Below are positions 1-64,000 of a DNA stretch of 64,000 bases, one piece after another. The notes under the pieces are model-generated. The model searched no databases, had not been told where the DNA came from, and was given only the letters and a program-made list of their open reading frames with translations. The translations under genes and the position numbers were made by a program. Positions within the stretch are counted from its first letter, which is position 1, and each line of letters starts with the position of its first letter. This DNA comes from Streptomyces albofaciens JCM 4342. Lineage in GTDB: Bacteria > Actinomycetota > Actinomycetes > Streptomycetales > Streptomycetaceae. The stretch is taken from the NCBI RefSeq assembly GCF_008634025.1, contig NZ_PDCM01000002.1, positions 1,240,001 through 1,304,000 of the forward strand. The letters are read 5' to 3'.

Positions 1-279
1 CTCATCACCAACGCGCTGACGCACACGGACAGCGGAGCGCTGGTCACGGTGGAGCTCCTGCCCGCGCGCCCGGGTGTGCCGGGCGGCGCCCGCCGCCGTG
101 TCCGCCTGGAGGTCGAGGACCGCTCCAGCCGCTGGCCCCGCCGCCGCACCCCCGGCGAAACCGCCACCTCCGGACGCGGCCTGATGATGGTCGAAGCGCT
201 CGCGGACTCCTGGGGCGCGGAGCCGAGGGGCAGCGGCAAGGCGCTGTGGTGCGAGTTCGCGCTGCCGAAGGAGGAATGA
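1..279 (+). CDS. C-terminal end of a HATPase_c regulatory protein (SpoIIE/anti-sigma type), 5' end outside window
   Basis: Only the last 92 codons are present. The frame opens at base 1 with LITNALTHTDSGALVTV, an N-box of a histidine-kinase-like ATPase fold, and ends with a G-box region (SGRGLMMVEALADSWG) and ALWCEFALPKEE. The same arrangement closes the 690-residue PAS-GAF-SpoIIE protein at 22128-24200 (LITNALLHTDGAALVTV, SGRGLLLVDRLADVWG, CVWCEFDCP), so this is probably a paralogue: a PP2C/SpoIIE phosphatase with a C-terminal RsbW-like kinase domain, or a stand-alone anti-sigma factor. The upstream part is needed to decide. The stop is TGA at 277-279, and a convergent MerR gene ends 37 bases later. 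Confidence 0.85.
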   Translation, partial: LITNALTHTDSGALVTVELLPARPGVPGGARRRVRLEVEDRSSRWPRRRTPGETATSGRGLMMVEALADSWGAEPRGSGKALWCEFALPKEE

Positions 280-315
280 GGGCGGGGCCGGGCGGCGACC
301 GCGGCCCTCGGCGGC

Positions 316-1047
316 TCATTCGCGCTCGCGCAGGTACGCGTCCAGCTCGGCGGCTCCGGTCAGCATCGCCCGGCCGCGGGCGGACAGGCGGCCGCGCCAG
401 TCGTGCAGGGCGGCCTCCAGGGGTTCGAGGCCGCCGGCCGCCCGGACCCGGTCCAGCAGGGGCGCGATCTGTTCCAGCAGGTAGCCGCCTCGTCGGAGCT
501 GGTGGGCCAGGCGGGCGTCCCGTACGTCGGCCGCGTCGTAGACGCGGTAGCCGGTGAGGGGGTCGCGGCGCGGGCGTACGAGGCCGGCGCGCTCCCAGGT
601 GCGCAGCGTCGCGGGGCGGAGGCCGAGCTGCTTCGCCAGCGGTCCGATGAACGTGCCGCTCGTCCTCGGACCCGCGGCCGGCTCGGGTGCCGGGGTGGCG
701 GCCAGGTCGCGCAGGGCGGCTTCCACGGCCTGGAGGGTGCGGCGGTCTTCGAGGAGCTGGGCGTGGCTCTCGTCGACGAGGCGGAACGCCTCCTCGGCCG
801 CGTCCTCGTTCACCGCCCGCATGACCGCCGTCGCCGTCCGGTGGCCGTGGCCCGGTACGAGGGCGAGGAAGGCGCGCAGGGCCCGCGCGTGCAGCGGGGT
901 GTAGGTGCGGTAGCCGCTGGGCGTGCGTCCGGCGGCCGGGAGGATGCCGGCCTCCTCGTAATTCCGGACGGCCTGCGTGGACAGGCCGTGAGCGCGCGCC
1001 AGGTCAACCGGCCTGAGCCGATCGCCCGTTTGAAGGTTGCGTCCCAT
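316..1047 (-). CDS. MerR-family regulator with two HTH domains (TioE type)
   Basis: A 243-residue regulator carrying two MerR-type DNA-binding heads in one chain. The first is at about residues 5-70 (LRPVDLARAHGLSTQAVRNYEEAG, then PSGYRTYTP). The second is at about 140-210 (GPLAKQLGLRPATLRTWERAG, then DPLTGYRVYDAADV). This doubled architecture is typical of the TioE-like group in Streptomyces. I chose the ATG at 1047 because upstream residues look like translated intergenic DNA; an ATG at 1059 is possible. The gene is divergent from an erythromycin-esterase-like gene, with a 16-nt palindrome between them, so it probably controls that gene and itself. No ligand-binding domain is evident beyond the linker between the heads. 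Confidence 0.85.
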   Translation of the reverse strand: MGRNLQTGDRLRPVDLARAHGLSTQAVRNYEEAGILPAAGRTPSGYRTYTPLHARALRAFLALVPGHGHRTATAVMRAVNEDAAEEAFRLVDESHAQLLEDRRTLQAVEAALRDLAATPAPEPAAGPRTSGTFIGPLAKQLGLRPATLRTWERAGLVRPRRDPLTGYRVYDAADVRDARLAHQLRRGGYLLEQIAPLLDRVRAAGGLEPLEAALHDWRGRLSARGRAMLTGAAELDAYLRERE

Positions 1048-1097
1048 GCAACCGACCATATCGCGGGCGGGAGTTCGGGAAAGTTTACACAGAGCGT

Positions 1098-1113
1098 TCA
1101 ACGATAGCGTTGA
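1098..1113. promoter_or_regulatory. Palindrome in the tioE-like/esterase divergent promoter
   Basis: Perfect inverted repeat TCAACGATAGCGTTGA (6-nt arms, 4-nt centre) lies between the MerR gene and the esterase and ends 4 bases before the esterase ATG. Candidate operator of the two-headed MerR regulator. A TAGCGT hexamer inside it could serve as a -10, but I could not place a convincing -35. Confidence 0.5.
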
Positions 1114-1117
1114 GGGC

Positions 1118-2338
1118 ATGGACACCGACACCAAGGGCACCCCCCTCAAGGACACCGCCCGCCCGCTCGACGCCGCCGCCGTTCTGGCGCTGCTCCCGTC
1201 CCGGCCGCGGGTGCTCGCCCTGGGCGAGCCCACCCACGGCGAGGACACACTGCTAGAAGTGCGCAACGCGCTCTTCCGGCAGCTCGTCGAGCGGGAGGGC
1301 TACCGGACGATCGCCATCGAGAGCGACTGCCTGCTGGGCCTGGCCGTCGACGACCACGTCGTCTCCGGCACGGGCACCCTCGACGAGGTCATGGAGCGCG
1401 GGTTCAGCCACGGCTTCGGCGCGTCCGCCGCCAACCGCGAACTCGTGCGCTGGATGCGGGACTTCAACGACGGCCGCCCCCGGTCCGAACGGCTGCGCTT
1501 CGCCGGGTTCGACGGCCCGCTGGAGATCACCAACGCCGAGAGCCCCCGGCGGGCCCTCATCGCGCTGTACGGCTACCTCGCGGCCCATGTGGACGCGGAC
1601 CTGCTCCCCTGCACCGCGCGTACGCTCGACCGTCTGCTCGGCCCCGACGAGCGGTGGACCGAGCCCGCCGCGATGACGGACCCGGCCCGGTCCGCGGGGC
1701 GGTCGGCCGAGGCCAGGGAGCTGCGGCTGCTGGCCGACGACCTGGTGGCGGTGCTGGACCAGCAGACACCGCACCTGATCCCGGCGACCTCACGCGACGG
1801 CTGGGACCGGGCGCGGCTGTACGGCCGCACCGCCACCGGCCTGCTGCGCTACCACTACTGGATGGCCGACACCAGCCCGGACCGTATGACACGGCTGCTG
1901 GGCATACGGGATGCGATGATGGCCGAGAACCTCCTCGCCCTCGCCGAGCGGGGCCCGGTCCTGGCCTTCGCCCACAACAGCCATTTGCAGCGGCCCAAGA
2001 GCACGATGCGCATGTGGGACCACCCGCTGCTGGAGTGGTGGAGCGCCGGCGCACTCGTGAACGCCCGCCTGGGCGAGGACTACGCGTTCGTGGCCACCGC
2101 CCTCGGCACGATCCGCCACCGGGGAGTGGGCACCCCGCCGCCGGACACCGTCGAGGGGCTGCTGTACGCGCTGCCGGAGGACCGGTACCTCGTCGACCCC
2201 GCCCGGCTGGCCGCCGCCCTCGGCGACACGCCGCCCGTCTCCCGTGAGTCGCCCTGGTTCGGTTACGCGTCGCTGAGTCCGGCGCATCTGACGGACATCG
2301 ACGGCCTCGTGTTCGTCAAGGACGTGCCGGAGCGCTAG
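1118..2338 (+). CDS. Erythromycin esterase family protein
   Basis: A 406-residue cytoplasmic enzyme of the erythromycin esterase family (Ere/succinoglycan EreA-like). Family signatures are present in order: LGEPTHGEDTLLEVRN near residue 32 (the GExxHG motif with the general-base histidine), IAIESD near 66, FAGFDGP near 135, and RDAMMAENLLAL followed by LAFAHNSHLQR near 270-290 (the AHNxH motif). Known members hydrolyse macrolide lactones; many actinobacterial homologues have unknown substrates, so resistance is not demonstrated. ATG 1118 fits the protein start, with only a short GAGGG two bases upstream. The neighbouring two-headed MerR regulator suggests inducible expression. Ends before a strong convergent terminator. 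Confidence 0.85.
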   Translation: MDTDTKGTPLKDTARPLDAAAVLALLPSRPRVLALGEPTHGEDTLLEVRNALFRQLVEREGYRTIAIESDCLLGLAVDDHVVSGTGTLDEVMERGFSHGFGASAANRELVRWMRDFNDGRPRSERLRFAGFDGPLEITNAESPRRALIALYGYLAAHVDADLLPCTARTLDRLLGPDERWTEPAAMTDPARSAGRSAEARELRLLADDLVAVLDQQTPHLIPATSRDGWDRARLYGRTATGLLRYHYWMADTSPDRMTRLLGIRDAMMAENLLALAERGPVLAFAHNSHLQRPKSTMRMWDHPLLEWWSAGALVNARLGEDYAFVATALGTIRHRGVGTPPPDTVEGLLYALPEDRYLVDPARLAAALGDTPPVSRESPWFGYASLSPAHLTDIDGLVFVKDVPER

Positions 2339-2351
2339 AGACGCGCGCCGT

Positions 2352-2376
2352 GGGCCCGGGGCCACGCCCCGGGCCC
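2352..2376. terminator. Bidirectional hairpin between esterase and aldehyde dehydrogenase genes
   Basis: Perfect 10-bp stem GGGCCCGGGG / CCCCGGGCCC with a 5-nt loop (CCACG), placed between two convergent stop codons 54 bases apart. There is no T-run, which is usual for Streptomyces terminators. Confidence 0.7.
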
Positions 2377-2392
2377 CTGTGTCCCGAAGGCC

Positions 2393-3784
2393 CTACGCCC
2401 CGTGCCACACCGTGGTCGCGTTGCAGAACTCGCGGATGCCGTGCCCGGCGAGTTCGCGGCCGTAGCCGGAGCGCTTGACGCCGCCGAAGGGGAGGGCGGG
2501 GTGGGAGGCGGTCATGCCGTTGAAGAAGAGGCCGCCGGCCTCGATGTCGCGGATGAGACGGTCCTGTTCGGCCTCGTCGCGGGTCCACGCGTTGGAGCTG
2601 AGGCCGAAGGACGTGTCGTTGGCGGTGGCGATCGCCTCGTCCAGGTCGTTGACGCGGTAGAGCGTGGCGACCGGGCCGAACGCCTCCTCCTGGTGGATGC
2701 GCATCTGCGGCGTGATGCCGGCCAGGACGGTCGGCTCGTAGAACCAGCCCGCGGTCGGCTTCTCCGGACGCCTGCCGCCGCACAGCACGGCCGCGCCCCG
2801 CCGTACCGCGTCGTCCACCAGTTCCTCCAGGTCGGAACGGCCCTGTTCGCTGGCGAGCGGGCCGATGTCGGTCGTCTCCTCCATCGGGTCGCCGACGGTC
2901 AGCCCGGCCATCCGCTCGGTGAAGCGCACCGCGAACTCGTCGTAGACGTCGGTGTGCACGATGAAGCGCTTGGCGGCGATGCAGGACTGGCCGTTGTTCT
3001 GCACGCGCGCGGTGACCGCCGTCCGCACGGCCGCGTCCAGGTCGGCGGACGGCAGCACGATGTACGGGTCGCTGCCGCCCAGTTCCAGCACCGTCTTCTT
3101 GATCTCGTCGCCGGCGATCGACGCCACGGAGCGGCCGGCCGGTTCGCTGCCGGTGAGCGTCGCGGCGGCGACCCGGGGGTCGCGCAGGATGTCCTCGATC
3201 GCGCCGGAGCCGACCAGCAGGGTCTGGAAGCAGCCCTCGGGGAAGCCCGCCCGGCGCAGCAGGTCCTCCGCGTACAGCGCGGTCTGCGGCACGTTCGAGG
3301 CGTGCTTGAGGAGACAGGTGTTGCCGGCCATCAGCGCGGGCGCGGCGAAGCGGACGACCTGCCAGAGGGGGAAGTTCCACGGCATCACGGCGAGGACGGT
3401 GCCCAGCGGCCGGTAGCGCACATAGGCGCGGGTGGCGCCCGCGTCCTTCACATCGCCGGGGTCGGGCACCTCGTCGGCGAGGAGTTCCTCGGCGTGCCCG
3501 GCGTACCAGCGCATCGCCTTCGCGCACTTGGCGGCCTCCGCGCGGGCCGCCGCCAGCGGCTTGCCCATCTCGGTGGTCATGGTGCGGGCGATGCCGTCCT
3601 GGCCCGCCTCCAGCAGGCCGGCGGCGTTGCGCAGCAGTTCACCGCGCTCGGCGTAGCTCGTCGTCCGGTAGCCGCGGAACGTCTCCGCGGCCCGGGCGAG
3701 CCGTTCCTCGATCCCGCCCGCGTCGAGCGCGTCGAAGGTCCGGAGCGTCTCGCCGGTGGCCGGGTTGACCGTGGCGATGGCCAT
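2393..3784 (-). CDS. NAD(P)-dependent succinate-semialdehyde dehydrogenase-like aldehyde dehydrogenase
   Basis: 463 residues of the aldehyde dehydrogenase superfamily, oxidising an aldehyde to a carboxylate with NAD(P). Visible motifs are MPWNFPLWQVVRFAAPALMAGN, TGSEPAGRSV, the catalytic glutamate region VLELGGSDPYIVL, the catalytic cysteine in NNGQSCIAAKR, and EEAFGPVATLYRV with FGGVKRSGYGREL near the end. Overall it looks most like the succinate-semialdehyde dehydrogenase (Sad/GabD) group, inferred from motif style only. ATG 3784 is preceded by GGGAGG at good spacing. No GABA aminotransferase gene is adjacent, so the physiological aldehyde is not shown by context. Confidence 0.88.
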   Translation of the reverse strand: MAIATVNPATGETLRTFDALDAGGIEERLARAAETFRGYRTTSYAERGELLRNAAGLLEAGQDGIARTMTTEMGKPLAAARAEAAKCAKAMRWYAGHAEELLADEVPDPGDVKDAGATRAYVRYRPLGTVLAVMPWNFPLWQVVRFAAPALMAGNTCLLKHASNVPQTALYAEDLLRRAGFPEGCFQTLLVGSGAIEDILRDPRVAAATLTGSEPAGRSVASIAGDEIKKTVLELGGSDPYIVLPSADLDAAVRTAVTARVQNNGQSCIAAKRFIVHTDVYDEFAVRFTERMAGLTVGDPMEETTDIGPLASEQGRSDLEELVDDAVRRGAAVLCGGRRPEKPTAGWFYEPTVLAGITPQMRIHQEEAFGPVATLYRVNDLDEAIATANDTSFGLSSNAWTRDEAEQDRLIRDIEAGGLFFNGMTASHPALPFGGVKRSGYGRELAGHGIREFCNATTVWHGA

Positions 3785-3843
3785 GTGGAAGCACCTCCCA
3801 TGGGGTGGCGGGTGGGCGTTGCGGGGGCGCGGGCTGCCGCGTC

Positions 3844-4128
3844 CTACGTGAGCGGGCCGGGCGCCGGGGACGGCTCCGGGACCGGGTCGGGTCCCGGCGG
3901 GCGCGGTACCGGGTCCGGGCTGGGTGTCGGCGGCTGCGGCGCGGGCGGCGGCGGTACGGGGTCGGGCGGCCCCGGCACCGGCGGCCCCGGCGTCGGTCCC
4001 GGTGCGGGGCCCGGGCCGGGACCCGGCTCGGGTCCGCCCGGCCCCGGGGTCGGTGTGGGCGTCGGCGGTACGGGCTCCCGCTCCTGTCCGGGCTCGTGCG
4101 TACGGTGCGGTATCGGTTGCCGCTCCAC
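3844..4128 (-). CDS. Small proline-rich protein (about 94 aa)
   Basis: A GTG start at 4128 is preceded by GGGAGG seven bases upstream. The 94-residue product begins ERQPIPHRTHEPGQERE and continues as almost pure proline with glycine, plus Thr, Asp, Glu and Ser (PTPTPTPGPGG, PGPGPAPGPTPG, VPPPPAPQPP). There is no signal peptide or membrane segment. The strong ribosome binding site and acidic/basic punctuation of the repeats argue for a real gene, but low-complexity GC-rich DNA can produce such frames by chance. It lies 59 bases upstream of the aldehyde dehydrogenase on the same strand and may share its transcript. Function unknown. Confidence 0.5.
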   Translation of the reverse strand: MERQPIPHRTHEPGQEREPVPPTPTPTPGPGGPEPGPGPGPAPGPTPGPPVPGPPDPVPPPPAPQPPTPSPDPVPRPPGPDPVPEPSPAPGPLT

Positions 4129-4302
4129 AGCAGACCTCCCAAGTCGGTCGACATGTGATTCTCCGGCCCCGGTACCCGGGTTTCGCCGGTCTATCTCCCC
4201 GGGGCCCGGTGGATTGCGCGGCGCTCGCCCGCACGGTCGCCTCCGGGCGGCCTGGCCGGTTCGTTCGGCTCCGCGCGCACCGCGGAGCCCTACATTGCGT
4301 TC

Positions 4303-5055
4303 ATGACCTCCGCGAGGACCCTGGCGTCCGCGGCCTGCGCCGCCGCGCTCGCCCTGACCGTGCCCGCCTCCGCCCCGGCCGTGCCCCGCTCCCCCGCCTC
4401 CGCGCCGGCCGCCGTCGCCCCGGCAGGGCGTCCGCTGCCCGCCCGGATGGCCGACACCGGCGGCGGCAGCCAGCTGATCACGGCCCGCGCCCCGGGCCCG
4501 CGCTCCACGGCCGGCACGGTCAGCTGGTGGCAGCGGCACGGCAAGCGCTGGCACCGGGTCGGTACGGCACCCGCGCGGTTCGGGGCGAACGGGCTGGCCG
4601 AGGGCCGTACCCGCGAACAGGGGACCTCGACCACCCCCACCGGCCTGTACGACCTGCCGTTCGCCTTCGGCCTCGCGAAGGCCCCGGCCGGTACGACGGT
4701 CCCGTACCGTCCCGTGCGCGCCTCCTCGTGGTGGTGCCAGGACAACGCCTCGGCCGCGTACAACCGGTGGGTGGATCCCCGGCCGCCGGACTGCGCGGCG
4801 GACGAGGCCGAGCGGCTGGCCGGCTATCCGAGGCAGTACAGCCGGGCCCTGGTCGTCGGCTTCAACTACCACCGCCCGGTGCGCGGCCGCGGCGCGGGCA
4901 TCTTCCTGCACGTCGACGGCCGTGGGGCGACGGCGGGCTGTGTGTCCGTACCGGCCCGTGCGATGGCCCGCATCGTGTCCTGGGTGCGGCCCGCCGCCCG
5001 GCCGCACATCGCGATCGGCACGGACTCCGGCCCCACGGCGATCACCCGCTACTGA
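4303..5055 (+). CDS. Secreted L,D-transpeptidase (YkuD) family protein
   Basis: 250 residues with an N-terminal Sec-type signal (MTSARTLASAACAAALALTV, Ala-rich cleavage zone about residue 25-30). The mature part has a YkuD-like core: TSTTPTGLYDLPFAFG, then GAGIFLHVDGRGATAGCVSVP, carrying the histidine and the catalytic Cys of the H-x(n)-G-C motif, then a short tail. Predicted to act on peptidoglycan stem peptides outside the membrane. The last 14 bases overlap the 3' end of the convergent ABC ATPase gene. Confidence 0.85.
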   Translation: MTSARTLASAACAAALALTVPASAPAVPRSPASAPAAVAPAGRPLPARMADTGGGSQLITARAPGPRSTAGTVSWWQRHGKRWHRVGTAPARFGANGLAEGRTREQGTSTTPTGLYDLPFAFGLAKAPAGTTVPYRPVRASSWWCQDNASAAYNRWVDPRPPDCAADEAERLAGYPRQYSRALVVGFNYHRPVRGRGAGIFLHVDGRGATAGCVSVPARAMARIVSWVRPAARPHIAIGTDSGPTAITRY

Positions 5056-7141
5056 CCGGGCCGGGGCTCGCCACGAGGGGGAAGTGGCAGGCGACGCGGT
5101 GCCCCGGCCCGGCCGGCTCGGTGGGTGCCGGCTCGCTGTGCGCGCAGCGGGCGCGGGCCGCCGGACAGCGGGTACGGAAGCGGCAGCCGGAGGGCGGCGC
5201 GGCGGCCGAGGGTGTCTCGCCGGTCAGCGGCGCGCCCGCGGCGGGGGCCGACGGACCAGGCGCGTCGACCGTGTCGAGGAGCCCTCGGGTGTACGGGTGC
5301 AGGGGCCGCTCGAAGACCTCGCGGGCCGGGCCGGTCTCGACCAGTTTCCCCAGGTACATCACGCCGACGGTGTCCGCGAGGTGCCGGACCACCGCCAGGT
5401 CGTGGGAGATGAACAGATACGTCAGCCCGCGGTCGCGCTGGAGGTCGCGCATGAGGTTGAGGATCTGCGCCTGTACGGACACGTCGAGCGCGGAGACCGG
5501 TTCGTCGGCGACGACGAGGGACGGGGAGAGGGCGAGCGCGCGGGCCAGGCCGAGGCGCTGGCGCTGGCCGCCGGAGAATTCGTGCGGGTAGCGGTCCACG
5601 GCGCCGCGCGGCAGGCCCACGTCGTCGAGGAGGGCGGCGACCCGCCGCTGCTGCGCGGCACGGTCGCCGATGCCCTGGATGACCAGCGGCTCGCGCAGGA
5701 TGGTGCCGACGCGCATCCTGGGGTCCATGGACGCGTAGGAGTCCTGGAACATCAGCTGGACTTCGCGGCGGTGGGCGCGCAGTTCGCGGCGGGACAGGGC
5801 GCCGATGTCGCGGCCCGCGAAGCGGACCGTGCCGTCCGTCGGCGGCTCCAGGCCGACGACCAGCCGCCCGAGGGTGGACTTGCCGCAGCCGGACTCGCCC
5901 ACGATGCCGAAGGTCTCGCCGCGCGTGACGGTGAGGCTGACCCCGGCGACGGCACCGACTTCCCGGGCGCCCTTGCGGCGGGCGAAGGGCCCGGCGTGCA
6001 GGGCGTAGCGCTTGGTGACGTTGTCGAGGTCGAGGAGGATGCCGGGGTCGGCGGGGCGGCGGTCCGGCGAGGGTTCCACGACGGCTGCGGGCTCCGTTGC
6101 GGCCACGGGCTCGGCGGCGGCCGGGTGGAAACACGCGTACGCATGCCCCGGGTCCCCCGCCAGGGCGGGTTCCTCCGTACGGCACTCGGCTGTCGCATGG
6201 GCGCAGCGCGGTGCGAAGCGGCAGCCGACGGGGCGGGTGAGGAGGGCGGGCGGCAGGCCGGGGATGGTGGCGAGGGGGGTGTGTCCGGCCGTGGCGCGCT
6301 CGGGGAGGGCGGCGAACAGGGCCTCGGTGTACCGGTGGCGTGGCGCCGCGAACAGGCTCCGTACGCCCGCGCGCTCGGCGACCCTGCCGCCGTACAGCAC
6401 CGCGACCCGGTCCACCCGCTTGGCGATGACGCCGAGGTCGTGGGTGACCAGGATCATCGCCATGCCGAGGCGGGCGCGCAGGTCGTCGACGAGTTCCAGG
6501 ATCTGGTGCTGGGTGGTGACGTCGAGGGCGGTGGTCGGCTCGTCGGCGATCAGCAGCCGCGGCTCGCACACCAGGGCCATGGCGATCGCGACGCGCTGGC
6601 GCATACCGCCGCTGAGCTGGTGCGGGTAGTTCCGCATCCGCTCGGCGGGCCGGGGCATGCCGACCAGCCGCAGCGTCTCCTCGGCCTTCGCCCAGGCGTC
6701 CCGCCGGGTCGTCTCCCGGTGCAGCAGCAGCGGTTCGGCGACCTGGGCGCCGATGGTCGTGGTCGGGTTGAGGGAGGTGAGCGGGTCCTGGAAGACCATG
6801 CCGATGGTGTTGCCGCGCACGTCCCGCAGGACGGGTTCGGGGGCGGCGGCGAGGTCCGTCGGGCCGCCGGTGCCGTCCTGGAAGAGGATGCGGCCCCCGG
6901 TGATCCGGCCGCCGTTCGGCAGCAGGCCGAGGACGGACAGCGCCGTCATGGTCTTGCCGCAGCCGGACTCGCCCACGATGCCGAGGGCTTCGCCGGGGGC
7001 GAGGTCGAGGCTGACGCCGTCCAGGGCGTGCACGGTGCGGTCGCGGCCGGTGATCTCGACGTGCAGGTCCTCGACGGCCAGCAGCGGCGCGGCGGTGCCG
7101 GGCGCGGGGCGGGCGGTCGCGGGCAGGGGGTCGGCGGTCAT
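5042..7141 (-). CDS. Fused double-ATPase ABC transporter subunit (DppD-DppF type)
   Basis: 699 residues made of two oligopeptide-type ATPases joined by a linker. First half: Walker A GIVGESGCGKTMTALS, ABC signature LSGGMRQRVAIAMAL, Walker B RLLIADEPTTALDV, then an OppD-type tail with cysteines (CRFAPRCAHATAEC). Second half: GIVGESGCGKSTLGRL, FSGGQRQRLGLARAL, SLVVADEPVSALDV, and a second CRFRTRCPAARARC tail. The tails are the Fe-S/zinc-like motif usual in peptide importers. Last gene of the four-gene importer, 10 bases after the permease. One chain supplies both nucleotide-binding domains. Its 3' end overlaps the convergent transpeptidase gene. Confidence 0.92.
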   Translation of the reverse strand: MTADPLPATARPAPGTAAPLLAVEDLHVEITGRDRTVHALDGVSLDLAPGEALGIVGESGCGKTMTALSVLGLLPNGGRITGGRILFQDGTGGPTDLAAAPEPVLRDVRGNTIGMVFQDPLTSLNPTTTIGAQVAEPLLLHRETTRRDAWAKAEETLRLVGMPRPAERMRNYPHQLSGGMRQRVAIAMALVCEPRLLIADEPTTALDVTTQHQILELVDDLRARLGMAMILVTHDLGVIAKRVDRVAVLYGGRVAERAGVRSLFAAPRHRYTEALFAALPERATAGHTPLATIPGLPPALLTRPVGCRFAPRCAHATAECRTEEPALAGDPGHAYACFHPAAAEPVAATEPAAVVEPSPDRRPADPGILLDLDNVTKRYALHAGPFARRKGAREVGAVAGVSLTVTRGETFGIVGESGCGKSTLGRLVVGLEPPTDGTVRFAGRDIGALSRRELRAHRREVQLMFQDSYASMDPRMRVGTILREPLVIQGIGDRAAQQRRVAALLDDVGLPRGAVDRYPHEFSGGQRQRLGLARALALSPSLVVADEPVSALDVSVQAQILNLMRDLQRDRGLTYLFISHDLAVVRHLADTVGVMYLGKLVETGPAREVFERPLHPYTRGLLDTVDAPGPSAPAAGAPLTGETPSAAAPPSGCRFRTRCPAARARCAHSEPAPTEPAGPGHRVACHFPLVASPGPVSSG

Positions 7142-7151
7142 GGGCCCTTCC

Positions 7152-8087
7152 TCAGCTCTTCCGGAGGCGCACGTCGAAGGCGTCCCGCAGGCCGTCCCCG
7201 ATGAAGTTGAACGCGGCGACGACGAGGACGACGGCCAGGCCCGGCGGGAAGATCAGCCACCAGTGGCCGACCTGGGTGTAGGTGATGCCGGCGGAGAGCA
7301 TGGAGCCCCAGTCGGCGGCGGGCGGCGGGACGGACAGGCCCAGGAAGGAGAGGTAGGCGACGTAGAGGATGGCGTCGGCGACCTGGAAGGTGGCGTTGAC
7401 GGCGACGGTTCCCACGGCGCCGGGCAGGATGTGCCGGAAGACGGCCCGGGTCCCGCCGCCGCCCATCAGGCGCATGGCGTGGACGTAGTCGCGGCTGCGC
7501 AGGGCGAGCGCCTCGCCGCGGATGAGGCGGGCCGGGGACAGCCAGGCCACCGAGGCGATGATCAGGATGAGTACGGGCTTGCCGGGAGTGACGATGGCGG
7601 CGACCACGACCAGCAGGAACAGCGCGGGGATGGCGAGCGCCGCGTCGGTGACGCGCATCATGACCGCGTCCGCCCAGCCGCCGAAGTAGCCCGCGACCGC
7701 GCCGTAGACGGTCCCGAAGAGGGTGGCCAGCAGCCCGGCGGCGAGGCCGACTTCGAGGGAGGTCTGCCCGCCGTACATCAGCCGGCCGAGCATGTCGTAG
7801 CCGAGGTCGGTGGTGCCCAGGAGGTGGCCGGGGCTGCCGGGCGGCAGGCTGGCCTGCGAGAGGTCGGTGTGGGTCTGGTCGGTGGGGTGGAGGAGCGGGC
7901 CGAGGTAGCACAGGGCCAGCAGGCCGAGCAGGACGACGGCGCCGGTGAGGGCGAGTTTGTTGCGGGTGAAGACGGCGAGGGTGCGGCGCGGCGGTCCGGG
8001 GGCGGCGGGTGCCGCGCCGGGGTCGGCGGGGCCGGCTGCTGGTGCGGTCCCGTCGCTGCTGGGCGCGTCCATGAAGGGTGCGGTCAC
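7152..8087 (-). CDS. ABC transporter permease, DppC type
   Basis: 311 residues. It has a variable Ala/Pro-rich cytoplasmic N-terminus, a first helix (ALTGAVVLLGLLALCYLGPLL), and the inner-membrane permease domain with the EAA-like loop RGEALALRSRDYVHAMRLMGGG...ILPGAVGTV. It belongs to the OppC/DppC family with an N-terminal periplasm-facing segment (HPTDQTHTDLSQASLPPGSPGHLLGTTDLGYD, quoted only as landmarks). The GTG start at 8087 overlaps the upstream stop as GTGA; an in-frame ATG at 8072 is an alternative. Forms the membrane pore with the next permease. Confidence 0.92.
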   Translation of the reverse strand: MTAPFMDAPSSDGTAPAAGPADPGAAPAAPGPPRRTLAVFTRNKLALTGAVVLLGLLALCYLGPLLHPTDQTHTDLSQASLPPGSPGHLLGTTDLGYDMLGRLMYGGQTSLEVGLAAGLLATLFGTVYGAVAGYFGGWADAVMMRVTDAALAIPALFLLVVVAAIVTPGKPVLILIIASVAWLSPARLIRGEALALRSRDYVHAMRLMGGGGTRAVFRHILPGAVGTVAVNATFQVADAILYVAYLSFLGLSVPPPAADWGSMLSAGITYTQVGHWWLIFPPGLAVVLVVAAFNFIGDGLRDAFDVRLRKS

Positions 8088-9034
8088 GACACGCTCCTGA
8101 TGCGGGGGTCCAGTACGGCGTAGGCGATGTCGGTGATCAGTGAGCCGAGCACGGTGGCCACGCCGACGACCAGGGTGACGCCGAGCAGGACGGGGAAGTC
8201 CGAGCCCTGGGCGGCGTTCCAGAACAGCAGCCCCATGCCCGGGTAGTTGAACATCGACTCGACGACGAGGAGGCCGCTGAAGAGGGTGGGGAGGTAGAGC
8301 CCGAGGAGGGTGGCGAGCGGGATCAGCGCGTTGCGCAGCACGTGCCGGGCCATGACGCGGGCGTTCGACTGGCCCTTGGCGCGCGCGGTGCGCACGTAGT
8401 CCTCTTCGAGGTTGTCCAGGACGGCCGAGCGCATGTAGCGGCTGAACGCGGCGATGATGCCGAGCGCGGTGGTCACCACGGGCAGGACCAGCGCGGGAGC
8501 GTCGGCGAGCAGACCGCCGACGGTGTCGGCCTGCGGTGCCTCGGCCGGGAAGATCTGGAGCTGCTGGCTGAAGACGAGGATGAGGACGAGGCCGAGGAAG
8601 AAGACCGGGGTGGCGTAGGCGAGGAAGGCGGCGCCGGTGAGCAGGTGGTCGGCGGCCCCGCCGCGGCGTACGGCCTGGAGGACGCCGAGCGGTACGGCCA
8701 GCGCGGCGGCGAGCGCGATCGACAGTCCGGCCAGCAGCGCGGACTTGGGGAGGCGTTCGCCGAGCAGCGAGGTGACGGACTGGTTGAGCTTGTAGGATGC
8801 GCCCAGGTCGCCGGTGAGCAGCCGCCCGAGGTACATCACGTACTGCTGCGGCAGGGAACGGTCGTAGCCCTGCTGGTGGTTGAAGTGGGCGACGGCCTCC
8901 GGGGTGGCCTTGACGCCGAGGATGGCGCGGGCCGGGCCGCCGGGCAGCAGGTGCAGCAGCACGAAGACGATGACGGAGACCAGCAGCAGCACGACGGCGG
9001 CCTGGGCCAGGCGCTTGGCCAGGAAGCGGATCAC
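8084..9034 (-). CDS. ABC transporter permease, DppB type
   Basis: 316 residues. It opens with FLAKRLAQAAVVLLLVSVIVF, the classic first helix of DppB/OppB permeases, then LPGGPARAILG, and the conserved loop LEEDYVRTARAKGQSNARVMARHVLRNALIP close to the end. About six membrane helices. The GTG start at 9034 overlaps the TGA of the binding-protein gene, giving translational coupling. Partner of the DppC-type permease for import of a peptide or peptide-like solute. Confidence 0.92.
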   Translation of the reverse strand: MIRFLAKRLAQAAVVLLLVSVIVFVLLHLLPGGPARAILGVKATPEAVAHFNHQQGYDRSLPQQYVMYLGRLLTGDLGASYKLNQSVTSLLGERLPKSALLAGLSIALAAALAVPLGVLQAVRRGGAADHLLTGAAFLAYATPVFFLGLVLILVFSQQLQIFPAEAPQADTVGGLLADAPALVLPVVTTALGIIAAFSRYMRSAVLDNLEEDYVRTARAKGQSNARVMARHVLRNALIPLATLLGLYLPTLFSGLLVVESMFNYPGMGLLFWNAAQGSDFPVLLGVTLVVGVATVLGSLITDIAYAVLDPRIRSVS

Positions 9035-10839
9035 CGGCCCGTACCGCCCTTCTTGACGAAGTACCAGTCCTGCGGCGCGAGGCTCAGGGTGGGGTTCTGG
9101 TCGATGCCGCGCAGGTCGTTGCGGATGACGGAGACCTGGTAGGCCGGGTTGGGTGTCCAGAGGACGGGCACCTGATCGGCGGTGTAGCGGGCGTAGTCGC
9201 GCATCGCGGACGGGTCGTCGGAGTACTCGGTCTTCCTGATCAGTTCGTCGGCCTTCGGATCGGACCAGTTGCCCATGTTGGAGGGCGCGCCGGTGGCGAA
9301 GAGGGATTCGCCGCTGGCCACGGTCGGGAAGTACCAGCTGCCCTGCGTCCCGAAGAAGCCCAGCTGCCAGGCCGAGCAGACCGGTTCGGTCGTCTTGCAG
9401 GGGACGGTGGTGCCCAGGACGGTGTTCAGCGGCTGCTGCCGGATGTCCAGGGTGATGCCGGCCTTTTCCAGGGCGGACTTGATCTCCTGCACGGTGTTGG
9501 ACGTCTCGGTGGAGCCGGACTGGGAGAGGAGTTCCAGGCGCAGCGGCTGCCCGGCGGTGATGTCCTTGCCGCACCGGTCCGGTCCGGTGCCGGGGCGCGC
9601 GCAGCGCAGCCGTCCGTCGGTGCGCTGCCAGCCGTGCGCGGTGAGCAGCGCTTCCGCCTTCTTCGGGTCGTACGGGAAGGGGTCGCGGTCGAGCTGCCCG
9701 GCGGGTACCGGGCCGCGGGTGGGCTCGGCGCTGCCGTGCCAGACCACGTCCGAGATCGCCCGCTGGTCGATGAGGTGCTGGAGGGCGCGGCGCAGGTAGG
9801 TCTGGCGGAGCAGCGGGCCCGCGGTGGGGTGGTTGAAGTTCAGGACGATGTAGGTGATCGCCCAGCCTTCCCACGGGTCGACGCGGTAGCCCAGCTTCTC
9901 GAAGCTCGCGGAGCGGGCCGTCACGGACGGCGGGATGTAGCCGTAGTCCACACCGCCCGCGCGCAGCACGTTGAATTCGGAATCCGCGGTGGTGAACGGT
10001 TTGAGGACGACGCGGTCGAGATGGGGTGTGTCCGGGCCGCCGTACTGCTTGTTGGGAATCAGCGACACCTGTCCGGAGGTGGTCCACTTCTCGATGCGCC
10101 AGGGTCCGCTGACGGTTTTCCAGAGCGGGTCGGTGGCGAACTCGGAGAGCTTCCCGGCGTGTTCCAGCAGGCGCGCGAAAACCTTTTTCGGGTTCTCGTC
10201 GTGCGGGTTCCATGCGTGCTTGGGCAGCGGGGTGAAATCCTGGAGCTGGTTGCCGGTGAACCAGGCGGGGTTGTACGGGCGGTCCAGGCGCAGCCGGAAG
10301 GTGTGGTCGTCCAGCACCTCGAACTTCTTGACGTTGTCGGGCAGCAGACCCGGCGAGTAGCCCGCCCACTCCTCCTTGTCGTGCTTGATCAGGTCGTACC
10401 AGAACTCCACGTCGCGGCTGGTGACGGGCGTCCCGTCGGACCAGCGGTAGCCCTTCTTGAGCGCGATGGTGACGGTGGTGTTGCGGTCGCTGTAGCGGGG
10501 CTGTTCGGCGAGGTTGCGCGGGCTGTCCATGGTCAGGCCCGCGCCCTCCTTCTCGGCCGTGTAGAGGGGCGGGTAGAGCAGGTCCTGTACGGCGTTGTTG
10601 TACGAGGCCAGGTAGCCGGCCGTACCGATCGGGAAGATCCAGTTGGGGGTGGCGGCGGGCGGCAGCGCCATGGTGGCCGTACCGCCCTCGACGCGGGTGC
10701 CGCCGGTGGTTCCGAGGCTGGTGACGGCGCCGTCCTCGGGGCCGCATCCGGTGAGCGTGGCGGCGCCCAGCAGCAGTGCGGCCAGGGCGCCGAGCAGGGC
10801 GTGGACGGGGCCGCGTCGGCGGGTGCTGCGCGGGCCCAT
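9031..10839 (-). CDS. ABC transporter substrate-binding lipoprotein, family 5 (oligopeptide type)
   Basis: 602 residues. The signal peptide ends in a lipobox (LLGAATLTGCG, lipid-modified Cys about residue 29), so the protein is anchored outside the membrane. The family-5 fold is recognisable from YRWSDGTPVTSRDVEFWYD, LVRQTYLRRALQHLIDQ-like elements and PYDPKKAEALLTAHGW. ATG 10839 has GGAGG 7 bases upstream. First gene of the importer operon, expressed from the region that also carries a 33-nt inverted repeat and the divergent ROK gene. The substrate is unknown; family-5 proteins bind peptides, nickel complexes, sugars and peptide-like compounds. Confidence 0.9.
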   Translation of the reverse strand: MGPRSTRRRGPVHALLGALAALLLGAATLTGCGPEDGAVTSLGTTGGTRVEGGTATMALPPAATPNWIFPIGTAGYLASYNNAVQDLLYPPLYTAEKEGAGLTMDSPRNLAEQPRYSDRNTTVTIALKKGYRWSDGTPVTSRDVEFWYDLIKHDKEEWAGYSPGLLPDNVKKFEVLDDHTFRLRLDRPYNPAWFTGNQLQDFTPLPKHAWNPHDENPKKVFARLLEHAGKLSEFATDPLWKTVSGPWRIEKWTTSGQVSLIPNKQYGGPDTPHLDRVVLKPFTTADSEFNVLRAGGVDYGYIPPSVTARSASFEKLGYRVDPWEGWAITYIVLNFNHPTAGPLLRQTYLRRALQHLIDQRAISDVVWHGSAEPTRGPVPAGQLDRDPFPYDPKKAEALLTAHGWQRTDGRLRCARPGTGPDRCGKDITAGQPLRLELLSQSGSTETSNTVQEIKSALEKAGITLDIRQQPLNTVLGTTVPCKTTEPVCSAWQLGFFGTQGSWYFPTVASGESLFATGAPSNMGNWSDPKADELIRKTEYSDDPSAMRDYARYTADQVPVLWTPNPAYQVSVIRNDLRGIDQNPTLSLAPQDWYFVKKGGTGR

Positions 10840-10957
10840 GCTGCCTCCGGAAGGTCGGCCGGTGGAAGAGTGCGAGAAAAGTACGGACGGCCGGGAAAAG
10901 AAGTCAAGGGTCTGGCAGAACATCGCCAATTGGTGTGGACTGAAAGCCACTTGCTCC

Positions 10958-10990
10958 CTGGTCTTTGTTCGGCTGCCGAAGAAAGACCAG
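10958..10990. promoter_or_regulatory. 33-nt inverted repeat, probable ROK operator
   Basis: Arms CTGGTCTTTGTTCGGC and GCCGAAGAAAGACCAG flank a single central T, matching at 15 of 16 pairs. It sits 119 bases from the importer start and 61 from the ROK start, in the shared divergent promoter region. A second shorter palindrome CCAATTGG lies at 10926-10933. Best read as the operator through which the ROK protein controls both directions. Confidence 0.65.
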
Positions 10991-11050
10991 GACCGTATTC
11001 CGACGTTCTCCGCGAAGGGCGCCGTAGATGACCGCCGCTGAGATCCCGCC

Positions 11051-12214
11051 ATGACCACCACCGAACCCGGCTCCGCCGCGCACGTCCTCGAACTCGTCGC
11101 GACCGGCACCGCCCGCTCGCGCGCCGACCTCGTACGGGAACTGGGGCTCGCCGCCTCCACCGTCTCCGCCCGCGTCCAGGAACTGGTCGACGCCGGGCTG
11201 CTGACCGAGTCCGGGGAAGGCGCCTCGCGCGGCGGGCGCCGCCCGCGGCTGCTGCGCGTCCCGGACGGCGGCACCGTCGCGCTCGCCGCCGACCTGGGCA
11301 GCCACCACATCCGTACCGGCGCGGTCGGCCTGACCGGAACCGGCTACGACATCGACGAGTGCGCCTTCGACCTGACGGCCGGACCGGAACCGGCCGTCGG
11401 CCTGCTCGCCGAGCGGCTGACCGCGCTGGCCGCCCGGCAGCGCGCGGCGGGCCGCGCCGTGTGCGGGGTGGGCGTCGGCTTCCCCGGGCCCGTCGATCCC
11501 GCGTCCGGCCGGGTCATCGCCCCGTCCCGGATGCCGGGCTGGCATCTGTACGCGCTGCGCGACCGGCTCGCCGAGCGGACCGGCCTGCCGGTCCTGGTCG
11601 ACAACGACGCCAACGTCCTGGCCCTGGGCGAGCACCGGGCCGCCCACCCGGACCTGCGGCACCTGGTCGTGGTCAAGGCGGGCCGCGGCATCGGCTCCGG
11701 GGTGATCAGCCACGGCCGGCTCTACCGGGGCGCCCGCGGCTGCGCCGGCGACATCAGCCACGTACGGGTGGACGCCGCCGCCGAACGCCCCTGCTCCTGC
11801 GGGAACATCGGCTGCCTGGAGACCGTGGCCAGCGGCGCGGCCATCGCCGCCGCCCTGCGCGAGCGGGGCACCGGCGCGGACTCCACCACCGACATCCTGC
11901 GGCTCGTCGAGAACGGCGAACCGCACGCCACCACCCTGGTGCGGCAGGCCGGGCGGCACATCGGCGCGGTGCTGGGCGTGGTGGTGAACTTCTTCAACCC
12001 GCAGGCCGTGGTGCTGGGCGGCGCGCTGTCCGCCGCGGAACCGCTGGTCGCGGCCGTGCGCGGGGTGCTGTACGAGCGCTGTCTGCCGATGGCCACGAGC
12101 GAGCTGTCCATCGTGGCCGCGAGCCGCGGCCCGGACGCGGGCCTGCTCGGTGCCGGACACGCCGCACTGCGCGAACTGGCCGCCGGCGGCGGGCTGCCGC
12201 TCGTACGGACCTGA
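11051..12214 (+). CDS. ROK-family transcriptional regulator
   Basis: 387 residues. The N-terminal winged helix (residues about 10-60, RSRADLVRELGLAASTVSARVQELVDAGLL) is followed by a ROK sugar-kinase-like domain with LAADLGSHHIRTGAVGL (phosphate-loop region), VGFPGPVDP, LVDNDANVLALGE and the zinc motif CSCGNIGCLE of ROK proteins (CxCxxxxC). The HTH indicates a repressor rather than a kinase. ATG 11051 follows the importer promoter region. Divergent from the peptide-type importer and followed by an M81 metallopeptidase, so it probably senses a product of that pathway. Confidence 0.9.
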   Translation: MTTTEPGSAAHVLELVATGTARSRADLVRELGLAASTVSARVQELVDAGLLTESGEGASRGGRRPRLLRVPDGGTVALAADLGSHHIRTGAVGLTGTGYDIDECAFDLTAGPEPAVGLLAERLTALAARQRAAGRAVCGVGVGFPGPVDPASGRVIAPSRMPGWHLYALRDRLAERTGLPVLVDNDANVLALGEHRAAHPDLRHLVVVKAGRGIGSGVISHGRLYRGARGCAGDISHVRVDAAAERPCSCGNIGCLETVASGAAIAAALRERGTGADSTTDILRLVENGEPHATTLVRQAGRHIGAVLGVVVNFFNPQAVVLGGALSAAEPLVAAVRGVLYERCLPMATSELSIVAASRGPDAGLLGAGHAALRELAAGGGLPLVRT

Positions 12215-12272
12215 CGCCTCTCCGAGAAGACACCCCCACGAAGACTCTCCCCACGAAAGGTGCACCACCGAC

Positions 12273-13772
12273 ATGCGCATCGCGATCGGCGGCATGGCCA
12301 TCGAGTCCAGCCAGTTCTGCCCGCACCGCTCGGCGTACGACGACTTCCGCGTCACCCGTGGCGCCGGCCTGCTGGCGCGCTACGCGTGGACCCGGCCGGA
12401 CGGCGGCTTCGGGACGGAGGTGGAGTGGGTGCCGCTGGTGCACGCGGTGGCGCTGCCCGGCGGGCCCGTCGAGCGGGAGACGTACGACCGGATCAAGTCC
12501 GAACTGGTCACCCGCGTCCGGGAAGCCGGGCCGCTGGACGGCCTGGTGTACGACATCCACGGCGCCATGAGCGTCACCGGCCTGGACGACGCCGAGGCGG
12601 ACCTCACCGAGGCCGTACGGGACGCGCTCGGCCCCGACGCGCTCATCTCGGCCGCCATGGACCTGCACGGCAACGTCTCGCGCCGCTTCGCCGGCCACCT
12701 CGACCTGCTCACCGCGCACCGGCTGGCCCCGCACGAGGACGCCTGGGAGACCCGCGAGCGGGCCGCCCGCAAGCTGGTCGAACGGCTGGCGTCCGGCAAG
12801 GGCCGCCCGTACCGCGCCTGGGTGCAGGTCCCGGTGCTGCTGCCCGGCGAGAAGACCAGCACCCGCCTGGAGCCGGCCAAGTCCCTCTACGGCAGGCTCG
12901 CCGCGGTCGAGGCGCTGGACGGCATCGTCGACGCGGCCGTGTGGGTGGGGTACGCCTGGGCCGACGAGGAGCGCTGCCGGGCCGCGGTGGTGGTGACCGG
13001 CGACGACCCGGACCTGGCGCTCGCCCAGGCCCGGAGCATCGCCCAGGAGTACTGGGACGTGCGCCGCGGCTTCGTCTTCGCCGGCCCGACCGGCGACGCC
13101 GACACCTGCATAGCGCGCGCCGTGGCGTCCTCCGCCCGCCCGTTCCTGATCAGCGACTCCGGCGACAACCCGACCGCGGGCGGCGCGGGCGACCTCGCGT
13201 ACATGCTGGGCCGTCTGCTGGCGCACGAGGACCTGGCGAGCGGGCGGGTCACCGCGCTGCACCCCGGCATCACCGACCCGGCGGCCGTGGCCGCGTGCTT
13301 CGAGGCCGGGGCCGGCGCGCGGGTGACGCTGAAGGTCGGCGGCCACGTCAGCGCGGGCACCGGCCCGCACGCCGAGCCGTACGAGCTGACCGGCACCGTC
13401 ACCGCCCTGCGGGAGCCCGCCGCGCCCGCGCCCGGGGCCCCGCGCGGCAACCCCGCGTACGACGGGGGCGGCCGCGGTGCCGTGGTGACCTGCGGCGGGG
13501 TGACCGCCGTCCTCACCGAGCGGCGCACGCCGTTCCACACCCGTGCCGACTTCGCCCCGCTGGACCCGGCCGCGTACGACATCGTCGTGGTGAAGATCGG
13601 CTATCTGGAGCCGGAGCTGCACGAGCTGGCCGCCGACTGGCTGCTCGCCCTCACCCCCGGCGGCGTGGACCAGGACCTGCTGCGGCTGGGGCACCACCGG
13701 GTGGCCCGCCCCCTCTACCCGTTCGACGACGCGGGCTTCGAGGACCCGGACCTGACGCCGGTGCTGCTCTGA
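12273..13772 (+). CDS. M81 family metallopeptidase (MlrC/microcystinase-C-like)
   Basis: 499 residues. Begins MRIAIGGMAIESSQFCPH, the M81 opening strand with an E-S-x-x-F signature, followed by DGLVYDIHGAMSV and SAAMDLHGNVS (the DxHG and DxHxN metal-ligand regions), AHEDAWETRERA and a C-terminal MlrC domain with LISDSGDNPTAGGAGD. The founding member MlrC cleaves the linear degradation products of microcystin; other members have unknown peptide-like substrates. AAAGG lies 12 bases before ATG 12273. Only 58 bases follow the ROK gene, so the two are likely co-transcribed and divergent from the importer. The set looks like uptake plus hydrolysis of one peptide-like compound. Confidence 0.88.
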   Translation: MRIAIGGMAIESSQFCPHRSAYDDFRVTRGAGLLARYAWTRPDGGFGTEVEWVPLVHAVALPGGPVERETYDRIKSELVTRVREAGPLDGLVYDIHGAMSVTGLDDAEADLTEAVRDALGPDALISAAMDLHGNVSRRFAGHLDLLTAHRLAPHEDAWETRERAARKLVERLASGKGRPYRAWVQVPVLLPGEKTSTRLEPAKSLYGRLAAVEALDGIVDAAVWVGYAWADEERCRAAVVVTGDDPDLALAQARSIAQEYWDVRRGFVFAGPTGDADTCIARAVASSARPFLISDSGDNPTAGGAGDLAYMLGRLLAHEDLASGRVTALHPGITDPAAVAACFEAGAGARVTLKVGGHVSAGTGPHAEPYELTGTVTALREPAAPAPGAPRGNPAYDGGGRGAVVTCGGVTAVLTERRTPFHTRADFAPLDPAAYDIVVVKIGYLEPELHELAADWLLALTPGGVDQDLLRLGHHRVARPLYPFDDAGFEDPDLTPVLL

Positions 13773-13814
13773 CCGGCACCGACGACCTCCGGACCGGCAC
13801 CGGAACCCGGCGGA

Positions 13815-13845
13815 CCGGCGCCAGAGCCCCCAGGCCCGGCGCCGG
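13815..13845. terminator. Possible hairpin terminator after the M81 gene
   Basis: Stem CCGGCGCC / GGCGCCGG with a 15-nt loop, 42 bases after the metallopeptidase stop. No T-run; the surrounding GGACCGGC repeats make chance pairing possible. Confidence 0.35.
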
Positions 13846-13969
13846 GGTCCTCCGGCGTACGAAAACGGCCGAACGGGCCAGTACGGCCGATATGTGCGGC
13901 GCCCGTGCATGACGGCCCGTACGGTGGAGAGGCGCTCCCTGATCACCTTTCCCCCGACGGAGGGCCCCG

Positions 13970-16348
13970 ATGGAGTCGCCGACCCCGCTCACCGAAAGCG
14001 ATCTGCTCGATCTCGACGCCCACTGGCGGGCGCTGAACTACCTCGCCGCCGGCCAGATCTACCTGACCGGCAACCCGCTGCTCACCGAGGACCTGCGGCC
14101 CGAGCACATCAAGCCGCGGCTGCTCGGGCACTGGGGCACCTGCCCCGGCCTGAACCTCGTCTACACCCACGTCAACCGGGTCATCAGCACCCACGGGCAG
14201 GACGCGGTGTGCGTGTGGGGCCCGGGGCACGGCGGGCCCTCGGTGTTCGCCGGGGCGTGGCTGGAGGGCACGTACGGGGAGCTGAACCCGGACGTCTCGC
14301 GGGACGCGGCCGGGATGGCGCGGCTGTTCCGGCAGTTCTCGTTCCCCGGCGGGGTGCCCAGCCACGCCGCGCCGAACGTGCCGGGCTCGTTCCACGAGGG
14401 CGGCGAGCTGGGCTACTCGCTCTCGCACGCGTACGGTGCCGCGCTGGACAACCCGGATCTGCTGGTGGCCTGTGTGATCGGCGACGGCGAGGCGGAGACC
14501 GGGCCGCTGGCCGCCTCCTGGCACGCGAACAAGTTCCTGGACCCGCGGCACGACGGCGCCGTGCTGCCGATCCTGCACCTGAACGGCTACAAGATCGCCA
14601 ATCCCACGGTCCTCGCCCGGCTGGACGAGGACGAGCTGGACGCGCTGCTGCGCGGCTACGGCCACGAACCGCTGTTCGTCACCGGCTCCGATCCCGCGCA
14701 GGTGCACCGCGACATGGCCGCGGCCATGGACACCGCGCTGCACCGCATCCGCGCGGCGCAGCGCGCCGCCCGGGACGGCGACGAGCGGGAACGGCCCCGC
14801 TGGCCGGCGATCGTGCTGCGCACCCCCAAGGGCTGGACCGGCCCCGGCGAGGTGGACGGCACCCCCGTCGAGGGCACCTGGCGCGCCCATCAGGTGCCGC
14901 TGTCCGGGGTGCGCGACAACCCGGACCACCTGCGCCAGCTGGAGGGCTGGCTGCGCTCGTACGCGCCGGACGAACTCTTCGACGGCGACGGCCGCCCGGT
15001 GGACCGGGTGCTGGCCTGCGTACCGAGCGGTGACCGGCGGCTCGGCGCCTCCCCGCACGCCAACGGCGGCCGCCTCGTCCGTACGCTGCCGCTGCCCGAC
15101 CCCGAGAAGTACGCCGTGCCCGTCGACAAGCCCGGCACCCAGATGCACGAGCCGACCCGCGTCCTCGGCGGCCTGCTGCGCGACCTGATGGAGCGGACCG
15201 CGGACCGGCGCGACTTCCGCCTGTTCGGCCCGGACGAGACGGCCTCCAACCGCCTCCAGGACGTGTACACCGCCACCGACAAGACGTGGCAGGCGCGGAC
15301 CGAGCCCACCGACGAGCACCTGGGGCGGCACGGGCGCGTGATGGAGGTGCTCTCGGAGCACCTGTGCCAGGGCTGGCTGGAGGGCTATGTGCTCTCCGGG
15401 CGGCACGGGCTGTTCTCCTCGTACGAGGCGTTCGCGCACATCGTGTCGAGCATGGCCTCCCAGCACGTCAAGTGGCTCCAGGCGGCCCGCTCCATCCCCT
15501 GGCGGCGCCCGGTCGCGGGCCTGAACTACCTGCTGACCTCGCACGTCTGGCGCCAGGACCACAACGGCTTCTCGCACCAGGACCCCGGCTTCGTCGACCA
15601 CATCCTCAACAAGGACCCGCACACCGTACGGGTCTACCTGCCGCCGGACGCCAACAGCCTGCTGTGCGTGGCCGACCATGTGCTGCGCACCCGGGACGTG
15701 CTCAACGTGGTGGTCGCGGGCAAGCAGCCGTGCTTCGACTGGCTGGACATCGAGCAGGCGCGGGCGCACTGCGCGCGCGGCGCGGGCATCTGGGAGTGGG
15801 CGGGCACCGAGCGGCCCGGCACCCGCCCCGACGTGGTGCTCGCCTGCGCCGGTGACGTGCCGACGCAGGAGACGCTGGCCGCCGCCTCGCTGCTGCGCGC
15901 CCACCTGCCGGAGCTGTCCGTACGGGTCGTCAACGTCGTCGACATGACCCGGCTGCAACCGAACGAGGAGCATCCGCACGGGCTGACGGAGCGGGAGTTC
16001 GAGGCGCTGCTGCCGCACGACGTGCCGGTGGTGTTCGCGTACCACGGCTACCCCTGGCTGGTGCACCGGCTCACCTACCGCCGGGCCGTCCACCCCCATC
16101 TGCACGTGCGCGGCTACAAGGAGATGGGCACCACGACCACGCCGTTCGACATGGTGGTCACCAACGACCTGGACCGCTACCGGCTGGTGATGGACGTCAT
16201 CGACCGGGTGCCGGGGCTGGCCGTGCGGGCCGCCGGGGTGCGGCAGGCGATGGCCGACGTACGGCAGCGCCACCACGACTGGATCCGCGAGCACGGCACG
16301 GACCTGCCGGAGGTCGAGGAGTGGAGCTGGCCGGGCGGCGGGCGGTGA
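13970..16348 (+). CDS. xfp: Phosphoketolase (xylulose-5-phosphate/fructose-6-phosphate)
   Basis: 792 residues, full length for the XFP family. This ThDP enzyme splits xylulose-5-P or fructose-6-P with phosphate to acetyl phosphate plus triose- or tetrose-phosphate. Diagnostic stretches are [64 protein letters not shown] and the ThDP motif [18 protein letters not shown], with [24 protein letters not shown] in the second half. No acetate kinase is adjacent. The same window holds a SoxR-linked transketolase, so both branches of pentose-phosphate metabolism are represented. Ends before a good convergent terminator. Confidence 0.95.
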
Positions 16349-16365
16349 CGGGGCGGTGACGGGGC

Positions 16366-16388
16366 GCGGCCCGCACGGGACGGGCCGC
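16366..16388. terminator. Hairpin between phosphoketolase and SDR genes
   Basis: Perfect 8-bp stem GCGGCCCG / CGGGCCGC with a 7-nt loop between two convergent genes whose stops lie 82 bases apart; likely serves both directions. Confidence 0.55.
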
Positions 16389-16429
16389 CGGCCGCTCCAC
16401 GCTCCGGAGGCACGGCCCGGTCGCCGCGC

Positions 16430-17125
16430 CTACCAGGGCACGACCTGCCCCTGGTGGTCCACGAAGTGGAGGCCGGGCTTCCCCCGGTGGCTCTCCATCG
16501 TCTCCACCACCCCGGGGACGCTCTCCTCCACGCTGAGCTCCGCCTCGGCACCGCCCAGTTCGGTACGCACCCAGCCCGGGTCCATCAACAGCAGCGTCCG
16601 CGGGTCACCGGCGTAACGGGCGGCGTAGCAGCGCATCAGCTGGTTCAGCGCGGACTTGCCAGCCCGGTACAGGTCCTGCCCGCCGTCCGTGTTCAGGCTG
16701 ACGCTCCCCTGGTCGGAGGACACGACGCCGATGGTCCCGGCCGGCGCCGCCAGCGGGCGCAGCCACTCCACGACGCGCATCGGGCCGAGCGCGTTGGTGA
16801 GCATGACCTCGGTGAACATCTCCGCCGGGACCTCGCCGATCGGGATGTCGCCCCGCGTGATGGCGGCGTTGACGAAGAGCAGGTCGAGGGAGCGCGGCGC
16901 CGGCCGGTCGCGCAGGGCCGAGATCTGTTCGGGAGCGGTCATCTCCAGCGACTCGACGGTCAGCCGCCCGCCGGCGGTGTCGGCGAGGTCGTGCAGTCCG
17001 GTGCGCCCGCCGCCGCGGACCGTGCCGATGACGTCCCAGCCACGGCGGAGGTACTCGGCGGCGAGCCCGAGGCCCAGGGTCCGGGAGGCCCCGACGATGA
17101 GGGCGGTCTTGCGGGTGCCGGTCAT
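16430..17125 (-). CDS. SDR family oxidoreductase
   Basis: 231 residues of a classical short-chain dehydrogenase/reductase. N-terminal Rossmann TALIVGASRTLGLGLAAEYLRR matches the TGxxxGxG motif with Thr replaced by Val-Gly, then FVNAAITRGD (NAG-like motif), IGVVSSDQGSV with the catalytic serine and YRAGKSAL, the YxxxK active site. The substrate is not evident. It is divergent from a LysR regulator 116 bases away, the common arrangement in which the regulator controls the reductase. Confidence 0.85.
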   Translation of the reverse strand: MTGTRKTALIVGASRTLGLGLAAEYLRRGWDVIGTVRGGGRTGLHDLADTAGGRLTVESLEMTAPEQISALRDRPAPRSLDLLFVNAAITRGDIPIGEVPAEMFTEVMLTNALGPMRVVEWLRPLAAPAGTIGVVSSDQGSVSLNTDGGQDLYRAGKSALNQLMRCYAARYAGDPRTLLLMDPGWVRTELGGAEAELSVEESVPGVVETMESHRGKPGLHFVDHQGQVVPW

Positions 17126-17241
17126 GGGGTTCCTGTTCGTGGGTCATCGGCGTCGTACGGCATGACGAGCGGGAACCCCAGTCTTCGGACGGCCCGTCCG
17201 GGCGTCCCATACCCTTGCGACCGCATTGATACCGTCACGGC

Positions 17242-18183
17242 ATGGATCTGGACCTGCGCAAGCTCCGCTACTTCCGCGCGGTGGCCGAGCACCGGCACTT
17301 CGGCCGGGCGGCACAGGAGCTGTTCGTCGCCCAGCCGGTGCTCAGCCGGCAGATCCGCGCGTTCGAACAGGAGCTGGGCTGCGCGCTGTTCACGCGGAGC
17401 ACGCGCAGCGTCGAACTGACCCCGGCGGGGCGGCGGTTGTACGACGAGGCGCCGCGGATCACCGCGGTGGTGGACACGGCGCTGCGGCGCGTCCACGAGG
17501 CCGGGCGGGGCGCACAGCGGCTCGTGGTCGCCTTCTCGCCCGGCCTCCACGTGGCGGACGCGATCCGGGCGTTCACGGCGCGCCACCCGGCGGTCGCGAT
17601 CGATGTCTTCCCGCTGCGCTGGTGGGAGCGGGACGCGCCGCTGCGCGACGGCCGCGCGGACGTCGGGTACCTCCGGCACCCCTTCGACGACACGGGGCTG
17701 CGCACCGTCCCCATCGGCCACGAGACCAAGGTCGCGTGCCTGCCCGTGACGCATCCGCTCGCCGGCCGCCCCGCCCTCACCTCGGCCGATCTCGACGGCG
17801 AGCCGGTCCTCGACGTCCGGACGCGGCGGACGTCCTCCCTGGAGGAGAAGTTCGAGCTGATCGCCTCCGGCCAGGGCATCGCGCTCGTCCCCCTCAGCGT
17901 CGCGGGCTCGTACTCCCGGCCCGGCCTGGTCTACCTGCCCGTCACCGACGCCCCGCCCGTCGGCACCTGCCTGGCGGCACCCGAGGGCAACTGCACCGGC
18001 CTCGTACGGGACTTCCTGGACCTCGCCACCGCGATACTGCGCCGCCCGGCCAACGCACCGCAGCCCTCGTCAGGGCTTCGGGTCGCGGGCGTCGTAGCGG
18101 GCGAAGTCGCGCCGCCACAGGCCGAGGAGCAGCACCGCCACGACGCAGGCCAGGCCGCCGCCGACGACCGCCGCGGCAGGTGA
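17242..18183 (+). CDS. LysR-family transcriptional regulator
   Basis: 313 residues. The N-terminal winged helix is textbook: LRKLRYFRAVAEHRHFGRAAQELFVAQPVLSRQIRAFEQELGCALF (residues 4-50, quoted by position). A LysR substrate domain follows (LVVAFSPGL, then DGRADVGYL). The last roughly 38 residues, after FLDLATAILRRPANAPQPSSG, are charged and Gln/His-rich, and are encoded inside the convergent MFS gene: the two coding regions overlap tail to tail by 114 bases. A typical LysR protein would end near residue 275-295, so the original stop may have been lost. Confidence 0.88.
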   Translation: MDLDLRKLRYFRAVAEHRHFGRAAQELFVAQPVLSRQIRAFEQELGCALFTRSTRSVELTPAGRRLYDEAPRITAVVDTALRRVHEAGRGAQRLVVAFSPGLHVADAIRAFTARHPAVAIDVFPLRWWERDAPLRDGRADVGYLRHPFDDTGLRTVPIGHETKVACLPVTHPLAGRPALTSADLDGEPVLDVRTRRTSSLEEKFELIASGQGIALVPLSVAGSYSRPGLVYLPVTDAPPVGTCLAAPEGNCTGLVRDFLDLATAILRRPANAPQPSSGLRVAGVVAGEVAPPQAEEQHRHDAGQAAADDRRGR

Positions 18184-19386
18184 GGCGAGGTCGGCCGCCG
18201 AGCCGGCCAGGAAGTCACCGAGCCGGGGCCCGCCGGCGACCACGACGATGAAGACGCCCTGGAGGCGGCCGCGCATCCGGTCCGGCGCGGCGGCCTGGAG
18301 CATGGTGCCGCGGAAGACCATCGAGATGGTGTCGGCGCACCCGGCGACGGCCAGGAAGAACAGGCCGAGCCACAGGTGACGGGTGAGGCCGAAGCAGGCG
18401 ACGGCCGCTCCCCAGGCGACGACCGCGACCAGGATGGCCAGGCCGTGCCGGCGGACCGTACCGAGCCAGCCGGAGAACAGCGCGCCGAGCACCGCGCCGA
18501 CCGCGGGCGCCGCGACGAGCAGCCCCACCGTCTTCGCGTCACCGCCGAACCAGAGCACGGCGACGGCGGGGAACAGCGCGCGGGGCTGTGCCAGCACCAT
18601 GGCCGCGAGGTCGGCGAAGAAGGTCATGCGCAGATTCGGCCGGGTGGCCAGGAAGCGCAGCCCCTCCAGGACGGAGGGCCGGCGCGGCGTGCCCTCGTCA
18701 CCGTGGTCGGGGCGCATGGCGGGCAGCCGCCACATCGCGTACAGGGCGGCGGTGAAGGTCACCACGTCGATCAGGTACGCGGCCTGGTAGCCCCACAGGC
18801 CGACGAAGACACCGCCCAGCATCGGCCCGCCCATCATCCCGAGGTTGCTGGTGAGCGAGTTGAGGGCGTTGGCGGCGGGCAGCTGCTCGGGCGGCAGCAG
18901 GCGCGGGATCATCGACGAGCGGGCGGGCGAGTTCATCGCGAAGCAGACGGCCTGGAGGGCGACGACCGTGTAGAGCACCCAGACCTGCCGCACGTCCAGC
19001 AGCGCGGCGGCGGCCAGCGCCACGGACAGCACGGTGGCGCCCACCGCGGTGTACATGCCCAGTTTGCGGCGGTCGACGGTGTCGGCGATGGCACCGCCGT
19101 ACAGCCCGAAGACGATCAGCGGCACCAGCGAGCACAGGCCCACCGCGCCGACGGCGAAGGTGGAGCCGGTCAGGTCGTACACCTGGAGGGAGACCGCCAG
19201 CGCGGTCATCTGCTGGCCGACCCAGGAGACGGTGTTCCCGAACCACAGGCGGCGGTAGTGGACCGAGGTGCGCAGCGGCGTGATGTCGGCGAAGACGCGG
19301 GCGCGCAGCGGTGGACGGGACTTCGGTGTGGAGGGGGATATGGCAGGAGTCACGGGGCAGTAAAGCATGGTCGGTGGGTTTGCCAC
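18070..19386 (-). CDS. MFS transporter (enterobactin exporter/macrolide-efflux-like)
   Basis: 438 residues with about 12 membrane helices. It begins RPPLRARVFADITPLRTSVHYRRLWFGNTVSWVGQQMTALAV, the style of EntS/MefA-like DHA3 exporters, with GGAIADTVDRRKLGMYT as the MFS loop motif. The start is a GTG at 19386; an internal ATG seven codons later is possible, and neither has a strong ribosome binding site. The C-terminus overlaps the LysR gene by 114 bases on the other strand. Nothing adjacent identifies the cargo. Confidence 0.85.
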   Translation of the reverse strand: MANPPTMLYCPVTPAISPSTPKSRPPLRARVFADITPLRTSVHYRRLWFGNTVSWVGQQMTALAVSLQVYDLTGSTFAVGAVGLCSLVPLIVFGLYGGAIADTVDRRKLGMYTAVGATVLSVALAAAALLDVRQVWVLYTVVALQAVCFAMNSPARSSMIPRLLPPEQLPAANALNSLTSNLGMMGGPMLGGVFVGLWGYQAAYLIDVVTFTAALYAMWRLPAMRPDHGDEGTPRRPSVLEGLRFLATRPNLRMTFFADLAAMVLAQPRALFPAVAVLWFGGDAKTVGLLVAAPAVGAVLGALFSGWLGTVRRHGLAILVAVVAWGAAVACFGLTRHLWLGLFFLAVAGCADTISMVFRGTMLQAAAPDRMRGRLQGVFIVVVAGGPRLGDFLAGSAADLASPAAAVVGGGLACVVAVLLLGLWRRDFARYDARDPKP

Positions 19387-19437
19387 TTACCTGCGTGAGG
19401 TGTTCCACACCGCCCCGGACGGCCGCCGGGCCCCGCC

Positions 19438-20601
19438 TCACCCTCCCGAAAGCCCGTAGACCCGCCGCGCGTTGCCCGCCCCCACCAGCCCCGCGACCCG
19501 TGTCGCGTCCGCCGCCGACCAGGCGCCGGAGCGCACCCAGCCGCCGAGCACCTCCTCCAGTGCCGTGCGGAAGGCGGCGCTGCCGACCGTGTACAGCTCC
19601 GGGAGGCCGTAGGCGTCGGTGGAGAAGAGGAGTTTGCCGAAGGGGGTCAGTTCGAGGAAGGCGGCCAGGACGGCGGTCGCACCCGGGCCGGTGTGGCCGA
19701 GGGACAGGCCGACGTCGGCGTACACGTGCGGGAAGGCGTGGGCCAGGTAGCCGGCCTGGCGGTGGTACGGGTAGCAGTGCAGCAGGACCAGGTCCGTGCC
19801 GGTGCCCGCGGTGGCGTGGGCGAAGTCGGTGAGCAGGGCCGGGTCGCTGTGGTGCAGGCGCAGGTCGGGGTCGCCGAAGCCGGTGTGCAGCTGGAGGGGG
19901 CGGCCGGTGGCGATGGCGAGCCACAGCAGGTGGCGCAGGAGGACCGGGTCGGTGAGGCGGTGGGTGCCCGTCGCGAGCCAGGTGCGGGCGGCGGTCGCCA
20001 CGTCGGCGGCGGTGGGCGGTTCGGGGGCCAGGGCCAGCCCGTGGCGGTAGGCGGCGACGGACTTGAAGCCGACGGCGGTGCGCGCCGCGTCCCGTACGGC
20101 GTCGGCGAGCCCGGCCGTGAACACCTCCGCGGACGCGTCCGCGGCCTCCTCCCCCGCCGCCCGTACGCCCGCCGCGACCCGTTCCGCGAGCGTCTCCAGG
20201 CGGACGATCTCGTGCCCGGTGCCGCCGCCCGCCTCGGCCGTCTCGTGGGCTCCGGTGAGGTCGCCGGGCAGGCCAGTGTCGACCAGGTACGTGCCGATGC
20301 CGGTGCCGCCCAGCAGCAGGCGCCGTGTCTCGGCCGCGCCCAGTTCGCGCCGCCGGGCGAGGTACTCGCCGGGTGTGCAGTGCGGTGCGAGGCCGAGCAG
20401 CGGCGGGCACCAGCGGCGTACGGCGAAGCCCGTCTGGGTGTCGAAGAAGGTGGTGCCCGCGGCCGCGGGCCGGTCGGACTCGGTGAGGTACGACTCGAAG
20501 TCGGCGGCCGACAGGGCGCCGCGCAGCACGCCGTGGCAGTGCTGGTCGACGAGCGGCGGCAGGTCGAAAGCGCCGGTGCCGCCCGGTCCGGCCGTGGTCA
20601 T
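19438..20601 (-). CDS. Amidohydrolase family 2 protein, FluG N-domain-like
   Basis: 387 residues, TIM-barrel amidohydrolase. The metal-binding opening LVDQHCHGVLRG (HxH) lies near residue 18, QLHTGFGDPD near 245, VLLHCYPYHRQAGYLA near 275 and LLFSTDAYGLPELY near 330 (the terminal metal Asp). Directly downstream of, and translationally tied to, a glutamine-synthetase-like gene. In fungal FluG and plant nodulin/GSI proteins these two domains are fused in the same functional pairing, so the products probably act on one gamma-glutamyl substrate. GGAGGC lies 5 bases before ATG 20601. The initiation region is a near-copy of the one for the preceding minicistron. Confidence 0.85.
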   Translation of the reverse strand: MTTAGPGGTGAFDLPPLVDQHCHGVLRGALSAADFESYLTESDRPAAAGTTFFDTQTGFAVRRWCPPLLGLAPHCTPGEYLARRRELGAAETRRLLLGGTGIGTYLVDTGLPGDLTGAHETAEAGGGTGHEIVRLETLAERVAAGVRAAGEEAADASAEVFTAGLADAVRDAARTAVGFKSVAAYRHGLALAPEPPTAADVATAARTWLATGTHRLTDPVLLRHLLWLAIATGRPLQLHTGFGDPDLRLHHSDPALLTDFAHATAGTGTDLVLLHCYPYHRQAGYLAHAFPHVYADVGLSLGHTGPGATAVLAAFLELTPFGKLLFSTDAYGLPELYTVGSAAFRTALEEVLGGWVRSGAWSAADATRVAGLVGAGNARRVYGLSGG

Positions 20602-20621
20602 CGGTGCCTCCAGGTGGTCAT
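20598..20621 (-). CDS. Seven-codon minicistron MTTWRHR between the GS-like and amidohydrolase genes
   Basis: Its ATG shares a base with the GS-like TGA (TGATG) and its TGA overlaps the amidohydrolase ATG (ATGA). Both starts have their own GGAGG: the strand reads GGAGGTACTGATGACCACC then GGAGGCACCGATGACCACG, a 20-bp near-perfect tandem copy. It may relay ribosomes from one gene to the next, or simply be a duplicated initiation region. Confidence 0.45.
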   Translation of the reverse strand: MTTWRHR

Positions 20622-22054
20622 CAGTACCTCCAGCGGGTCGCGGCGGCGATCTCCTCGGGCCCGATGTCGGCGAAGTGCGCCGCCTCGGCGCGGCGGACCG
20701 CGATCACCGCGCCGTGCAGCACCTCGCCCATGGCCTCGGCCAGCGTGCCGGAGCGGGCCAGCAGGTCGGTGGACTCGGTGAGCGAGGCGGGCAGGCGGAC
20801 GATGCCGCGCCGGGCGCGTTCGCGGACGCCCAGGGCGCCCGGGTCGCCGCTGACCGGCGGCGGCAGTTCGGCGCCCGCGGACAGGCCGTGCAGCCCGGCG
20901 GCGATCACCGTGCCGACGGCGAGGTACGGGTTGGCGGCGGCGTCGAACGGCTTGACCTCGGCGTGCCCGCCGTCCGGGTCGCCGGGCGCGCCGATGACCA
21001 GCCGCAGCGCGGCCTCCCGGTTCTCCACGCCCCAGCACTGGTAGGCGCCCACCCACATGGAGGGAGCCAGCCGCAGGTAACTGGCGGGCGAGGGGCAGCC
21101 GACGGCGAGCAGGGCGGGCAGTGCCTCCAGGATGCCGCCGAGGAAGCGTACGGCGTCCGGGTCCAGGCTCCACCGGGCGTCCGGGTCCCGGTGCAGGCTG
21201 CGTTCACCGCGGCGCAGGCTGAGGTGGAGGTGGCAGCCGTTGCCGACCTGACCGGCGACGACCGAGGGCGCGAAACTGGCGCGCAGGCCGTGCCGCAGCG
21301 AGACGGCCCGTACGGTCTCGCGGACGAGCACCAGGTCGTCGGCGGCGCGCAGCGGGTCGGCCGGTGCGGTGGACACCTCGAACTGGCCCGGCGCGTACTC
21401 GGGGTGGAGCTGGAACACCTCCACGCCCTGGAGGGCCAGCGCCTCGGCCACATCGCGGAGGTAGTCGGAGAGTTCGACGACGCGCGTCATGCCGTAGGCG
21501 GGGCCGGCGCACGGGTACTCCAGGGGTTCGCCGGTGCCCACGGCCCCGTCGAGGCGCCCGCCGTCCGCCGCCCCGGCCGGCCACCGGTCGTGCACCGGCG
21601 CCCGGCTGACGACCCATTCGGTCTCGAACCCCATCCGCAGGGTCAGGCCCGCGTCGGCGGCGCGTTCCACCATGCGGCGGGCGAACTGCCGCTGGCAGCC
21701 GGGGTGGGGCGTGCCGAGCTGGTCGTAGCGGTCGACCGGTGCCCAGGCCCAGCCGGGCTGTGCGGCGAGGACGGTGAGCCGCTCCAGGTCGGGGAAGAGC
21801 CGCAGATCGCCGTCGGGGCCGCCGAGGTGGGCGGAGGTGGTGATGGCGTCGTCGGAGGTGAAGACGTCGAAGACCGGTGACATGCCGACACCGCGCTGGA
21901 CGGCGGGTGCCAGCCGGGCGGTCGGCACGGTTTTCGTACGGGTGATGCCCGCGTTGTCCACCCAGGTCAGGGCGATGGCACGGACGTGTTCCGCGTCCAG
22001 GCGCGCCGCCGTCTGGCGGGCGTCGCCCCACTGTTGCGCCGGCACCGGTCCCAT
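20621..22054 (-). CDS. Glutamine-synthetase-like gamma-glutamyl ligase
   Basis: 477 residues of the GS type I superfamily. Seen: an N-terminal beta-grasp with LTWVDNAGITRTKTVP, MGFETEWVVSR (first metal Glu), AGQVGNGCHLHLSL (GxGxHxHxSL metal/ammonium region), APSMWVGAYQCWGVENREAALR (ATP/NRE motif), EVKPFDAAANPYLAVG and the C-terminal domain. The adenylylation-loop tyrosine of housekeeping GlnA is not evident. Streptomyces GlnA2-4 paralogues ligate glutamate to polyamines or ethanolamine; this one could do similar work, inferred from its coupling to a FluG-type amidohydrolase. ATG 22054 has GAGGGGAC upstream. The DNA-level start is clear; the substrate is not. Confidence 0.85.
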   Translation of the reverse strand: MGPVPAQQWGDARQTAARLDAEHVRAIALTWVDNAGITRTKTVPTARLAPAVQRGVGMSPVFDVFTSDDAITTSAHLGGPDGDLRLFPDLERLTVLAAQPGWAWAPVDRYDQLGTPHPGCQRQFARRMVERAADAGLTLRMGFETEWVVSRAPVHDRWPAGAADGGRLDGAVGTGEPLEYPCAGPAYGMTRVVELSDYLRDVAEALALQGVEVFQLHPEYAPGQFEVSTAPADPLRAADDLVLVRETVRAVSLRHGLRASFAPSVVAGQVGNGCHLHLSLRRGERSLHRDPDARWSLDPDAVRFLGGILEALPALLAVGCPSPASYLRLAPSMWVGAYQCWGVENREAALRLVIGAPGDPDGGHAEVKPFDAAANPYLAVGTVIAAGLHGLSAGAELPPPVSGDPGALGVRERARRGIVRLPASLTESTDLLARSGTLAEAMGEVLHGAVIAVRRAEAAHFADIGPEEIAAATRWRY

Positions 22055-22127
22055 GGCGCGTGTCCCCTCGCTCGGCGGCCGGTCGGGCCGGACGGCTCCC
22101 CGTTTCCCGTACGGTCCGATCGGCCGG

Positions 22128-24200
22128 TCACGGACAGTCGAACTCGCACCATACGCACTTTCCGGTGCCGCGCGGCTCCACACCCCATACATCCGCCAGC
22201 CGGTCCACCAGGAGCAGCCCGCGGCCGGACATCGCGGCCTCGTCGGCGTCGCGGCGCCGGGGCAGCGCGCTGGAGCGGTCGGCCACCTCCAGCCGCAGTC
22301 GCCGGTCGGTGCCGTGCGGCATCCGTACGGTCACCAGCGCCGCGCCGTCGGTGTGCAGGAGCGCGTTGGTGATCAGTTCGTCGGCGGCCAGCTCGACCTC
22401 CTCGGCGCGCTCCCGGGCGCCCCAGGCCCGTACCGCGGAGCGGATCATGTGGCGGGCGGCGGACAGCCCCTGGGGGTCGTCGGGTGCGACGTGCTGCTGG
22501 AGCCGGCCGGCCGCCGGTGCGACGGGCTCGCCGCCGCGCCGCAGGATCAGCATCGCCATGTCGTCGTCGCCGGGCCGCTCGGCCGCCAGGTCGCACAGCC
22601 GGTCGGCCAGCCGCTGTACGTCCTGCGGGCCGTCGCGGACCACTCTGGCCAGGTGCCGCACGCCCTCCTCGATGTCGGCACCGGGCTGTTCCACCAGCCC
22701 GTCGGTGTACAGGACGAGGGTCTCGCCGACGGCCAGGTGGACGGTGGTGACGGGGTAGTCCAGGTCCCGGAAGCCGGTCGCGATGCCGAGCGGGAGGCCG
22801 CCGGTCACCTCCAGGCGGCGGCAGTGGCCCTCGGCGTGCCGCAGCAGCGGGTCCACGTGTCCGGCGCGCACCAGCCGCACCGTGCCGGCGGTCAGGTCGG
22901 CCTCCGCGTAGGTGCAGGTGGCGAAGCGGTCGGTGTCCAGTTCGCCGAGGAAGGCGGAGGCGCGGGCCATGACGGTGGCGGGGGCGTGGCCCTCGGCGGC
23001 GTAGGCGCGCAGCACGATGCGCAGCTGGCCCATGACGGTCGCGGCGTGGGTGTCGTGCCCCTGGACGTCCCCGATCACGGCGGCGACCCGGCCCTCGGGC
23101 AGCGGGATCACGTCGTACCAGTCGCCGCCGATGTCCCGGCCGATGCGGGCGGCGCGGTAGCGGACGGCGATCTGGGCGCCGGGGATGCCGGGGATGCGGC
23201 GCGGCAGCATGGCCTGCTGGAGGCCCTCGGCGAGGTCGTGCTCCTGGTCGTAGAGCATGGCGCGGGCCAGGCTCTGCGCGACGCTGGAGCCGAGCGCGAG
23301 CAGGAGATTGCGCTCCTGTACGCCGAACGGGTTCTCCGAGCGGTAGAACAGCCCCACCACGCCGATCGGCCGGGCCTGCGCGATGAGCGGCAGATACGCG
23401 GCGGAGCCGAAGTCCATCCGTTCGAGGTGCGGCCAGAGCGCGGGGTAGCGCTCGGCGAACTCGGCGCGGGAGCGGATGAAGCAGGGCGTGAGGGTGCGCA
23501 CCACCTCGCTCATCGGGTACTCGTCCTCGACCCGCAGCACCTCCTGCTGCGGTACGAAGCTGCCCGCCTGCCCCTCGTGGACCACCCGGATGCGGCCCGC
23601 CTCGACCAGGCCGACGATGACGTTCCGCGCGCCCAGCCGGGTCAGCGCCTGGTCGTCGCCGAGCACGTCGATGACGTCCCGGACGGTGCGGGCGTGGGCC
23701 AGCGCGGCCGTGGTGCGCTCCACCAGGCCGGTGTTGCGCAGTCTGCGCGCGTGCGCCTGGGCGCGTTCCGCGGCCTGGGCGTACTCCTGGCTGGCGTCCC
23801 GGACGACGCCGATGACGCGGCGCGCCCGGCCGTCCTCGTCCCGGCGGATGCTGGCCTGGGTGTGGGTCCAGCGCACCGCGCCGTCCCGCAGCCGGACGCG
23901 GAAGTAGGCGCCGTAGGAGTCGCTGCCGTCCTTCAGGGACCGGGTGACGACGGCGTCCAGGCGGGCCGCCTCGTCCGGCGGCAGACGGCAGGCCAGGGTG
24001 GCCGGATCGGAGTCGTACTCCTCCGGCCGCAGGTCGAAGACCTCAAGAGCGGAGCCGTCCATGTGCATACGGCCGCTGTCGAGGTCCCAGTCGAAGCCGC
24101 CCATGCCGTTCAGGGCCAGGGTCAGGTCCGGGTGGGCCGGCCAGTCGTCCGGCACCGACACGGCCGACGGCTTCGCACCCCGGTCAGCCATGTCCGCCAC
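22128..24200 (-). CDS. PAS-GAF-SpoIIE phosphatase with C-terminal RsbW-like ATPase domain
   Basis: 690 residues, domains in order: PAS (about 28-130), GAF (about 160-310), PP2C/SpoIIE phosphatase (about 330-545) with GRDIGGDWYDVIPL, AVIGDVQGHD, LVLYTDGLVE and DDDMAMLIL supplying the metal aspartates, then a histidine-kinase-like ATPase domain (about 570-690) with ELAADELITNALLHTDG and SGRGLLLVDRLADVWG. Such Streptomyces proteins dephosphorylate anti-sigma-factor antagonists and may also phosphorylate them, integrating signals through PAS and GAF. No sigma or anti-sigma gene is adjacent. The ATPase end closely parallels the truncated gene at the left edge of the window. Confidence 0.93.
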   Translation of the reverse strand: MADMADRGAKPSAVSVPDDWPAHPDLTLALNGMGGFDWDLDSGRMHMDGSALEVFDLRPEEYDSDPATLACRLPPDEAARLDAVVTRSLKDGSDSYGAYFRVRLRDGAVRWTHTQASIRRDEDGRARRVIGVVRDASQEYAQAAERAQAHARRLRNTGLVERTTAALAHARTVRDVIDVLGDDQALTRLGARNVIVGLVEAGRIRVVHEGQAGSFVPQQEVLRVEDEYPMSEVVRTLTPCFIRSRAEFAERYPALWPHLERMDFGSAAYLPLIAQARPIGVVGLFYRSENPFGVQERNLLLALGSSVAQSLARAMLYDQEHDLAEGLQQAMLPRRIPGIPGAQIAVRYRAARIGRDIGGDWYDVIPLPEGRVAAVIGDVQGHDTHAATVMGQLRIVLRAYAAEGHAPATVMARASAFLGELDTDRFATCTYAEADLTAGTVRLVRAGHVDPLLRHAEGHCRRLEVTGGLPLGIATGFRDLDYPVTTVHLAVGETLVLYTDGLVEQPGADIEEGVRHLARVVRDGPQDVQRLADRLCDLAAERPGDDDMAMLILRRGGEPVAPAAGRLQQHVAPDDPQGLSAARHMIRSAVRAWGARERAEEVELAADELITNALLHTDGAALVTVRMPHGTDRRLRLEVADRSSALPRRRDADEAAMSGRGLLLVDRLADVWGVEPRGTGKCVWCEFDCP

Positions 24201-24343
24201 TTTGCCACATTCCTCCGCTTTACGGGCGGTGGGGCAGCCGCGGCCCGGCCGGTCGGGCTCGCCCTGACTTGCGCATCAGTCAGTACGCAACATGACGCAT
24301 AAACCGTTGAAAATCGCGGTCTCGCGCCGCCCCTCCTCCACCT

Positions 24344-24362
24344 CGTTGAGATTTCCTCAACG
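24344..24362. promoter_or_regulatory. Inverted repeat upstream of the XRE-TetR gene, probable operator
   Basis: CGTTGAG-ATTTC-CTCAACG, a perfect 7-nt inverted repeat with a 5-nt spacer, ends 20 bases before the regulator ATG. A further half-site CGTTGA lies at 24305. The size and position suit autoregulation by the XRE-TetR protein and control of the downstream carnitine genes. Confidence 0.55.
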
Positions 24363-24382
24363 CACTGTTACGGTCCCGGACC

Positions 24383-25249
24383 ATGACCGAAGACCCCGGC
24401 ACCCGGATCGCCGACGACGGCGACGTGGCCGACCGCGTGAAGCAGGTGGTCGAGCGCCTCGGGTGCAGCCGCCGCGAGTTCGCCCGGCGGATCGTGATGG
24501 ACCCCTCCAAGCTGTCCCGGTCGCTGGGCGGCACCCGGCGCTTCACCCTCGCCGAGATCGTGCGCGTCGCGGACATCGGCGGCGTGGACGTGGCGTGGCT
24601 GCTCGGCTCGCCCGCCGGGTCCCCGGCACCGGCGCGCGGCCGGGAGCCGGCCGCGGTGCCCGAGGGCGGCCGCCCGCTGCAGATCGTCCGGGAGACCGTC
24701 CGGCTGATCGCCGAGCACGGCTTCCACGCCGTACGGGTCGCCGACATCGCCGCCGCCTGCGGCACCAGCACGGCCGCCGTGCACTACCACTTCCCCGGCC
24801 GCGACGAACTGCTGGAAGCGGCCGTGCGCTGGTGCATGGACGAGGACACCGCGCGGCGTGCGGCGGGTCTGGCCGAAGCGCCCGACGCGCGCGCCGAACT
24901 GCTGCACCTGATCGCGCTCCAGACGCCGCGCACCGCACAGCAGCGGCGCCAGTGGCTGGTCTGGCTCGACCTGTGGGCGCAGGCCGCCCGCTCCACCGCC
25001 GTCGGACGACTGCACGAGCACTACTACCGGCAGTGGCGGACCACCGTCGCCGATGTGCTGCGCCGGGGCGTCGAGCAGGGCGTCTTCCGTCCCGTGGACC
25101 CCGAGTCCACCGCGCTGCGGCTGACCGCGCTCATCGACGGCCTGGCCACCCAGGTGCTCGCCACCGCGCCGGACAGCACCACCCCCGACAGCATGCACGC
25201 GGCACTGCTCGCCTTCGTCGAGGGCGAACTGACGCCCGTGGACCCGTAG
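24383..25249 (+). CDS. XRE-TetR fusion regulator of the carnitine operon
   Basis: 288 residues with two DNA-binding heads. Residues about 12-75 form an XRE/Cro-like helix-turn-helix (CSRREFARRIVMDPSKLSRSLGGTRRFTLAEIVRVADIGG by position). After a Pro/Ala linker, residues about 98-145 form a TetR helix-turn-helix (AEHGFHAVRVADIAAACGTSTAAVHYHFPGRDELL) and the rest is a TetR ligand domain. The fusion is unusual. First gene of the unit: 30 bases separate it from the cleavage-enzyme gene. By context it senses carnitine or a breakdown product, comparable in role to CdhR of Pseudomonas but of an unrelated family. Confidence 0.88.
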   Translation: MTEDPGTRIADDGDVADRVKQVVERLGCSRREFARRIVMDPSKLSRSLGGTRRFTLAEIVRVADIGGVDVAWLLGSPAGSPAPARGREPAAVPEGGRPLQIVRETVRLIAEHGFHAVRVADIAAACGTSTAAVHYHFPGRDELLEAAVRWCMDEDTARRAAGLAEAPDARAELLHLIALQTPRTAQQRRQWLVWLDLWAQAARSTAVGRLHEHYYRQWRTTVADVLRRGVEQGVFRPVDPESTALRLTALIDGLATQVLATAPDSTTPDSMHAALLAFVEGELTPVDP

Positions 25250-25279
25250 TCGCCCCTCACTCACCCCAAGGAATCCGCC

Positions 25280-26167
25280 GTGAACAACGAGGTCATCATC
25301 ACCTGCGCGCTGACCGGCGCCGGCGACACCGTGCGCCGCTCCCCGCACGTGCCCGTCACCCCCGAGCAGATAGCGCGATCCGCCGTCGAGGCGGCCTCGG
25401 CCGGGGCCGCCGTCGTGCACATCCACGTACGCGACCCGGAGACCGGCGCCCCGTCCCGCGACCCCCGTCTGTACGCCGAGGTGGTCGGGCGGATCAAGGA
25501 GACCGGCACCGACGTCGTCGTCAACCTGACCGCCGGGATGGGCGGCGACCTCGTCGTCGACCCGGACGAGCCGCTGCGGCACCTGCCCGGCACGGACCTG
25601 GTCGGCGGCCTGGAGCGGCTGCCGCACGTCGAGGAACTGCTGCCCGACATCTGCACCCTGGACTGCGGCTCCCTGAACTTCGGCGACGGCTCCAGCCTGT
25701 ACGTGTCCACCCCGGACATGCTGCGCGCGGGCGCCCGGCGCATCCAGGAGCTGGGCGTCCGGCCGGAGCTGGAGATCTTCGACACCGGGCAGCTGTGGTT
25801 CGCCAAGCAGCTGCTCGCCGAGGGGCTGCTCGACGACCCGGCCGTCTTCCAGCTGTGCATGGGCATCCCGTGGGGCGCGCCGGCCGACCCGGGCGTGCTC
25901 CAGTCGATGGTCGCGATGCTCCCGGAGGGCGCGCAGTGGGCCAGCTTCGCGCTCGGCCGGATGCAGATGCCGTGGGTCGCGCAGTCCATCCTGCTCGGCG
26001 GCAACGTACGGGTGGGCCTGGAGGACAACCTGTATCTGAGCAAGGGCGTCCAGGCCACCAACGGGCAGCTGGTCGAACGCGCCGTGCAAATCACGGAGTT
26101 GCTGGGCGCGAGCGTCGCCACCCCGGACCAGGCCCGCGCGCGCCTCGGCCTGAGGCCGCGCGGCTGA
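25280..26167 (+). CDS. Beta-keto acid cleavage enzyme (BKACE), probable dehydrocarnitine cleavage enzyme
   Basis: 295 residues of the former DUF849 family. Zn-dependent enzymes of this family condense a beta-keto acid with acetyl-CoA and split off acetoacetate, leaving a new acyl-CoA. Seen: [13 protein letters not shown], the zinc histidines in [35 protein letters not shown] and [11 protein letters not shown] with the third metal ligand glutamate. A GTG start is used. The next genes are an L-carnitine dehydrogenase and a hotdog thioesterase, the trio known as cdhC-A-B in Pseudomonas aeruginosa, so dehydrocarnitine is the likely substrate, yielding betainyl-CoA and acetoacetate. Substrate from context, family from sequence. 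Confidence 0.88.
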
Positions 26168-26214
26168 CGCCGGACCGTACCGCCGTACCCGCTTCCCCAC
26201 CCCCAGGAGTTCCC

Positions 26215-27171
26215 GTGTCCCCCACCCCTCCCTCCTCCGTACGCCGCGTGGCGTGCATCGGCGCCGGCGTCATAGGCGGCGGCTGGGTCGCCCACTTCCT
26301 CGCGCGCGGTTACGACGTGACCGCCTGGGACCCGGCGCCGGACGCCGAGGACAAGCTGCGCCGCCTGGTCACGGCCGCCTGGCCCGCCCTGGAGCAGCTC
26401 GGCCCGGCCGAGGGCGCCTCCGCCGACCGTCTGACCATGGCGCCGACCCTCGCCGAGGCCGTCGCCGGCGCCGAGTTCGTCCAGGAGAGCGCCCCCGAGC
26501 AGCTGGAGCTCAAGCGCGACCTGCTCGCCCAACTGGACGCGGCCACCCCGCCCGGCGTGGTCATCGCCTCGTCCACCTCCGGCTATCCGATGACCGAGAT
26601 GCAGACCACGGCCGCCACGCCGGGCCGCCTGGTGGTCGGGCACCCGTTCAACCCGCCGTATCTGATCCCGCTGGTCGAGGTCGTCGGCGGCGAGCGGACC
26701 GACCGCGCGGCGGTCGAGTGGGCGGCCGAGTTCTACGGCGCGGCGGGCAAGTCCGTGATCACCATGGACCGCGAGCTGCCCGGCTTCATCGCCAACCGGC
26801 TCCAGGAGGCCCTGTGGCGCGAGGCGCTGCACATGGTCGCCAACGGCGAGGCCACGGTCGAGGACATCGACGCCTCGATCACCGAGGGGCCGGGGCTGCG
26901 CTGGGCGTTCATGGGCCCGATGCTGACGTTCGCGCTGGCCGGCGGCGAGGGCGGGATGGCCCACATGCTCGACCACTTCGGCCCGTCGCTGAAGTCCCCC
27001 TGGACCCGGCTGGAAGCGCCGGAGCTGGACCGGGCACTGCGGGACGCGGTGGTCGACGGCTGCGAGCGGGCCGCGGGCGGCCGTACGTACGCGCAGCTGG
27101 TCGCCGAGCGCGACCAGGGCGTCATCGACGTGCTGCGCGCGACCGGCCGTCTGGACGGGCCCGCCCGGTGA
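26215..27171 (+). CDS. cdhA: L-carnitine dehydrogenase (3-hydroxyacyl-CoA dehydrogenase family)
   Basis: 318 residues. N-terminal NAD fold VACIGAGVIGGGWVAHFLARGYDVTAWD (GxGxxG, with Asp ending strand 2, so NAD-specific), VQESAPEQLELKRDL, SSTSGYPMTEMQ, GHPFNPPYLIPLVEVVGG with the catalytic His, then an all-helical C-terminal domain with PGFIANRLQEALWREALHMV. Size and motifs fit L-carnitine 3-dehydrogenases rather than fatty-acid FadB. GTG 26215 has AGGAG 5 bases upstream, 47 bases after the preceding stop. Converts carnitine to 3-dehydrocarnitine for the cleavage enzyme. Confidence 0.88.
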   Translation: MSPTPPSSVRRVACIGAGVIGGGWVAHFLARGYDVTAWDPAPDAEDKLRRLVTAAWPALEQLGPAEGASADRLTMAPTLAEAVAGAEFVQESAPEQLELKRDLLAQLDAATPPGVVIASSTSGYPMTEMQTTAATPGRLVVGHPFNPPYLIPLVEVVGGERTDRAAVEWAAEFYGAAGKSVITMDRELPGFIANRLQEALWREALHMVANGEATVEDIDASITEGPGLRWAFMGPMLTFALAGGEGGMAHMLDHFGPSLKSPWTRLEAPELDRALRDAVVDGCERAAGGRTYAQLVAERDQGVIDVLRATGRLDGPAR

Positions 27172-27641
27172 CGGCGCACCCGACGGCGGGCCGCCCGCCG
27201 CTGTTCCGGCAGACGGTCCGGGACGACTGGATCGACTACAACGGCCACCTCTCCGAGGCGTACTACGTCCTGGTCTTCGGCTTCGCCACGGACGCCCTCA
27301 TGGACGCGGCCGGACTCGACGCGGCCTACCGGGACCGCACCGGCCACTCCCTCTACACGGTCGAGGCGCATGTGCGCTATCTGGCGGAGGTGCCGCGCGG
27401 CGCCGAAGTCGCCGTGCGGACGACGGTGCTGGGCGTGGGCACGAAGAAGGTGCGGTTCGCGCACGAGATGTACGTGGGCGACGCGTCCGGCGACCCGGTG
27501 GCCACCGAGGAGATCTTCGCCCTGCACGTCCACCGGGGCGAGGGCCGGGCCGCGCCGCTGCCCGGCGCCGCGCGGGAGCGGCTGGCGGCGCTGGCCGGGC
27601 CGGCGCCCGAGTGGGCGGGACGGGGAATCCGGGAGGTGTAG
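27168..27641 (+). CDS. Hotdog thioesterase, probable betainyl-CoA thioesterase
   Basis: 157 residues, single hotdog domain of the 4-hydroxybenzoyl-CoA thioesterase type: DDWIDYNGHLSEAYYVLVFGFATDALMDAAGL carries the active-site Asp-x-Asn-x-H region, followed by TVEAHVRYLAEVPRGAEVAVRT. The GTG start overlaps the dehydrogenase stop (GTGA), so it is translationally coupled. By analogy with Pseudomonas cdhB it hydrolyses betainyl-CoA to glycine betaine. With the two preceding enzymes it completes carnitine to glycine betaine plus acetoacetyl products. No betaine transporter is in the operon. Confidence 0.85.
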   Translation: MTAHPTAGRPPLFRQTVRDDWIDYNGHLSEAYYVLVFGFATDALMDAAGLDAAYRDRTGHSLYTVEAHVRYLAEVPRGAEVAVRTTVLGVGTKKVRFAHEMYVGDASGDPVATEEIFALHVHRGEGRAAPLPGAARERLAALAGPAPEWAGRGIREV

Positions 27642-27660
27642 GCGGCGTTGCACGGCGTGT

Positions 27661-27676
27661 CCCCGGGTCGCCGGGG
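27661..27676. terminator. Weak hairpin after the carnitine operon
   Basis: CCCCGG-GTCG-CCGGGG, 6-bp stem with a 4-nt loop, 19 bases after the thioesterase stop. Short and without a T-run. Confidence 0.3.
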
Positions 27677-27760
27677 GCGCGCCGTCGCCGGGGTCGGCCG
27701 TCCGGCCGTCCCGTGGTGCGACCCTGAGGTACCGCACTCCCGTCCGGAGAGGAACCCGTC

Positions 27761-28117
27761 ATGCCGTCCGTACCAGGCCACCGCATCACCGTCGAACAGG
27801 GCACCGACCACGTCCGCGTCGTCCACGACGGCCAGGTCGTCGCCGACAGCCGCCGCCCGCTGCTGCTCCACGAGACCGGCTATCCGGTGCGCTACTACCT
27901 GCCGCCGGAGGACGTCCGGACGGAGCTGCTGACGCCGTCCGGGACCCGTACGCACTGCCCGTTCAAGGGAGACGCCTCCTACTGGTCACTTTCCGGTGGC
28001 CCGGAGGACATCGCGTGGGCCTACCCTGCGCCGAAGTCCGCGGTCGCGCGGATCAAGGATCATTTCTGCTTCTACGAGGCGGAGTTGGCGGGCGGGGGCA
28101 CGGACGGAAGTGAGTAG
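27761..28117 (+). CDS. DUF427 domain-containing protein
   Basis: 118 residues, the full length of the DUF427 family: VRVVHDGQVVADSRRPLLLHETGYPVRYYLPPEDVR, then THCPFKGDASYWSL and IAWAYPAPKSAVARIKDHFCFYE. The family folds as a small beta-rich domain and its activity is unknown. ATG 27761 follows GGAGAGGAA. It stands alone between the carnitine operon and the metallophosphoesterase operon. Its stop codon lies inside a 15-nt palindrome. Confidence 0.88.
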   Translation: MPSVPGHRITVEQGTDHVRVVHDGQVVADSRRPLLLHETGYPVRYYLPPEDVRTELLTPSGTRTHCPFKGDASYWSLSGGPEDIAWAYPAPKSAVARIKDHFCFYEAELAGGGTDGSE

Positions 28118-28129
28118 GAAAGTTTCCTA
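28115..28129. promoter_or_regulatory. Palindrome TAGGAAAGTTTCCTA upstream of the metallophosphoesterase operon
   Basis: Perfect 7-nt arms around a central G. It overlaps the DUF427 stop codon and lies 90 bases before the metallophosphoesterase start. Likely an operator for the downstream secreted-enzyme operon; the cognate regulator is not in the window. Confidence 0.5.
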
Positions 28130-28218
28130 ACTATTCTCTGCCGGATGCATTGACGCGTACATGCGCCGTCGTCAAGATTCCTCCGAACGGCACCCCCCCG
28201 CCGACCGAGGAGACGGAC

Positions 28219-29199
28219 ATGACGCCCACCCCCCGCGCCGCGAAGTCCCGCAGCACCCGCCCGGCCCGGCCCTTCCTGACCAACCCCCGCACCGGCATAC
28301 CCACCGCCGCGGGCGCGGTCCTCGCGCTCGTCGGCGGCGCGCTGCTGTGGTCGCCGGCCGGCCGCGCGGACGCCGCGCCGGACCGGCCGGCGGCGCGGGC
28401 CGGCGGCTTCACGGTGGTGGCCGCCGGGGACATCGCCGAGCGGTGCACCGCGAGCAGCAGCAGCTGTGTGCACCCGAAGACGGCGGCCCAGGTCAAGAAG
28501 ATCGACCCGGCCTTCGTGCTGACCATGGGCGACAACCAGTACGACGACGCCCGGCTGAAGGACTTCCAGAAGTACTACGACACGTCCTGGGGCGCCTTCA
28601 AGGCCAAGACCCACCCGGTGGCCGGCAACCACGAGACGTACGACCCGGCCGGCAAGCTGTCCGGCTACAAGTCCTACTTCGGCTCCGTCGCCTACCCGAA
28701 GGGCAAGAGCTACTACAGCTTCGACCACGGCAACTGGCACTTCGTCGCGCTGGACTCCAACAGCCTGGACTCCGCGCAGACCAAGTGGCTCAAGGACGAC
28801 CTCGCCGGCAACTCCAAGAAGTGCGTGGCCGCCTACTGGCACCACCCGCTGTTCTCCTCCGGCGAGCACGGCAACCAGCCGGTCAGCCGCTCGGTGTGGA
28901 AGCTGCTGTACGACGCCAAGGCGGAGCTGGTCCTCAACGGGCACGACCACCACTACGAGCGCTTCGCGCCGCAGGACCCGGACGGCAAGGCCGACCCGGA
29001 CGGGCTGGTCGAGCTGCTCGCCGGGATGGGCGGCGCCAACCCGTACAAGATCGAGGAGGTCCAGCCGAACAGCGAGAAGCGGCTGACGAAGACCTTCGGC
29101 GTGGTCAAGCTGAACTTCACCGACGACGGCTTCTCCTGGGACCTGGTCGGCACCGACGGGAAGACCAAGGACAGCAGCCCGTCCTACCGGTGCCACTGA
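28219..29199 (+). CDS. Secreted metallophosphoesterase (purple acid phosphatase-like)
   Basis: 326 residues. A signal/anchor helix is at about 30-55 (TAAGAVLALVGGALLWSPAG, then ADAAPD). The calcineurin-like domain has all five motifs: VVAAGDIAE, LTMGDNQYDD, VAGNHETYD, AAYWHHPLFSS and LVLNGHDHHYERF. Predicted to hydrolyse phosphomonoesters or diesters outside the cell. ATG 28219 was chosen for its GAGGAGAC ribosome binding site; an upstream GTG/ATG at 28150 has none. 21 bases before an MFS gene and likely first gene of a three-gene operon. Confidence 0.88.
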   Translation: MTPTPRAAKSRSTRPARPFLTNPRTGIPTAAGAVLALVGGALLWSPAGRADAAPDRPAARAGGFTVVAAGDIAERCTASSSSCVHPKTAAQVKKIDPAFVLTMGDNQYDDARLKDFQKYYDTSWGAFKAKTHPVAGNHETYDPAGKLSGYKSYFGSVAYPKGKSYYSFDHGNWHFVALDSNSLDSAQTKWLKDDLAGNSKKCVAAYWHHPLFSSGEHGNQPVSRSVWKLLYDAKAELVLNGHDHHYERFAPQDPDGKADPDGLVELLAGMGGANPYKIEEVQPNSEKRLTKTFGVVKLNFTDDGFSWDLVGTDGKTKDSSPSYRCH

Positions 29200-29220
29200 C
29201 CGGGCCGGAACCCACCCGCC

Positions 29221-30480
29221 ATGTATCTCGCCACCACCGGCGCGGCCGCCGCCACCTCGCAGCTGACGCGCGGCCGCGTCGCCGGACCGGTGCTCGCGCT
29301 CGGCACGGTCAGCCTGGTCACCGACATCTCCTCCGAGATGGTCACCGCGGTGCTGCCGCTCTACTTCGTCCTCCAACTGGGCCTGTCCCCGCTCCAGTTC
29401 GGGTTCCTTGACGGGCTCTACAACGGTGTCACCGCGCTCGTACGGCTGCTGGGCGGGCACGCCGCCGACCGCGGCGGGCGGCACAAGCTCGTGGCCGGCA
29501 CCGGGTACGCGCTGTCCGCGCTGTCCCGGCTCGGCCTGCTGCTCGCGGGCGGCGGCACGGCCGGGATCGGCGCGGCGCTGGCCGCCGACCGCATCGGCAA
29601 GGGCGTACGGACCGCCCCGCGCGACGCGCTGATCTCACTCAGCAGCCCGCCCGACGAGCTGGGCCGGGCGTTCGGCGTGCACCGCGCGATGGACACCGCG
29701 GGGGCGCTGCTCGGGCCGCTGGCCGCGTTCGCGCTGCTGTGGGCGACCGCGGACGCCTATGACGCGGTGTTCGTCGTCAGCTTCTGCGTCGGGCTGCTGG
29801 GCGTGCTGCTGCTGGTCGCGTTCGTACCGGGGCGCGGCGCCCTGGGCCCGGCGGCCGTACCCGCCGGGCCGCGGGTCCCGCTGCGCGCCAGGATCACCGA
29901 GCCGCTGCGGGACGCCGCCTTCCGGCGGATCATGCTGGCCGCCGCCCTGCTGGGCGCGGCCACCATCGGCGACTCGTTCGTCTACCTGCTGCTCCAGCGC
30001 CAGCTGGACTTCGCGGTGCGCTGGTTCCCGCTGCTGCCGCTCGGCACGGCAGCGGTCTACCTGCTGCTCGCCGTGCCCGCCGGACGGCTCGGCGACCGCA
30101 TCGGGCGCCGGGTCCCCTTCCTCCTCGGCCACGCGGCCCTGCTCGCCGCCTACGTCCTGCTGCTGACCGTCGGCGACGGCATCGTCCTGCTGGCCGGCGT
30201 GCTGGGGCTGGTCGGTGTCTTCTACGCGGCCACCGACGGCGTGCTGATGGCCCTGGCCGGTCCCGCCCTCCCGGCGGCGCGCCGGGCGAGCGGCATGGCG
30301 CTGCTCCAGACGGGCCAGGCGCTGAGCCGGCTGCTCGCCGCCGCGGGGTTCGGCGCCGCCTGGACACTGTGGGGCAGCGGGCCCGCGCTGGTCGCCGCCG
30401 TCATCGTCCTCGCGGCGGCCCTGGCGGGCGCCGCCGCGCTGCTTCCTCGTACTACGGAAAGGCGGTCGTCGTGGTCGTGA
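29221..30480 (+). CDS. MFS transporter
   Basis: 419 residues, about 12 helices. LALGTVSLVTDISSEMVTAVLPLYFV opens the first helix and GGHAADRGGRHKLVAGTGYALSALSRL is the MFS A-motif loop; ADRIGKGVRTAPRDALIS is typical of a tetracycline-resistance-like DHA1 subgroup of Streptomyces exporters. It follows the metallophosphoesterase by 21 bases and overlaps the next gene by 10 bases. The cargo is unknown; pairing with a secreted phosphatase and a propeller protein gives no clear hint. Confidence 0.88.
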   Translation: MYLATTGAAAATSQLTRGRVAGPVLALGTVSLVTDISSEMVTAVLPLYFVLQLGLSPLQFGFLDGLYNGVTALVRLLGGHAADRGGRHKLVAGTGYALSALSRLGLLLAGGGTAGIGAALAADRIGKGVRTAPRDALISLSSPPDELGRAFGVHRAMDTAGALLGPLAAFALLWATADAYDAVFVVSFCVGLLGVLLLVAFVPGRGALGPAAVPAGPRVPLRARITEPLRDAAFRRIMLAAALLGAATIGDSFVYLLLQRQLDFAVRWFPLLPLGTAAVYLLLAVPAGRLGDRIGRRVPFLLGHAALLAAYVLLLTVGDGIVLLAGVLGLVGVFYAATDGVLMALAGPALPAARRASGMALLQTGQALSRLLAAAGFGAAWTLWGSGPALVAAVIVLAAALAGAAALLPRTTERRSSWS

Positions 30481-31568
30481 CGGACAGGGCGGGCGCCCCG
30501 GCGGAGGGCACGGCCCGCGGGAGAGGACCGGGCGGGCCGTCCCTGCGCGCCCGCGTCCTCGCCATCGCGGTGGCCACCGCCGTACTCGCCACGGTCGCCG
30601 TGGTCTACACGGTCTCGGCGGCCCGGCGCGCCGAACCCGCCGATCCGCCGTCGGCGTTCGGCCTGGACCGGGGGCAGCTGTACTTCCGCAGTACGCGGGA
30701 GGGGGACGGGGCGGGGCGGGTGGCGCGCGTGGCCGCCGCCCCGTCCGCCGACGGCGCCGCCGCGATGAACGCGGAAGCGGACCCGGCGCCGGACCGCCGC
30801 ACCACCGGCGGCCCCGCCTGCGAGCGCTTCTACGCGGCCGGCGGCACCGCCCTGTGCCTCCGGCGCCGCCCCGGCATCCCGCCGGCCGCGTACGCCGTCG
30901 TCCTGGACGGGCGGCTGCGCGAGAAGCGCCGGATCGCCCTCACCGGCATCCCCAACCGGGCACGGGTCTCCGCCTCCGGCCGGATGCTGTCCTGGACGAT
31001 GTTCGCCACCGGCGACTCCTACGCCACCACGTCCTTCTCCACCCGCACGTCCATCCTCGACACCCGCACCGGCTACCTGATCAAGAACATGGAGGACATC
31101 CCGCTCACCCTCGACGGCCGCCGCTACCACTCCCCCGACGTCAACTACTGGGGCGTCACCTTCGCCCGCGACGACAACCGCTTCTACGCCACGGTCTCCA
31201 CCAAGGGCCGCACCTACCTGGTCGAGGGCGACCTGCGCCGCTGGGCGGCCCGCACCCTGCGCGAGAACCTGGAGTGCCCGTCCCTCTCCCCCGACAACAC
31301 CCGCCTCGCCTTCAAGAAGCGGGTGCGGGAGGGGGCACGCGACCCCTGGCGGCTGTACGTGCTCGACCTGCGCACGATGCGGGAACACCCGGTCGCGGAG
31401 CAGCGCAGCGTGGACGACCAGGCGGCCTGGCTGGACGACCGCACGCTGGCCTACGCGCTGCCGGGGAACGGCGGCAAGGGCAGCGACATCTGGACCGTAC
31501 CGGCGGACGGCAGCGGCGCTCCGGCGCTGCGGGTGGCCGGCGGCTCGTCCCCGGCGGTGGTGCGCTGA
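30471..31568 (+). CDS. Membrane-anchored TolB-like beta-propeller protein
   Basis: 365 residues. Short cytoplasmic N-terminus, one helix at about 25-48 (VLAIAVATAVLATVAVVYTV), then an extracytoplasmic domain with PD40-type repeats: LYFRSTREGDGAGRVARV, SASGRMLSWTMFATGDSYATTSF, CPSLSPDNTRLAFKKR, WLDDRTLAYALP and SDIWTVPADGSG. No catalytic motif. The GTG at 30471 has GGAAAGG 8 bases upstream and overlaps the MFS gene; a GTG at 30477 is the alternative. Probably a scaffold or sensor acting with the first two genes. It ends 17 bases from a convergent gene. Confidence 0.8.
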   Translation: MVVTDRAGAPAEGTARGRGPGGPSLRARVLAIAVATAVLATVAVVYTVSAARRAEPADPPSAFGLDRGQLYFRSTREGDGAGRVARVAAAPSADGAAAMNAEADPAPDRRTTGGPACERFYAAGGTALCLRRRPGIPPAAYAVVLDGRLREKRRIALTGIPNRARVSASGRMLSWTMFATGDSYATTSFSTRTSILDTRTGYLIKNMEDIPLTLDGRRYHSPDVNYWGVTFARDDNRFYATVSTKGRTYLVEGDLRRWAARTLRENLECPSLSPDNTRLAFKKRVREGARDPWRLYVLDLRTMREHPVAEQRSVDDQAAWLDDRTLAYALPGNGGKGSDIWTVPADGSGAPALRVAGGSSPAVVR

Positions 31569-31585
31569 CCGGGTGAGGCCGCCGG

Positions 31586-32245
31586 CTATTCCGCGGCCCG
31601 GACCTCCCCCGTACACAGGCGCGGCGCGTTCCCGGCCGCCGCGACCGGCTCGTCGCGCTCGCCGAGCCGGTCCGCCAGGCCCTGGGCCCAGGCCGTCAGG
31701 CCGGGGACGTCGATGTCGTACGGAACGGTGTCCGCGTACGGGGCGATGGCGCCCGCGCCCCGGAGCAGCAGCGCCGCGCCGCCCTTCGCGTTGCCGCGGG
31801 CGGCGTGGGTGAGGCCGACGGCGAGCTGGGCGAGGCCGCGCCACAGCTGCCGCTCCTGCTCGGCGGCCGCCTTCCAGGCGTCCTCCAGCACTTCGTGGGC
31901 GTGGAAGGGCAGACCGCGGTCCAGCAGGTCCTGGGCTTCGGCGAGCGCCTGACGGGGACTTCGCTCGACGCCCTCGGGCTGGCGGTCCACACCCGGGGCG
32001 CCGTACGGCAGCGGGCGGCCCAGACCGTCCCGCGGCCGGGCGTTGCGGGCCCGGCCCTCGGCATCCCTGTCGCGGCCGGCCCCGGCCCCGGGCCCGGTGG
32101 CCGTCGCGGCCTCGGCCTCCGTCCCCGTACCGCGGTGTTCGCAGCCGGGCTCCTCCGGGCGGTCCGAGATCCGGCCGCACTCCGGGCACACCTGGTCCAG
32201 CCAGCAGGCCGGGTCCCCGCCCTCATCGCGTCGCGTCACATTCAC
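31586..32245 (-). CDS. DUF309 domain-containing protein
   Basis: 219 residues. The N-terminus has a zinc-ribbon-like pair (CPECGRI, then CEHRG), followed by a disordered Ala/Gly/Arg linker. The DUF309 helical domain lies at about 95-190: ALAEAQDLLDRGLPFHAHEVLEDAWKAA, LWRGLAQLAVGLTHAARGNAKGG and LLRGAGAIAPY. The HAHEVLEDxW motif is the family hallmark; function unknown. The cysteine-bearing N-terminus is an actinobacterial addition. Stands alone on its strand. Confidence 0.85.
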   Translation of the reverse strand: MNVTRRDEGGDPACWLDQVCPECGRISDRPEEPGCEHRGTGTEAEAATATGPGAGAGRDRDAEGRARNARPRDGLGRPLPYGAPGVDRQPEGVERSPRQALAEAQDLLDRGLPFHAHEVLEDAWKAAAEQERQLWRGLAQLAVGLTHAARGNAKGGAALLLRGAGAIAPYADTVPYDIDVPGLTAWAQGLADRLGERDEPVAAAGNAPRLCTGEVRAAE

Positions 32246-32371
32246 GCTTCGATTGTGCAGCGCGCGACGGTGCGGTGTCCGGGCGGGGCGGCGGCCGTAC
32301 GGCCGGGAGCCGGGGCGGTGGCCGTACGGTCCCGCCCGGGCGGCGGCCGTGAGGCCGGACGCCGTCGCCGG

Positions 32372-33532
32372 TCAGGCGTCGTCACCGGGTGACCGCCGTC
32401 CGCGTACGTACATCCGCCAGCCGAAGACGGCGCCGACGGCGAGCGCGAAGGCGAAGCCGCAGGCGACCGCCCACAGCGTGGTGTCCGTCCGCCGTCCGGC
32501 CTCCCGGGAGACCTGGGCGGCGACCGGCCGCGCCGTGGCGGCGTGGCGTTCCGCCTCGCTCCGCGTGCCCTCGGTGACCCGGCTGCCGCCCGGCGCGGCC
32601 GCGGCGGCCTGGAGGGAGCCGACCGGGCGGACCTTGCCGACGGCCTTGAAGCCCCAGTCCAGCAGCGAACCCGCTTCGTTGTACACGGCGTTGGAGGCCC
32701 CGGACTGCGGGTTCATCACGGTGACCAGCAGGGTGCGGCCGCCCCGCCGCGCCGCGGCGACGAGGGTGTTGCCGGCGTTGCTGGTGTAGCCGTTCTTGAC
32801 GCCGACGATGCCGGGGTAGCGCCGCATCCCGTTCGAGCCGGACAGCATCCGGTTGGTGTTCTGGATCTCGAACGAGGGACTGCCCTTGCTGGGGAACCGG
32901 GCCGTCGTGGTGGCGCAGTACCGGGCGAAGTCGGCGTTGGCCAGCCCCGCGCGGCCGAACACGCTCAGGTCGTACGCCGAGGACACCTGCCCCGGACTGT
33001 CGTACCCGTCCGGGGAGCGCACCGTGGTGTCGCGGGCGCCCAGCTGCCGCGCCTTGGCCTGCATCTCCTTCGCCGTGGCCGTCCAGCCGCCGTTCATCGA
33101 GGCGAGCACCCGCACCGCGTCGTTGCCGGAGCGCAGGAAGACACCGCGCCACAGGTCGGCGACCTGGTAACCGCGGCCCTCCTGGATGCCGACGAGGCTG
33201 CTGCCGGGCCCGATGCCCGCCAGTTCCTTCGCGGTGACCTTGTGGACGGCGCCCGCGCGGAACTTCGGCAGGACGGTGACCGCGAACAGGGTCTTGAGGG
33301 TGCTGGCGGGCGCGAGCCGCTGGTGCGCGTTCCGGGCGGCCAGCACATCGCCCGTACGGACGTCGGTCACCGCCCAGGAGCGGGCGGACAGCCCGACGGG
33401 CAGCGCGGGCGCCCCGGCCCCCACCGCTTCCTCGGCGTGGGCGGTCGCCGGTATGGAGGTGAGGGTCAGACCGGTGGCGGCGATGACGGCCAGCGCACCG
33501 GCATTCCGGGACAAAAGCGTGTCAAGTGCCAT
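32372..33532 (-). CDS. D-alanyl-D-alanine carboxypeptidase (S11, DacA-like)
   Basis: 386 residues. The signal peptide ends near residue 33 (ATAHAEE). The penicillin-binding core has all three active-site boxes: STLK at 77-80 (nucleophile Ser77, Lys80), SGN at 135-137 and KNG at 246-248 in place of the usual KTG. A C-terminal helix (TTLWAVACGFAFALAVGAVFGW) anchors it to the membrane outside face with a short basic tail. It trims the terminal D-Ala of peptidoglycan stems. ATG 33532 has a weak upstream AAGACATG context. The 303 bases upstream hold its promoter region. Confidence 0.9.
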   Translation of the reverse strand: MALDTLLSRNAGALAVIAATGLTLTSIPATAHAEEAVGAGAPALPVGLSARSWAVTDVRTGDVLAARNAHQRLAPASTLKTLFAVTVLPKFRAGAVHKVTAKELAGIGPGSSLVGIQEGRGYQVADLWRGVFLRSGNDAVRVLASMNGGWTATAKEMQAKARQLGARDTTVRSPDGYDSPGQVSSAYDLSVFGRAGLANADFARYCATTTARFPSKGSPSFEIQNTNRMLSGSNGMRRYPGIVGVKNGYTSNAGNTLVAAARRGGRTLLVTVMNPQSGASNAVYNEAGSLLDWGFKAVGKVRPVGSLQAAAAAPGGSRVTEGTRSEAERHAATARPVAAQVSREAGRRTDTTLWAVACGFAFALAVGAVFGWRMYVRGRRSPGDDA

Positions 33533-33835
33533 GTCTTCACGCTAGGAAGCCCGCACTTCGGCCGCAGACGGGCCTACGCCAGTCGGCCGAAGCGCGAAGA
33601 AGACCGGAGAGGGCCGGGGTGGGGCAGCGGCCGATCCGGAGGCGGAACCGAAGCGGGGCCGGGGTGGGGCCGGGAGCCAGGATTCAAGGCCAAAGACTCA
33701 CGGGCGGCTACCGCATGCGCCCCGTACGCACGAGGACCCGCCCGGTGCGACGGGGGATGCACACCGGGCGGGCCTCACGACCTTTTCTACCGCATGCAGG
33801 AACGGTTATGCCTCAAAAACTTGTTCGTCCTGCAA
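33533..33835. other. Gene-free stretch between carboxypeptidase and P450 genes
   Basis: About 300 bases with the carboxypeptidase promoter side (33533-33730), GC-rich simple sequence (GGCCGGGGTGGGG twice near 33613 and 33657) and the P450 terminator hairpin. No coding frame with a ribosome binding site was seen. Confidence 0.5.
33737..33772 (-). terminator. Hairpin downstream of the P450 gene
   Basis: Perfect 11-bp stem CCCGCCCGGTG / CACCGGGCGGG with a 14-nt loop, 64-99 bases past the P450 stop. One of the strongest hairpins in the window. Confidence 0.65.
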
Positions 33836-35059
33836 CTACCAGGCGACGGGGAGCGAGATCAGGCCACGTGCGCGCAAGGTGCGGCGATGCCGCAGTTCCG
33901 CCCGCGGCACGTCCAGCCGCAGACCGGGAAAACGGCTGATGAGAGCGGTCAGCGCGGTCTCGGTCTGCATGCGCGCCAGGGCCGCGCCGAGGCAGTGGTG
34001 GATGCCGTGCCCGAACATGAGCTGACCCGCCGCGTCGCGGCCCGGATCGAACGTCCCGGGGTCGGGGAAACGGTGCGGGTCGCGGTTGGCCGAGGCAAGG
34101 GAGAGCAGCACACTCTCGCCCGCGGGCACCCGTATGCCGCCGATTTCCACGTCCTCCAGGGGGAACCGGCGGATGGCCAGCGAGGCCGGTCCGTCGTAGC
34201 GCGCGAACTCTTCCACGGCCCCGGATAGTTCGGCTGGATTCGTACGCAACGCTATGAGGTGTTCGGGGTGATCGAGCAGGGCGAGGACAGAGTTACCAAT
34301 GAGGTGAACGGTGTTCTCGTAACCGGCGAAAAGCAGCAGGAACGCCAACGAGGTGAGCTCGTCCTCACCGAGCCGGTCGCCCGGACCGCCCTCCGCCGCC
34401 GCGCCGTCCCGCACCAGGATCAGGTCGGAGAGCAGATCGTCCCCCGGCGCGGCCCGCTTGGCCGCGATCAGCCCCGTGTAGTAGCGCATCATCGCCCCCA
34501 CGGCCTCCTTCGCCCGCTCCGGCCGGGCCGGGTCGGGCGTGATCAGCGCGTCCGTCCAGGCCCGGAAGTCCGGGCGGTCCCGTTCCGGTACGCCCAGGAG
34601 GTCGCAGATGACGATGATGGGCAGCGGACCGGCGTAACTCGCGATCAGGTCGGCCCGGCCGGCGTCCGCGACCGCGTCCAGCAGCCCGTCCGCGATCCGC
34701 CGCACGGGCTCCCGCAGCTTCTCGACCCGCGCGGGGCTGAACGCCCTGGCCACCAGGCGGCGCACCCGGGTGTGGTCCGGCGGATCCATGTTCAGCAGGT
34801 TCGCGTCCAGGGCGGGCGGCAGCGCGAACCCGCGATAGCCGCCCCGCGCGTTCCGCTTGTCCAGCGAAAGCCGCGGATCGGACAGACACCGGCGCACATC
34901 CTCGTACCGCGTCACCAGCCACGCGGGCTGTCCATCGGGCCCGGCGATGCGGTGAACGGGCCCGGCCTCCCGCAGGACCGCGTAACCGGCGTGCGGATCG
35001 TCCAGGAGTTGCGTCACGTCGATGAGGTCGTCGGGGCCGGTCTCGGCGGTGTTCTGCAT
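33836..35059 (-). CDS. Cytochrome P450
   Basis: 407 residues, bacterial class I P450. LNMDPPDHTRVRRLVARAFSP is the C-helix region. The I-helix motif reads AGYENT (245-250) where AGHETT/AGxDT is usual, so the His and one Thr differ. ExxR is E284-R287, and the heme loop FGHGIHHCLG has Cys356 as iron ligand. No ferredoxin is adjacent. ATG 35059 is 15 bases after a duplicated 15-bp element. Upstream on the same strand lie an MAB_1171c-family membrane protein and an ImmA/IrrE-like protein, a grouping seen repeatedly in Streptomyces. Substrate unknown. Confidence 0.92.
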   Translation of the reverse strand: MQNTAETGPDDLIDVTQLLDDPHAGYAVLREAGPVHRIAGPDGQPAWLVTRYEDVRRCLSDPRLSLDKRNARGGYRGFALPPALDANLLNMDPPDHTRVRRLVARAFSPARVEKLREPVRRIADGLLDAVADAGRADLIASYAGPLPIIVICDLLGVPERDRPDFRAWTDALITPDPARPERAKEAVGAMMRYYTGLIAAKRAAPGDDLLSDLILVRDGAAAEGGPGDRLGEDELTSLAFLLLFAGYENTVHLIGNSVLALLDHPEHLIALRTNPAELSGAVEEFARYDGPASLAIRRFPLEDVEIGGIRVPAGESVLLSLASANRDPHRFPDPGTFDPGRDAAGQLMFGHGIHHCLGAALARMQTETALTALISRFPGLRLDVPRAELRHRRTLRARGLISLPVAW

Positions 35060-35073
35060 GGTCCATGACTCTA

Positions 35074-35110
35074 GACAGGGGCCTTGAGTCCGGTGGACAG
35101 GGGCCTTGAG
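35074..35110 (-). promoter_or_regulatory. 15-bp direct repeat in the P450 promoter
   Basis: GACAGGGGCCTTGAG occurs at 35074-35088 and 35096-35110 (22 bp start to start, about two helical turns). On the coding strand the second copy is followed by CTAGAGTC, whose TAGAGT could be a -10, then the P450 ATG 15 bases after the element. Candidate binding site for an activator or repressor of the P450 gene. Confidence 0.5.
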
Positions 35111-35141
35111 GCCGACCGCGGAAGGTGCCGCCCGCACCGGC

Positions 35142-36455
35142 TCAGTGCCGCTGCATGGCGCTCCGCTGGCGCAGTTCGGTGAGAACGGTGTCGGTCAGCG
35201 GCGAGTAGTAGACGTCCGCGACGCGCGCCAAGTGCTCGTATTCCGCGGCCAGTTCGGCTTCCGCAACCAGTTCTGCGGCCGTGCCGGGCGGCGGGCCGCT
35301 GGGCAGGGCGGTCGGGCGCCGCTCAGGGGAGGTACCGGACCGCTCCCCCGGCCGCTCGCCCTCCGCCGTTACCACCACGCTCTCCGCGCCGGGTACGGGA
35401 ACGAGGCCGATCGCCCGGTTCTCCAGACCGCGGCGCAGCGCGGCGGCCTCCGCGACGGCCGCCAGCTGCCGTTCGTCCGCCACCACGGCACGCCCGCGTT
35501 CGCGGGCGATGTCGACGGTGTCCGCTTCCACGTACCGCCGGATGCCGCGCTGGACGTCCCGGATCTGCGCCATCTGCCGGTCGGCGCGCCGCTGGAGGCC
35601 AGCGAACGGCCACCGCCCGCCCCAGTACGGGCCGCCCGCGGCCATCTCGGGGGCCTGGGCGGTGACGTCCTTCCACAGAGGGTGCAGACGGCGCATGCGG
35701 CGCCAGGCGTACGCCCGCGAGCCCGCGGCCGGGAGCGCGAGCCCGGCCAGCACCAGGAGCGCGGCGACCGAAGCGCTCAGCGGCGCCACGCCGTTGGAGA
35801 GCCACGGCGCCGCGTACCCGGCCCAGGACAGGACGAGGCCGGCCAGCTTGCAGGCGCAGTACGCCAGACCGAGCCAGCAGCCGGCGGCCAGCACCCGCAG
35901 CCCCCGCGCGAGCCAGGAGGCGCCGAGCCGGCCGGCGTAGCGCGGGCAGAGGGCGCCGAGGCCCGCGAGGCTGGTGCCGAAGATGGCCAGATACAGCACC
36001 AGGAAGGTCATCACCCCCGGCGAGCCGGCGTAGGCCGTACCGAGGTCGCGGGGGTGTTCCACGTCGTCCGGCCGCCCGACGACGAAGGAGGTGACCGCCA
36101 CCGCCCAGGCCACGGCCACGGCCGTCACGGCCGTACGGGACCGCGACCGGACCCGCGCGCGGCCCTCCGCGCCCGTACCGCCGCTCCAGCGCAGCAGCAG
36201 GACGAACGCGCCGGCCGCGAAGACCACGACCGAGGAGTAGAGGAAGACCATGGCCAGGTTCGACACACCGGTCAGCCGGTCGAACCACCGGTAGACGCCG
36301 GGGGCGGAGAAGACGAACACCGTCGCCGCGCCGGCGCCCATCACGCACGTCAGTCCCAGGTCGGCGTTGCCTCGGCCGCGGAGCCAGGCGCGCGTCTTCA
36401 AGACGACGACGGTCCAGGCCACTCCGCCGAAACACAGATACAGCACGTCAAACAC
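35142..36455 (-). CDS. MAB_1171c-family membrane protein
   Basis: 437 residues with about seven N-terminal membrane helices (VLYLCFGGVAWTVVVL, LGLTCVMGAGAATVFVFSAPG, LAMVFLYSSVVVFAAGAFVLLL, AVAWAVAVTSFVVG, VMTFLVLYLAIFG and two more) and a roughly 180-residue cytoplasmic tail containing RRMRRLHPLWKDVTAQAP and YYSPLTDTVL. These are features of the MAB_1171c group, called a putative transporter but of unknown function. The GTG at 36455 is preferred: GGGGG lies five bases before it and it clears the upstream gene by 17 bases; an ATG at 36494 would overlap that gene by 22 bases. Confidence 0.8.
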   Translation of the reverse strand: MFDVLYLCFGGVAWTVVVLKTRAWLRGRGNADLGLTCVMGAGAATVFVFSAPGVYRWFDRLTGVSNLAMVFLYSSVVVFAAGAFVLLLRWSGGTGAEGRARVRSRSRTAVTAVAVAWAVAVTSFVVGRPDDVEHPRDLGTAYAGSPGVMTFLVLYLAIFGTSLAGLGALCPRYAGRLGASWLARGLRVLAAGCWLGLAYCACKLAGLVLSWAGYAAPWLSNGVAPLSASVAALLVLAGLALPAAGSRAYAWRRMRRLHPLWKDVTAQAPEMAAGGPYWGGRWPFAGLQRRADRQMAQIRDVQRGIRRYVEADTVDIARERGRAVVADERQLAAVAEAAALRRGLENRAIGLVPVPGAESVVVTAEGERPGERSGTSPERRPTALPSGPPPGTAAELVAEAELAAEYEHLARVADVYYSPLTDTVLTELRQRSAMQRH

Positions 36456-36472
36456 TCGATCCCCCGTCCGAG

Positions 36473-37069
36473 TCACCAGGTACCGGCGCCACACGCGGCG
36501 CCGCCCTGCCCGCCGTTGCCGTCTGCCCCACGGTCCGCGGGGCCGTGCCGCCCGTCGCGCCGGTGCCGCAGCGCGGGCGCCGACGCGGCGGCGAGTCCGG
36601 CGGCCCGTCCCGTCGGCTCCGGCCCTCGGTACACCGGCGAGGGCGCCACCCGCGCCATGGGCAGCCCGCCCGGCACCTCCGCCGCCCGGGGCGCGGAGCC
36701 GTCACGGCCGGTCACGCCGGGCGCCGCGGGGTCGAGCAGCAGACGGCCGATTTCATGCAGCACGATGTGCGCCCGCTGCCAGGCGCTGGTCCGGAGTTCG
36801 CAGGAAATCCAGTACCCGTCGTCGGTACGGGCCGTCAGCCCGGACGCCGGGCCGTTCAGCCGTATCGGCACGATCCGCACCGGACACCCGGGATACGCCG
36901 CCACGGCGTCGCACACACCCGCCAGGTCGGTCCGGTCCGGCAGCACCGGTTCCCTGACCACCCGCTCACAGCGGTGCCGGACCCGCCGGGCCCGCGCGCC
37001 CGCGCACAGACGCCCCCGGCGCCGCCCACGCACGCTCCGCGCCCCGCTCCCGGCCCGCACGCCCCCCAT
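36473..37069 (-). CDS. ImmA/IrrE-like protein with degenerate HExxH motif
   Basis: About 198 residues. The core QRAHIVLHEIGRLLLDP resembles the zinc-peptidase helix of ImmA/IrrE proteins (HExxH), but the last histidine is Arg (HEIGR), so metal binding and peptidase activity are doubtful. Before it come CDAVAAYPGCPVRIVPIRLNG and DDGYWISCELRTSAWQR, the family's beta-strands. The C-terminal part is low-complexity Arg/Gly/Ala. The start is uncertain: ATG 37069 has a G-run upstream; GTG 37123 is possible. It lies just before the MAB_1171c membrane gene, its usual partner in Streptomyces, usually taken to be a regulatory or toxin-like component. Confidence 0.7.
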   Translation of the reverse strand: MGGVRAGSGARSVRGRRRGRLCAGARARRVRHRCERVVREPVLPDRTDLAGVCDAVAAYPGCPVRIVPIRLNGPASGLTARTDDGYWISCELRTSAWQRAHIVLHEIGRLLLDPAAPGVTGRDGSAPRAAEVPGGLPMARVAPSPVYRGPEPTGRAAGLAAASAPALRHRRDGRHGPADRGADGNGGQGGAACGAGTW

Positions 37070-37208
37070 AGCATCCGCCCCCCGGCTTCGCTCCCCCGGA
37101 TCCCGGCCGCCCGCGCCCCGCACGCAGTTGGCACCGCCGAAACCGCAGCCCGCATCCTGTCACGCGAGGAATAACGCGCACCAGTCCACTTACGGACAGT
37201 GAAAACAG

Positions 37209-37230
37209 CGGAAACAGGGGGCTGTTTCCG
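37209..37230. promoter_or_regulatory. Inverted repeat CGGAAACAG-GGGG-CTGTTTCCG
   Basis: Perfect 9-bp arms around GGGG, between tRNA-Pro and the ImmA-like gene, 140 bases upstream of the latter. AAACAG is repeated just before it (37203-37208). It could be an operator or an intrinsic hairpin ending the tRNA transcript about 130 bases downstream of the tRNA. Confidence 0.4.
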
Positions 37231-37360
37231 AGGAATCGAAGATGGGGTGACCGGGGCCGGGGCGGGCGTCCGGCGGGCAGCCGTCGCCGGCACCGGAGCC
37301 GAACGCCGCGAAGGCCGCCCTCACATCTCTGCGAGAACGGCCTACGACCTGCGAAAACGC

Positions 37361-37437
<77 letters not shown>

Positions 37438-37580
37438 ATGCCCGTCCGGTCCGGGGTTTCGTCCCGGGCGGCCGTGCACGAGAACAATACCGCATGTCAG
37501 GGGGTGTCCACTGCCGGGTTCCGGCCGAGCCGCCGGCCGGGCGGACCGGGGCGGGCCGGTGGGCGGGGACGGAGCGGGCG

Positions 37581-37624
37581 CGGGCCCGGGCAGAGCCGGT
37601 GGCGGGCCCGGGCAGAGCCGGTGG
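37581..37624. repeat. 22-bp tandem duplication
   Basis: Two exact copies of a 22-bp unit (37581-37602 and 37603-37624, beginning CGGGCCCGGGCAGAGCC) upstream of the YiaA/B-like gene. Slippage-type repeat; a shorter third partial unit follows. Confidence 0.8.
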
Positions 37625-37642
37625 CGGGCCGGGCGGACGGGG

Positions 37643-37660
37643 ATGAGTACGCGTACTCAT
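37643..37660. promoter_or_regulatory. Perfect 18-bp palindrome ATGAGTACGCGTACTCAT
   Basis: Uninterrupted palindrome, 33 bases upstream of the YiaA/B-like ATG. Position and perfect symmetry fit a dimeric repressor site over that gene's promoter. The cognate regulator is not identifiable; SoxR is encoded nearby but this is not a SoxR-type box. Confidence 0.6.
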
Positions 37661-37693
37661 GTGTCCCCGCGCGGGCGGCGGCACGCTACGCGC

Positions 37694-37987
37694 ATGACCA
37701 CTCCTTCGATACAGCGGCCGACGACCACCGCCTTCTTCGTGCAGTCCGCGATCTCGTTCGGGCTCTCCCTGGTGGCTCTGATGGTGGGCATCGTCAAGCT
37801 GCCCGTGGGCGCCTGGGAGCGGGGCTTCCTCGGGCTGGGGCTGATCTTCGTGGTCTCGTCGGCGTTCACGCTGGCCAAGTGCGTACGGGACCGGCAGGAG
37901 GCCGAGGAGGTCACCAACCGGGTGGACAAGGCGCGGATCGACAAGCTGCTCGTGGAGCAGGACGTCTTCAAGCCCGGTCAGGTGTGA
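37694..37987 (+). CDS. YiaA/YiaB-family inner-membrane protein
   Basis: 97 residues. Two membrane helices ([24 protein letters not shown] and [29 protein letters not shown]) with a short turn, the YiaAB two-helix pattern, then a charged cytoplasmic tail. Function unknown; related proteins are stress-associated in enterobacteria. ATG 37694 has no strong ribosome binding site. Its last 20 bases overlap the 3' end of soxR on the other strand, and a perfect 18-bp palindrome lies upstream. Confidence 0.85.
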
Positions 37988-38465
37988 CGCCGGGCGCGTC
38001 GACGCCGACCGTGTCCGGGCGCTCGCCCAGCAGATAGCGGGCGCCCGCCCCGCTCCCGGCCGCCGCGTCGCCGGGGTTGTAGAGAGCACACTTGCGCAGG
38101 CTCAGGCAGCCGCAGCCGATGCAGCCGGTCAACTTGCGGCGCAGTTCCTCCAGTTCGGCGATCTGCTGGTCGATGCGGCGGGTCCAGGTGCGGGCGACGC
38201 TGTTCCACTGGGCCGCGTTCGGGGCGCGGTCCTGCGGAAGCTTGGCCAGGGCGGCACTGGTCTCCTCCAAGGAGAGGCCGACCACCTGGGCCGCCCGGAT
38301 GAAGGCGACGCGCCGCAGCGTGGCGCGGGTGAAGCGGCGCTGGCCGCCGCTGGTGCGTTCGGAGTGGATCAGTCCCCGTTCCTCGTAGTACCGCAGCGCG
38401 GAGGCGGCCAGTCCGCTGCGGCCGGCAAGCTCCCCGATCGGGAGGCGGTCGTGGGGTGAAGTCAT
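37968..38465 (-). CDS. soxR: Redox-sensing transcriptional activator SoxR
   Basis: 165 residues. The MerR helix-turn-helix ([26 protein letters not shown], then [17 protein letters not shown]) is followed by a dimerisation helix and the [2Fe-2S] cluster motif [12 protein letters not shown] with four cysteines, the SoxR hallmark. The cluster is oxidised by redox-cycling compounds, which in Streptomyces include its own coloured antibiotics. The C-terminal extension (about 35 residues) resembles that of actinobacterial SoxR. The divergent SoxR box sits 20 bases upstream of its ATG and directly before a transketolase gene. Confidence 0.95.
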
Positions 38466-38484
38466 GCCCGAAGATTACCGCTTG

Positions 38485-38504
38485 ACTTCAAGCGCGCTTG
38501 AAGT
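38485..38504 (+). promoter_or_regulatory. SoxR box with probable leaderless promoter for transketolase
   Basis: Perfect 20-bp palindrome ACTTCAAGCGCGCTTGAAGT, close to the Streptomyces SoxR site (CCTCAAGTGCGCTTGAGG core CAAG...CTTG). It lies between TTGACT (38482-38487) and CAAGCT (38507-38512), which are 19 bp apart, the over-long spacer typical of MerR-family promoters. Transcription would begin at about the ATG at 38520, where no Shine-Dalgarno is seen. Confidence 0.8.
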
Positions 38505-38519
38505 TGCAAGCTTCCTGCC

Positions 38520-39293
38520 ATGACGAACACGACCACGGACACGACCAGGGACGCGGCCGAGGACACCACCGCCGCGCCGCTCGACGACTTCGCCGCGCTC
38601 CCGCGGCTGATGAGCCACATGACCGGGGACGAGAAGCACGGCCCGGCCGCCACCTCCACCCTCGACGCCCTCTGGGTGCTCTACGACCGGGTGCTGCGGG
38701 TCTCCCCCGCCACCGCCGACGACCCGGACCGGGACCGCTTCCTGCTCTCCAAGGGGCACGGCCCGATGGCCTACTACGCGGTGCTCGCCGCCAAGGGCTT
38801 CTTCCCCACCGCGTGGCTGCCGGGCTTCGGCTCGTACGACTCGCCGCTCGGCCACCACCCGGACCGGCTGCTGGTGCCGGGCGCGGAGATCGGCAGCGGT
38901 TCGCTGGGACACGGGCTGCCGCTGGCCGTGGGCACGGCGCTGGGCCTGCGCGCCCAGGGGCGCACCGACCCGGCGGTCTGGGTGCTGATCGGCGACGCCG
39001 AGCTGGACGAGGGCAGCAACCACGAGGCCATCGCGTACGCGGGTGCCGTCGGCCTGTCCCGGCTGCACACGCTCGTCATCGACAACTCCTCGGCGACGCA
39101 CGGCTGGAGCGGCGGCATCGCCTCGCGCTTCGAGGCCGCGGGCTGGTCCGCGACGACCGTGGACGGCCGCGACCACGAAGCGCTGTACGCGGCCTTCACC
39201 CTGCCCCACCCGGACCGGCCGCACGCGGTGGTCGCCCGGGTGGAGGCCAAGGAGTACGCGGGCGAGCCGAAGCCGAAGGCGAAAGCGGCCTGA
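38520..39293 (+). CDS. Transketolase, N-terminal (ThDP-binding) subunit
   Basis: 257 residues, about one third to half of a normal transketolase. Seen: SHMTGDEKHGPAATSTLDALWVLYDRVL, RFLLSKGHGPMAYYAVLAAKGFF, LGHHPDRLLVPGAEIGSGSLGHGLPLAVGTALG, and the ThDP/Mg motif VLIGDAELDEGSNHEAIAYAG. The protein needs the separately encoded C-terminal subunit (39452-40354) to transfer two-carbon ketol units between sugar phosphates. Expression from a SoxR-activated, apparently leaderless promoter would tie it to oxidative or redox-cycler stress. The gene ends with the first of two 17-bp units that each contain a TGA. Confidence 0.92.
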   Translation: MTNTTTDTTRDAAEDTTAAPLDDFAALPRLMSHMTGDEKHGPAATSTLDALWVLYDRVLRVSPATADDPDRDRFLLSKGHGPMAYYAVLAAKGFFPTAWLPGFGSYDSPLGHHPDRLLVPGAEIGSGSLGHGLPLAVGTALGLRAQGRTDPAVWVLIGDAELDEGSNHEAIAYAGAVGLSRLHTLVIDNSSATHGWSGGIASRFEAAGWSATTVDGRDHEALYAAFTLPHPDRPHAVVARVEAKEYAGEPKPKAKAA

Positions 39294-39324
39294 GCCACGC
39301 CCGGCCCTGAGCCACGCCCGGCCC
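39291..39324 (+). repeat. 17-bp tandem repeat duplicating the transketolase stop
   Basis: TGAGCCACGCCCGGCCC occurs twice (39291-39307, 39308-39324), the first copy starting at the stop codon, and a diverged third unit follows. Degenerate CGCCCGGCACCCG repeats and a GGGATCTGATCCC hairpin (39339-39351) fill the rest of the 158-base gap before the second subunit. Confidence 0.75.
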
Positions 39325-39451
39325 TGAACCCGCGCCCGGGATCTGATCCCGCCGCCCGGCACCCGTACCCACGCCCGGCCCCGCACCCTCCGCCCGGCAC
39401 CCGAACCCGCGCCCCACATACTCTTACCTGCTTCTGAAAAGGACCCACCTC

Positions 39452-40354
39452 ATGGACACCATGCGTGAACGTTTCGCCTCGGTCACCACCCAGCTGCTGG
39501 ACGAGGACCCGCGGCTGGCGGTCGTGCTCGCCGACATCGGCGTGGACGGCTTCCGCACGGCCGCCGAGCGCCACCCCCGGCGGGTGGTCAACGTCGGCAT
39601 CAGGGAGCAGCTGCTCGTCGGCGTGGGCGGCGGGCTGGCCCTGGCCGGGCTGCGGCCCGTCGTGCACACCTTCGCCAGCTTCCTGGTCGAGCGGCCCTTC
39701 GAGCAGGTGAAGCTGGACTTCGGGCACCAGGGCGTGGGCGGGGTGCTGGTGAGCGCCGCCGGGTCCTACGACTGGCCGGCCGGCGGCTTCACCCACATGG
39801 CGCCGGGCGACATCGCCCTGCTGGACAGCCTGGACGGCTGGACCGTGCACGTCCCCGGGCACCCGGACGAGGCGGAGACGCTGCTGCGGCACGCCGCCGC
39901 GGCCGGTGACGACAAGGTCTACGTACGGCTGTCCGCGCAGAGCAACGAGGCGGCGCGGCCGGTCGACGGGGCGCGGTTCCTGCCGGTGCGCGAAGGACGG
40001 AACGGTGTCGTTCTGGCGGTCGGTCCGATGCTGGACAACGTCCTCGCCGCCACCGAGGGCCTGGACGTGACCGTGCTCTACGCGACGACCGTGCGGCCCT
40101 TCGACGACGCGGCGCTGCGTACGGCGGTGGCCGGGGCCACGGCCGCGGACGTGGTGATCGTGGAGCCGTACCACGAGGGCACCTCGACCCGGCACGCGAA
40201 CGACGCGCTGGAGCACGTGCCGCACCGCGTCCTCGGCCTGGGTGTCGGGCGCCGGGAGCTGCGCCGTTACGGGCAGATCGACGAGCACCTGGCGGGTCAG
40301 GGCCTGGACGCGCGGTCGCTGCGCGAGCGGATCACCGGTTTCCTCGGCCGGTGA
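39452..40354 (+). CDS. Transketolase, C-terminal subunit
   Basis: 300 residues, covering the pyrimidine-binding and C-terminal domains: MRERFASVTTQLLDEDPRLAVVLADIGVDG, VVNVGIREQLLVGVGGGLALAGLRPVVHTFASFLVERPFEQVKLDF, DWPAGGFTHMAPGDIALLDSL and VLYATTVRPFDDAALR. The catalytic glutamate of the IREQ motif, which activates ThDP in the partner subunit, is present. Start ATG 39452 with AAAAGGA upstream. The 158-base spacer is long for two obligate partners and is filled with degenerate repeats. Confidence 0.92.
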   Translation: MDTMRERFASVTTQLLDEDPRLAVVLADIGVDGFRTAAERHPRRVVNVGIREQLLVGVGGGLALAGLRPVVHTFASFLVERPFEQVKLDFGHQGVGGVLVSAAGSYDWPAGGFTHMAPGDIALLDSLDGWTVHVPGHPDEAETLLRHAAAAGDDKVYVRLSAQSNEAARPVDGARFLPVREGRNGVVLAVGPMLDNVLAATEGLDVTVLYATTVRPFDDAALRTAVAGATAADVVIVEPYHEGTSTRHANDALEHVPHRVLGLGVGRRELRRYGQIDEHLAGQGLDARSLRERITGFLGR

Positions 40355-40390
40355 GGCCGGGTCCTCCGTGACCGGTACGCCGCCCGGCGC

Positions 40391-41314
40391 CTACACGCGC
40401 TCGTCCAGCCACGCCAGCAGGTCCCGCTGCACCTCGTCGCGGTTGGTCTCGTTGAGGATCTCGTGGCGGGCCCCGGGGTAGGCCCGCCAGGACAGGTCGC
40501 GCAGGCCCGCGTAGCGGAAGTCCTCCAGGAGTTCGGCGACGTGCGTCAGCCGCTGGTTGCAGGGGTCCCGGTCGCCGACCGCGATGTGGACGGGCAGCCC
40601 GAGCGGCATCCGCGCCAGGTCGCGCGGGTCGTTGACCTTGCGGACCGCCCATACCCAGTCCAGCGCCAGCCCGGCGCCGAAGGGGAAGCCGCAGTGCTCG
40701 TCGGCCACGTAGCGGTCCACCTCGGCGGTGTCGCGGGAGAGCCATTCGAAGCCGGTGCGGGGCTCGTACGGGTCGTTGAAGGAACTGAAGAGGCGCGGGA
40801 CGAAATCGGAGGGGGCGGCGCGGCCGCGTTCGGCGATCTCCGCCTCCAGGGCGGCGGCGCTGGTCTCGATCTCGGCTCCGGGCAGGCTGCGGAAGGCGCC
40901 GGTGAGGATCAGTCCGGCCAGGTCGGCGCCGTATTCCTGGGCGTAGTCGCGGGCCAGCATCGAGCCCATGCTGTGGCCCAGGAGGACCAGCGGCAGGCCG
41001 GGATGGGCGGCGGCGGCCCGGTCGCCGATGTGCTTGAGGTCGGTGACGATGGCGCGCCACCCGTCGTCCCCGGCGACGCCGAGGCCGCCGGTGGAGGCGG
41101 CGGTGGCGCCATGGCCCCGGTGATCGGAGGCGATCACCACATAGCCGTGTCCGGCGAGGAAGCGCGCGAACCGGCCATACCTCCGGGCGTGTTCGGCCGC
41201 TCCGTGGGCGATCTGCACCAGGGCGCGGGGCCGGCCCGACTCCGGCTGCCAGGTGTACGTGGCGACGCGGACCGCGTCCGCGGCCTGGTGGAAGTCCTGC
41301 TGTACGGGCTGCAT
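40391..41314 (-). CDS. Alpha/beta hydrolase (monoacylglycerol-lipase-like serine hydrolase)
   Basis: 307 residues of the Hydrolase_4 group. Seen: ALVQIAHGAAEHARRYGRFARFLAGHGYVVIASDHRGHGAT (oxyanion region and cap), LPLVLLGHSMGSMLA with the nucleophile Ser in GHSMG, GDRDPCNQ (catalytic Asp) and YPGARHEILNE (catalytic His). The motif set resembles monoacylglycerol lipases and lysophospholipases. AGGAGAA lies 8 bases before ATG 41314. Cytoplasmic, no signal peptide. The next gene upstream runs the other way. Confidence 0.88.
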   Translation of the reverse strand: MQPVQQDFHQAADAVRVATYTWQPESGRPRALVQIAHGAAEHARRYGRFARFLAGHGYVVIASDHRGHGATAASTGGLGVAGDDGWRAIVTDLKHIGDRAAAAHPGLPLVLLGHSMGSMLARDYAQEYGADLAGLILTGAFRSLPGAEIETSAAALEAEIAERGRAAPSDFVPRLFSSFNDPYEPRTGFEWLSRDTAEVDRYVADEHCGFPFGAGLALDWVWAVRKVNDPRDLARMPLGLPVHIAVGDRDPCNQRLTHVAELLEDFRYAGLRDLSWRAYPGARHEILNETNRDEVQRDLLAWLDERV

Positions 41315-41680
41315 GACGCGTTCTCCTGACTGCCGGGACGGCGTACGGAAGGCAGGCTGCGGTGGCGGACGCGGCGAGCACCCGGCGAAGACCGCCGCCG
41401 GGAGGCCGCCGTCAGTAGACCGCCACCAGTAGACCACCGCCGGACACCACCGCCGAGGGCTCCCCGCGACATTCTCTCCCCGGCCTTTCCTCCGGCTTCT
41501 TCCCGGGCTTCTTCCCCGGCCTCCCCTCCGGCCGCTCCCCCGCCCCGGCACCCGGCCACCTCTGGGACGCACCTCAGACACTCCCCGGTAAGTGTTGACC
41601 TCCGGCCGACCGCGCGTGACACGATCAGTCGTTCCATCGTCGGCGACCCACCCGCGCAACCCCCCACTGCTGGAGGACCG
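41315..41680. other. Intergenic stretch between two divergent hydrolase genes
   Basis: 366 bases. The left part is pyrimidine-rich low-complexity sequence (repeated CTTCTTCCCCGGC-like units around 41490-41530) without a credible ORF. The right end carries the promoter for the beta-propeller amidohydrolase. Confidence 0.5.
41595..41625 (+). promoter_or_regulatory. Candidate sigma-70-type promoter for the amidohydrolase
   Basis: TTGACC at 41595-41600 and CACGAT at 41620-41625, 19 bp apart. This would start transcription about 50 bases before the TTG start codon. Recognised by eye only. Confidence 0.35.
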
Positions 41681-44600
41681 TTGGACACCACGGACAGATC
41701 CGAGGAAGTTTCCCCGGCCGCGCGCCCGCCGCGGCCCTTCTCGCGGCGCAGATTCCTGCAGGGGACGGCCTCGGCGGCGGCGGTCACCGGCCTGGCCGGA
41801 CTGCCGGGCCCGCTCGCCCACGCGGCCCACGCGGCCGGCGCCACCGGCCTGCCCACCCTCTCCTTCACCGCCGCCACGAACGGCGCCGCCACCCTCTCCC
41901 CCGCCGGCGACCGGCTGATCGCCGAGATCCAGAACGTCCTGTGGTCCGTGCCGCGCGGGGGCGGCGAGGCCCGCGCGCTGACGCCGCCGGATCTGGAGCC
42001 CACCCGCCCGGTCTTCTCCCCGGACGGCGGCCGGGTCGCCGTCTGCGCGTACCGCGGCGGCGGCTTCCACATCTGGACACTGCGCCCCGACGGCACGGAT
42101 CTGCGGCAGCTGACCGACGGGCCGTGGGACGACCGCGGCCCGGCCTGGTCGCCGGACGGCACCCGGCTCGCCTTCGCCTCCGAGCGGGGCGGTGATCCGG
42201 TGGCGGGCAGCCCGTACCGGATCTGGGTCCTGGACGTGCGCACGCACCAGCTGACCCAGGTCACGGGGCGGCCCGGACAGCGGGGCCCCCTTCAGGACGG
42301 CGCCTGGGAGGACTTCGACCCCACCTGGTCGCCGGACGGCGCACGGCTGTGGTTCGTGCGCGGCACGGCCTCGGAGACCGCCCTCGACAGCCGTACGGTC
42401 GCGTCCGTGCGGGCCGACGGCGGCGGCGAGGTCACGGCCGAGCACACCGACACCTCCGGCGGCCAGGTCATGGTCCCGGCGGTGGCGCCCGCCGCGAAGG
42501 GCGGCGCGGCCCGGCTCGCCTATCTGCGCACCACCGAGCGCCCCGGCGCCACCTGCGCGCTCGTCGTGGACGGCGCGGAGGTCGCGGTGGACGGGGACGT
42601 GGAGCCCGTACCGCCGCGCTGGATCTCGCGCGAGGAACTGCTGCTGACCGTCGGCGGCCGATTCACCGTCCTGCGGCCCGGGGCGCCGGACGCCGCGGAG
42701 ACCATCGACTTCAAGGCCGAACTGCCGGTGCCCCGCCCCCGCTACGAGGTCAAGGACTACGGCTTCGAGCGCACGGGCGTCCGGCCGGTGCGCGCGGTGC
42801 ACCTGCCCGCGCTCTCCCCCGACGGACGGCAGGTGGCCTTCGCCGCACTCAACTCGCTGTGGGTGGCGTCCACTTCGGGCGGCCGGCCGCGGCGTCTCGT
42901 ACGGGCCGACCCCACCCGGTACGTCCTCGGGCCGAGCTGGGCCCGGGACGGCCGCTCCCTGCTGTACGCCGACGACCGCGACGGGCTGTTCGCGGTGCGC
43001 CGGCACGATCTGGCCACCGGCGCGGAGACGGTGCTGGCCGAAGGCGGCCGGGTACAGCCCGCGCTGTCCCCGGACGGCGGGCGGCTGGCCGCGATCGACA
43101 TGTCCGGCAACATCGTCGTACGGGACCTGGCGGCCGGTACGGAGCGGGTGGCCGCCGAGCCGCTGGGCGGCGGCGGGGTGCCGGGCCGGCCCAGCTGGTC
43201 CCCGGACGGCCGCTACCTGGCGTTCTGCGACCGCAACCGCCTCAACCGCCGCTTCCGCGAGGGCTACAACCTCATCCGGATCGTCGACACCCGCACCGGG
43301 CGGGACCGGCTGCACACCCCGGGCCCCGGCACCACCCTGCTGTCCATCGCCGACCGCTACGACTCCGGTCCCGTGTGGTCCCCGGACGGCCGGTGGCTGG
43401 CGCTGATCGCCGAATCCGCGCTGTGGGTGCTGCCCGTACAGCCGGACGGCACGCCCGACGGCGCCCCGCGGCGGCTGACCGACGAGAGCGCCGACCACCC
43501 GTCCTGGTCCGGCGACTCCCGCACCCTCCTCTACCTCTCGGCCGGCCGGCTGCGGCTGACCGGGGTGGACGGCGGGCCCGCCCGTACCGTCAAGGTGGAT
43601 CTGGACCACCGCGCCCCGCGCGCCCGGGACACGGTCGTGCACGCGGGCCGCTTCTGGGACGGCACCGGCGAGGAGGTGCGCGAGGACGTCGACGTGGTCG
43701 TCCGGGACGGCCGGATCACCGCCGTCGAACCGCACGCCCGGGCGGCGGGACGGCGCGCCGCGCGCCGCGTCGACGCCTCCGCGCGGACGGTGGTCCCCGG
43801 GCTGTGGGACTCGCACACCCACCCGTGGCAGACGACGTACGGCGGCCGGCAGACCGCGCTCCAGCTCGCCTACGGCATCACCACGGCCGTCTCGTTCGGC
43901 GGCTTCTCCTATGAACAGGCCCGCGTCCGCGAGGCGGCCGGCGCCGGTACGCTCGCCGGGCCGCGGCTGCTGGCCTGCGGCGAACTGCTGGACGGCAGCC
44001 GCGTCGCCTACAGTATGGGCCGCGCGCACACCACGCGCGAGGGCCTGCGCCGGTCGCTGGAGCGGGGCGCCGCGCTCGACTGGGACTTCGTCAAGACGTA
44101 CGTACGGGCCCCCGGCTGGATCATGGCGGAGGCCGCGCGCTTCGCGCACCAGCGGCTGGGGGTGCGCTCCGGCAGCCACCTGCTGTCGCCCGGCGTACAG
44201 CTCGGCCAGGACCTGACCACCCACCTCCAGGCCACCCAGCGCCTGGAGTTCGGGCACGCGGTCTCCGTCACCGGGCACGCGTACGAGGACGTGGAGGAGA
44301 TCTACACCGCCACGGACTTCCACCTCATCGCCACCCCGTTCTCCGCCTCCGTGCTGCTGGGCGCCGACCCCGGGCTCGCCGACGACGCCCGGGTCGGGAC
44401 GCTCATGCCGCCGTGGGACGCCGCGCTGGTGCGGGAGAACGCGGGCCACCGGCCGACCCCGAAGCAGCTGGGCGACATCGAGACCGAAGTCGGCGTCTAC
44501 CGGCGGGTACTGCGCGGCGGCGGGCTCGTCGCGCTGGGCACCGACCAGCCGCTGACGCCGGTCGGCCTGCACCTGCACCTGGCGCTGCGCGCCCTGCACC

Positions 44601-44920
44601 GCTACGGGTTCACCCCCGCGCAGGCCCTGCGCACCGCCACCGCGCTGCCGGCCCGCGTCTTCGGCGCGGACCGGGACCTGGGCACCCTGGAGGAGGGCAA
44701 GCTGGCCGACCTGACGATCGTGGACGGCGACCCGTTCACCGACTTCGACTCGCTGGTCCGCACGGCCGCGGTGCTGCGCGGCGGGCGGCTGTACGAACAG
44801 CGGGACCTGGTGGCGGCCTTCCCCGCGCCCACCGCCCGCGCGGCCCGGGCCGCGGCGCGGGAGGCGGACTGGCTGGCGGTGGGGCGGCGGCACCGGCGCG
44901 ATTCCTGCTGCGGGGGCTGA
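41681..44920 (+). CDS. Tat-exported beta-propeller plus amidohydrolase fusion protein
   Basis: 1079 residues. A Tat signal SRRRFLQGTASAAAVTG lies at 21-37. Then about 600 residues of PD40/TolB beta-propeller (FSPDGGRVAVCAY, WSPDGTRLAFASE, LSPDGRQVAFAAL, WSPDGRYLAFCD, WSPDGRWLALIAE repeats), and from about residue 650 a composite amidohydrolase: TVVPGLWDSHTHPWQTTYG with HxH metal ligands near 709, HLLSPGVQLGQDLTTH, and LEEGKLADLTIVDGDPF at the end. The family hydrolyses amide or related bonds; with the propeller it resembles secreted TolB-amidohydrolases of unknown substrate. TTG start at 41681 with GGAGGA six bases upstream. Confidence 0.9.
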   Translation: MDTTDRSEEVSPAARPPRPFSRRRFLQGTASAAAVTGLAGLPGPLAHAAHAAGATGLPTLSFTAATNGAATLSPAGDRLIAEIQNVLWSVPRGGGEARALTPPDLEPTRPVFSPDGGRVAVCAYRGGGFHIWTLRPDGTDLRQLTDGPWDDRGPAWSPDGTRLAFASERGGDPVAGSPYRIWVLDVRTHQLTQVTGRPGQRGPLQDGAWEDFDPTWSPDGARLWFVRGTASETALDSRTVASVRADGGGEVTAEHTDTSGGQVMVPAVAPAAKGGAARLAYLRTTERPGATCALVVDGAEVAVDGDVEPVPPRWISREELLLTVGGRFTVLRPGAPDAAETIDFKAELPVPRPRYEVKDYGFERTGVRPVRAVHLPALSPDGRQVAFAALNSLWVASTSGGRPRRLVRADPTRYVLGPSWARDGRSLLYADDRDGLFAVRRHDLATGAETVLAEGGRVQPALSPDGGRLAAIDMSGNIVVRDLAAGTERVAAEPLGGGGVPGRPSWSPDGRYLAFCDRNRLNRRFREGYNLIRIVDTRTGRDRLHTPGPGTTLLSIADRYDSGPVWSPDGRWLALIAESALWVLPVQPDGTPDGAPRRLTDESADHPSWSGDSRTLLYLSAGRLRLTGVDGGPARTVKVDLDHRAPRARDTVVHAGRFWDGTGEEVREDVDVVVRDGRITAVEPHARAAGRRAARRVDASARTVVPGLWDSHTHPWQTTYGGRQTALQLAYGITTAVSFGGFSYEQARVREAAGAGTLAGPRLLACGELLDGSRVAYSMGRAHTTREGLRRSLERGAALDWDFVKTYVRAPGWIMAEAARFAHQRLGVRSGSHLLSPGVQLGQDLTTHLQATQRLEFGHAVSVTGHAYEDVEEIYTATDFHLIATPFSASVLLGADPGLADDARVGTLMPPWDAALVRENAGHRPTPKQLGDIETEVGVYRRVLRGGGLVALGTDQPLTPVGLHLHLALRALHRYGFTPAQALRTATALPARVFGADRDLGTLEEGKLADLTIVDGDPFTDFDSLVRTAAVLRGGRLYEQRDLVAAFPAPTARAARAAAREADWLAVGRRHRRDSCCGG

Positions 44921-44941
44921 GGCGCCCGGGGGCGGGCGTCC

Positions 44942-46141
44942 TCACTCCTCCTTGGTCTGGCCCCGCTCGAAGTAGTCCACCAGCACCGGGTCCAGCGGCG
45001 GCACCTCGCGCGGGGTGCCGCCGTCCCGGAGCGAGGCGGTGGCCAGGGCGCCCGCCGCCACCGCCATCCGGGCCGCGACCGGCGAGGTGTCGGTGCGCCC
45101 GCCGTGCCGGACGAACCGCAGGAACTCGTCCACCAGCAGCGGGTCGGCGCCGCCGTGCCCCGCCTCGTCGTCCGCCTCGCCGGCCGGCAGCTGGTACACC
45201 GCGTCGGCGTCGGCGCGGTAGCCGGACTGGCGGGAGTTCCACACCCGTACCGAACCGCCCGGCCCGTCCCCGAAGTTCTCCAGGCGGCCCGCGTCGCCGA
45301 TGACGGTGTAGTTTCTCCAGTAGTCGGGACTGAAGTGGCACTGCTGGTAGGCGGCCAGCACCCCGTTGTCCAGGCGCATGTTGACCAGGGAGACGTCCTC
45401 GACGTCGATCCGCGGGCTCAGGCCGCGCTGGCTCCCGGGCGGCCAGTGCGCGTCGTGCTCCAGCCAGTCCTCCGGGCGGGGCTCGCCCGGTGCCCGCCGC
45501 ATGTCCGGGTCGTCGTACACCATCAGGTCGCCCAGCGCCTGGACCTGGCGCGCGTAGCCGCCCGCGAGCCAGTGCAGCGCGTCCAGGTCGTGCGCGCCCT
45601 TCTGGAGGAGCAGTCCGTTGGTGTGGCGCCGCTCGGCGTGCCAGTCCTTGAAGTAGTAGTCGCCGCCGTGCCCGACGAAGTGGCGTACCCATACGGTCCG
45701 CACCCGGCCGATGTCGCCGCGGGTGATCAGTTCCCGCATCAGCCGGATGACCGGCATATGGCGCATGTTGTGGCCCACGTACAGGCGCGTGCCGGTGTCG
45801 TGGGCGGTCCGCAGGATCGTGTCGCAGTCCTCGACGGAGATGGCGAGGGGTTTCTCCACGAAGACGGGGCGGCCCGCGCGTAAGGCCTGGCACGCCAGGT
45901 CCGCGTGGGTGTGGTCGGGGGTCAGGACCAGCAGCGCGTCGAGGCCCGGATGGTCCAGGAGCGCGCGGTGATCGGCGAACGCCTCGGCACCGGGCAGGCG
46001 CCGGGTGGCGTACGCCAGCGCGTCCGGGTCGGTGTCGGCCACCGCGGCGACCCGGGCGCCGTACCCCGGCCGGTGGGCGGTGAGCGCGAGATCGCCGCGC
46101 AGGCCGAAGCCGATGACGCCCAGACACAGGTCGTCGGTCAT
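44942..46141 (-). CDS. Gfo/Idh/MocA family oxidoreductase
   Basis: 399 residues. N-terminal NAD(P) fold LGVIGFGLRGDLALTAH (GxGxxG), VFVEKPLAI with the catalytic EKP lysine, VGHNMRHMP, then a beta-sheet C-domain with LQKGAHDLDALHWLAGG. This family oxidises or reduces sugar-like hydroxyls; the substrate here is unknown. ATG 46141 has GGAGG seven bases upstream. Single gene, convergent with the amidohydrolase (21-base gap) and divergent from the acyl-CoA dehydrogenase. Confidence 0.9.
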   Translation of the reverse strand: MTDDLCLGVIGFGLRGDLALTAHRPGYGARVAAVADTDPDALAYATRRLPGAEAFADHRALLDHPGLDALLVLTPDHTHADLACQALRAGRPVFVEKPLAISVEDCDTILRTAHDTGTRLYVGHNMRHMPVIRLMRELITRGDIGRVRTVWVRHFVGHGGDYYFKDWHAERRHTNGLLLQKGAHDLDALHWLAGGYARQVQALGDLMVYDDPDMRRAPGEPRPEDWLEHDAHWPPGSQRGLSPRIDVEDVSLVNMRLDNGVLAAYQQCHFSPDYWRNYTVIGDAGRLENFGDGPGGSVRVWNSRQSGYRADADAVYQLPAGEADDEAGHGGADPLLVDEFLRFVRHGGRTDTSPVAARMAVAAGALATASLRDGGTPREVPPLDPVLVDYFERGQTKEE

Positions 46142-46515
46142 GAGGTGCCTCCTCGGTCGGACGGACTCCATGGTCGGCGGGGTACGGGACCAAGGAACGG
46201 CGGGGTGGGAGGGGCCGCGGGCCCCGCCTTCGCGCCGACCTTCGCCACCCTCCGGGGAACACCGCCGGACGTGCTCCACGCACCGTAAACCACAGGGGTG
46301 GTGAATGTGGTCATCGCACTCCTATTGCTCGCATAAATGCACGGAGTTGATGTTTTATGCGCTGTGCAGCAGGTATGCCAACGGGTATTGCACGAGGTAA
46401 GCCACCGATGACGGCCCGGCAGGGCCAGGGAGACCGGCGGCGTACGCCCGGAGTGCGCCGTCCGGCGAAGCGAGCAGCAGCACAGCGCGGGGGCGTTCAG
46501 CCAAGGAGGCTCGTC
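46142..46515. other. 374-base intergenic region between divergent genes
   Basis: Holds two promoter regions, an inverted repeat at 46330-46361 and a locally lower G+C segment (46290-46400). A possible upstream in-frame extension of the acyl-CoA dehydrogenase from ATG 46357 reads as non-coding. No separate ORF. Confidence 0.5.
46330..46361. promoter_or_regulatory. Inverted repeat CGCATAAA-N16-TTTATGCG
   Basis: Perfect 8-nt arms 16 bp apart in the comparatively A+T-rich middle of the Gfo/acyl-CoA dehydrogenase intergenic region, 155 bases before the dehydrogenase start and 189 from the oxidoreductase start. Possible operator for either gene. Confidence 0.4.
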
Positions 46516-47781
46516 TTGCATCGCTACTTCACCGACCAGCGGCACGAAGCGCTCCGGCGCCGGGTGCGGGACTTCGCCGAGAGCGAGGTCCGGCCCCGGA
46601 TAGCCGGGATGGAGGCGGCCCGTACGGTATGCCGGGAGCTGCCGCGCCTGATCGCCCGCCAGGGGTGGATCGGCGCGACCATCCCCCGCGCCTACGGCGG
46701 AATGGGCGCCGGACACCTGGCCAAGACCCTCGTCATCGAGGAATTCTCGCGGGTCAGCGGTGCCATGGGCGCCATGGTGCAGGCGTCCCAGCTCGGCGCC
46801 GCGAAGATCATCCACTTCGGCAGCGAGGAGCAGAAGAAGACCTGGCTGCCGGCCATCGCCGCGGGTGAGTGCCTGCCGACCATCGCCGTCACCGAGCCGC
46901 AGTCGGGCGGCCATGTGCTCGGCATGACCGGCACGGCGGTCCGCGACGGCGACGACTACGTCCTCAACGGCCGCAAGATCTACGTCGGCAACAGCCACAT
47001 CGGCGACCTGCACGGCGTCGTCCTGCGCACCGGCGAAGGCCCCTCGGGCCTGTCGGCGTTCCTGGTGGAGGCGGACCGGCCGGGCGTCCGGGCCGGCGCG
47101 CAGCGGCAGGCGATGGGGCTGCACGGCTTCGGCTTCGGCGAGCTGTTCTTCGACGACTGCCGGGTGCCGGCGGCCGGCCTCCTCGGCCGCGAGGGCGACG
47201 GGCTGGCCGTCGCGTACTCCTCCAGCGTGCTGTACGGCCGGCCGAACCTGACCGCGGTGTCGCTCGGCATCCACCAGGCCGTACTGGACGAGACCTCGCG
47301 GTTCTGCACCGAGCGGGAACGATACGGCAACCCGCTGGCGGACCTCGGCACCATCAAGATCAAGCTCGGCCGGATCCAGTCCCGGCTGCTGCTCGCCCGG
47401 CTGGCCGCCTACCACGCCGTCCACCTCCTCGACCAAGGACTGCCGTGCGACGCGGAGCTGATGAACGCCAAGCTGGTCAACGTCGAGACCGCGCTGGAGT
47501 CGGCACGCGACGCGATGGACATCCACGCCGCCTGCGGGCTGTTCACGGACCGGCCGGTGGAGCGCTACCTGCGCGACGCGCACCACATCTTCGCCCCGGC
47601 CGGGACCTCCGACATCCAGCTGCTGCGCCTGGGCGAGCTGGCGCTCGGCACCGCCAAGGGCGAATGGTCCAGCCGCCTGTCGGACGTGGTGCGCAGGGAG
47701 GCGGCGGAGGACACGGACGAGGGGGCGGCGGCGCCCGTCACCCGCCTGCGCGACCGGACGGCGTTGCAGCCGGCCGGTTAG
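46516..47781 (+). CDS. Acyl-CoA dehydrogenase family protein
   Basis: 421 residues. TTG start at 46516 with AAGGAGG seven bases before. N-domain RHEALRRRVRDFAESEVRPRIAGMEAARTVCREL, TIPRAYGGMGAGHLAKTLVIEEFSRV; middle domain AVTEPQSGGHVLGMTGTAV, NGRKIYVGNSHIGDLHGVVLRTG; C-domain FCTERERYGNPLADLGTIKIKLGRIQSRLLLARLAAY and YLRDAHHIFAPAGTSDIQLLRLG. The FAD-dependent alpha,beta-dehydrogenase fold is clear; the usual catalytic glutamate loop contains DAHHIFAPAGTSDI, as in ACADs acting on unusual or carrier-bound acyls. Not adjacent to other fatty-acid genes. Confidence 0.88.
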   Translation: MHRYFTDQRHEALRRRVRDFAESEVRPRIAGMEAARTVCRELPRLIARQGWIGATIPRAYGGMGAGHLAKTLVIEEFSRVSGAMGAMVQASQLGAAKIIHFGSEEQKKTWLPAIAAGECLPTIAVTEPQSGGHVLGMTGTAVRDGDDYVLNGRKIYVGNSHIGDLHGVVLRTGEGPSGLSAFLVEADRPGVRAGAQRQAMGLHGFGFGELFFDDCRVPAAGLLGREGDGLAVAYSSSVLYGRPNLTAVSLGIHQAVLDETSRFCTERERYGNPLADLGTIKIKLGRIQSRLLLARLAAYHAVHLLDQGLPCDAELMNAKLVNVETALESARDAMDIHAACGLFTDRPVERYLRDAHHIFAPAGTSDIQLLRLGELALGTAKGEWSSRLSDVVRREAAEDTDEGAAAPVTRLRDRTALQPAG

Positions 47782-47805
47782 CCCGCCGTGGCGCCGTACC
47801 GCACG

Positions 47806-47864
47806 CCGAAGCCCGTGCCGCTCCTCCCGGCGGCCGCGTCCGGGAGAAGCGGTACGGGCTTCGG
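47806..47864. terminator. Very long bidirectional hairpin between convergent genes
   Basis: Left arm CCGAAGCCCGTGCCGCT pairs with AGCGGTACGGGCTTCGG (16 of 17) and continues inward as CTCCCGG / CCGGGAG, giving about 24 bp of stem. It fills most of the 100-base gap between the dehydrogenase and GAF-protein stops. Confidence 0.85.
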
Positions 47865-47881
47865 TTCCGTGGTGCGTGGTG

Positions 47882-48490
47882 TCAGCCTTCCTCGGCCTGC
47901 TGCCGCTCCATGCGGTGGATCTGCTCGACCAGTTCGGCGGCCATCGACTTGATGGTCTCCAGGCCCTCGCGCCCCCACGGGCGGCGTTCGAGGTCCACCA
48001 CGCAGACCGTGCCGAGCGCCATGTCCGTACGGTCGATGAGCGGGGCGCCCAGGTAGGAGCGGATGCCTATCTCGTCGACGACCGGGTTGCCCGCGAAGCG
48101 CGGGTAGTCGCAGACGTCCTCCAGCACCAGCGCCTTGCGGCGGACGATGACGTGCGGGCAGTAGCCGTGGTCGCGGGCCATCACGCGGCCGGGCTGGGCG
48201 CTCGGCGGGGCGGGGCCCAGTTCGACGGGCGCCCGGTCGCTGTCGGGCGTGTAGAGCCCGGCGAAGTACTGCCGGTGCTCGTCGATGAAGTTGACCATGG
48301 CGTACGGCGCCTGGGTCGTCCGGGCCAGCTTGCGCGCGAACTCGTCGAAGGCGGGCAGCGGCGCGTCGCCGATGCCCAGTTCGCGCAGCCGGGCGACGCG
48401 GGCCGGCGCCTCGTGGTCCTCCGGGGTGAGCAGCAGATGGCGCGTGGGGTCGTAGGAGGCGTACGACGCGCGCGGGACGGGTCGGGTCAC
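47882..48490 (-). CDS. GAF domain protein, fifth gene of the conservon operon
   Basis: 202 residues. A single GAF sensor domain at about 45-185: FDEFARKLARTTQAPYAMVNFIDEHRQYFAGLY, DHGYCPHVIVRRKALVLEDVCDYPRFAGNPVVDEIGIRSYLGAPLIDRTDMALGTVCVVDLERRPW, by position. The style is that of GAF domains that sense ligands or redox state through the DxGYCPHV cysteine region. The GTG start overlaps the GTPase stop as GTGA, so it belongs to the operon. Some conservons end with a P450 or other effector; here a soluble GAF protein occupies that place. Confidence 0.88.
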   Translation of the reverse strand: MTRPVPRASYASYDPTRHLLLTPEDHEAPARVARLRELGIGDAPLPAFDEFARKLARTTQAPYAMVNFIDEHRQYFAGLYTPDSDRAPVELGPAPPSAQPGRVMARDHGYCPHVIVRRKALVLEDVCDYPRFAGNPVVDEIGIRSYLGAPLIDRTDMALGTVCVVDLERRPWGREGLETIKSMAAELVEQIHRMERQQAEEG

Positions 48491-49155
48491 GGGAGCTCCG
48501 GGGTGGCGGCGAGGACGGGGGACAGCAGGTGCCGGACGAGCGAGACCAGGACATGGGTGGACGAACTGCACTGGCGCGCGTCGCAGAGCACGACCGGGGT
48601 GCCGGGGTCGAGGTCCATGGCGGTGCGCACCTCGTCCGGTTCGTAGTGGTATCCGCCGTCGAACTCGTTGACGGCGACGACGAAGGCGATGCCGCGCCGC
48701 TCGAAGAAGTCGACGGCGGCGAAGCACTGGTCCAGGCGGCGGGTGTCGGCGAGGATGACGGCGCCGAGCGCCCCGTTGGACAGTTCGTCCCACATGAACC
48801 AGAAGCGGTGCTGCCCCGGGGTGCCGAAGAGGTAGAGGACGTGTTCCCGGTCGAGGGTGATCCGGCCGAAGTCCATGGCGACCGTGGTGGTGTTCTTGTC
48901 CTCGACGCCCGCCAGGTCGTCCGTGCCCACGCTGACCTGGGTGAGCAGCTCCTCCGTACTGAGCGGTTCGATCTCGCTGACCGCTCCGACGAAGGTCGTC
49001 TTGCCCACCCCGAAGCCCCCGGCGACGAGGATCTTCAGCGCCAGCGGGAAGGGGTCGTCGGCGGGGCCCGGGGCCGGGTCCGCGGACGACGGGTGGCCGG
49101 CGGACGGGAGCCGGGCATCGGCGGACAGGGCGTCAAAGCCGTTTGCGTAGTCCAT
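48487..49155 (-). CDS. cvnD: Conservon small GTPase-like protein (CvnD)
   Basis: 222 residues. The P-loop GGFGVGKTTFVGAV, switch TTVAMDFGRI, G3-like FGTPGQHRFWFMWDEL and AVNEFDGG (NxxD) belong to the CvnD family of Streptomyces multi-protein 'conservons', which act as a membrane-associated G-protein-like complex. N-terminal Ser/Pro/Gly-rich segment before the P-loop. Overlaps the 3' end of the DUF742 gene by 23 bases and leads into the GAF gene by a GTGA overlap. Confidence 0.93.
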   Translation of the reverse strand: MDYANGFDALSADARLPSAGHPSSADPAPGPADDPFPLALKILVAGGFGVGKTTFVGAVSEIEPLSTEELLTQVSVGTDDLAGVEDKNTTTVAMDFGRITLDREHVLYLFGTPGQHRFWFMWDELSNGALGAVILADTRRLDQCFAAVDFFERRGIAFVVAVNEFDGGYHYEPDEVRTAMDLDPGTPVVLCDARQCSSSTHVLVSLVRHLLSPVLAATPELP

Positions 49156-49543
49156 GCAACACCGCCTCCAGCAGCGCTCGGTCGGTACGGTTCGGGGAGT
49201 CCGGCCCGCAGACGCCCACCGGGACGGGCGCGCGGGCGGCGAGCGCCCCGCAGTCGACGAGGTCGGCGAGCAGGACCTTGGTGACCACGGCGGGCAGGCG
49301 TATGTGCGCGGCGATCTCGGCGACCGACATCGGGCCGCCGCACAGCCCGAGCACCTGCGCGTAGTCGGGGCCCTGGCAGGTGACGGGCCGTTTGCCGGTG
49401 GCTATGACCATGGTCAGCAGGTCGAAGTGCGCGGTCGGCCGGGTCCGGCCGTTGCTGACCGTGTACGGGCGGACCAGGCGGCCGGCCTCGTCGTCCAGCC
49501 ACGGGATCTCGCGGCCCGCTCTGCGGCGGCGCCGTACGCCCAT
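49133..49543 (-). CDS. cvnC: DUF742 protein (CvnC)
   Basis: 136 residues. GRLVRPYTVSNGRTRPTAHFDLLTMVIATG, then AEIAAHIRLPAVVTKVLLADLVDCGALAARAP, a winged-helix-like end. DUF742 is constant in conservons between the roadblock and GTPase proteins. ATG 49543 starts two bases after the roadblock stop. The C-terminus overlaps cvnD. Confidence 0.93.
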   Translation of the reverse strand: MGVRRRRRAGREIPWLDDEAGRLVRPYTVSNGRTRPTAHFDLLTMVIATGKRPVTCQGPDYAQVLGLCGGPMSVAEIAAHIRLPAVVTKVLLADLVDCGALAARAPVPVGVCGPDSPNRTDRALLEAVLHGLRKRL

Positions 49544-49545
49544 CC

Positions 49546-49992
49546 TCAGCGACCGCCCGCGCGGGCCTGCTGCCGCACCGGCGTCGCGAGGTACGGCCGC
49601 ACGCTCTTGACCAGCATCCCCATCTCGTAGCCGAGGACGGCGACATCGGCGTCCCGGCCGGCCAGCACGGCCAGGCACGCGCCGGACCCGGCCGTGGAGA
49701 CGAACAGGAACGTGGTCTCCAGCTCGACGACGACCTGGAGCACGTCGTCCCCGTTGCCGAAGCGCACCCCGGCGCTGCGGGCGAGGGAGTACAGCCCGGA
49801 GGAGAGGGCGGCCAGGTGGTCGGCGCTGTCCGGGTCGAAGCCGTGCGCCGCCTTGACCAGGCCGTCGGAGGACAGCAGAAGCGCGCTGGTCGCATGCGGT
49901 ACGCGGTTGACGAGTCCGGTCAGCAGCCAGGACAGGTCGGTGTGCTGGCCTCCCTGCAGGGCATGTGCCTGCGTGTGCACGTCACTCACCAT
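49546..49992 (-). CDS. cvnB: Roadblock/LC7 protein (CvnB)
   Basis: 148 residues, one roadblock domain: LSWLLTGLVNRVPHATSALLLSSDGLVKAAHG, LSSGLYSLARSAG, VVVELETTFLFVSTAGSGACLAVLAGRDADVAVLGYEMGMLV. Regulates the GTPase partner of the conservon. Its ATG lies 11 bases inside the end of cvnA. Confidence 0.93.
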   Translation of the reverse strand: MVSDVHTQAHALQGGQHTDLSWLLTGLVNRVPHATSALLLSSDGLVKAAHGFDPDSADHLAALSSGLYSLARSAGVRFGNGDDVLQVVVELETTFLFVSTAGSGACLAVLAGRDADVAVLGYEMGMLVKSVRPYLATPVRQQARAGGR

Positions 49993-52033
49993 GGTCGCGG
50001 TCGTCTCCTCGGCGGGGGTCGGTCCTGTCGTGGCCGGCTTCGGTACCGGCCCGGTAACGGTCGTAACCGTCGTGGTCGGCGGGACTGCCGTAGCTTTCGT
50101 CGGCGAGGCTGATGCCGCGGCGGAACGCGGCCATCAGACCGGGGTCGTGCTCGGGTTCGGGCTTGCCGTCGCGGCGTCCAGCGGACGGCAGGATCGGGTC
50201 GCCGCGCAGCTGGGGCACCAGGTGCTCCTGCTTGCGGCGGCGCGGCAGGCTGGGGCGGGCGCCGTCGTCCGCGGCGGGCGGGGCGGGCGGCATGAGGACC
50301 GGGCCCGGGTCGGCCGCGGTGTGCGGGGCGGGGTGGTGCGGGGCGGGGTGGTGCGGGTCCGGGTGCGGCTCGACGCCGGTGAGGGGGTGCGCGCCGGTGA
50401 GGGGGTCGGGGGCACGGTGCGCGCCGGTCGGGTGCGGCCCGTCGGCCGGTGCCGCGCCGGCGTGCACGGCGCGGGTGCCGGTGTGCGGGGTGTCGGTGGC
50501 GCTGGGCCACACTCCGTCGCCGTACACGATGTCCGGGTACGCGCCTTCGGCGGACGGGCCCACCGGCGCACCGTGCGCGGCACGGACGAGCCGCCGGCGC
50601 GGTCCGTGCGGGTCGTCGTCGGCGCCGTCGCCGTCGAACCCGCTCCGGTACCGGGACGCCGCGTCGGCGCCGGGGAGGGAGCGCGGCTCCGGGACCGTCA
50701 GGTCGATGTCCCCGGCGTCCGCGAACGGCTCGTCGCCCTGCCCCTGCGCGGTCTCCGGGCCGAGCAGGCCCTTCGGCACGACGAGAACGGCCTGCACGCC
50801 GCCGTAGATGTTGCCCTGCAAACGGACCACGATGCCGTGCCGCCGCGCGAGCGAGGAGACGACGAAGAGCCCGATGCGCCCGTCGCTCAGCAGCTCGGCC
50901 ACGTCGACGTGGTCGGGGTCGGCGAGCAGTCCGTTCATCCGGGTCTGCTCGTCCAGGGACATGCCCAGGCCACGGTCCTCGACCTCGACGGCGAGGCCGG
51001 CGGTGACCAGCTGGGCGCGCAGCAGGACGCTCGTCTGGGGCGAGGAGTAGACGGTGGCGTTCTCGACGAGTTCGGCGAGCAGGTGGATGACGTCGGCGAC
51101 GGCGTGGCCGCGCAGCGTGCCCTCGATGGGCGGCACCAGCTTGATCCGCGGGTACTGCTCGACCTCGGCGATCGAGGAGCGCAGCACCTCGGTCATGCTG
51201 ACCGGGCGGCTCCACTGGCGGCGGGAGATGGCGCCGCCGAGGACGGCGAGGTTCTCGGCGTGCCGGCGGATGCGGGTGGCGAGGTGGTCGACGTGGAAGA
51301 TGCCCTTGAGCAGGTCGGGGTCCTCGACCTGGTTCTCCAGCTCGTCCAGCAGCTCGATCTCGCGGTGGACCAGGGACTGCAGGCGCCGGGCGAGGTTCAC
51401 GAAGACCTCGACCTTCTGCTCGTTGCCGCTGGCGTTGCCGCGGGCGATGGCCACCCCCTCCAGGACCGCCGCCTCGGCCGCCCGGCCCGCCTCGGCCACC
51501 TCGTGGGCGAGCAGGTCGAGGGCGTCACCGGCGGGCGGCGGCGCGGCGGCCGGTTCGCGCTCGCACCGCGGCAGCCACTCGCCCTGGCGGATCCGGTCCA
51601 GCAGGTCGTGGAGGTCGTGCTGTCCGCGGGCGCAGACCTCGCGCAGGCGCGCGTGGCGGGCGACGGCGGCGCGTGCCTCGTTGTTGGCCGCGGTGCCGGC
51701 GACCGTGACGACGGCGCACACCACGGCGCCGGCGCCGAGCAGGACGACCCAGTCGCGGCCGGCCAGCTCGGCACCGCCGACCCGTACGACGAAGGCCGTG
51801 GCGGCCGAACAGGTGGCGGCGACCAGGAGGCAGGGCACGGCGGCGAGCCGCACCAGGCGGGCCCGTATCGCCGAGTCGGCGGCCGTCTCCGGGAACGCGG
51901 CCCGGCCGTGCCGCCCGCCCTCCCGCTCCCGGCGCCGGGGGCCCGCCGGCACGGACTCCGCCCTCTGGGGGGAGCCCGGGGAACCCTGGGTCTCCTGGAC
52001 GGCAGGAGTCCCCTGGGGGAATGCAGCAGGCAT
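49982..52033 (-). CDS. cvnA: Conservon histidine-kinase-like protein (CvnA)
   Basis: 683 residues. Two membrane helices (LVRLAAVPCLLVAATCSAATAFVV and WVVLLGAGAVVCAVVTVAG, about residues 60-115), a long coiled segment, a dimerisation-like helix (FHVDHLATRIRRHAENLAVLGG, with an H-box-like region), then an ATPase domain with LAELVENATVYS (N-box), VEVEDRGLGMS (G1) and GRIGLFVVSSLARRHG. A roughly 250-residue Pro/His/Gly-rich tail follows. Senses a signal at the membrane for the GTPase module. Transcribed leftward with cvnB, C, D and the GAF gene. Confidence 0.93.
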   Translation of the reverse strand: MPAAFPQGTPAVQETQGSPGSPQRAESVPAGPRRREREGGRHGRAAFPETAADSAIRARLVRLAAVPCLLVAATCSAATAFVVRVGGAELAGRDWVVLLGAGAVVCAVVTVAGTAANNEARAAVARHARLREVCARGQHDLHDLLDRIRQGEWLPRCEREPAAAPPPAGDALDLLAHEVAEAGRAAEAAVLEGVAIARGNASGNEQKVEVFVNLARRLQSLVHREIELLDELENQVEDPDLLKGIFHVDHLATRIRRHAENLAVLGGAISRRQWSRPVSMTEVLRSSIAEVEQYPRIKLVPPIEGTLRGHAVADVIHLLAELVENATVYSSPQTSVLLRAQLVTAGLAVEVEDRGLGMSLDEQTRMNGLLADPDHVDVAELLSDGRIGLFVVSSLARRHGIVVRLQGNIYGGVQAVLVVPKGLLGPETAQGQGDEPFADAGDIDLTVPEPRSLPGADAASRYRSGFDGDGADDDPHGPRRRLVRAAHGAPVGPSAEGAYPDIVYGDGVWPSATDTPHTGTRAVHAGAAPADGPHPTGAHRAPDPLTGAHPLTGVEPHPDPHHPAPHHPAPHTAADPGPVLMPPAPPAADDGARPSLPRRRKQEHLVPQLRGDPILPSAGRRDGKPEPEHDPGLMAAFRRGISLADESYGSPADHDGYDRYRAGTEAGHDRTDPRRGDDRDHGE

Positions 52034-52286
52034 CGGCGCCCTCCGGATCGGCCCTCGGCAGTTCGCGGAGCACGCACGCTAGTTGTTACGGGGGTGGCAC
52101 TTGGACGCACTTCGGCGTTTCGCTACCCCACGCCACCTCCCCCCGAGGGGCGCCCCCGCACGCCAGTGCGCATTCATCCGAACTGCCGTTCCACTGCCCG
52201 GGATTGCCGCCGCCGTCGCGGCGCCCGACCGACGGAGCGCGCACCGGCCGCGCACACTCCGGCCGAGTGTGCCCCGTGGCGACGAG

Positions 52287-53141
52287 TCACGGGACCGCCG
52301 GGCGGTCCGCCGTGACCAGCCACGACGTGCTGAGCAGCCGTACGGTGCCGTCCGCCGCCTCGTGGGCCCGCAGATGGTCCGTCAGGGTGCGGAGGGCCCG
52401 GGTGCGCGCGGACGGGCCGACCTGCTCCATCAGATGGCGGCCGGGCCCGGTGCCCAGCACGAAGTCCGCCGCGTCGGCGGCCCCGTGGCCCCACTCCCCG
52501 TACGCCTCCGCCTGCCGGACGGTGACGCCGGTGAATCCGGCCGCGGTGAGGACTTCGCGGATACGGTCCGGGGCGGCCAGGGAGAACATGCCGGGCAGCC
52601 CCGGCCGCCCGAAGTCACCGACCGGCACGATGTCGCGCAGCGCCGCCATGGCCGCCACCCATTCGTTGAGCGCGGCGTCGGCCGGGCAGACGAACGCCAG
52701 GCGGCCGCCGGGCCGCAGCGCCCGGCCGACGTTGCCGAAGGCCGCCACGGGATCGGCGTAGAACATCACCCCGTAGCGGCTGATCGCCGCGTCGAACGCG
52801 CCGGGCTCGAAGCCGTACGTCTGCGCGTCACCTTGCAGGAACGAAACGTTGGCGACGCCTTCCCGCCCGGCGCGGGCCCGCGCCTCGGCCAGCATCGGGC
52901 CGGACAGGTCGAGACCCGTCGCGTGCCCCCGCGGTGCCCTGAGCGCGGCGAGGCGCGTGGTCTGGCCGGAGCCGCAGCCGAGGTCCAGGACCCGGCTGTC
53001 CCCGGCGATCCGCGCGGCGTCGAGGAGCGGACCGTTGAAGCCTGCGTTCACGGCGTTCCAGCGGTCCTGGTTGCGGGCCCAGTGGACCCCTTCGGGACCG
53101 TTCCAGGCCTGCGCCTGCTCGGTGTTGACGATGTCCGGCAC
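52287..53141 (-). CDS. Class I SAM-dependent methyltransferase
   Basis: 284 residues. Motif I VLDLGCGSGQTTRLAALR, GLDLSGPMLAEARARA, VSFLQGDAQTYGFEPGAFDAAISRYGVMFYADP (the post-motif region typical of UbiE/UPF0351-like methyltransferases) and RALRPGGRLAFVCPAD. Substrate unknown. GTG 53141 has GGAGG seven bases upstream. Divergent from a TetR gene with three phased operators in between; the first operator copy lies just upstream of this gene's start. Confidence 0.9.
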   Translation of the reverse strand: MPDIVNTEQAQAWNGPEGVHWARNQDRWNAVNAGFNGPLLDAARIAGDSRVLDLGCGSGQTTRLAALRAPRGHATGLDLSGPMLAEARARAGREGVANVSFLQGDAQTYGFEPGAFDAAISRYGVMFYADPVAAFGNVGRALRPGGRLAFVCPADAALNEWVAAMAALRDIVPVGDFGRPGLPGMFSLAAPDRIREVLTAAGFTGVTVRQAEAYGEWGHGAADAADFVLGTGPGRHLMEQVGPSARTRALRTLTDHLRAHEAADGTVRLLSTSWLVTADRPAVP

Positions 53142-53169
53142 GGGTGCCTCCGGTACGGGACGACAGAAA

Positions 53170-53225
53170 TGGGAGCGCACTCAAGCGGAATGGGCACGCG
53201 CCCAAACAGTATGGGCATACGCCCA
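53170..53225. promoter_or_regulatory. Three phased TetR-type operators
   Basis: TGGGCACGCGCCCA (53191-53204) and TGGGCATACGCCCA (53212-53225) are exact TGGGC-N4-GCCCA palindromes, 21 bp apart start to start. A degenerate copy TGGGAGCGCACTCA sits 21 bp earlier (53170-53183). The arrangement puts three dimers on one face of the helix over both promoters of the methyltransferase/TetR pair. Confidence 0.7.
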
Positions 53226-53311
53226 AACCCGCAATCTCCCGTACCATCGACGCAGTTGACCGCCCCGGAGGCGGGACGACGGCCGGACGGCGGAAGCGAG
53301 GAACGAGGACC

Positions 53312-53896
53312 ATGTCACCGCGCGGAGTGGCGACGCCGGACGTGAGCGAGCGGCTGTTCGCGGCCGCCGAGCGCATCGTGGAACGGGACGGCCCCGGCGC
53401 GCTCACCAGCCGGGCCGTCACCACGGAGGCGGGCTGCGCCAAAGGGCTGCTACACGCGCATTTCGCGGGGTTCGACGAGTTCGTGGCCGAACTGTGCCTC
53501 AACCGCTTCGCGCGTACGGCGGCGAAGGCGCGGGCCCTGTCGGGACTCGTCGGCGAGGGCACGGTGGCCCGGAACCTCGAAGCCGTCACGCTCGCGCTGT
53601 TCGCGTCCGGCGGCCCGTCCCTGTCCGGCCTCGCCATGGCCCGCCCCACCGCCACGCTGCGCATACGCGAGGCCCTGGAAGGCGGAGCCCCCGGATTCGA
53701 CGCCATCCAGGAGGCCGTCACCGGCTACCTCAAGGCCGAACAGCGTCTCGGCCGCGTGGCGGGAACCGTCGATCCCGAAGCCGTGGCACTCGCCGTCGTC
53801 GGCGCTGCCCACCACCTCCTGATGACCGGCCGGCCGGGCGCGCCCGACCCGCGGCCCTCGATGTCACGGCTGGTGAAGGCGTTGGTCGGGGACTGA
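53312..53896 (+). CDS. TetR-family regulator
   Basis: 194 residues. N-terminal TetR helix-turn-helix (RLFAAAERIVERDGPGALTSRAVTTEAGCAKGLLHAHFAGFDEFVAEL), then an all-helical ligand domain with no recognisable ligand signature. ATG 53312 has ACGAGGAC upstream. Divergent from a SAM methyltransferase and adjacent to three phased palindromes, so it most likely represses that gene and itself. Confidence 0.92.
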   Translation: MSPRGVATPDVSERLFAAAERIVERDGPGALTSRAVTTEAGCAKGLLHAHFAGFDEFVAELCLNRFARTAAKARALSGLVGEGTVARNLEAVTLALFASGGPSLSGLAMARPTATLRIREALEGGAPGFDAIQEAVTGYLKAEQRLGRVAGTVDPEAVALAVVGAAHHLLMTGRPGAPDPRPSMSRLVKALVGD

Positions 53897-53938
53897 AACG
53901 TTGCCGCCGGACCGTCCCGTACTCCGTACACTGACGGC

Positions 53939-54328
53939 ATGGCATGCCGCATCAGCGAGCTGGTCATCGACTGCGCCGGGCCCGAGCGGCTCGCCGCGTT
54001 CTGGAGCGGCGTCCTCGGCTACGTGGAACTGGGCCGGGAGGACGACGGCAGCATCGAGATCGGCCCGCCCGGCACCGGCTTCGGCGGCCCGCGCCCCACT
54101 CTCGTCCTCAGCCCCAGCAGCGACCCGAGGCCCGGGAAGCTCCGCCTGCGCATCGCCGTCACCGCCACCGACCGGGACCTGGACGCCGAGCTGAAGCGGC
54201 TGCTCGCGCTCGGCGCCAGGCCCGCCGACGACGGCCGGACCGGCACCGGGCGGCGCCCGCGTGTCCTGACCGACCCGGAGGGCAATGAATTCCGCTTTCT
54301 GCGTGCCCGGAGTCGGCCGACTCCGTAA
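53939..54328 (+). CDS. VOC family protein (glyoxalase/bleomycin-resistance superfamily)
   Basis: 129 residues. Two beta-alpha-beta-beta-beta units: ISELVIDCAGPERLAAFWSGVLGYVELGREDDGSIEIGPP and KLRLRIAVTATDRDLDAELKRLLALGARPADD, ending VLTDPEGNEFRFL. The pattern is that of VOC proteins used as glyoxalases, resistance proteins or dioxygenases; a metal site is not clear. ATG 53939, 42 bases after the TetR stop, same strand. Confidence 0.88.
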   Translation: MACRISELVIDCAGPERLAAFWSGVLGYVELGREDDGSIEIGPPGTGFGGPRPTLVLSPSSDPRPGKLRLRIAVTATDRDLDAELKRLLALGARPADDGRTGTGRRPRVLTDPEGNEFRFLRARSRPTP

Positions 54329-54334
54329 GTCCCC

Positions 54335-54634
54335 GTGCGCAGCGAGGAATTACGTCCGGAATCATGGCGTACCCGTGTCACTGCCGGTCTCGCCGTCGGT
54401 GCAGCGGCGCTCTCCATTCCGCTGACGTCCAACACCGCTCCCGCCGGCGACTGGGAGGTCGCCGGCGGCGGGCGGTATTCCTCGGAGCAGTCCTGCGAAA
54501 GCGAAGAGCGCCAGGATTACGTCGACACCGGCATGTACCGCGAGGTCGACTGCGTGGAAAAGGGCGGCTCGTTCTACGAGATCCGGGGGCGTCGGTCGCC
54601 CGTCGACGCCGGTGAACCGCCCGCCGCGCCCGGT
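54335..54634 (+). pseudogene. Secreted-protein-like ORF without its own stop codon
   Basis: From GTG 54335 the frame reads MRSEELRPESWRTRVTAGLA, an Ala-rich hydrophobic stretch (VGAAALSIPLTSNTAPAG), then SSEQSCESEERQDYVDTG and YREVDCVEKGGSFYEIRG. This is signal-like plus a plausible small extracytoplasmic domain with two cysteines. No stop occurs before the convergent acetyltransferase gene; the frame runs on through its antisense. A TGA lies at 54613 in a neighbouring frame, so a one-base frameshift or sequence error would give a protein of about 93 residues. Codon 6 is TTA, the rare bldA-dependent leucine codon. Confidence 0.4.
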
Positions 54635-55372
54635 TCAGGCGCTGTCGGTCCGGAGGTCCGCCTTCTTCCGGGGGCGGGCGACGGTGGGCTCGCCCATGAC
54701 GCGGCCCCCCGCCGCCACGTCGCCGAGCACCAGCGCGTGGGCGCCGATGAGGGCGTCGTCGCCGATGGACAGCGGGCCGAGGACGGTCGCGTTCACGCCG
54801 AGCGTGACCCGGTCGCCGACCCGGGGGTGGCGCCGGTCGCCGCTCGGCCGCAGCTTGTCCCGCCACCATCCCACCGCCCCCAGGGTCACCTGCTGGTAGA
54901 TGGTGACGTCGTCCCCCAGGACCGCGGTTTCGCCGATCACCACGCCGGTGCCGTGGTCGATGAACAGCCGGCGGCCGATCCGCGCGCCCGGGTGGATCTC
55001 GATGCCGGTCAGCACCCGCGCGCAGCTGGTCAGTACGCGGGCGGCTATCCGGTGGCGCCGGCGGTACAGGCGGTGCGCGACGCGGTGGATCCACAGCGCG
55101 GGCAGCGTGGAGTGGAACACCGCTTCCGCCCGGGAGGTGATCGAGGGGTCGCGGGCCAGCGTCGTCTCGATGTCCTCAAGCATCCGGGACAGCGGACCGC
55201 CCCCGGTGCGCCGGCCGCCGAACGGGACGGCGGCCGCTTTCGGTGCACGGCCGGGCTGTTTCCGGTCGGACTGTCTGCGGTCGGACTGTTTGCGGTCCGG
55301 CTGTTTGCGGTCCGGCTGTGTCCCTTCGGCAGGTGTCCGGTCGACGGGCCGGTCGGGCTGCGACTGAAGCAT
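54635..55372 (-). CDS. CysE-like serine O-acetyltransferase
   Basis: 245 residues. A roughly 40-residue N-terminal extension made of 5-residue repeats (PDRKQ/SDRRQ) is followed by a compact left-handed beta-helix acyltransferase: LPALWIHRVAHRLYRR, IEIHPGARIGRRLFIDHGTGVVIGETAVLGDDVTIYQQVTLG (His general base in DHGTG), VGDRVTLGVNATVLGP and IGDDALIGAHALVLGDV hexapeptides. Like EpsC-type enzymes it would acetylate serine with acetyl-CoA to O-acetylserine for the next enzyme in the run. ATG 55372 starts one base after the CysK-like stop, with a GGGGAA ribosome binding site. The family is clear; the extension is unusual. Confidence 0.88.
   Translation of the reverse strand: MLQSQPDRPVDRTPAEGTQPDRKQPDRKQSDRRQSDRKQPGRAPKAAAVPFGGRRTGGGPLSRMLEDIETTLARDPSITSRAEAVFHSTLPALWIHRVAHRLYRRRHRIAARVLTSCARVLTGIEIHPGARIGRRLFIDHGTGVVIGETAVLGDDVTIYQQVTLGAVGWWRDKLRPSGDRRHPRVGDRVTLGVNATVLGPLSIGDDALIGAHALVLGDVAAGGRVMGEPTVARPRKKADLRTDSA
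55256..55315 (-). repeat. Four 15-bp tandem units in the acetyltransferase N-terminus
   Basis: Units of 15 bp (consensus CTGTTTGCGGTCCGG on the + strand) at 55256, 55271, 55286 and 55301; the last two are identical, and a diverged fifth follows. They encode DRKQP-like pentapeptides in frame, so copy number can change without a frameshift. Confidence 0.85.
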
Positions 55373-55375
55373 GGC

Positions 55376-56410
55376 TCAGTTCCCCATGCTTTCTGCCCTC
55401 TCCCAGTCCTCCTTCGACCCGGCGTCCGCGAAAACCGTGACCACGGTCTCGTCGGGGCCGAGGTTCTTCGCCTTCTCGCGCGCGATCAGCCAGCTCGCAC
55501 CGGCCGACGAACCGATCCTGGTACCGGTCTCCTTCCAGAAGTCGTACATCGCCGTGAGCGCTTCGCGGTGCGAGACCTGGGCACTCTCGAATTCCGGGAT
55601 CAGTTTCTCCACGAACGGCTGGCGCATGCCGTACGTCAATCCGCCGGCCCCGGCGAATTTCGGTTCGGCGTTGGGCGGTCCGGGCGTCCCGTAAGGCAGT
55701 TCGGCCGGTGTCACGCCGATGACGGAAAGCCCGGGGGCGATACCCCGCAGCGCCCGCGCCACACCGGCGATCATGCCGCCGCTCCCCACCGCGCCGACCA
55801 CGGCGGCGGGGCGTACACCGTCGAGCTGGCCCACGATCTCCCGGCCGGTGAAGAACTGGTGCGCGGCGACATTCGCCATGTTCCGGTGCTGGGCCAGCAG
55901 CGTCCAGCTCGGGTCCTCCGCGGCGATCTCCGAGGCCCGCTGCATGATGGCGAGCGGGAATTCGGACGCCGGCACCAGGTCGATGGCGGTTCCCCGCTCG
56001 GTCAGGTGGGTCAGCAGGCTCTGCGGTACGGAATCCGGCATCACGGCCCGTACGGGAATTCCGGTGACCGCGTTGAGCCCGGTCAGCGCGCGGGCCATGT
56101 TGCCGCCCGAGCAGTCCACGACCTTCAGCGGGCCGTCCTCGTCCGTGTGCGCGTTGATGGCGCGGCAGAGCATCGAATACGCGGGGCGGTCCTTGGCGGA
56201 GCCGGACGGGTTGCGGAATTCGTACTTGGCCATGATCTTCGCCCCGCCGGGCGGCCCGGGCACTTCGACGAGCGGGGTGCCGCCCAGGGTGGCCCGGAAT
56301 TCCCGCAGTCCCGGATACCGGGCCAGCGCGGTGGTCTCGTCGACTGCCGCCTCCAGCGGCTCGGTTACGGAGAGGTCGATCTGCGGCGGTTGTGTCGCCA
56401 TCGGGCTCAC
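55376..56410 (-). CDS. Divergent CysK-like PLP-dependent beta-replacement enzyme
   Basis: 344 residues of fold-type II PLP enzymes. The PLP lysine lies in EFRNPSGSAKDRPAY (Lys73). The phosphate-binding loop VGAVGSGGMIAGVARAL and a C-terminal serine-type PLP-ring contact (GSSAGAS) are present. The substrate loop that is TSGNTG in O-acetylserine sulfhydrylase reads CSGGNMA here, so the nucleophile or substrate probably differs. With the upstream-coupled CysE-like enzyme it should replace the acetyl (or phosphate) group of an activated serine to give a beta-substituted alanine. GTG 56410 has AAGGGA five bases before; ATG 56401 is possible. Confidence 0.85.
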   Translation of the reverse strand: MSPMATQPPQIDLSVTEPLEAAVDETTALARYPGLREFRATLGGTPLVEVPGPPGGAKIMAKYEFRNPSGSAKDRPAYSMLCRAINAHTDEDGPLKVVDCSGGNMARALTGLNAVTGIPVRAVMPDSVPQSLLTHLTERGTAIDLVPASEFPLAIMQRASEIAAEDPSWTLLAQHRNMANVAAHQFFTGREIVGQLDGVRPAAVVGAVGSGGMIAGVARALRGIAPGLSVIGVTPAELPYGTPGPPNAEPKFAGAGGLTYGMRQPFVEKLIPEFESAQVSHREALTAMYDFWKETGTRIGSSAGASWLIAREKAKNLGPDETVVTVFADAGSKEDWERAESMGN

Positions 56411-56531
56411 GATCCCTTCGCCAATTCGCGGCGTGCGCGGCCGGTTCCGCGCTGCCGTAGCACCGTGCGAGCGAACGCCCGGCCGGGTAGATGCTCTGGG
56501 AGGCCGGGGTGGGTGTCAACGGAACGCCGGT

Positions 56532-56547
56532 GTTCAAGCCGGTGAAC
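56532..56547. promoter_or_regulatory. GTTCA-N6-TGAAC palindrome, possible StrR-like site
   Basis: GTTCAAGCCGGTGAAC lies in the 226-base gap before the CysK-like gene, 122 bases upstream of its start. A further GAAC half-site lies at 56522-56525. StrR-family activators bind longer sites built from GTTC/GAAC arms, so this is a plausible but shortened target of the regulator encoded next door. Confidence 0.35.
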
Positions 56548-56636
56548 GCGTAACGGCCTTACGGAGGAAGCGTTTTGGGCCCATCGGGACGTACGCCAGG
56601 TCCGGCTCACCCGGCGGGACGGCGGGGCTTTCCCGG

Positions 56637-57806
56637 TCAGCCTTCCGATGCCCGCCCGGCCATTTCCCGGGCGAACTCCTGCCATATGCGCGCGCACTGG
56701 CCTGCTATGTCGGCCACCGCCCTCGCGCGGTGCGGCGGAACACCGTCAACGAGGGCTTGCCAATGGGTCACCGGGATTTCATGGGAGCTGAGCAGACGCA
56801 GCAACGCGCGTCCCATATCGGTGGAGCGCAGCGCGGGGTCCTGTTTCAGCGGGCGCAGCCGCTCGGGCAACGACGGGTACGGCAGGTCCGGACCGGTACG
56901 GCGGTCACCGATGTCACCACCAGGACCGTCACCACCGGGCCCACATCTTCCGGGACCGTCACCACCGGGACCACAATTTCCGGGACCGTCACCACCGGGG
57001 CCACAATTTCCGGGACCGTCAGCACCAGACCCATGGCCACCGGTACAACCGGTGGCACCGACCCCGACCCCGTCCCCACCGGAACCGGCCACCCGCCGTA
57101 CTCCGCCCCGCGGCGCCGGTACCGGGTCCTGCCCGTTTTCCAGGCGCTTGCGCACGTCCTGGGCGGTGCCCAGGGAGATCCCCGCTCGGCTGGCGATCTC
57201 CCGCAGCGGCGTGTGCGGCCGCTCGCCGATCAGCTTGCTGGCGTACAGCCGCCCTTCGGCGACGCTGGTGGGGTACGTACGGCCGTCCCGGCCCAGCCGG
57301 CCCCCGCCGTTCAGCCGAGGATCTTCCTCGGCTGAACGGCGCCGGACGGCGCCCACCGTCTTCGGGGACAGCCCCGTCACCCCGCCGACCGACCGGTCCG
57401 ACCACTGCGGATAGGCGCGCAGGATGCGGGCGGCCGCCGCCTTGCGGTCGGCCAGGGACAGCGGGAGGCCGTGACCGACGTTCGAGCGGACCGCCAGGAC
57501 GAAGCACTCCTCCTCCGTGCCCTCGATCAGCTCCACGCGGATGTGCGTACCGCCGCGCAGCAGCTCGGCCCGCACCCGGTGCGCCCCGTCGAGGACACGC
57601 ATCGTCGGGTGGTGCACCAGGATGGGCGGCAGCAGTGCGGCGTCCAGCTCGGCGAGCGTCCTGACGTGTTCCGGATCCTGTCCGCCGCTGCGCAGCGGGC
57701 AGGAGAGGTCCAGCTCGCTGATCGGCACGGTGACGGCTCGGCCTTGTCGTACGGCACCGGGTCCGGGGGCGGCCAGTGACGCCCGTAAGGCTGACTCGGC
57801 GGTCAT
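56637..57806 (-). CDS. StrR-like pathway-specific regulator (ParB/Srx-type N-domain plus HTH)
   Basis: 389 residues. The ParB-like N-terminal domain (about 20-110) has DPEHVRTLAELDAALLPPILVHHPTMRVLDGAHRVRA and ELIEGTEEECFVLAVRSNVGHGLPLSLADRKAAAARIL. The helix-turn-helix (about 135-165) is YPQWSDRSVGGVTGLSPKTVGAVRRR, with a second HTH-like stretch LREIASRAGISLGTAQDVRKRLE. This is the layout of StrR/NovG activators of antibiotic clusters. A low-complexity GPGNCGPGGD tandem tail (about 250-300) separates the DNA-binding part from a helical C-terminus. ATG 57806 was chosen for its AAGGTGA; ATG 57851 is possible. Lies between the CysK-like and asparagine synthetase genes. Confidence 0.85.
   Translation of the reverse strand: MTAESALRASLAAPGPGAVRQGRAVTVPISELDLSCPLRSGGQDPEHVRTLAELDAALLPPILVHHPTMRVLDGAHRVRAELLRGGTHIRVELIEGTEEECFVLAVRSNVGHGLPLSLADRKAAAARILRAYPQWSDRSVGGVTGLSPKTVGAVRRRSAEEDPRLNGGGRLGRDGRTYPTSVAEGRLYASKLIGERPHTPLREIASRAGISLGTAQDVRKRLENGQDPVPAPRGGVRRVAGSGGDGVGVGATGCTGGHGSGADGPGNCGPGGDGPGNCGPGGDGPGRCGPGGDGPGGDIGDRRTGPDLPYPSLPERLRPLKQDPALRSTDMGRALLRLLSSHEIPVTHWQALVDGVPPHRARAVADIAGQCARIWQEFAREMAGRASEG
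56921..57026 (-). repeat. 30-bp tandem units in the StrR-like gene
   Basis: Three in-phase 30-bp units at 56921, 56951 and 56981 and a partial fourth at 57011 (opening CGGGACCGTCACCACCGGG). They encode GPGNCGPGGD decapeptides, each with one cysteine. The units at 56951 and 56981 differ at one base. Confidence 0.85.
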
Positions 57807-57961
57807 CGCACCGCTCACCTTCCCCCCCTGGCCGGCAGTCCGTGCCCCCATGAAAGCCGGACGCGCGGGACACCGACAGGACGGACGGCGGTCAGCTGGG
57901 TCAGGTGACGGTCAGAATGGTCAGGGTCGGTGCTGACCGGATCCCCGGCCTCGCCCCGGCG

Positions 57962-59788
57962 TCAGAGCTTCAATTCGTGATTCTCCAGCCAGCTGTTGAG
58001 CTGCACCACGAATTCCAGACCGATACGGTACGGCCAGCCGTCCCCGTCCTGCCGCCGTACGCCGCCGTGGTCGATGAGGGAATGGACCGGCGCGTTGGAG
58101 TCGGCGGCCAGCTTCTCGAACTCGGCGCGCAACGCGGCATCGTAGCGAGGGTCGTGACTGATCGGATACGCGCTCTTCTTGCGCTCCACGATGCTTCGCG
58201 GAAGGAGGTCGCGGGTGGCCGCCCGCAGCAGGCTCTTCTCCTTTCCGTCGAAGAACTTCATCGGCCACGGCACGTTGAAGGTGTAATCGACGAGCCGGTG
58301 GTCGCAGAACGGCACCCGCACTTCCAGGCCGACGGCCATGCTCATCCGGTCCTTCCGGTCGAGCAGCAGGGGCACGAAACGGGTGATGCTGAGATAGCTC
58401 ACCTCCCGGATCCGCCGCTCCTCCGGGCTTTCGCCGGGCAGCACCGGTACCTCCGCCAGCGCTTCGGAATAGCGCTGGGCACGGTATCCCCCGATGTCCA
58501 GATCGGCGATCAGTCCCGGGTCGATCAGTCCGGCCAGCATGGGGACCAGGTCGTATCCGGCGGCCACCCAGGGGAACGTCTTCGCGTCGCGCAATTCGGG
58601 AGCGTGGAACCACCCGTAGCCCCCGAACAGTTCGTCGGACGCCTCGCCGGACAGGGCCACCGTCGACCGTTCGCGGATCGCCCGGAACAGCAGGTACAGC
58701 GAGGCGTAGCCGTCACCGAGCATCGCGGCGGGCGAATCGTATGCCTTCGGCACCAGGGCGCGGATGTGCGGATCGGTGAGTTCCTCCAGGGAAATCACCA
58801 GATTGGTGTGGTCGGCGGCCACGTGGCCGGCCATTTCCGCGGCGAAGGGAGCGTCCGGGGAACTGTGGACCACGTTCGCGGTGAAGTCCCGTTCGTTGTC
58901 GGCGAAGTCGACGGCGAACGAGCGGACCGGACCGGCGCCGCGGGCGGCGAGCGAACGGGCGGCGAGCGCGGTCACCACGCTGGAATCCAGCCCGCCGGAG
59001 AGCAGGGTGCACAGCGGGACGTCGGCGATGAGCTGGCGCTCGACGATGTCTTCGAGCAGTTCGCGCACCGTCCGTACGGTGGTGTCCAGGTCGTCGGTGT
59101 GTTCGCGCGCCTCAAGTGCCCAGTACCGCTGGGTACGCAGTCCCGTGCGGCCGAAGCGGAGCAGATGGCCGGGGCGCAGCTCGTACATGCCGTGGAAGAT
59201 CGCGTGCTCCGGCGTTTTCACGCAGGCCACCAGTTCGCGCAGCCCGTCCTGGTCCACGACCGGGCGCACCTCGGGGTGGGCGAGTATCGCTTTGGCCTCC
59301 GAGCCGAACAGCAGCCCGCGCTCCGTCGGGAAGTAGTACAGCGGCTTGATGCCGATGCGGTCGCGGACGAGCACCAGTTCCTCGCTGCGCGCGTCCCAGA
59401 GACCGAAGGCGAACATGCCGTTCAGCTTGTCCACCATGCCCGCACCCCATTGCAGATAGGCGTGCAGGACGACTTCGGTATCGCTTTCGGTGCGGAACCG
59501 GTGCCCGAGCGCCCGCAGCTCCGCGCGCAGCTCGCGGTAGTTGTACACCTCTCCGCTGTACGTGACGGCCGCCAGCGTGCGGCCGTCGTGCTCGGCGGTC
59601 ATCGGCTGGACACCGCCCTCGATGTCGATCACCGCAAGACGCCGGTGGCCCAGGCCCGCATGGGGGCCCGTCCAGTACCCCTGCGCGTCCGGGCCCCGAC
59701 AGGCCATCGTGTCGGCCATGCCGCGCAGCACGTCCCGCGCGCCGCGCATATCACGCTCGAAATCCACCCAGCCCGTTATGCCGCACAT
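57962..59788 (-). CDS. asnB: Asparagine synthetase (glutamine-hydrolysing, AsnB type)
   Basis: 608 residues. Cys2, the N-terminal glutaminase nucleophile once Met is removed (MCGITGWVDF), is followed by RGPDAQGYW, LGHRRLAVID, YSGEVYNYRELR and the synthetase PP-loop SGGLDSS at 264-270, then SGEASDELFGGYGWF and DRKDRMSMAVGLEVRVPF. Catalytically complete by these motifs. Sits inside a run of biosynthetic genes, so it more likely amidates a pathway carboxylate than serves general asparagine supply. The 111 bases between the StrR-like ATG and this stop carry no clear terminator. Confidence 0.93.
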   Translation of the reverse strand: MCGITGWVDFERDMRGARDVLRGMADTMACRGPDAQGYWTGPHAGLGHRRLAVIDIEGGVQPMTAEHDGRTLAAVTYSGEVYNYRELRAELRALGHRFRTESDTEVVLHAYLQWGAGMVDKLNGMFAFGLWDARSEELVLVRDRIGIKPLYYFPTERGLLFGSEAKAILAHPEVRPVVDQDGLRELVACVKTPEHAIFHGMYELRPGHLLRFGRTGLRTQRYWALEAREHTDDLDTTVRTVRELLEDIVERQLIADVPLCTLLSGGLDSSVVTALAARSLAARGAGPVRSFAVDFADNERDFTANVVHSSPDAPFAAEMAGHVAADHTNLVISLEELTDPHIRALVPKAYDSPAAMLGDGYASLYLLFRAIRERSTVALSGEASDELFGGYGWFHAPELRDAKTFPWVAAGYDLVPMLAGLIDPGLIADLDIGGYRAQRYSEALAEVPVLPGESPEERRIREVSYLSITRFVPLLLDRKDRMSMAVGLEVRVPFCDHRLVDYTFNVPWPMKFFDGKEKSLLRAATRDLLPRSIVERKKSAYPISHDPRYDAALRAEFEKLAADSNAPVHSLIDHGGVRRQDGDGWPYRIGLEFVVQLNSWLENHELKL

Positions 59789-59849
59789 GACATCCTCACT
59801 CTCTCTTCGGTTCGAGTCGGGCCCGCCGGCGTGCAGGGTTCAGCGCCGG

Positions 59850-61130
59850 TCACCAGGTGACCGGGAATTCGTGGATACCGTAGATGTCCGCGTCGTGCTT
59901 GAACGGCAGATCGCCGGTCGGTATCGCGGAGCGCAGGGTCGGTATACGCCGCAGCAGCGTCGAATAGACGATTTCCAGCTCCATCCTGGCGAGGTTCTGC
60001 CCCAGGCACTGGTGGGCCCCGAAGCCGAACGCCAGTTGGTGGCGGGCTCCGCGTCGCAGGTCCAGTGCGTCGCCGTCGGGGAACACCGAGGGGTCGCGGT
60101 TGGCCACGTTGCACAGCGCCACGAGGACATCGCCTGCTTTGATCAGGCTGCCGCCCAGCTCCACGTCCTCGGTCGCCACGCGTGTGGGAATGAACTCGGC
60201 GATGGTGAAGTACCGCAGGAGTTCTTCCACCGCGGCCGGAATCCTGCTCGGATCCGCGCGCAGGGCGTCCGCGTCCTCGGGGCGGTCGAGCAGGGCCATG
60301 GTGCCGAGCGAAATCATGTTCGCGGTGGTCTCGTGTCCGGCGACCAGCAGCAGGAAGGCCATGCGCGCCAGGTCTTCGTGCCGGTACGTCCCCGCCTCGC
60401 GCAGTTTCACGATCTGGCGCCCGAGGAGGTCGTCGGTCGGCTCGGCCTCCTTCTCGCTGATGAGGTCGCCGAGGAATGCGATGAGTTCGTCCAGCGCGCG
60501 CAGCCGTTCCGCCGCCGAAGCGCCGCGCAGCAACAGCATGTGGGACCGGGTCTGGAAGAACGCGTGGCCTTCGTAGGGCACGCCGAGCTGCTCGCAGATG
60601 ACCAGCGAGGGTACGGGGAGCGCGAGCGCGCTGACCAGGTCGGCCGGTTTGGGACCGGCCAGCATCGTGTCGATGCAGTCGTCCACGATCTGCTGGATCC
60701 GTGGCTGGAGGGCCTTCATGCGTTTCAGGGTGAACTCACCGGTCACGGCACGGCGGGCTTCGCGGTGTTCCGTCCCGTCCATGGAAATCATCGTCCGGCG
60801 GAAGTTGCCCGGCTGCCCGTCGACCTGGAACGGAAAGCCCTGCTTCTGCCGGTCGGCGCTGAAGCGGGGGTCGTTGAGCATGGTGCGGATATCGGCGTGG
60901 TTGCTCACCGCCCAGACCGGCGCCCCCGGCGCCAAGGTCGCCAGGCTGACCTTGACGGGGCGGCCGTGCTGCTGGAACGCGATGTGCTGCGCATTCGGGG
61001 AGTAGGGGCAGGCGCGGGAAATCTCCAGTTCTTGCAGGGTTTCTTGCAAGGTTCCTTGCGGGGTTTCTTGTCGGGTTTCTCGCGAGGGTTCTCGCACAGT
61101 CGCTGTCGAGGCACGTTCCGTACTGGTCAC
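59850..61130 (-). CDS. Cytochrome P450 (CYP105-like)
   Basis: 426 residues. The N-terminus is a 4-residue repeat (RETR QETP QGTL QETL QELE, residues 17-36). Then ACPYSPNAQHIAF, MISMDGTEHREARRAVTGEFT (C-helix), AGHETTANM at 264-272 (I-helix with acid and threonine), E303-R306 ExxR, and FGFGAHQCLG with Cys375 as heme ligand. The P450 is catalytically intact and looks like the Streptomyces CYP105 group by motif style. GTG 61130 has AAGGGGAAAC upstream. It lies between the MFS and asparagine synthetase genes in the same direction. No ferredoxin is in the window next to it. Confidence 0.92.
   Translation of the reverse strand: MTSTERASTATVREPSRETRQETPQGTLQETLQELEISRACPYSPNAQHIAFQQHGRPVKVSLATLAPGAPVWAVSNHADIRTMLNDPRFSADRQKQGFPFQVDGQPGNFRRTMISMDGTEHREARRAVTGEFTLKRMKALQPRIQQIVDDCIDTMLAGPKPADLVSALALPVPSLVICEQLGVPYEGHAFFQTRSHMLLLRGASAAERLRALDELIAFLGDLISEKEAEPTDDLLGRQIVKLREAGTYRHEDLARMAFLLLVAGHETTANMISLGTMALLDRPEDADALRADPSRIPAAVEELLRYFTIAEFIPTRVATEDVELGGSLIKAGDVLVALCNVANRDPSVFPDGDALDLRRGARHQLAFGFGAHQCLGQNLARMELEIVYSTLLRRIPTLRSAIPTGDLPFKHDADIYGIHEFPVTW
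61031..61090 (-). repeat. Five 12-bp tandem units in the P450 N-terminus
   Basis: Degenerate 12-bp units (consensus CTTGCAGGGTTT on the + strand) at 61031, 61043, 61055, 61067 and 61079, encoding QETL/QETP-type tetrapeptides ahead of the P450 fold. In frame with the gene and able to vary without a frameshift. Confidence 0.8.
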
Positions 61131-61203
61131 GGGTTTCCCCTTCTCGGTTACGCCGAGGGACACGGTGCTGCGGATACGGTGCTGCGGACGTGGCGGCGCG
61201 GAC

Positions 61204-62439
61204 TCAGGCCGTACCGGCCGGCTCGCCATGGCCCTGCCACGGGCGGGCGAGCGCGACCAGGGCCACCGCGGCGATGAGGACACAGCCCAGGACCACGACG
61301 GCCGTCGACATGGCGGTGGTGTTGCCCAGCACGCCGGGAAGCGGCGCGGCCGCGGCACCGAGTACGAACTGGGCGCCGCCGAGCAGACCGGAAGCCGCTC
61401 CCGGGGCGTCGCCGCCGACCGCGAGGATGATGGTGGTCGAGGCGGGCAGCAGCAGCCCGAACCCGGAGGTCAGCCCGAACAGGCAGGCCCAGGTGGTGGG
61501 GAACGTGCTGATGCCGAGGGAGAGCAGCCCCACCAGCACGACCAGGGAGACGACGGTGATGGCCACGCCGACGGCGAGCAGGCTGTTGAGACGTACGCGC
61601 CCGGCCAGCCGCCCGAAGACCGTACCGGCCGCCACGGTGCCGACGGCGTTCACGGCGAAGACGAGGCTGTAGCCGGTGGGCGACAGGCCGTAGATGTTCT
61701 GGAAGACGAAGGGCGAGCCGCTGATGTACGCGAACAGGGCGCCCAGTCCGCACCCCATGACGAGGAGGTAGCCGACCAGTTCGCGGCGGCGGAGCAAGCC
61801 GCCCATCGCGGCGAACACGGCCCGCAGGCCGCCGGTCCGGCGCCGCTCGACGGGCAGCGATTCGGGCACCCAGGACCGGACCGCCAGCAACAGCAGCAGC
61901 CCCGTCAGGGCCAGCGCCACGAACACCAGGCGCCACGAGCCGATATCGAGGATCAGGCCACCGACCACCGGCGCGAGCACCGGCGCGGTCGACCCGATCA
62001 CGCTCAGCGTGGTGAGCTGGCGCGCCGCGTGGGTGCCGGTGAACCGGTCGCTGACCACGGCCCGTCCGATGACGATCCCCGCACCGCCCGCGACGCCTTG
62101 CAGCAGCCGGGCCAGGTCGAAGACGGCGATGGTCGGTGCGACCGCGCAGACCAGGGAGAAGACGGTGAACATGCCGGATCCGGCGAGGAGCAGGCGCCGG
62201 CGCCCCATCGCGTCGCTGACCGGTCCGAGGACGATCTGGCCGATGGCGAGTCCGATGAGGCAGGCCGTCAGCGACAGTTGGACGGCCGTCTTCGAGGTGC
62301 CGTACGAGCCGACGATCTCGGGGAAGCCGGGCGCGTACATGTCGATGGCGAACGGCGAAACCGCCGAGAGCCCGCCGAGGACGATGATGAGTCGCCCCGT
62401 TCCGGTCCGGGCGGGCGCGGAATCGATGCTGACAGTCAT
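61204..62439 (-). CDS. MFS exporter, Bcr/CflA type, under an iron box
   Basis: 411 residues, about 12 helices. Seen: LIIVLGGLSAVSPFAIDMYAPGFPEI, the Bcr/CflA-type opening, SLTACLIGLAIGQIVLGPVSDAMGRRRLLLAG (motif A) and VLAPVVGGLILDIGSWRLVFVALALTG. This drug:H+ antiporter group also includes siderophore and biosynthetic-product exporters. ATG 62439 has GGAG six bases upstream. A clear iron box (62479-62497) lies 39 bases before the start, so expression should rise in low iron. Likely exports the product of the downstream genes. Confidence 0.9.
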   Translation of the reverse strand: MTVSIDSAPARTGTGRLIIVLGGLSAVSPFAIDMYAPGFPEIVGSYGTSKTAVQLSLTACLIGLAIGQIVLGPVSDAMGRRRLLLAGSGMFTVFSLVCAVAPTIAVFDLARLLQGVAGGAGIVIGRAVVSDRFTGTHAARQLTTLSVIGSTAPVLAPVVGGLILDIGSWRLVFVALALTGLLLLLAVRSWVPESLPVERRRTGGLRAVFAAMGGLLRRRELVGYLLVMGCGLGALFAYISGSPFVFQNIYGLSPTGYSLVFAVNAVGTVAAGTVFGRLAGRVRLNSLLAVGVAITVVSLVVLVGLLSLGISTFPTTWACLFGLTSGFGLLLPASTTIILAVGGDAPGAASGLLGGAQFVLGAAAAPLPGVLGNTTAMSTAVVVLGCVLIAAVALVALARPWQGHGEPAGTA

Positions 62440-62914
62440 CGGTCTCCATCCGAAGGTGCCTGAGGGATAACTGAACAGTAAGATAAGCCTAACCTTACTT
62501 CCACCCCCGGCTGCCGATCCGGCCACGCGATGGAACCGACTCGGTGCCGCCTGCCGACCCGGCCAACACCACTTCGATAGCGGCGAGTTGGGCAGCACGG
62601 AGACGGCGGCCCGTCCGGTACCGCCGCGGCGCCGAGGGCACGGCACGGCGCGGCACCGCCGAGGCCGCCGCCGGTCACCACGTACGGCACGGGCCGCTCC
62701 ACGCCCTATCTTCCGCACCGGGACATCGCCATGGTGTGGAGCGCGGAGCCCGGGAATGTGGAGCGCGGTCCCCACCCGCCGCGGAAGCCTCGACGCCTAC
62801 GCCCGGGCCGTCAGGAGCGCATGCGTGCGCCAGTCGTCAGGAACGCACTCGCCCGCCAGGCGCCAGGAATGTGCCCGCCTCGCGCGCGTGCAAGCACGTG
62901 CCCGCCCGCGCGCG
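62440..62914. other. 475-base intergenic region between AraC and MFS genes
   Basis: Contains the iron box next to the MFS gene, then about 300 bases with no credible ORF, and close to the AraC gene a set of degenerate copies of its 3' end. No terminator hairpin recognised with confidence. Confidence 0.5.
62479..62497 (-). promoter_or_regulatory. Iron box (DmdR/IdeR-type) upstream of the MFS exporter
   Basis: TAAGATAAGCCTAACCTTA matches the actinobacterial iron box TTAGGTTAGGCTAACCTAA at 14 of 19 positions by eye and is itself nearly palindromic. On the coding strand TTATCT could be a -10, so Fe-bound repressor would cover the promoter. Confidence 0.7.
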
Positions 62915-62930
62915 TCAGGAGTGCGCCCGC
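62810..62930. repeat. Degenerate copies of the AraC gene's 3' end
   Basis: A unit of about 20 bp, consensus GTCAGGARYGCRCYCGCC, occurs at 62810, 62836, near 62861 (as GCCAGGAATG) and at 62914, the last being the actual AraC stop region. Looks like decayed short duplications rather than a CRISPR. Confidence 0.6.
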
Positions 62931-63928
62931 CTGAACTGAGCGGGCGTGGTGCCCCGGTCGCGCCGGAAGGCGTAGCCGAAATTGCTCGGTGAGGCGTAGC
63001 CGACCTCGTGGCCGATCCGGGCCACCGGCCAGTCGGTCTCCACGAGCAGCGCCGCGGCCCGGTCGAGACAGCGGCGCCGGTGGTAGTCCATCACCGACGT
63101 CCCGTACAGCGCGCGGAACCCGGTGGCCAGACGCCGGACCGACATCGACGACGCGCGGGCCAGCTCGGCCAGCGTCGGCGGTGCGTGACGTGCCCGCCAC
63201 AGCAGGTCGGGGACGCGGCGCAGCGCGGCCACCTCGTGGTCGTCCAGGACGAGGGAGCCCTGGGCGTCCGCGGGCGGCGCGGTGACGGTGAGTCCGTCGA
63301 CCAGCGCCGCCATCGCCGCCACGAGCCGCGACTCCATGAACAGCAGGCGCCCCGGGGACGAACGCCGGTGCAGGAAGATCTCCTCCAGCGGTCCGGCCGC
63401 CGGGCGCAGCGCGGCGGACCGGCCCAGATACCGCTCGCGCGCGATGTGGTCCGGCCCGACGGCCGGCAGGGCGCCCGCGCCGAGACCGCCCAGGTAGGAC
63501 TCCAGCCCGGTCCAGGTCCCGGTGACCGACACGGCTCGGTACCGCTCGCCGTCGCCGTGCGCGATGATGCCGTCGGTGGCGCACCGGGGGCTCAGCGACA
63601 CCGAGTTGGCCCGCAGGTCACCGGCGCCGGTGCTGGTCTCCCTGATGTGCATGCGCCCGTCGACGCAGTGCTCCAGCTCGAAGTGGTCGCCCGGGAAGGC
63701 GAACCGGACCTGGTGGCCTCCGGCGAACGCGACGTCGTACCGGAGGACGCGGAACCCGCTGCGCAGCGAGGTCACCTCGATCGTGCCGTCGCCCACCTCG
63801 GGGCGCAGCCGGTGCCGTACGGTGCCGTCGCGGCACGCGTCGGCCTGGGCGATCGACGCGAAGTACGCCGCGTACGCCGCGTCCAGGGCGGAACCGGCCG
63901 CGCCGGCGAGCTGGTGAACCGGAGTCAC
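62915..63928 (-). CDS. AraC-family regulator with iron box
   Basis: 337 residues. The N-terminal part resembles an AraC-binding-like sensory domain (FAFPGDHFELEHCVDGRMHI). The C-terminal double HTH (about 245-335) has PPTLAELARASSMSVRRLATGFRALYGTSVMDYHRRRCLDRAAALLVETDWPVARIGHEVGYASPSNFGYAFRRDRGTTPAQFRR, by position, with the family consensus. The GTG start at 63928 lies only five bases after an iron-box-like sequence. AraC regulators beside iron boxes commonly activate siderophore genes. It overlaps nothing, but the iron box lies in the 3' end of a partial upstream frame. Confidence 0.9.
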   Translation of the reverse strand: MTPVHQLAGAAGSALDAAYAAYFASIAQADACRDGTVRHRLRPEVGDGTIEVTSLRSGFRVLRYDVAFAGGHQVRFAFPGDHFELEHCVDGRMHIRETSTGAGDLRANSVSLSPRCATDGIIAHGDGERYRAVSVTGTWTGLESYLGGLGAGALPAVGPDHIARERYLGRSAALRPAAGPLEEIFLHRRSSPGRLLFMESRLVAAMAALVDGLTVTAPPADAQGSLVLDDHEVAALRRVPDLLWRARHAPPTLAELARASSMSVRRLATGFRALYGTSVMDYHRRRCLDRAAALLVETDWPVARIGHEVGYASPSNFGYAFRRDRGTTPAQFRRAHS

Positions 63929-63933
63929 AAGAT

Positions 63934-63952
63934 CAAGGTTAGCCTTCCCTCA
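63934..63952 (-). promoter_or_regulatory. Second iron-box-like element, upstream of AraC
   Basis: On the minus strand TGAGGGAAGGCTAACCTTG matches TTAGGTTAGGCTAACCTAA at 14 of 19 positions by eye. It is close enough to the AraC start to cover a leaderless or near-leaderless promoter. Confidence 0.5.
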
Positions 63953-64000
63953 GCGCCTTGCCCATGTTCAGCGAGCCGACGCGGCGCCCGGGCCCCGGAG
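63939..64000 (-). CDS. C-terminal end of an unidentified protein, running off the right edge
   Basis: The minus-strand frame ends PGPGRRVGSLNMGKALREG and stops at TAA (63941-63939), 10 bases before the AraC GTG. The tail looks like coding sequence, and the spacing suggests the same operon as AraC, but 19 codons cannot identify it. Chance is possible. Confidence 0.35.
   Translation of the reverse strand, partial: PGPGRRVGSLNMGKALREG

What the first reader, a model, noticed from the sequence alone, without database searches (positions are those of the whole stretch)
54635..63928. Possible small iron-linked specialised-metabolite cluster built on a beta-substituted alanine
Seen: one leftward run of CysE-like acetyltransferase, CysK-like PLP enzyme, StrR-like activator, AsnB, P450, MFS exporter and AraC regulator, with iron boxes at 62479 and 63934. 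Known: CysE supplies activated serine to CysK-type enzymes, StrR/NovG proteins activate antibiotic clusters, and AraC plus iron boxes mark siderophore systems. Inference: O-acetylserine is converted to a beta-substituted alanine, amidated by AsnB, oxidised by the P450 and exported, with iron as a signal. No NRPS or PKS gene is visible, so it may be an NRPS-independent amino-acid-derived compound, or the core lies beyond 64 kb.
Basis: partly seen in the sequence, partly recalled or inferred. Interest (0 to 1): 0.75.

Follow-up and report, generated by a model that had tools for sequence, protein, structure and literature searches.

The report
Iron-chelator pathway split between two loci
These seven Streptomyces genes are one part of a gene set that two related bacteria keep together, most of the rest lies elsewhere in the same genome, and the two parts together are predicted to make a small compound that would bind ferrous iron, so a search for single gene clusters would likely miss the link.

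Summary
In detail: AraC, MFS, P450, AsnB, a StrR-like regulator, a CysK-like enzyme and CysE lie in one leftward run, with iron boxes at 62479 and 63934. The CysK-like enzyme is a relative of RosC (proferrorosamine pathway); with CysE and AsnB it matches the back end of the siderochelin pathway. S. albospinus, Streptomyces CT34 and Streptantibioticus ferralitis carry close CysK/CysE genes beside picolinate-starter and PKS genes. Those are absent from the window but present together on the other contig (C1:4469302-4488933): aminotransferase, ACP, AMP ligase, thioesterase, NikD-type oxidase, KS-AT-ACP and uptake genes, without CysK, CysE, AsnB or P450. The two loci share only the StrR-like gene and together cover 20 of 21 genes of the intact cluster. 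S. rimosus has the same split; genes measured are intact with low dN/dS; both loci carry the same rare CTGACC-repeat promoter element. Trees of one gene per locus place the halves in different lineages. Best reading: one Fe(II)-chelator pathway, split and probably chimeric, predicted to make an amidated, hydroxylated pyridyl-pyrroline. The product is untested.

The parts
54635..55372 (-). CysE-like serine O-acetyltransferase (SidC role: supplies O-acetylserine)
   Evidence: 88-89% to CT34/albospinus, dN/dS 0.20 vs S. rimosus
55376..56410 (-). RosC/SidD-type PLP enzyme (CysK-like), predicted to join O-acetylserine to the ketone nucleophile; Lys73 in NPSGSAKDR
   Evidence: (RosC of Erwinia 49%); dN/dS 0.12
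56637..57851 (-). StrR-like regulator, copy 1 (copy 2 is in locus 2)
   Evidence: label recalled
57890..57924 (-). Four CTGACC direct repeats upstream of StrR1; same element stands upstream of the aminotransferase gene in locus 2 and in the CT34 and S. albospinus clusters
57962..59788 (-). AsnB-type amidotransferase (SidA role: carboxylate to carboxamide)
59850..61130 (-). Cytochrome P450, predicted hydroxylase; GTG start near 61130
61204..62439 (-). Bcr/CflA-type MFS exporter
62479..62497 (.). Iron box, 4 mismatches of 19, upstream of the MFS gene
62915..63928 (-). AraC-family regulator
63934..63952 (.). Iron box, 5 mismatches of 19, upstream of AraC

Best explanation
The window holds the back part (CysE, RosC-type CysK, AsnB, P450, exporter, AraC and a StrR-like gene) of a gene set that relatives keep in one cluster, its front part lies on the other contig of the same genome, and together they are predicted to make a ferrous-iron-binding pyridyl-pyrroline carboxamide. 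Predicted steps: (1) a DegT/DnrJ-type aminotransferase and a NikD-type oxidase turn lysine into picolinate; (2) the AMP ligase loads it on an ACP; (3) the KS-AT-ACP module adds one malonyl unit (AT motif HAFH) and the thioesterase releases the beta-keto acid, which loses CO2; (4) CysE acetylates serine and the RosC-type enzyme joins the alanyl part to the ketone carbon, followed by ring closure to 2-(2-pyridyl)-1-pyrroline-5-carboxylate; (5) AsnB makes the carboxamide and the P450 adds a hydroxyl; (6) MFS proteins export it and a binding protein/ABC permease set in locus 2 takes the iron complex back. Steps 1-6 are inferred from families and from the published ros/sid models. Shown by the calls: gene content, complementarity, sharing with S. 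rimosus, low dN/dS, the common promoter element, and discordant trees. The two parts likely come from two diverged clusters that each lost what the other kept.
For: CysK-like relatives include RosC. In S. albospinus the order is AraC-MFS-P450-AsnB-[LysAT]-StrR-[ACP-ligase-TE-NikD-PKS-MFS]-CysK-CysE-[MFS-NsdA-MurB-ABC-PBP]; the window has exactly the unbracketed genes in the same order. Own-genome searches put ligase 72%, oxidase 74%, PKS 68% together at C1:4472060-4478742 as best hits. Overlap is 1 and union 20 of 21 genes; naive hypergeometric P 8.5e-4 (genes go in blocks, so the real number of events is smaller). No remnant above noise of the missing genes searched at either locus (ACP not searched). 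Of 392 Streptomyces, CysK at 90% or more is in 3 and oxidase at 72% or more in the same 3. S. rimosus WC-3904 has both loci on separate contigs. dN/dS against S. rimosus 0.12-0.26 for the seven locus-1 genes and 0.16-0.35 for the 11 locus-2 genes of the intact cluster that were measured. The CTGACC element occurs at 6 places in 9.25 Mb, two of them these promoters; reversed control 0. The oxidase matches NikD structures at E 7e-160.
Against: No product, transcript or enzyme assay. Each locus could serve its own pathway; the genome has other AsnB-like genes that locus 2 could draw on, one about 50 kb from it (C1:4418900, 70% DNA identity). The ABC ATPase of the intact cluster was found at neither locus. 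The thioesterase of locus 2 is only 48% to that of CT34. The locus-2 iron box has 6 mismatches, near noise. A third place in the genome (C2:1505833) also has four CTGACC repeats, and none of the 10 pattern hits in Streptantibioticus ferralitis could be tied to its cluster. That species has the CysK/PKS genes but no AsnB match at E 1e-120 or better. The locus-2 lineage (silvisoli, caatingaensis) shows no P450 ortholog among the 120 listed of 6322, so it may never have had the whole set. In S. rimosus only one gene on each side of locus 2 is matched; further left the order breaks. Many tree forks have support under 95, the locus-2 group 95/97.
Confidence: 0.7

Rival explanations
1. Two separate pathways. 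Locus 1 makes its own beta-substituted alaninamide from a host nucleophile, and locus 2 makes a picolinoyl-polyketide released by its thioesterase.
For: The loci are on different contigs, both have low dN/dS, and no experiment links them. Locus 2 has its own regulator, MFS and uptake genes, and other AsnB-like genes exist in the genome.
Against: Each part lacks a step that the published ros and sid pathways need; orthologs are in one cluster in S. albospinus and CT34; co-occurrence in the same 3 of 392 genomes; a shared rare promoter element.
Confidence: 0.15
2. Locus 1 and locus 2 are decaying leftovers of two clusters, with no joint product.
For: Both lack genes of the intact cluster; the ABC ATPase was found at neither.
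Against: No gene tested has an internal stop, no fragments of lost genes stand out, dN/dS is low, and both loci persist in two species. Random decay would be expected to leave more overlap or more common gaps.
Confidence: 0.1
3. One ancestral cluster was cut in two by translocation, with later faster divergence of locus 2, and not by mixing of two lineages.
For: Also gives complementary parts; one joint product as in the best explanation.
Against: Locus 2 genes are 47-74% to CT34 or S. albospinus while locus 1 genes are 74-90% to CT34 (second permease left out); the oxidase groups with silvisoli/caatingaensis, CysK with CT34/albospinus; both loci have a StrR-like gene; the genes missing from locus 1 come from three interleaved blocks, which one cut cannot give.
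Confidence: 0.15

Closest known systems
Proferrorosamine A (pyrimine) pathway, ros cluster of Erwinia rhapontici P45
   Same: RosC-type PLP enzyme, O-acetylserine, picolinate starter, one malonyl unit (predicted here from the AT motif); the known product prefers Fe(II) (as told in PMC11481915, parts 1-4 of 7 read).
   Different: The ros product keeps the carboxylate; here an AsnB and a P450 are added and the genes lie at two loci. The original ros paper (Born 2016) was seen only as a citation.
Siderochelin pathway, sid cluster of Amycolatopsis WAC04611
   Same: CysE (SidC), RosC-like (SidD), AsnB (SidA), AMP ligase, pyridine-carboxylate starter, possible DtxR-type boxes (PMC11481915).
   Different: sid uses 3-hydroxypicolinate (SidJ), a predicted methylmalonyl AT, a cupin SidB and regulators SidR1-R3; none of these was seen at either locus here. 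The paper does not contain the word P450.
Rhodochelin of Rhodococcus jostii RHA1
   Same: A siderophore whose genes lie in three independent clusters (title of Bosello 2011 in the reference list, and a passage, of PMC5550956).
   Different: NRPS siderophore; complementary loss between two versions of one cluster is not something I recall for it (paper not read).

Membership tests
Proferrorosamine/siderochelin-type pathway (ros/sid logic) | RosC/SidD-type PLP enzyme | tested here: met
   49% to RosC over 95% of the query, below CysK cut-offs; SGGNM loop shared with RosC
Proferrorosamine/siderochelin-type pathway (ros/sid logic) | O-acetylserine supply (CysE) | tested here: met
   54635-55372
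Proferrorosamine/siderochelin-type pathway (ros/sid logic) | Picolinate-type starter genes | tested here: met
   Locus 2 only: NikD match E 7e-160; DegT/DnrJ-type aminotransferase, lysine substrate not testable
Proferrorosamine/siderochelin-type pathway (ros/sid logic) | AMP ligase plus one PKS module | tested here: met
   Locus 2 only
Proferrorosamine/siderochelin-type pathway (ros/sid logic) | All core genes in one cluster | tested here: not met
   Two loci on two contigs
Siderochelin proper | AsnB-type SidA | tested here: met
   57962-59788; orthology to SidA itself not testable, its sequence was not at hand
Siderochelin proper | Methylmalonyl-specific AT | tested here: not met
   AT motif reads HAFH, the malonyl type (motif meaning recalled)
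Siderochelin proper | SidJ (3-hydroxypicolinate monooxygenase), SidB cupin, SidR1-R3 | tested here: inconclusive
   None among the genes annotated at either locus; no dedicated search of the genome
Ferrous-iron chelator | Product binds Fe(II) | not testable with these tools
   No product known

The most novel reading that the evidence does not exclude
A natural hybrid pathway: a genome that held two diverged versions of one iron-chelator cluster kept the front of one and the back of the other, on opposite chromosome arms, tied together by one operator, and so makes a new amidated, hydroxylated proferrorosamine that neither parent cluster type alone makes.
Probability: 0.45. Interest if true: 0.75.

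Novelty: new variant of a known kind. Interest (0 to 1): 0.62.

Why it matters
It would give a clear case of two gene clusters merging into one pathway by complementary loss, with gene deletion that left the promoter element in place, and it can be tested with two deletions. It also shows a blind spot: locus 1 has no PKS or NRPS gene, and locus 2 alone would look like an orphan PKS. A published antiSMASH 6.0 table for S. rimosus ATCC 10970 names no proferrorosamine or siderochelin match (PMC13098539, section 28 read); whether that strain has both loci was not tested here.

Tried and rejected
Rejected: that the core sits just past 64 kb (by eye a secreted repeat protein, a metallo-hydrolase-like protein, an FAD enzyme, a methyltransferase and regulators follow). 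The stretch beyond, L010, was fetched but only scanned for the CTGACC pattern. Rejected: plain cysteine synthesis (the CysK-like protein is far below CysK cut-offs, and reaches only 107 bits to solved cysteine synthases). Judged unlikely: that the split is an assembly error (same two loci, each with matching neighbours, in S. rimosus).

Led nowhere: the plasmid search found two 49% relatives, of which one was looked at and lies in another kind of cluster; a second centre for the genus search gave the same hit genomes; the nearest 150 relatives added only S. rimosus at E 1e-100; paper searches on split clusters gave no case of this kind among the listed titles (20 of 83 and 12 of 83). S. caatingaensis and S. 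silvisoli clusters could not be fetched; that their CysK and oxidase share a contig is inferred from equal contig lengths. In one search the MFS row was in a wrong frame and is replaced. The heme-motif pattern returned nothing because it was badly written; the motif FGFGAHQCLG is readable. Low-identity StrR and short PKS hits (41 and 63 aa in locus 1) were taken as GC-rich noise. LysAT, TE and ACP were not searched genome-wide.
Full report
What is there. The window is C2:1240001-1304000 of a 9.25 Mb Streptomyces genome in two contigs. Starts refined here: MFS 62439, P450 about 61130. The two iron boxes are the only sites with six or fewer mismatches in the window; the expected number is 0.25. 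Beyond AraC the ORFs of the next 8 kb look unrelated (by eye), so the run seems to end there.

What the CysK-like enzyme is. It is far below the cut-offs for cysteine synthases. Of 65 relatives at E 1e-40 or better, the named ones at 83-97% are Streptomyces; at 52-62% come S. caatingaensis, S. silvisoli, Amycolatopsis, Goodfellowiella, Nocardia, Actinokineospora, a Burkholderia group and unnamed metagenome proteins; RosC of Erwinia rhapontici is at 49%. RosC joins O-acetylserine to the picolinoyl-malonyl product in the published proferrorosamine model, and the siderochelin cluster uses the same logic with SidC (CysE), SidD (RosC-like) and SidA, whose deletion turns the carboxamide into the carboxylate (PMC11481915, parts 1-4 of 7 read). 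So CysE, CysK-like and AsnB look like a sid-type back end.

What relatives look like. Close CysK loci were found in S. rimosus WC-3904, S. albospinus, Streptomyces CT34 and Streptantibioticus ferralitis. In the last three the gene stands in a larger cluster. S. albospinus order: AraC, MFSc, P450, AsnB, LysAT, StrR-like, ACP, AMP ligase, TE, NikD-type oxidase, PKS, MFSa, CysK, CysE, MFSb, NsdA-like, MurB-like, ABC ATPase, two ABC permeases, binding protein: 21 genes. The ACP is a short frame between the StrR-like gene and the ligase, read in locus 2 and aligned in the others; the second permease was seen only through 32-36% matches to the first. CT34 has the same genes with the AraC-MFSc-P450-AsnB block at the other end. 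For ferralitis only the part from the StrR end to the binding protein was in the fetched stretch, and that genome has no AsnB match at E 1e-120.

The second locus. Searching the window's genome with the CT34 oxidase, ligase and PKS gave best hits of 74, 72 and 68% side by side at C1:4472060-4478742. The locus runs LysAT C1:4469302-4470564, StrR2 4470597-4471673, ACP, ligase to 4473751, TE 4473815-4474582, oxidase to 4475809, PKS 4475806-4478760, MFSa 4479359-4480846, a 174-aa ORF, MFSb 4481703-4483007, NsdA-like 4483234-4484541, MurB-like to 4485796, two ABC permeases, binding protein 4487902-4488933. Relaxed searches found no CysK, CysE, AsnB, P450, AraC, MFSc or ABC ATPase there beyond paralogous MFS hits, and no front gene at locus 1 beyond short noise (ACP not searched). 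The overlap of the two sets is one gene of 21 (StrR-like); one gene (ABC ATPase) is in neither. The naive chance of an overlap that small is 8.5e-4, but neighbouring genes are lost in blocks, so this is only a guide. Other AsnB-like genes exist in the genome, one about 50 kb from locus 2.

Is it old and kept? S. rimosus WC-3904 has both loci, on contigs C41 and C76. Around locus 1 the gene order is kept over about 28 kb, locus included, on both sides. Around locus 2 it is kept over about 23 kb, locus included, but that is only one well-supported neighbour gene per side; further left nothing matched. dN/dS between the two species: locus 1 CysE 0.20, CysK 0.12, StrR1 0.25, AsnB 0.14, P450 0.21, MFSc 0.13, AraC 0.26; locus 2 LysAT 0.16, StrR2 0.35, ligase 0.19, TE 0.29, oxidase 0.20, PKS 0.20, MFSa 0.18, MFSb 0.24, NsdA-like 0.25, MurB-like 0.19, binding protein 0.22; the extra 174-aa ORF 0.47; flanking genes 0.11-0.42. 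ACP and ABC permeases were not measured. Selection on each gene does not by itself prove a joint pathway.

Who has what. Of 392 Streptomyces genomes, 10 have a CysK match at E 1e-60, 3 of them at 92-100% and 7 at 45-50%; 8 have an oxidase match, 3 at 72-100% and 5 at 50-62%. The three close ones are the same genomes (this one, S. rimosus, S. albospinus); none of the 7 is among the 5. Only 4-5 candidates per genome were scored in those calls.

Shared control element. Upstream of LysAT in CT34 and S. albospinus stand four CTGACC repeats with 3-5 bases between. The window has them at 57890-57924, straight upstream of StrR1: the element stayed where LysAT is gone. Locus 2 has them upstream of LysAT at C1:4469191-4469224. 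The three-repeat pattern is found at 6 places in this 9.25 Mb genome (9 overlapping hits), two of them here; the reversed pattern at none. One other place (C2:1505833-1505871) also has four copies. In S. rimosus there are 10 hits at 6 places, two at the loci, control 1. In ferralitis none of the 10 hits could be tied to the cluster. What binds it is unknown. A 6-mismatch iron box stands between the ABC permease and binding protein of locus 2, identical in S. rimosus, where CT34, S. albospinus and ferralitis have 3-4-mismatch boxes.

Two lineages. In the CysK tree (18 rows) the window protein sits in a group with S. rimosus, CT34, albospinus and ferralitis (100/100) that leaves out caatingaensis and silvisoli. 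In the oxidase tree (20 rows) locus 2 sits with silvisoli, caatingaensis and a long Amycolatopsis rubida branch (95/97), while CT34, albospinus, ferralitis and NPDC048057 form their own group (100/100). Both trees are drawn with a midpoint root. S. caatingaensis and S. silvisoli appear to have CysK and oxidase on one contig each, judged from equal contig lengths. So the parts likely come from two versions of the cluster; only one gene per part was put in a tree.

Distance. dnaA is at C1:219 kb, locus 2 at 4.47 Mb of the 4.76 Mb contig. Any end-to-end join of the contigs puts the loci at least about 1.56 Mb apart; if C2 joins C1 at its origin end, as a central origin suggests, they are on opposite arms and at least 5.7 Mb apart (inference).

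Product. AT motif HAFH points to malonyl (recalled rule), the NikD match to picolinate, AsnB to the amide, the P450 to one hydroxyl at an unknown place. This would be proferrorosamine logic with siderochelin-type amidation. None of it has been seen in a culture. In the library searched, no paper holds both 'Streptomyces rimosus' and 'proferrorosamine'; of 23 papers holding any of proferrorosamine, pyrimine or siderochelin, only PMC11481915 has one in title or abstract among the 22 listed.

Noticed in passing
L085 2768-24927 (NZ_CP108465, linear plasmid of Streptomyces sp. NBC_01260): A 49% RosC-type enzyme sits with AraC, MFS, AsnB, several ATP-grasp proteins, a second cysteine-synthase-like gene, EpsC, TauD-type dioxygenase, crotonyl-CoA carboxylase/reductase and a type I PKS: another cluster with serine-derived building blocks, of unknown product to me.
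   Followed up: partly
L020 / G201: Streptantibioticus ferralitis carries the CysK-PKS genes, yet its genome gave no AsnB match at E 1e-120; it may make the carboxylate form.
   Followed up: no
Locus 2, C1:4481168-4481692: A 174-aa ORF with no match in the CT34 or S. albospinus stretches stands where CysK and CysE would be, dN/dS 0.47.
   Followed up: no
L069 and L073: An oxidase relative in G371 and a CysK relative in G244 each have one in-frame TGA in the matched stretch.
   Followed up: no
window 33839-34933: A second P450 frame, 35% to the cluster P450, lies on the minus strand elsewhere in the window.
   Followed up: no
P0195 and P0075: An Amycolatopsis P450 at 67% and a NikD-type oxidase at 70% come from contigs of the same length (123685), hinting at a P450-bearing one-piece cluster there.
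   Followed up: no
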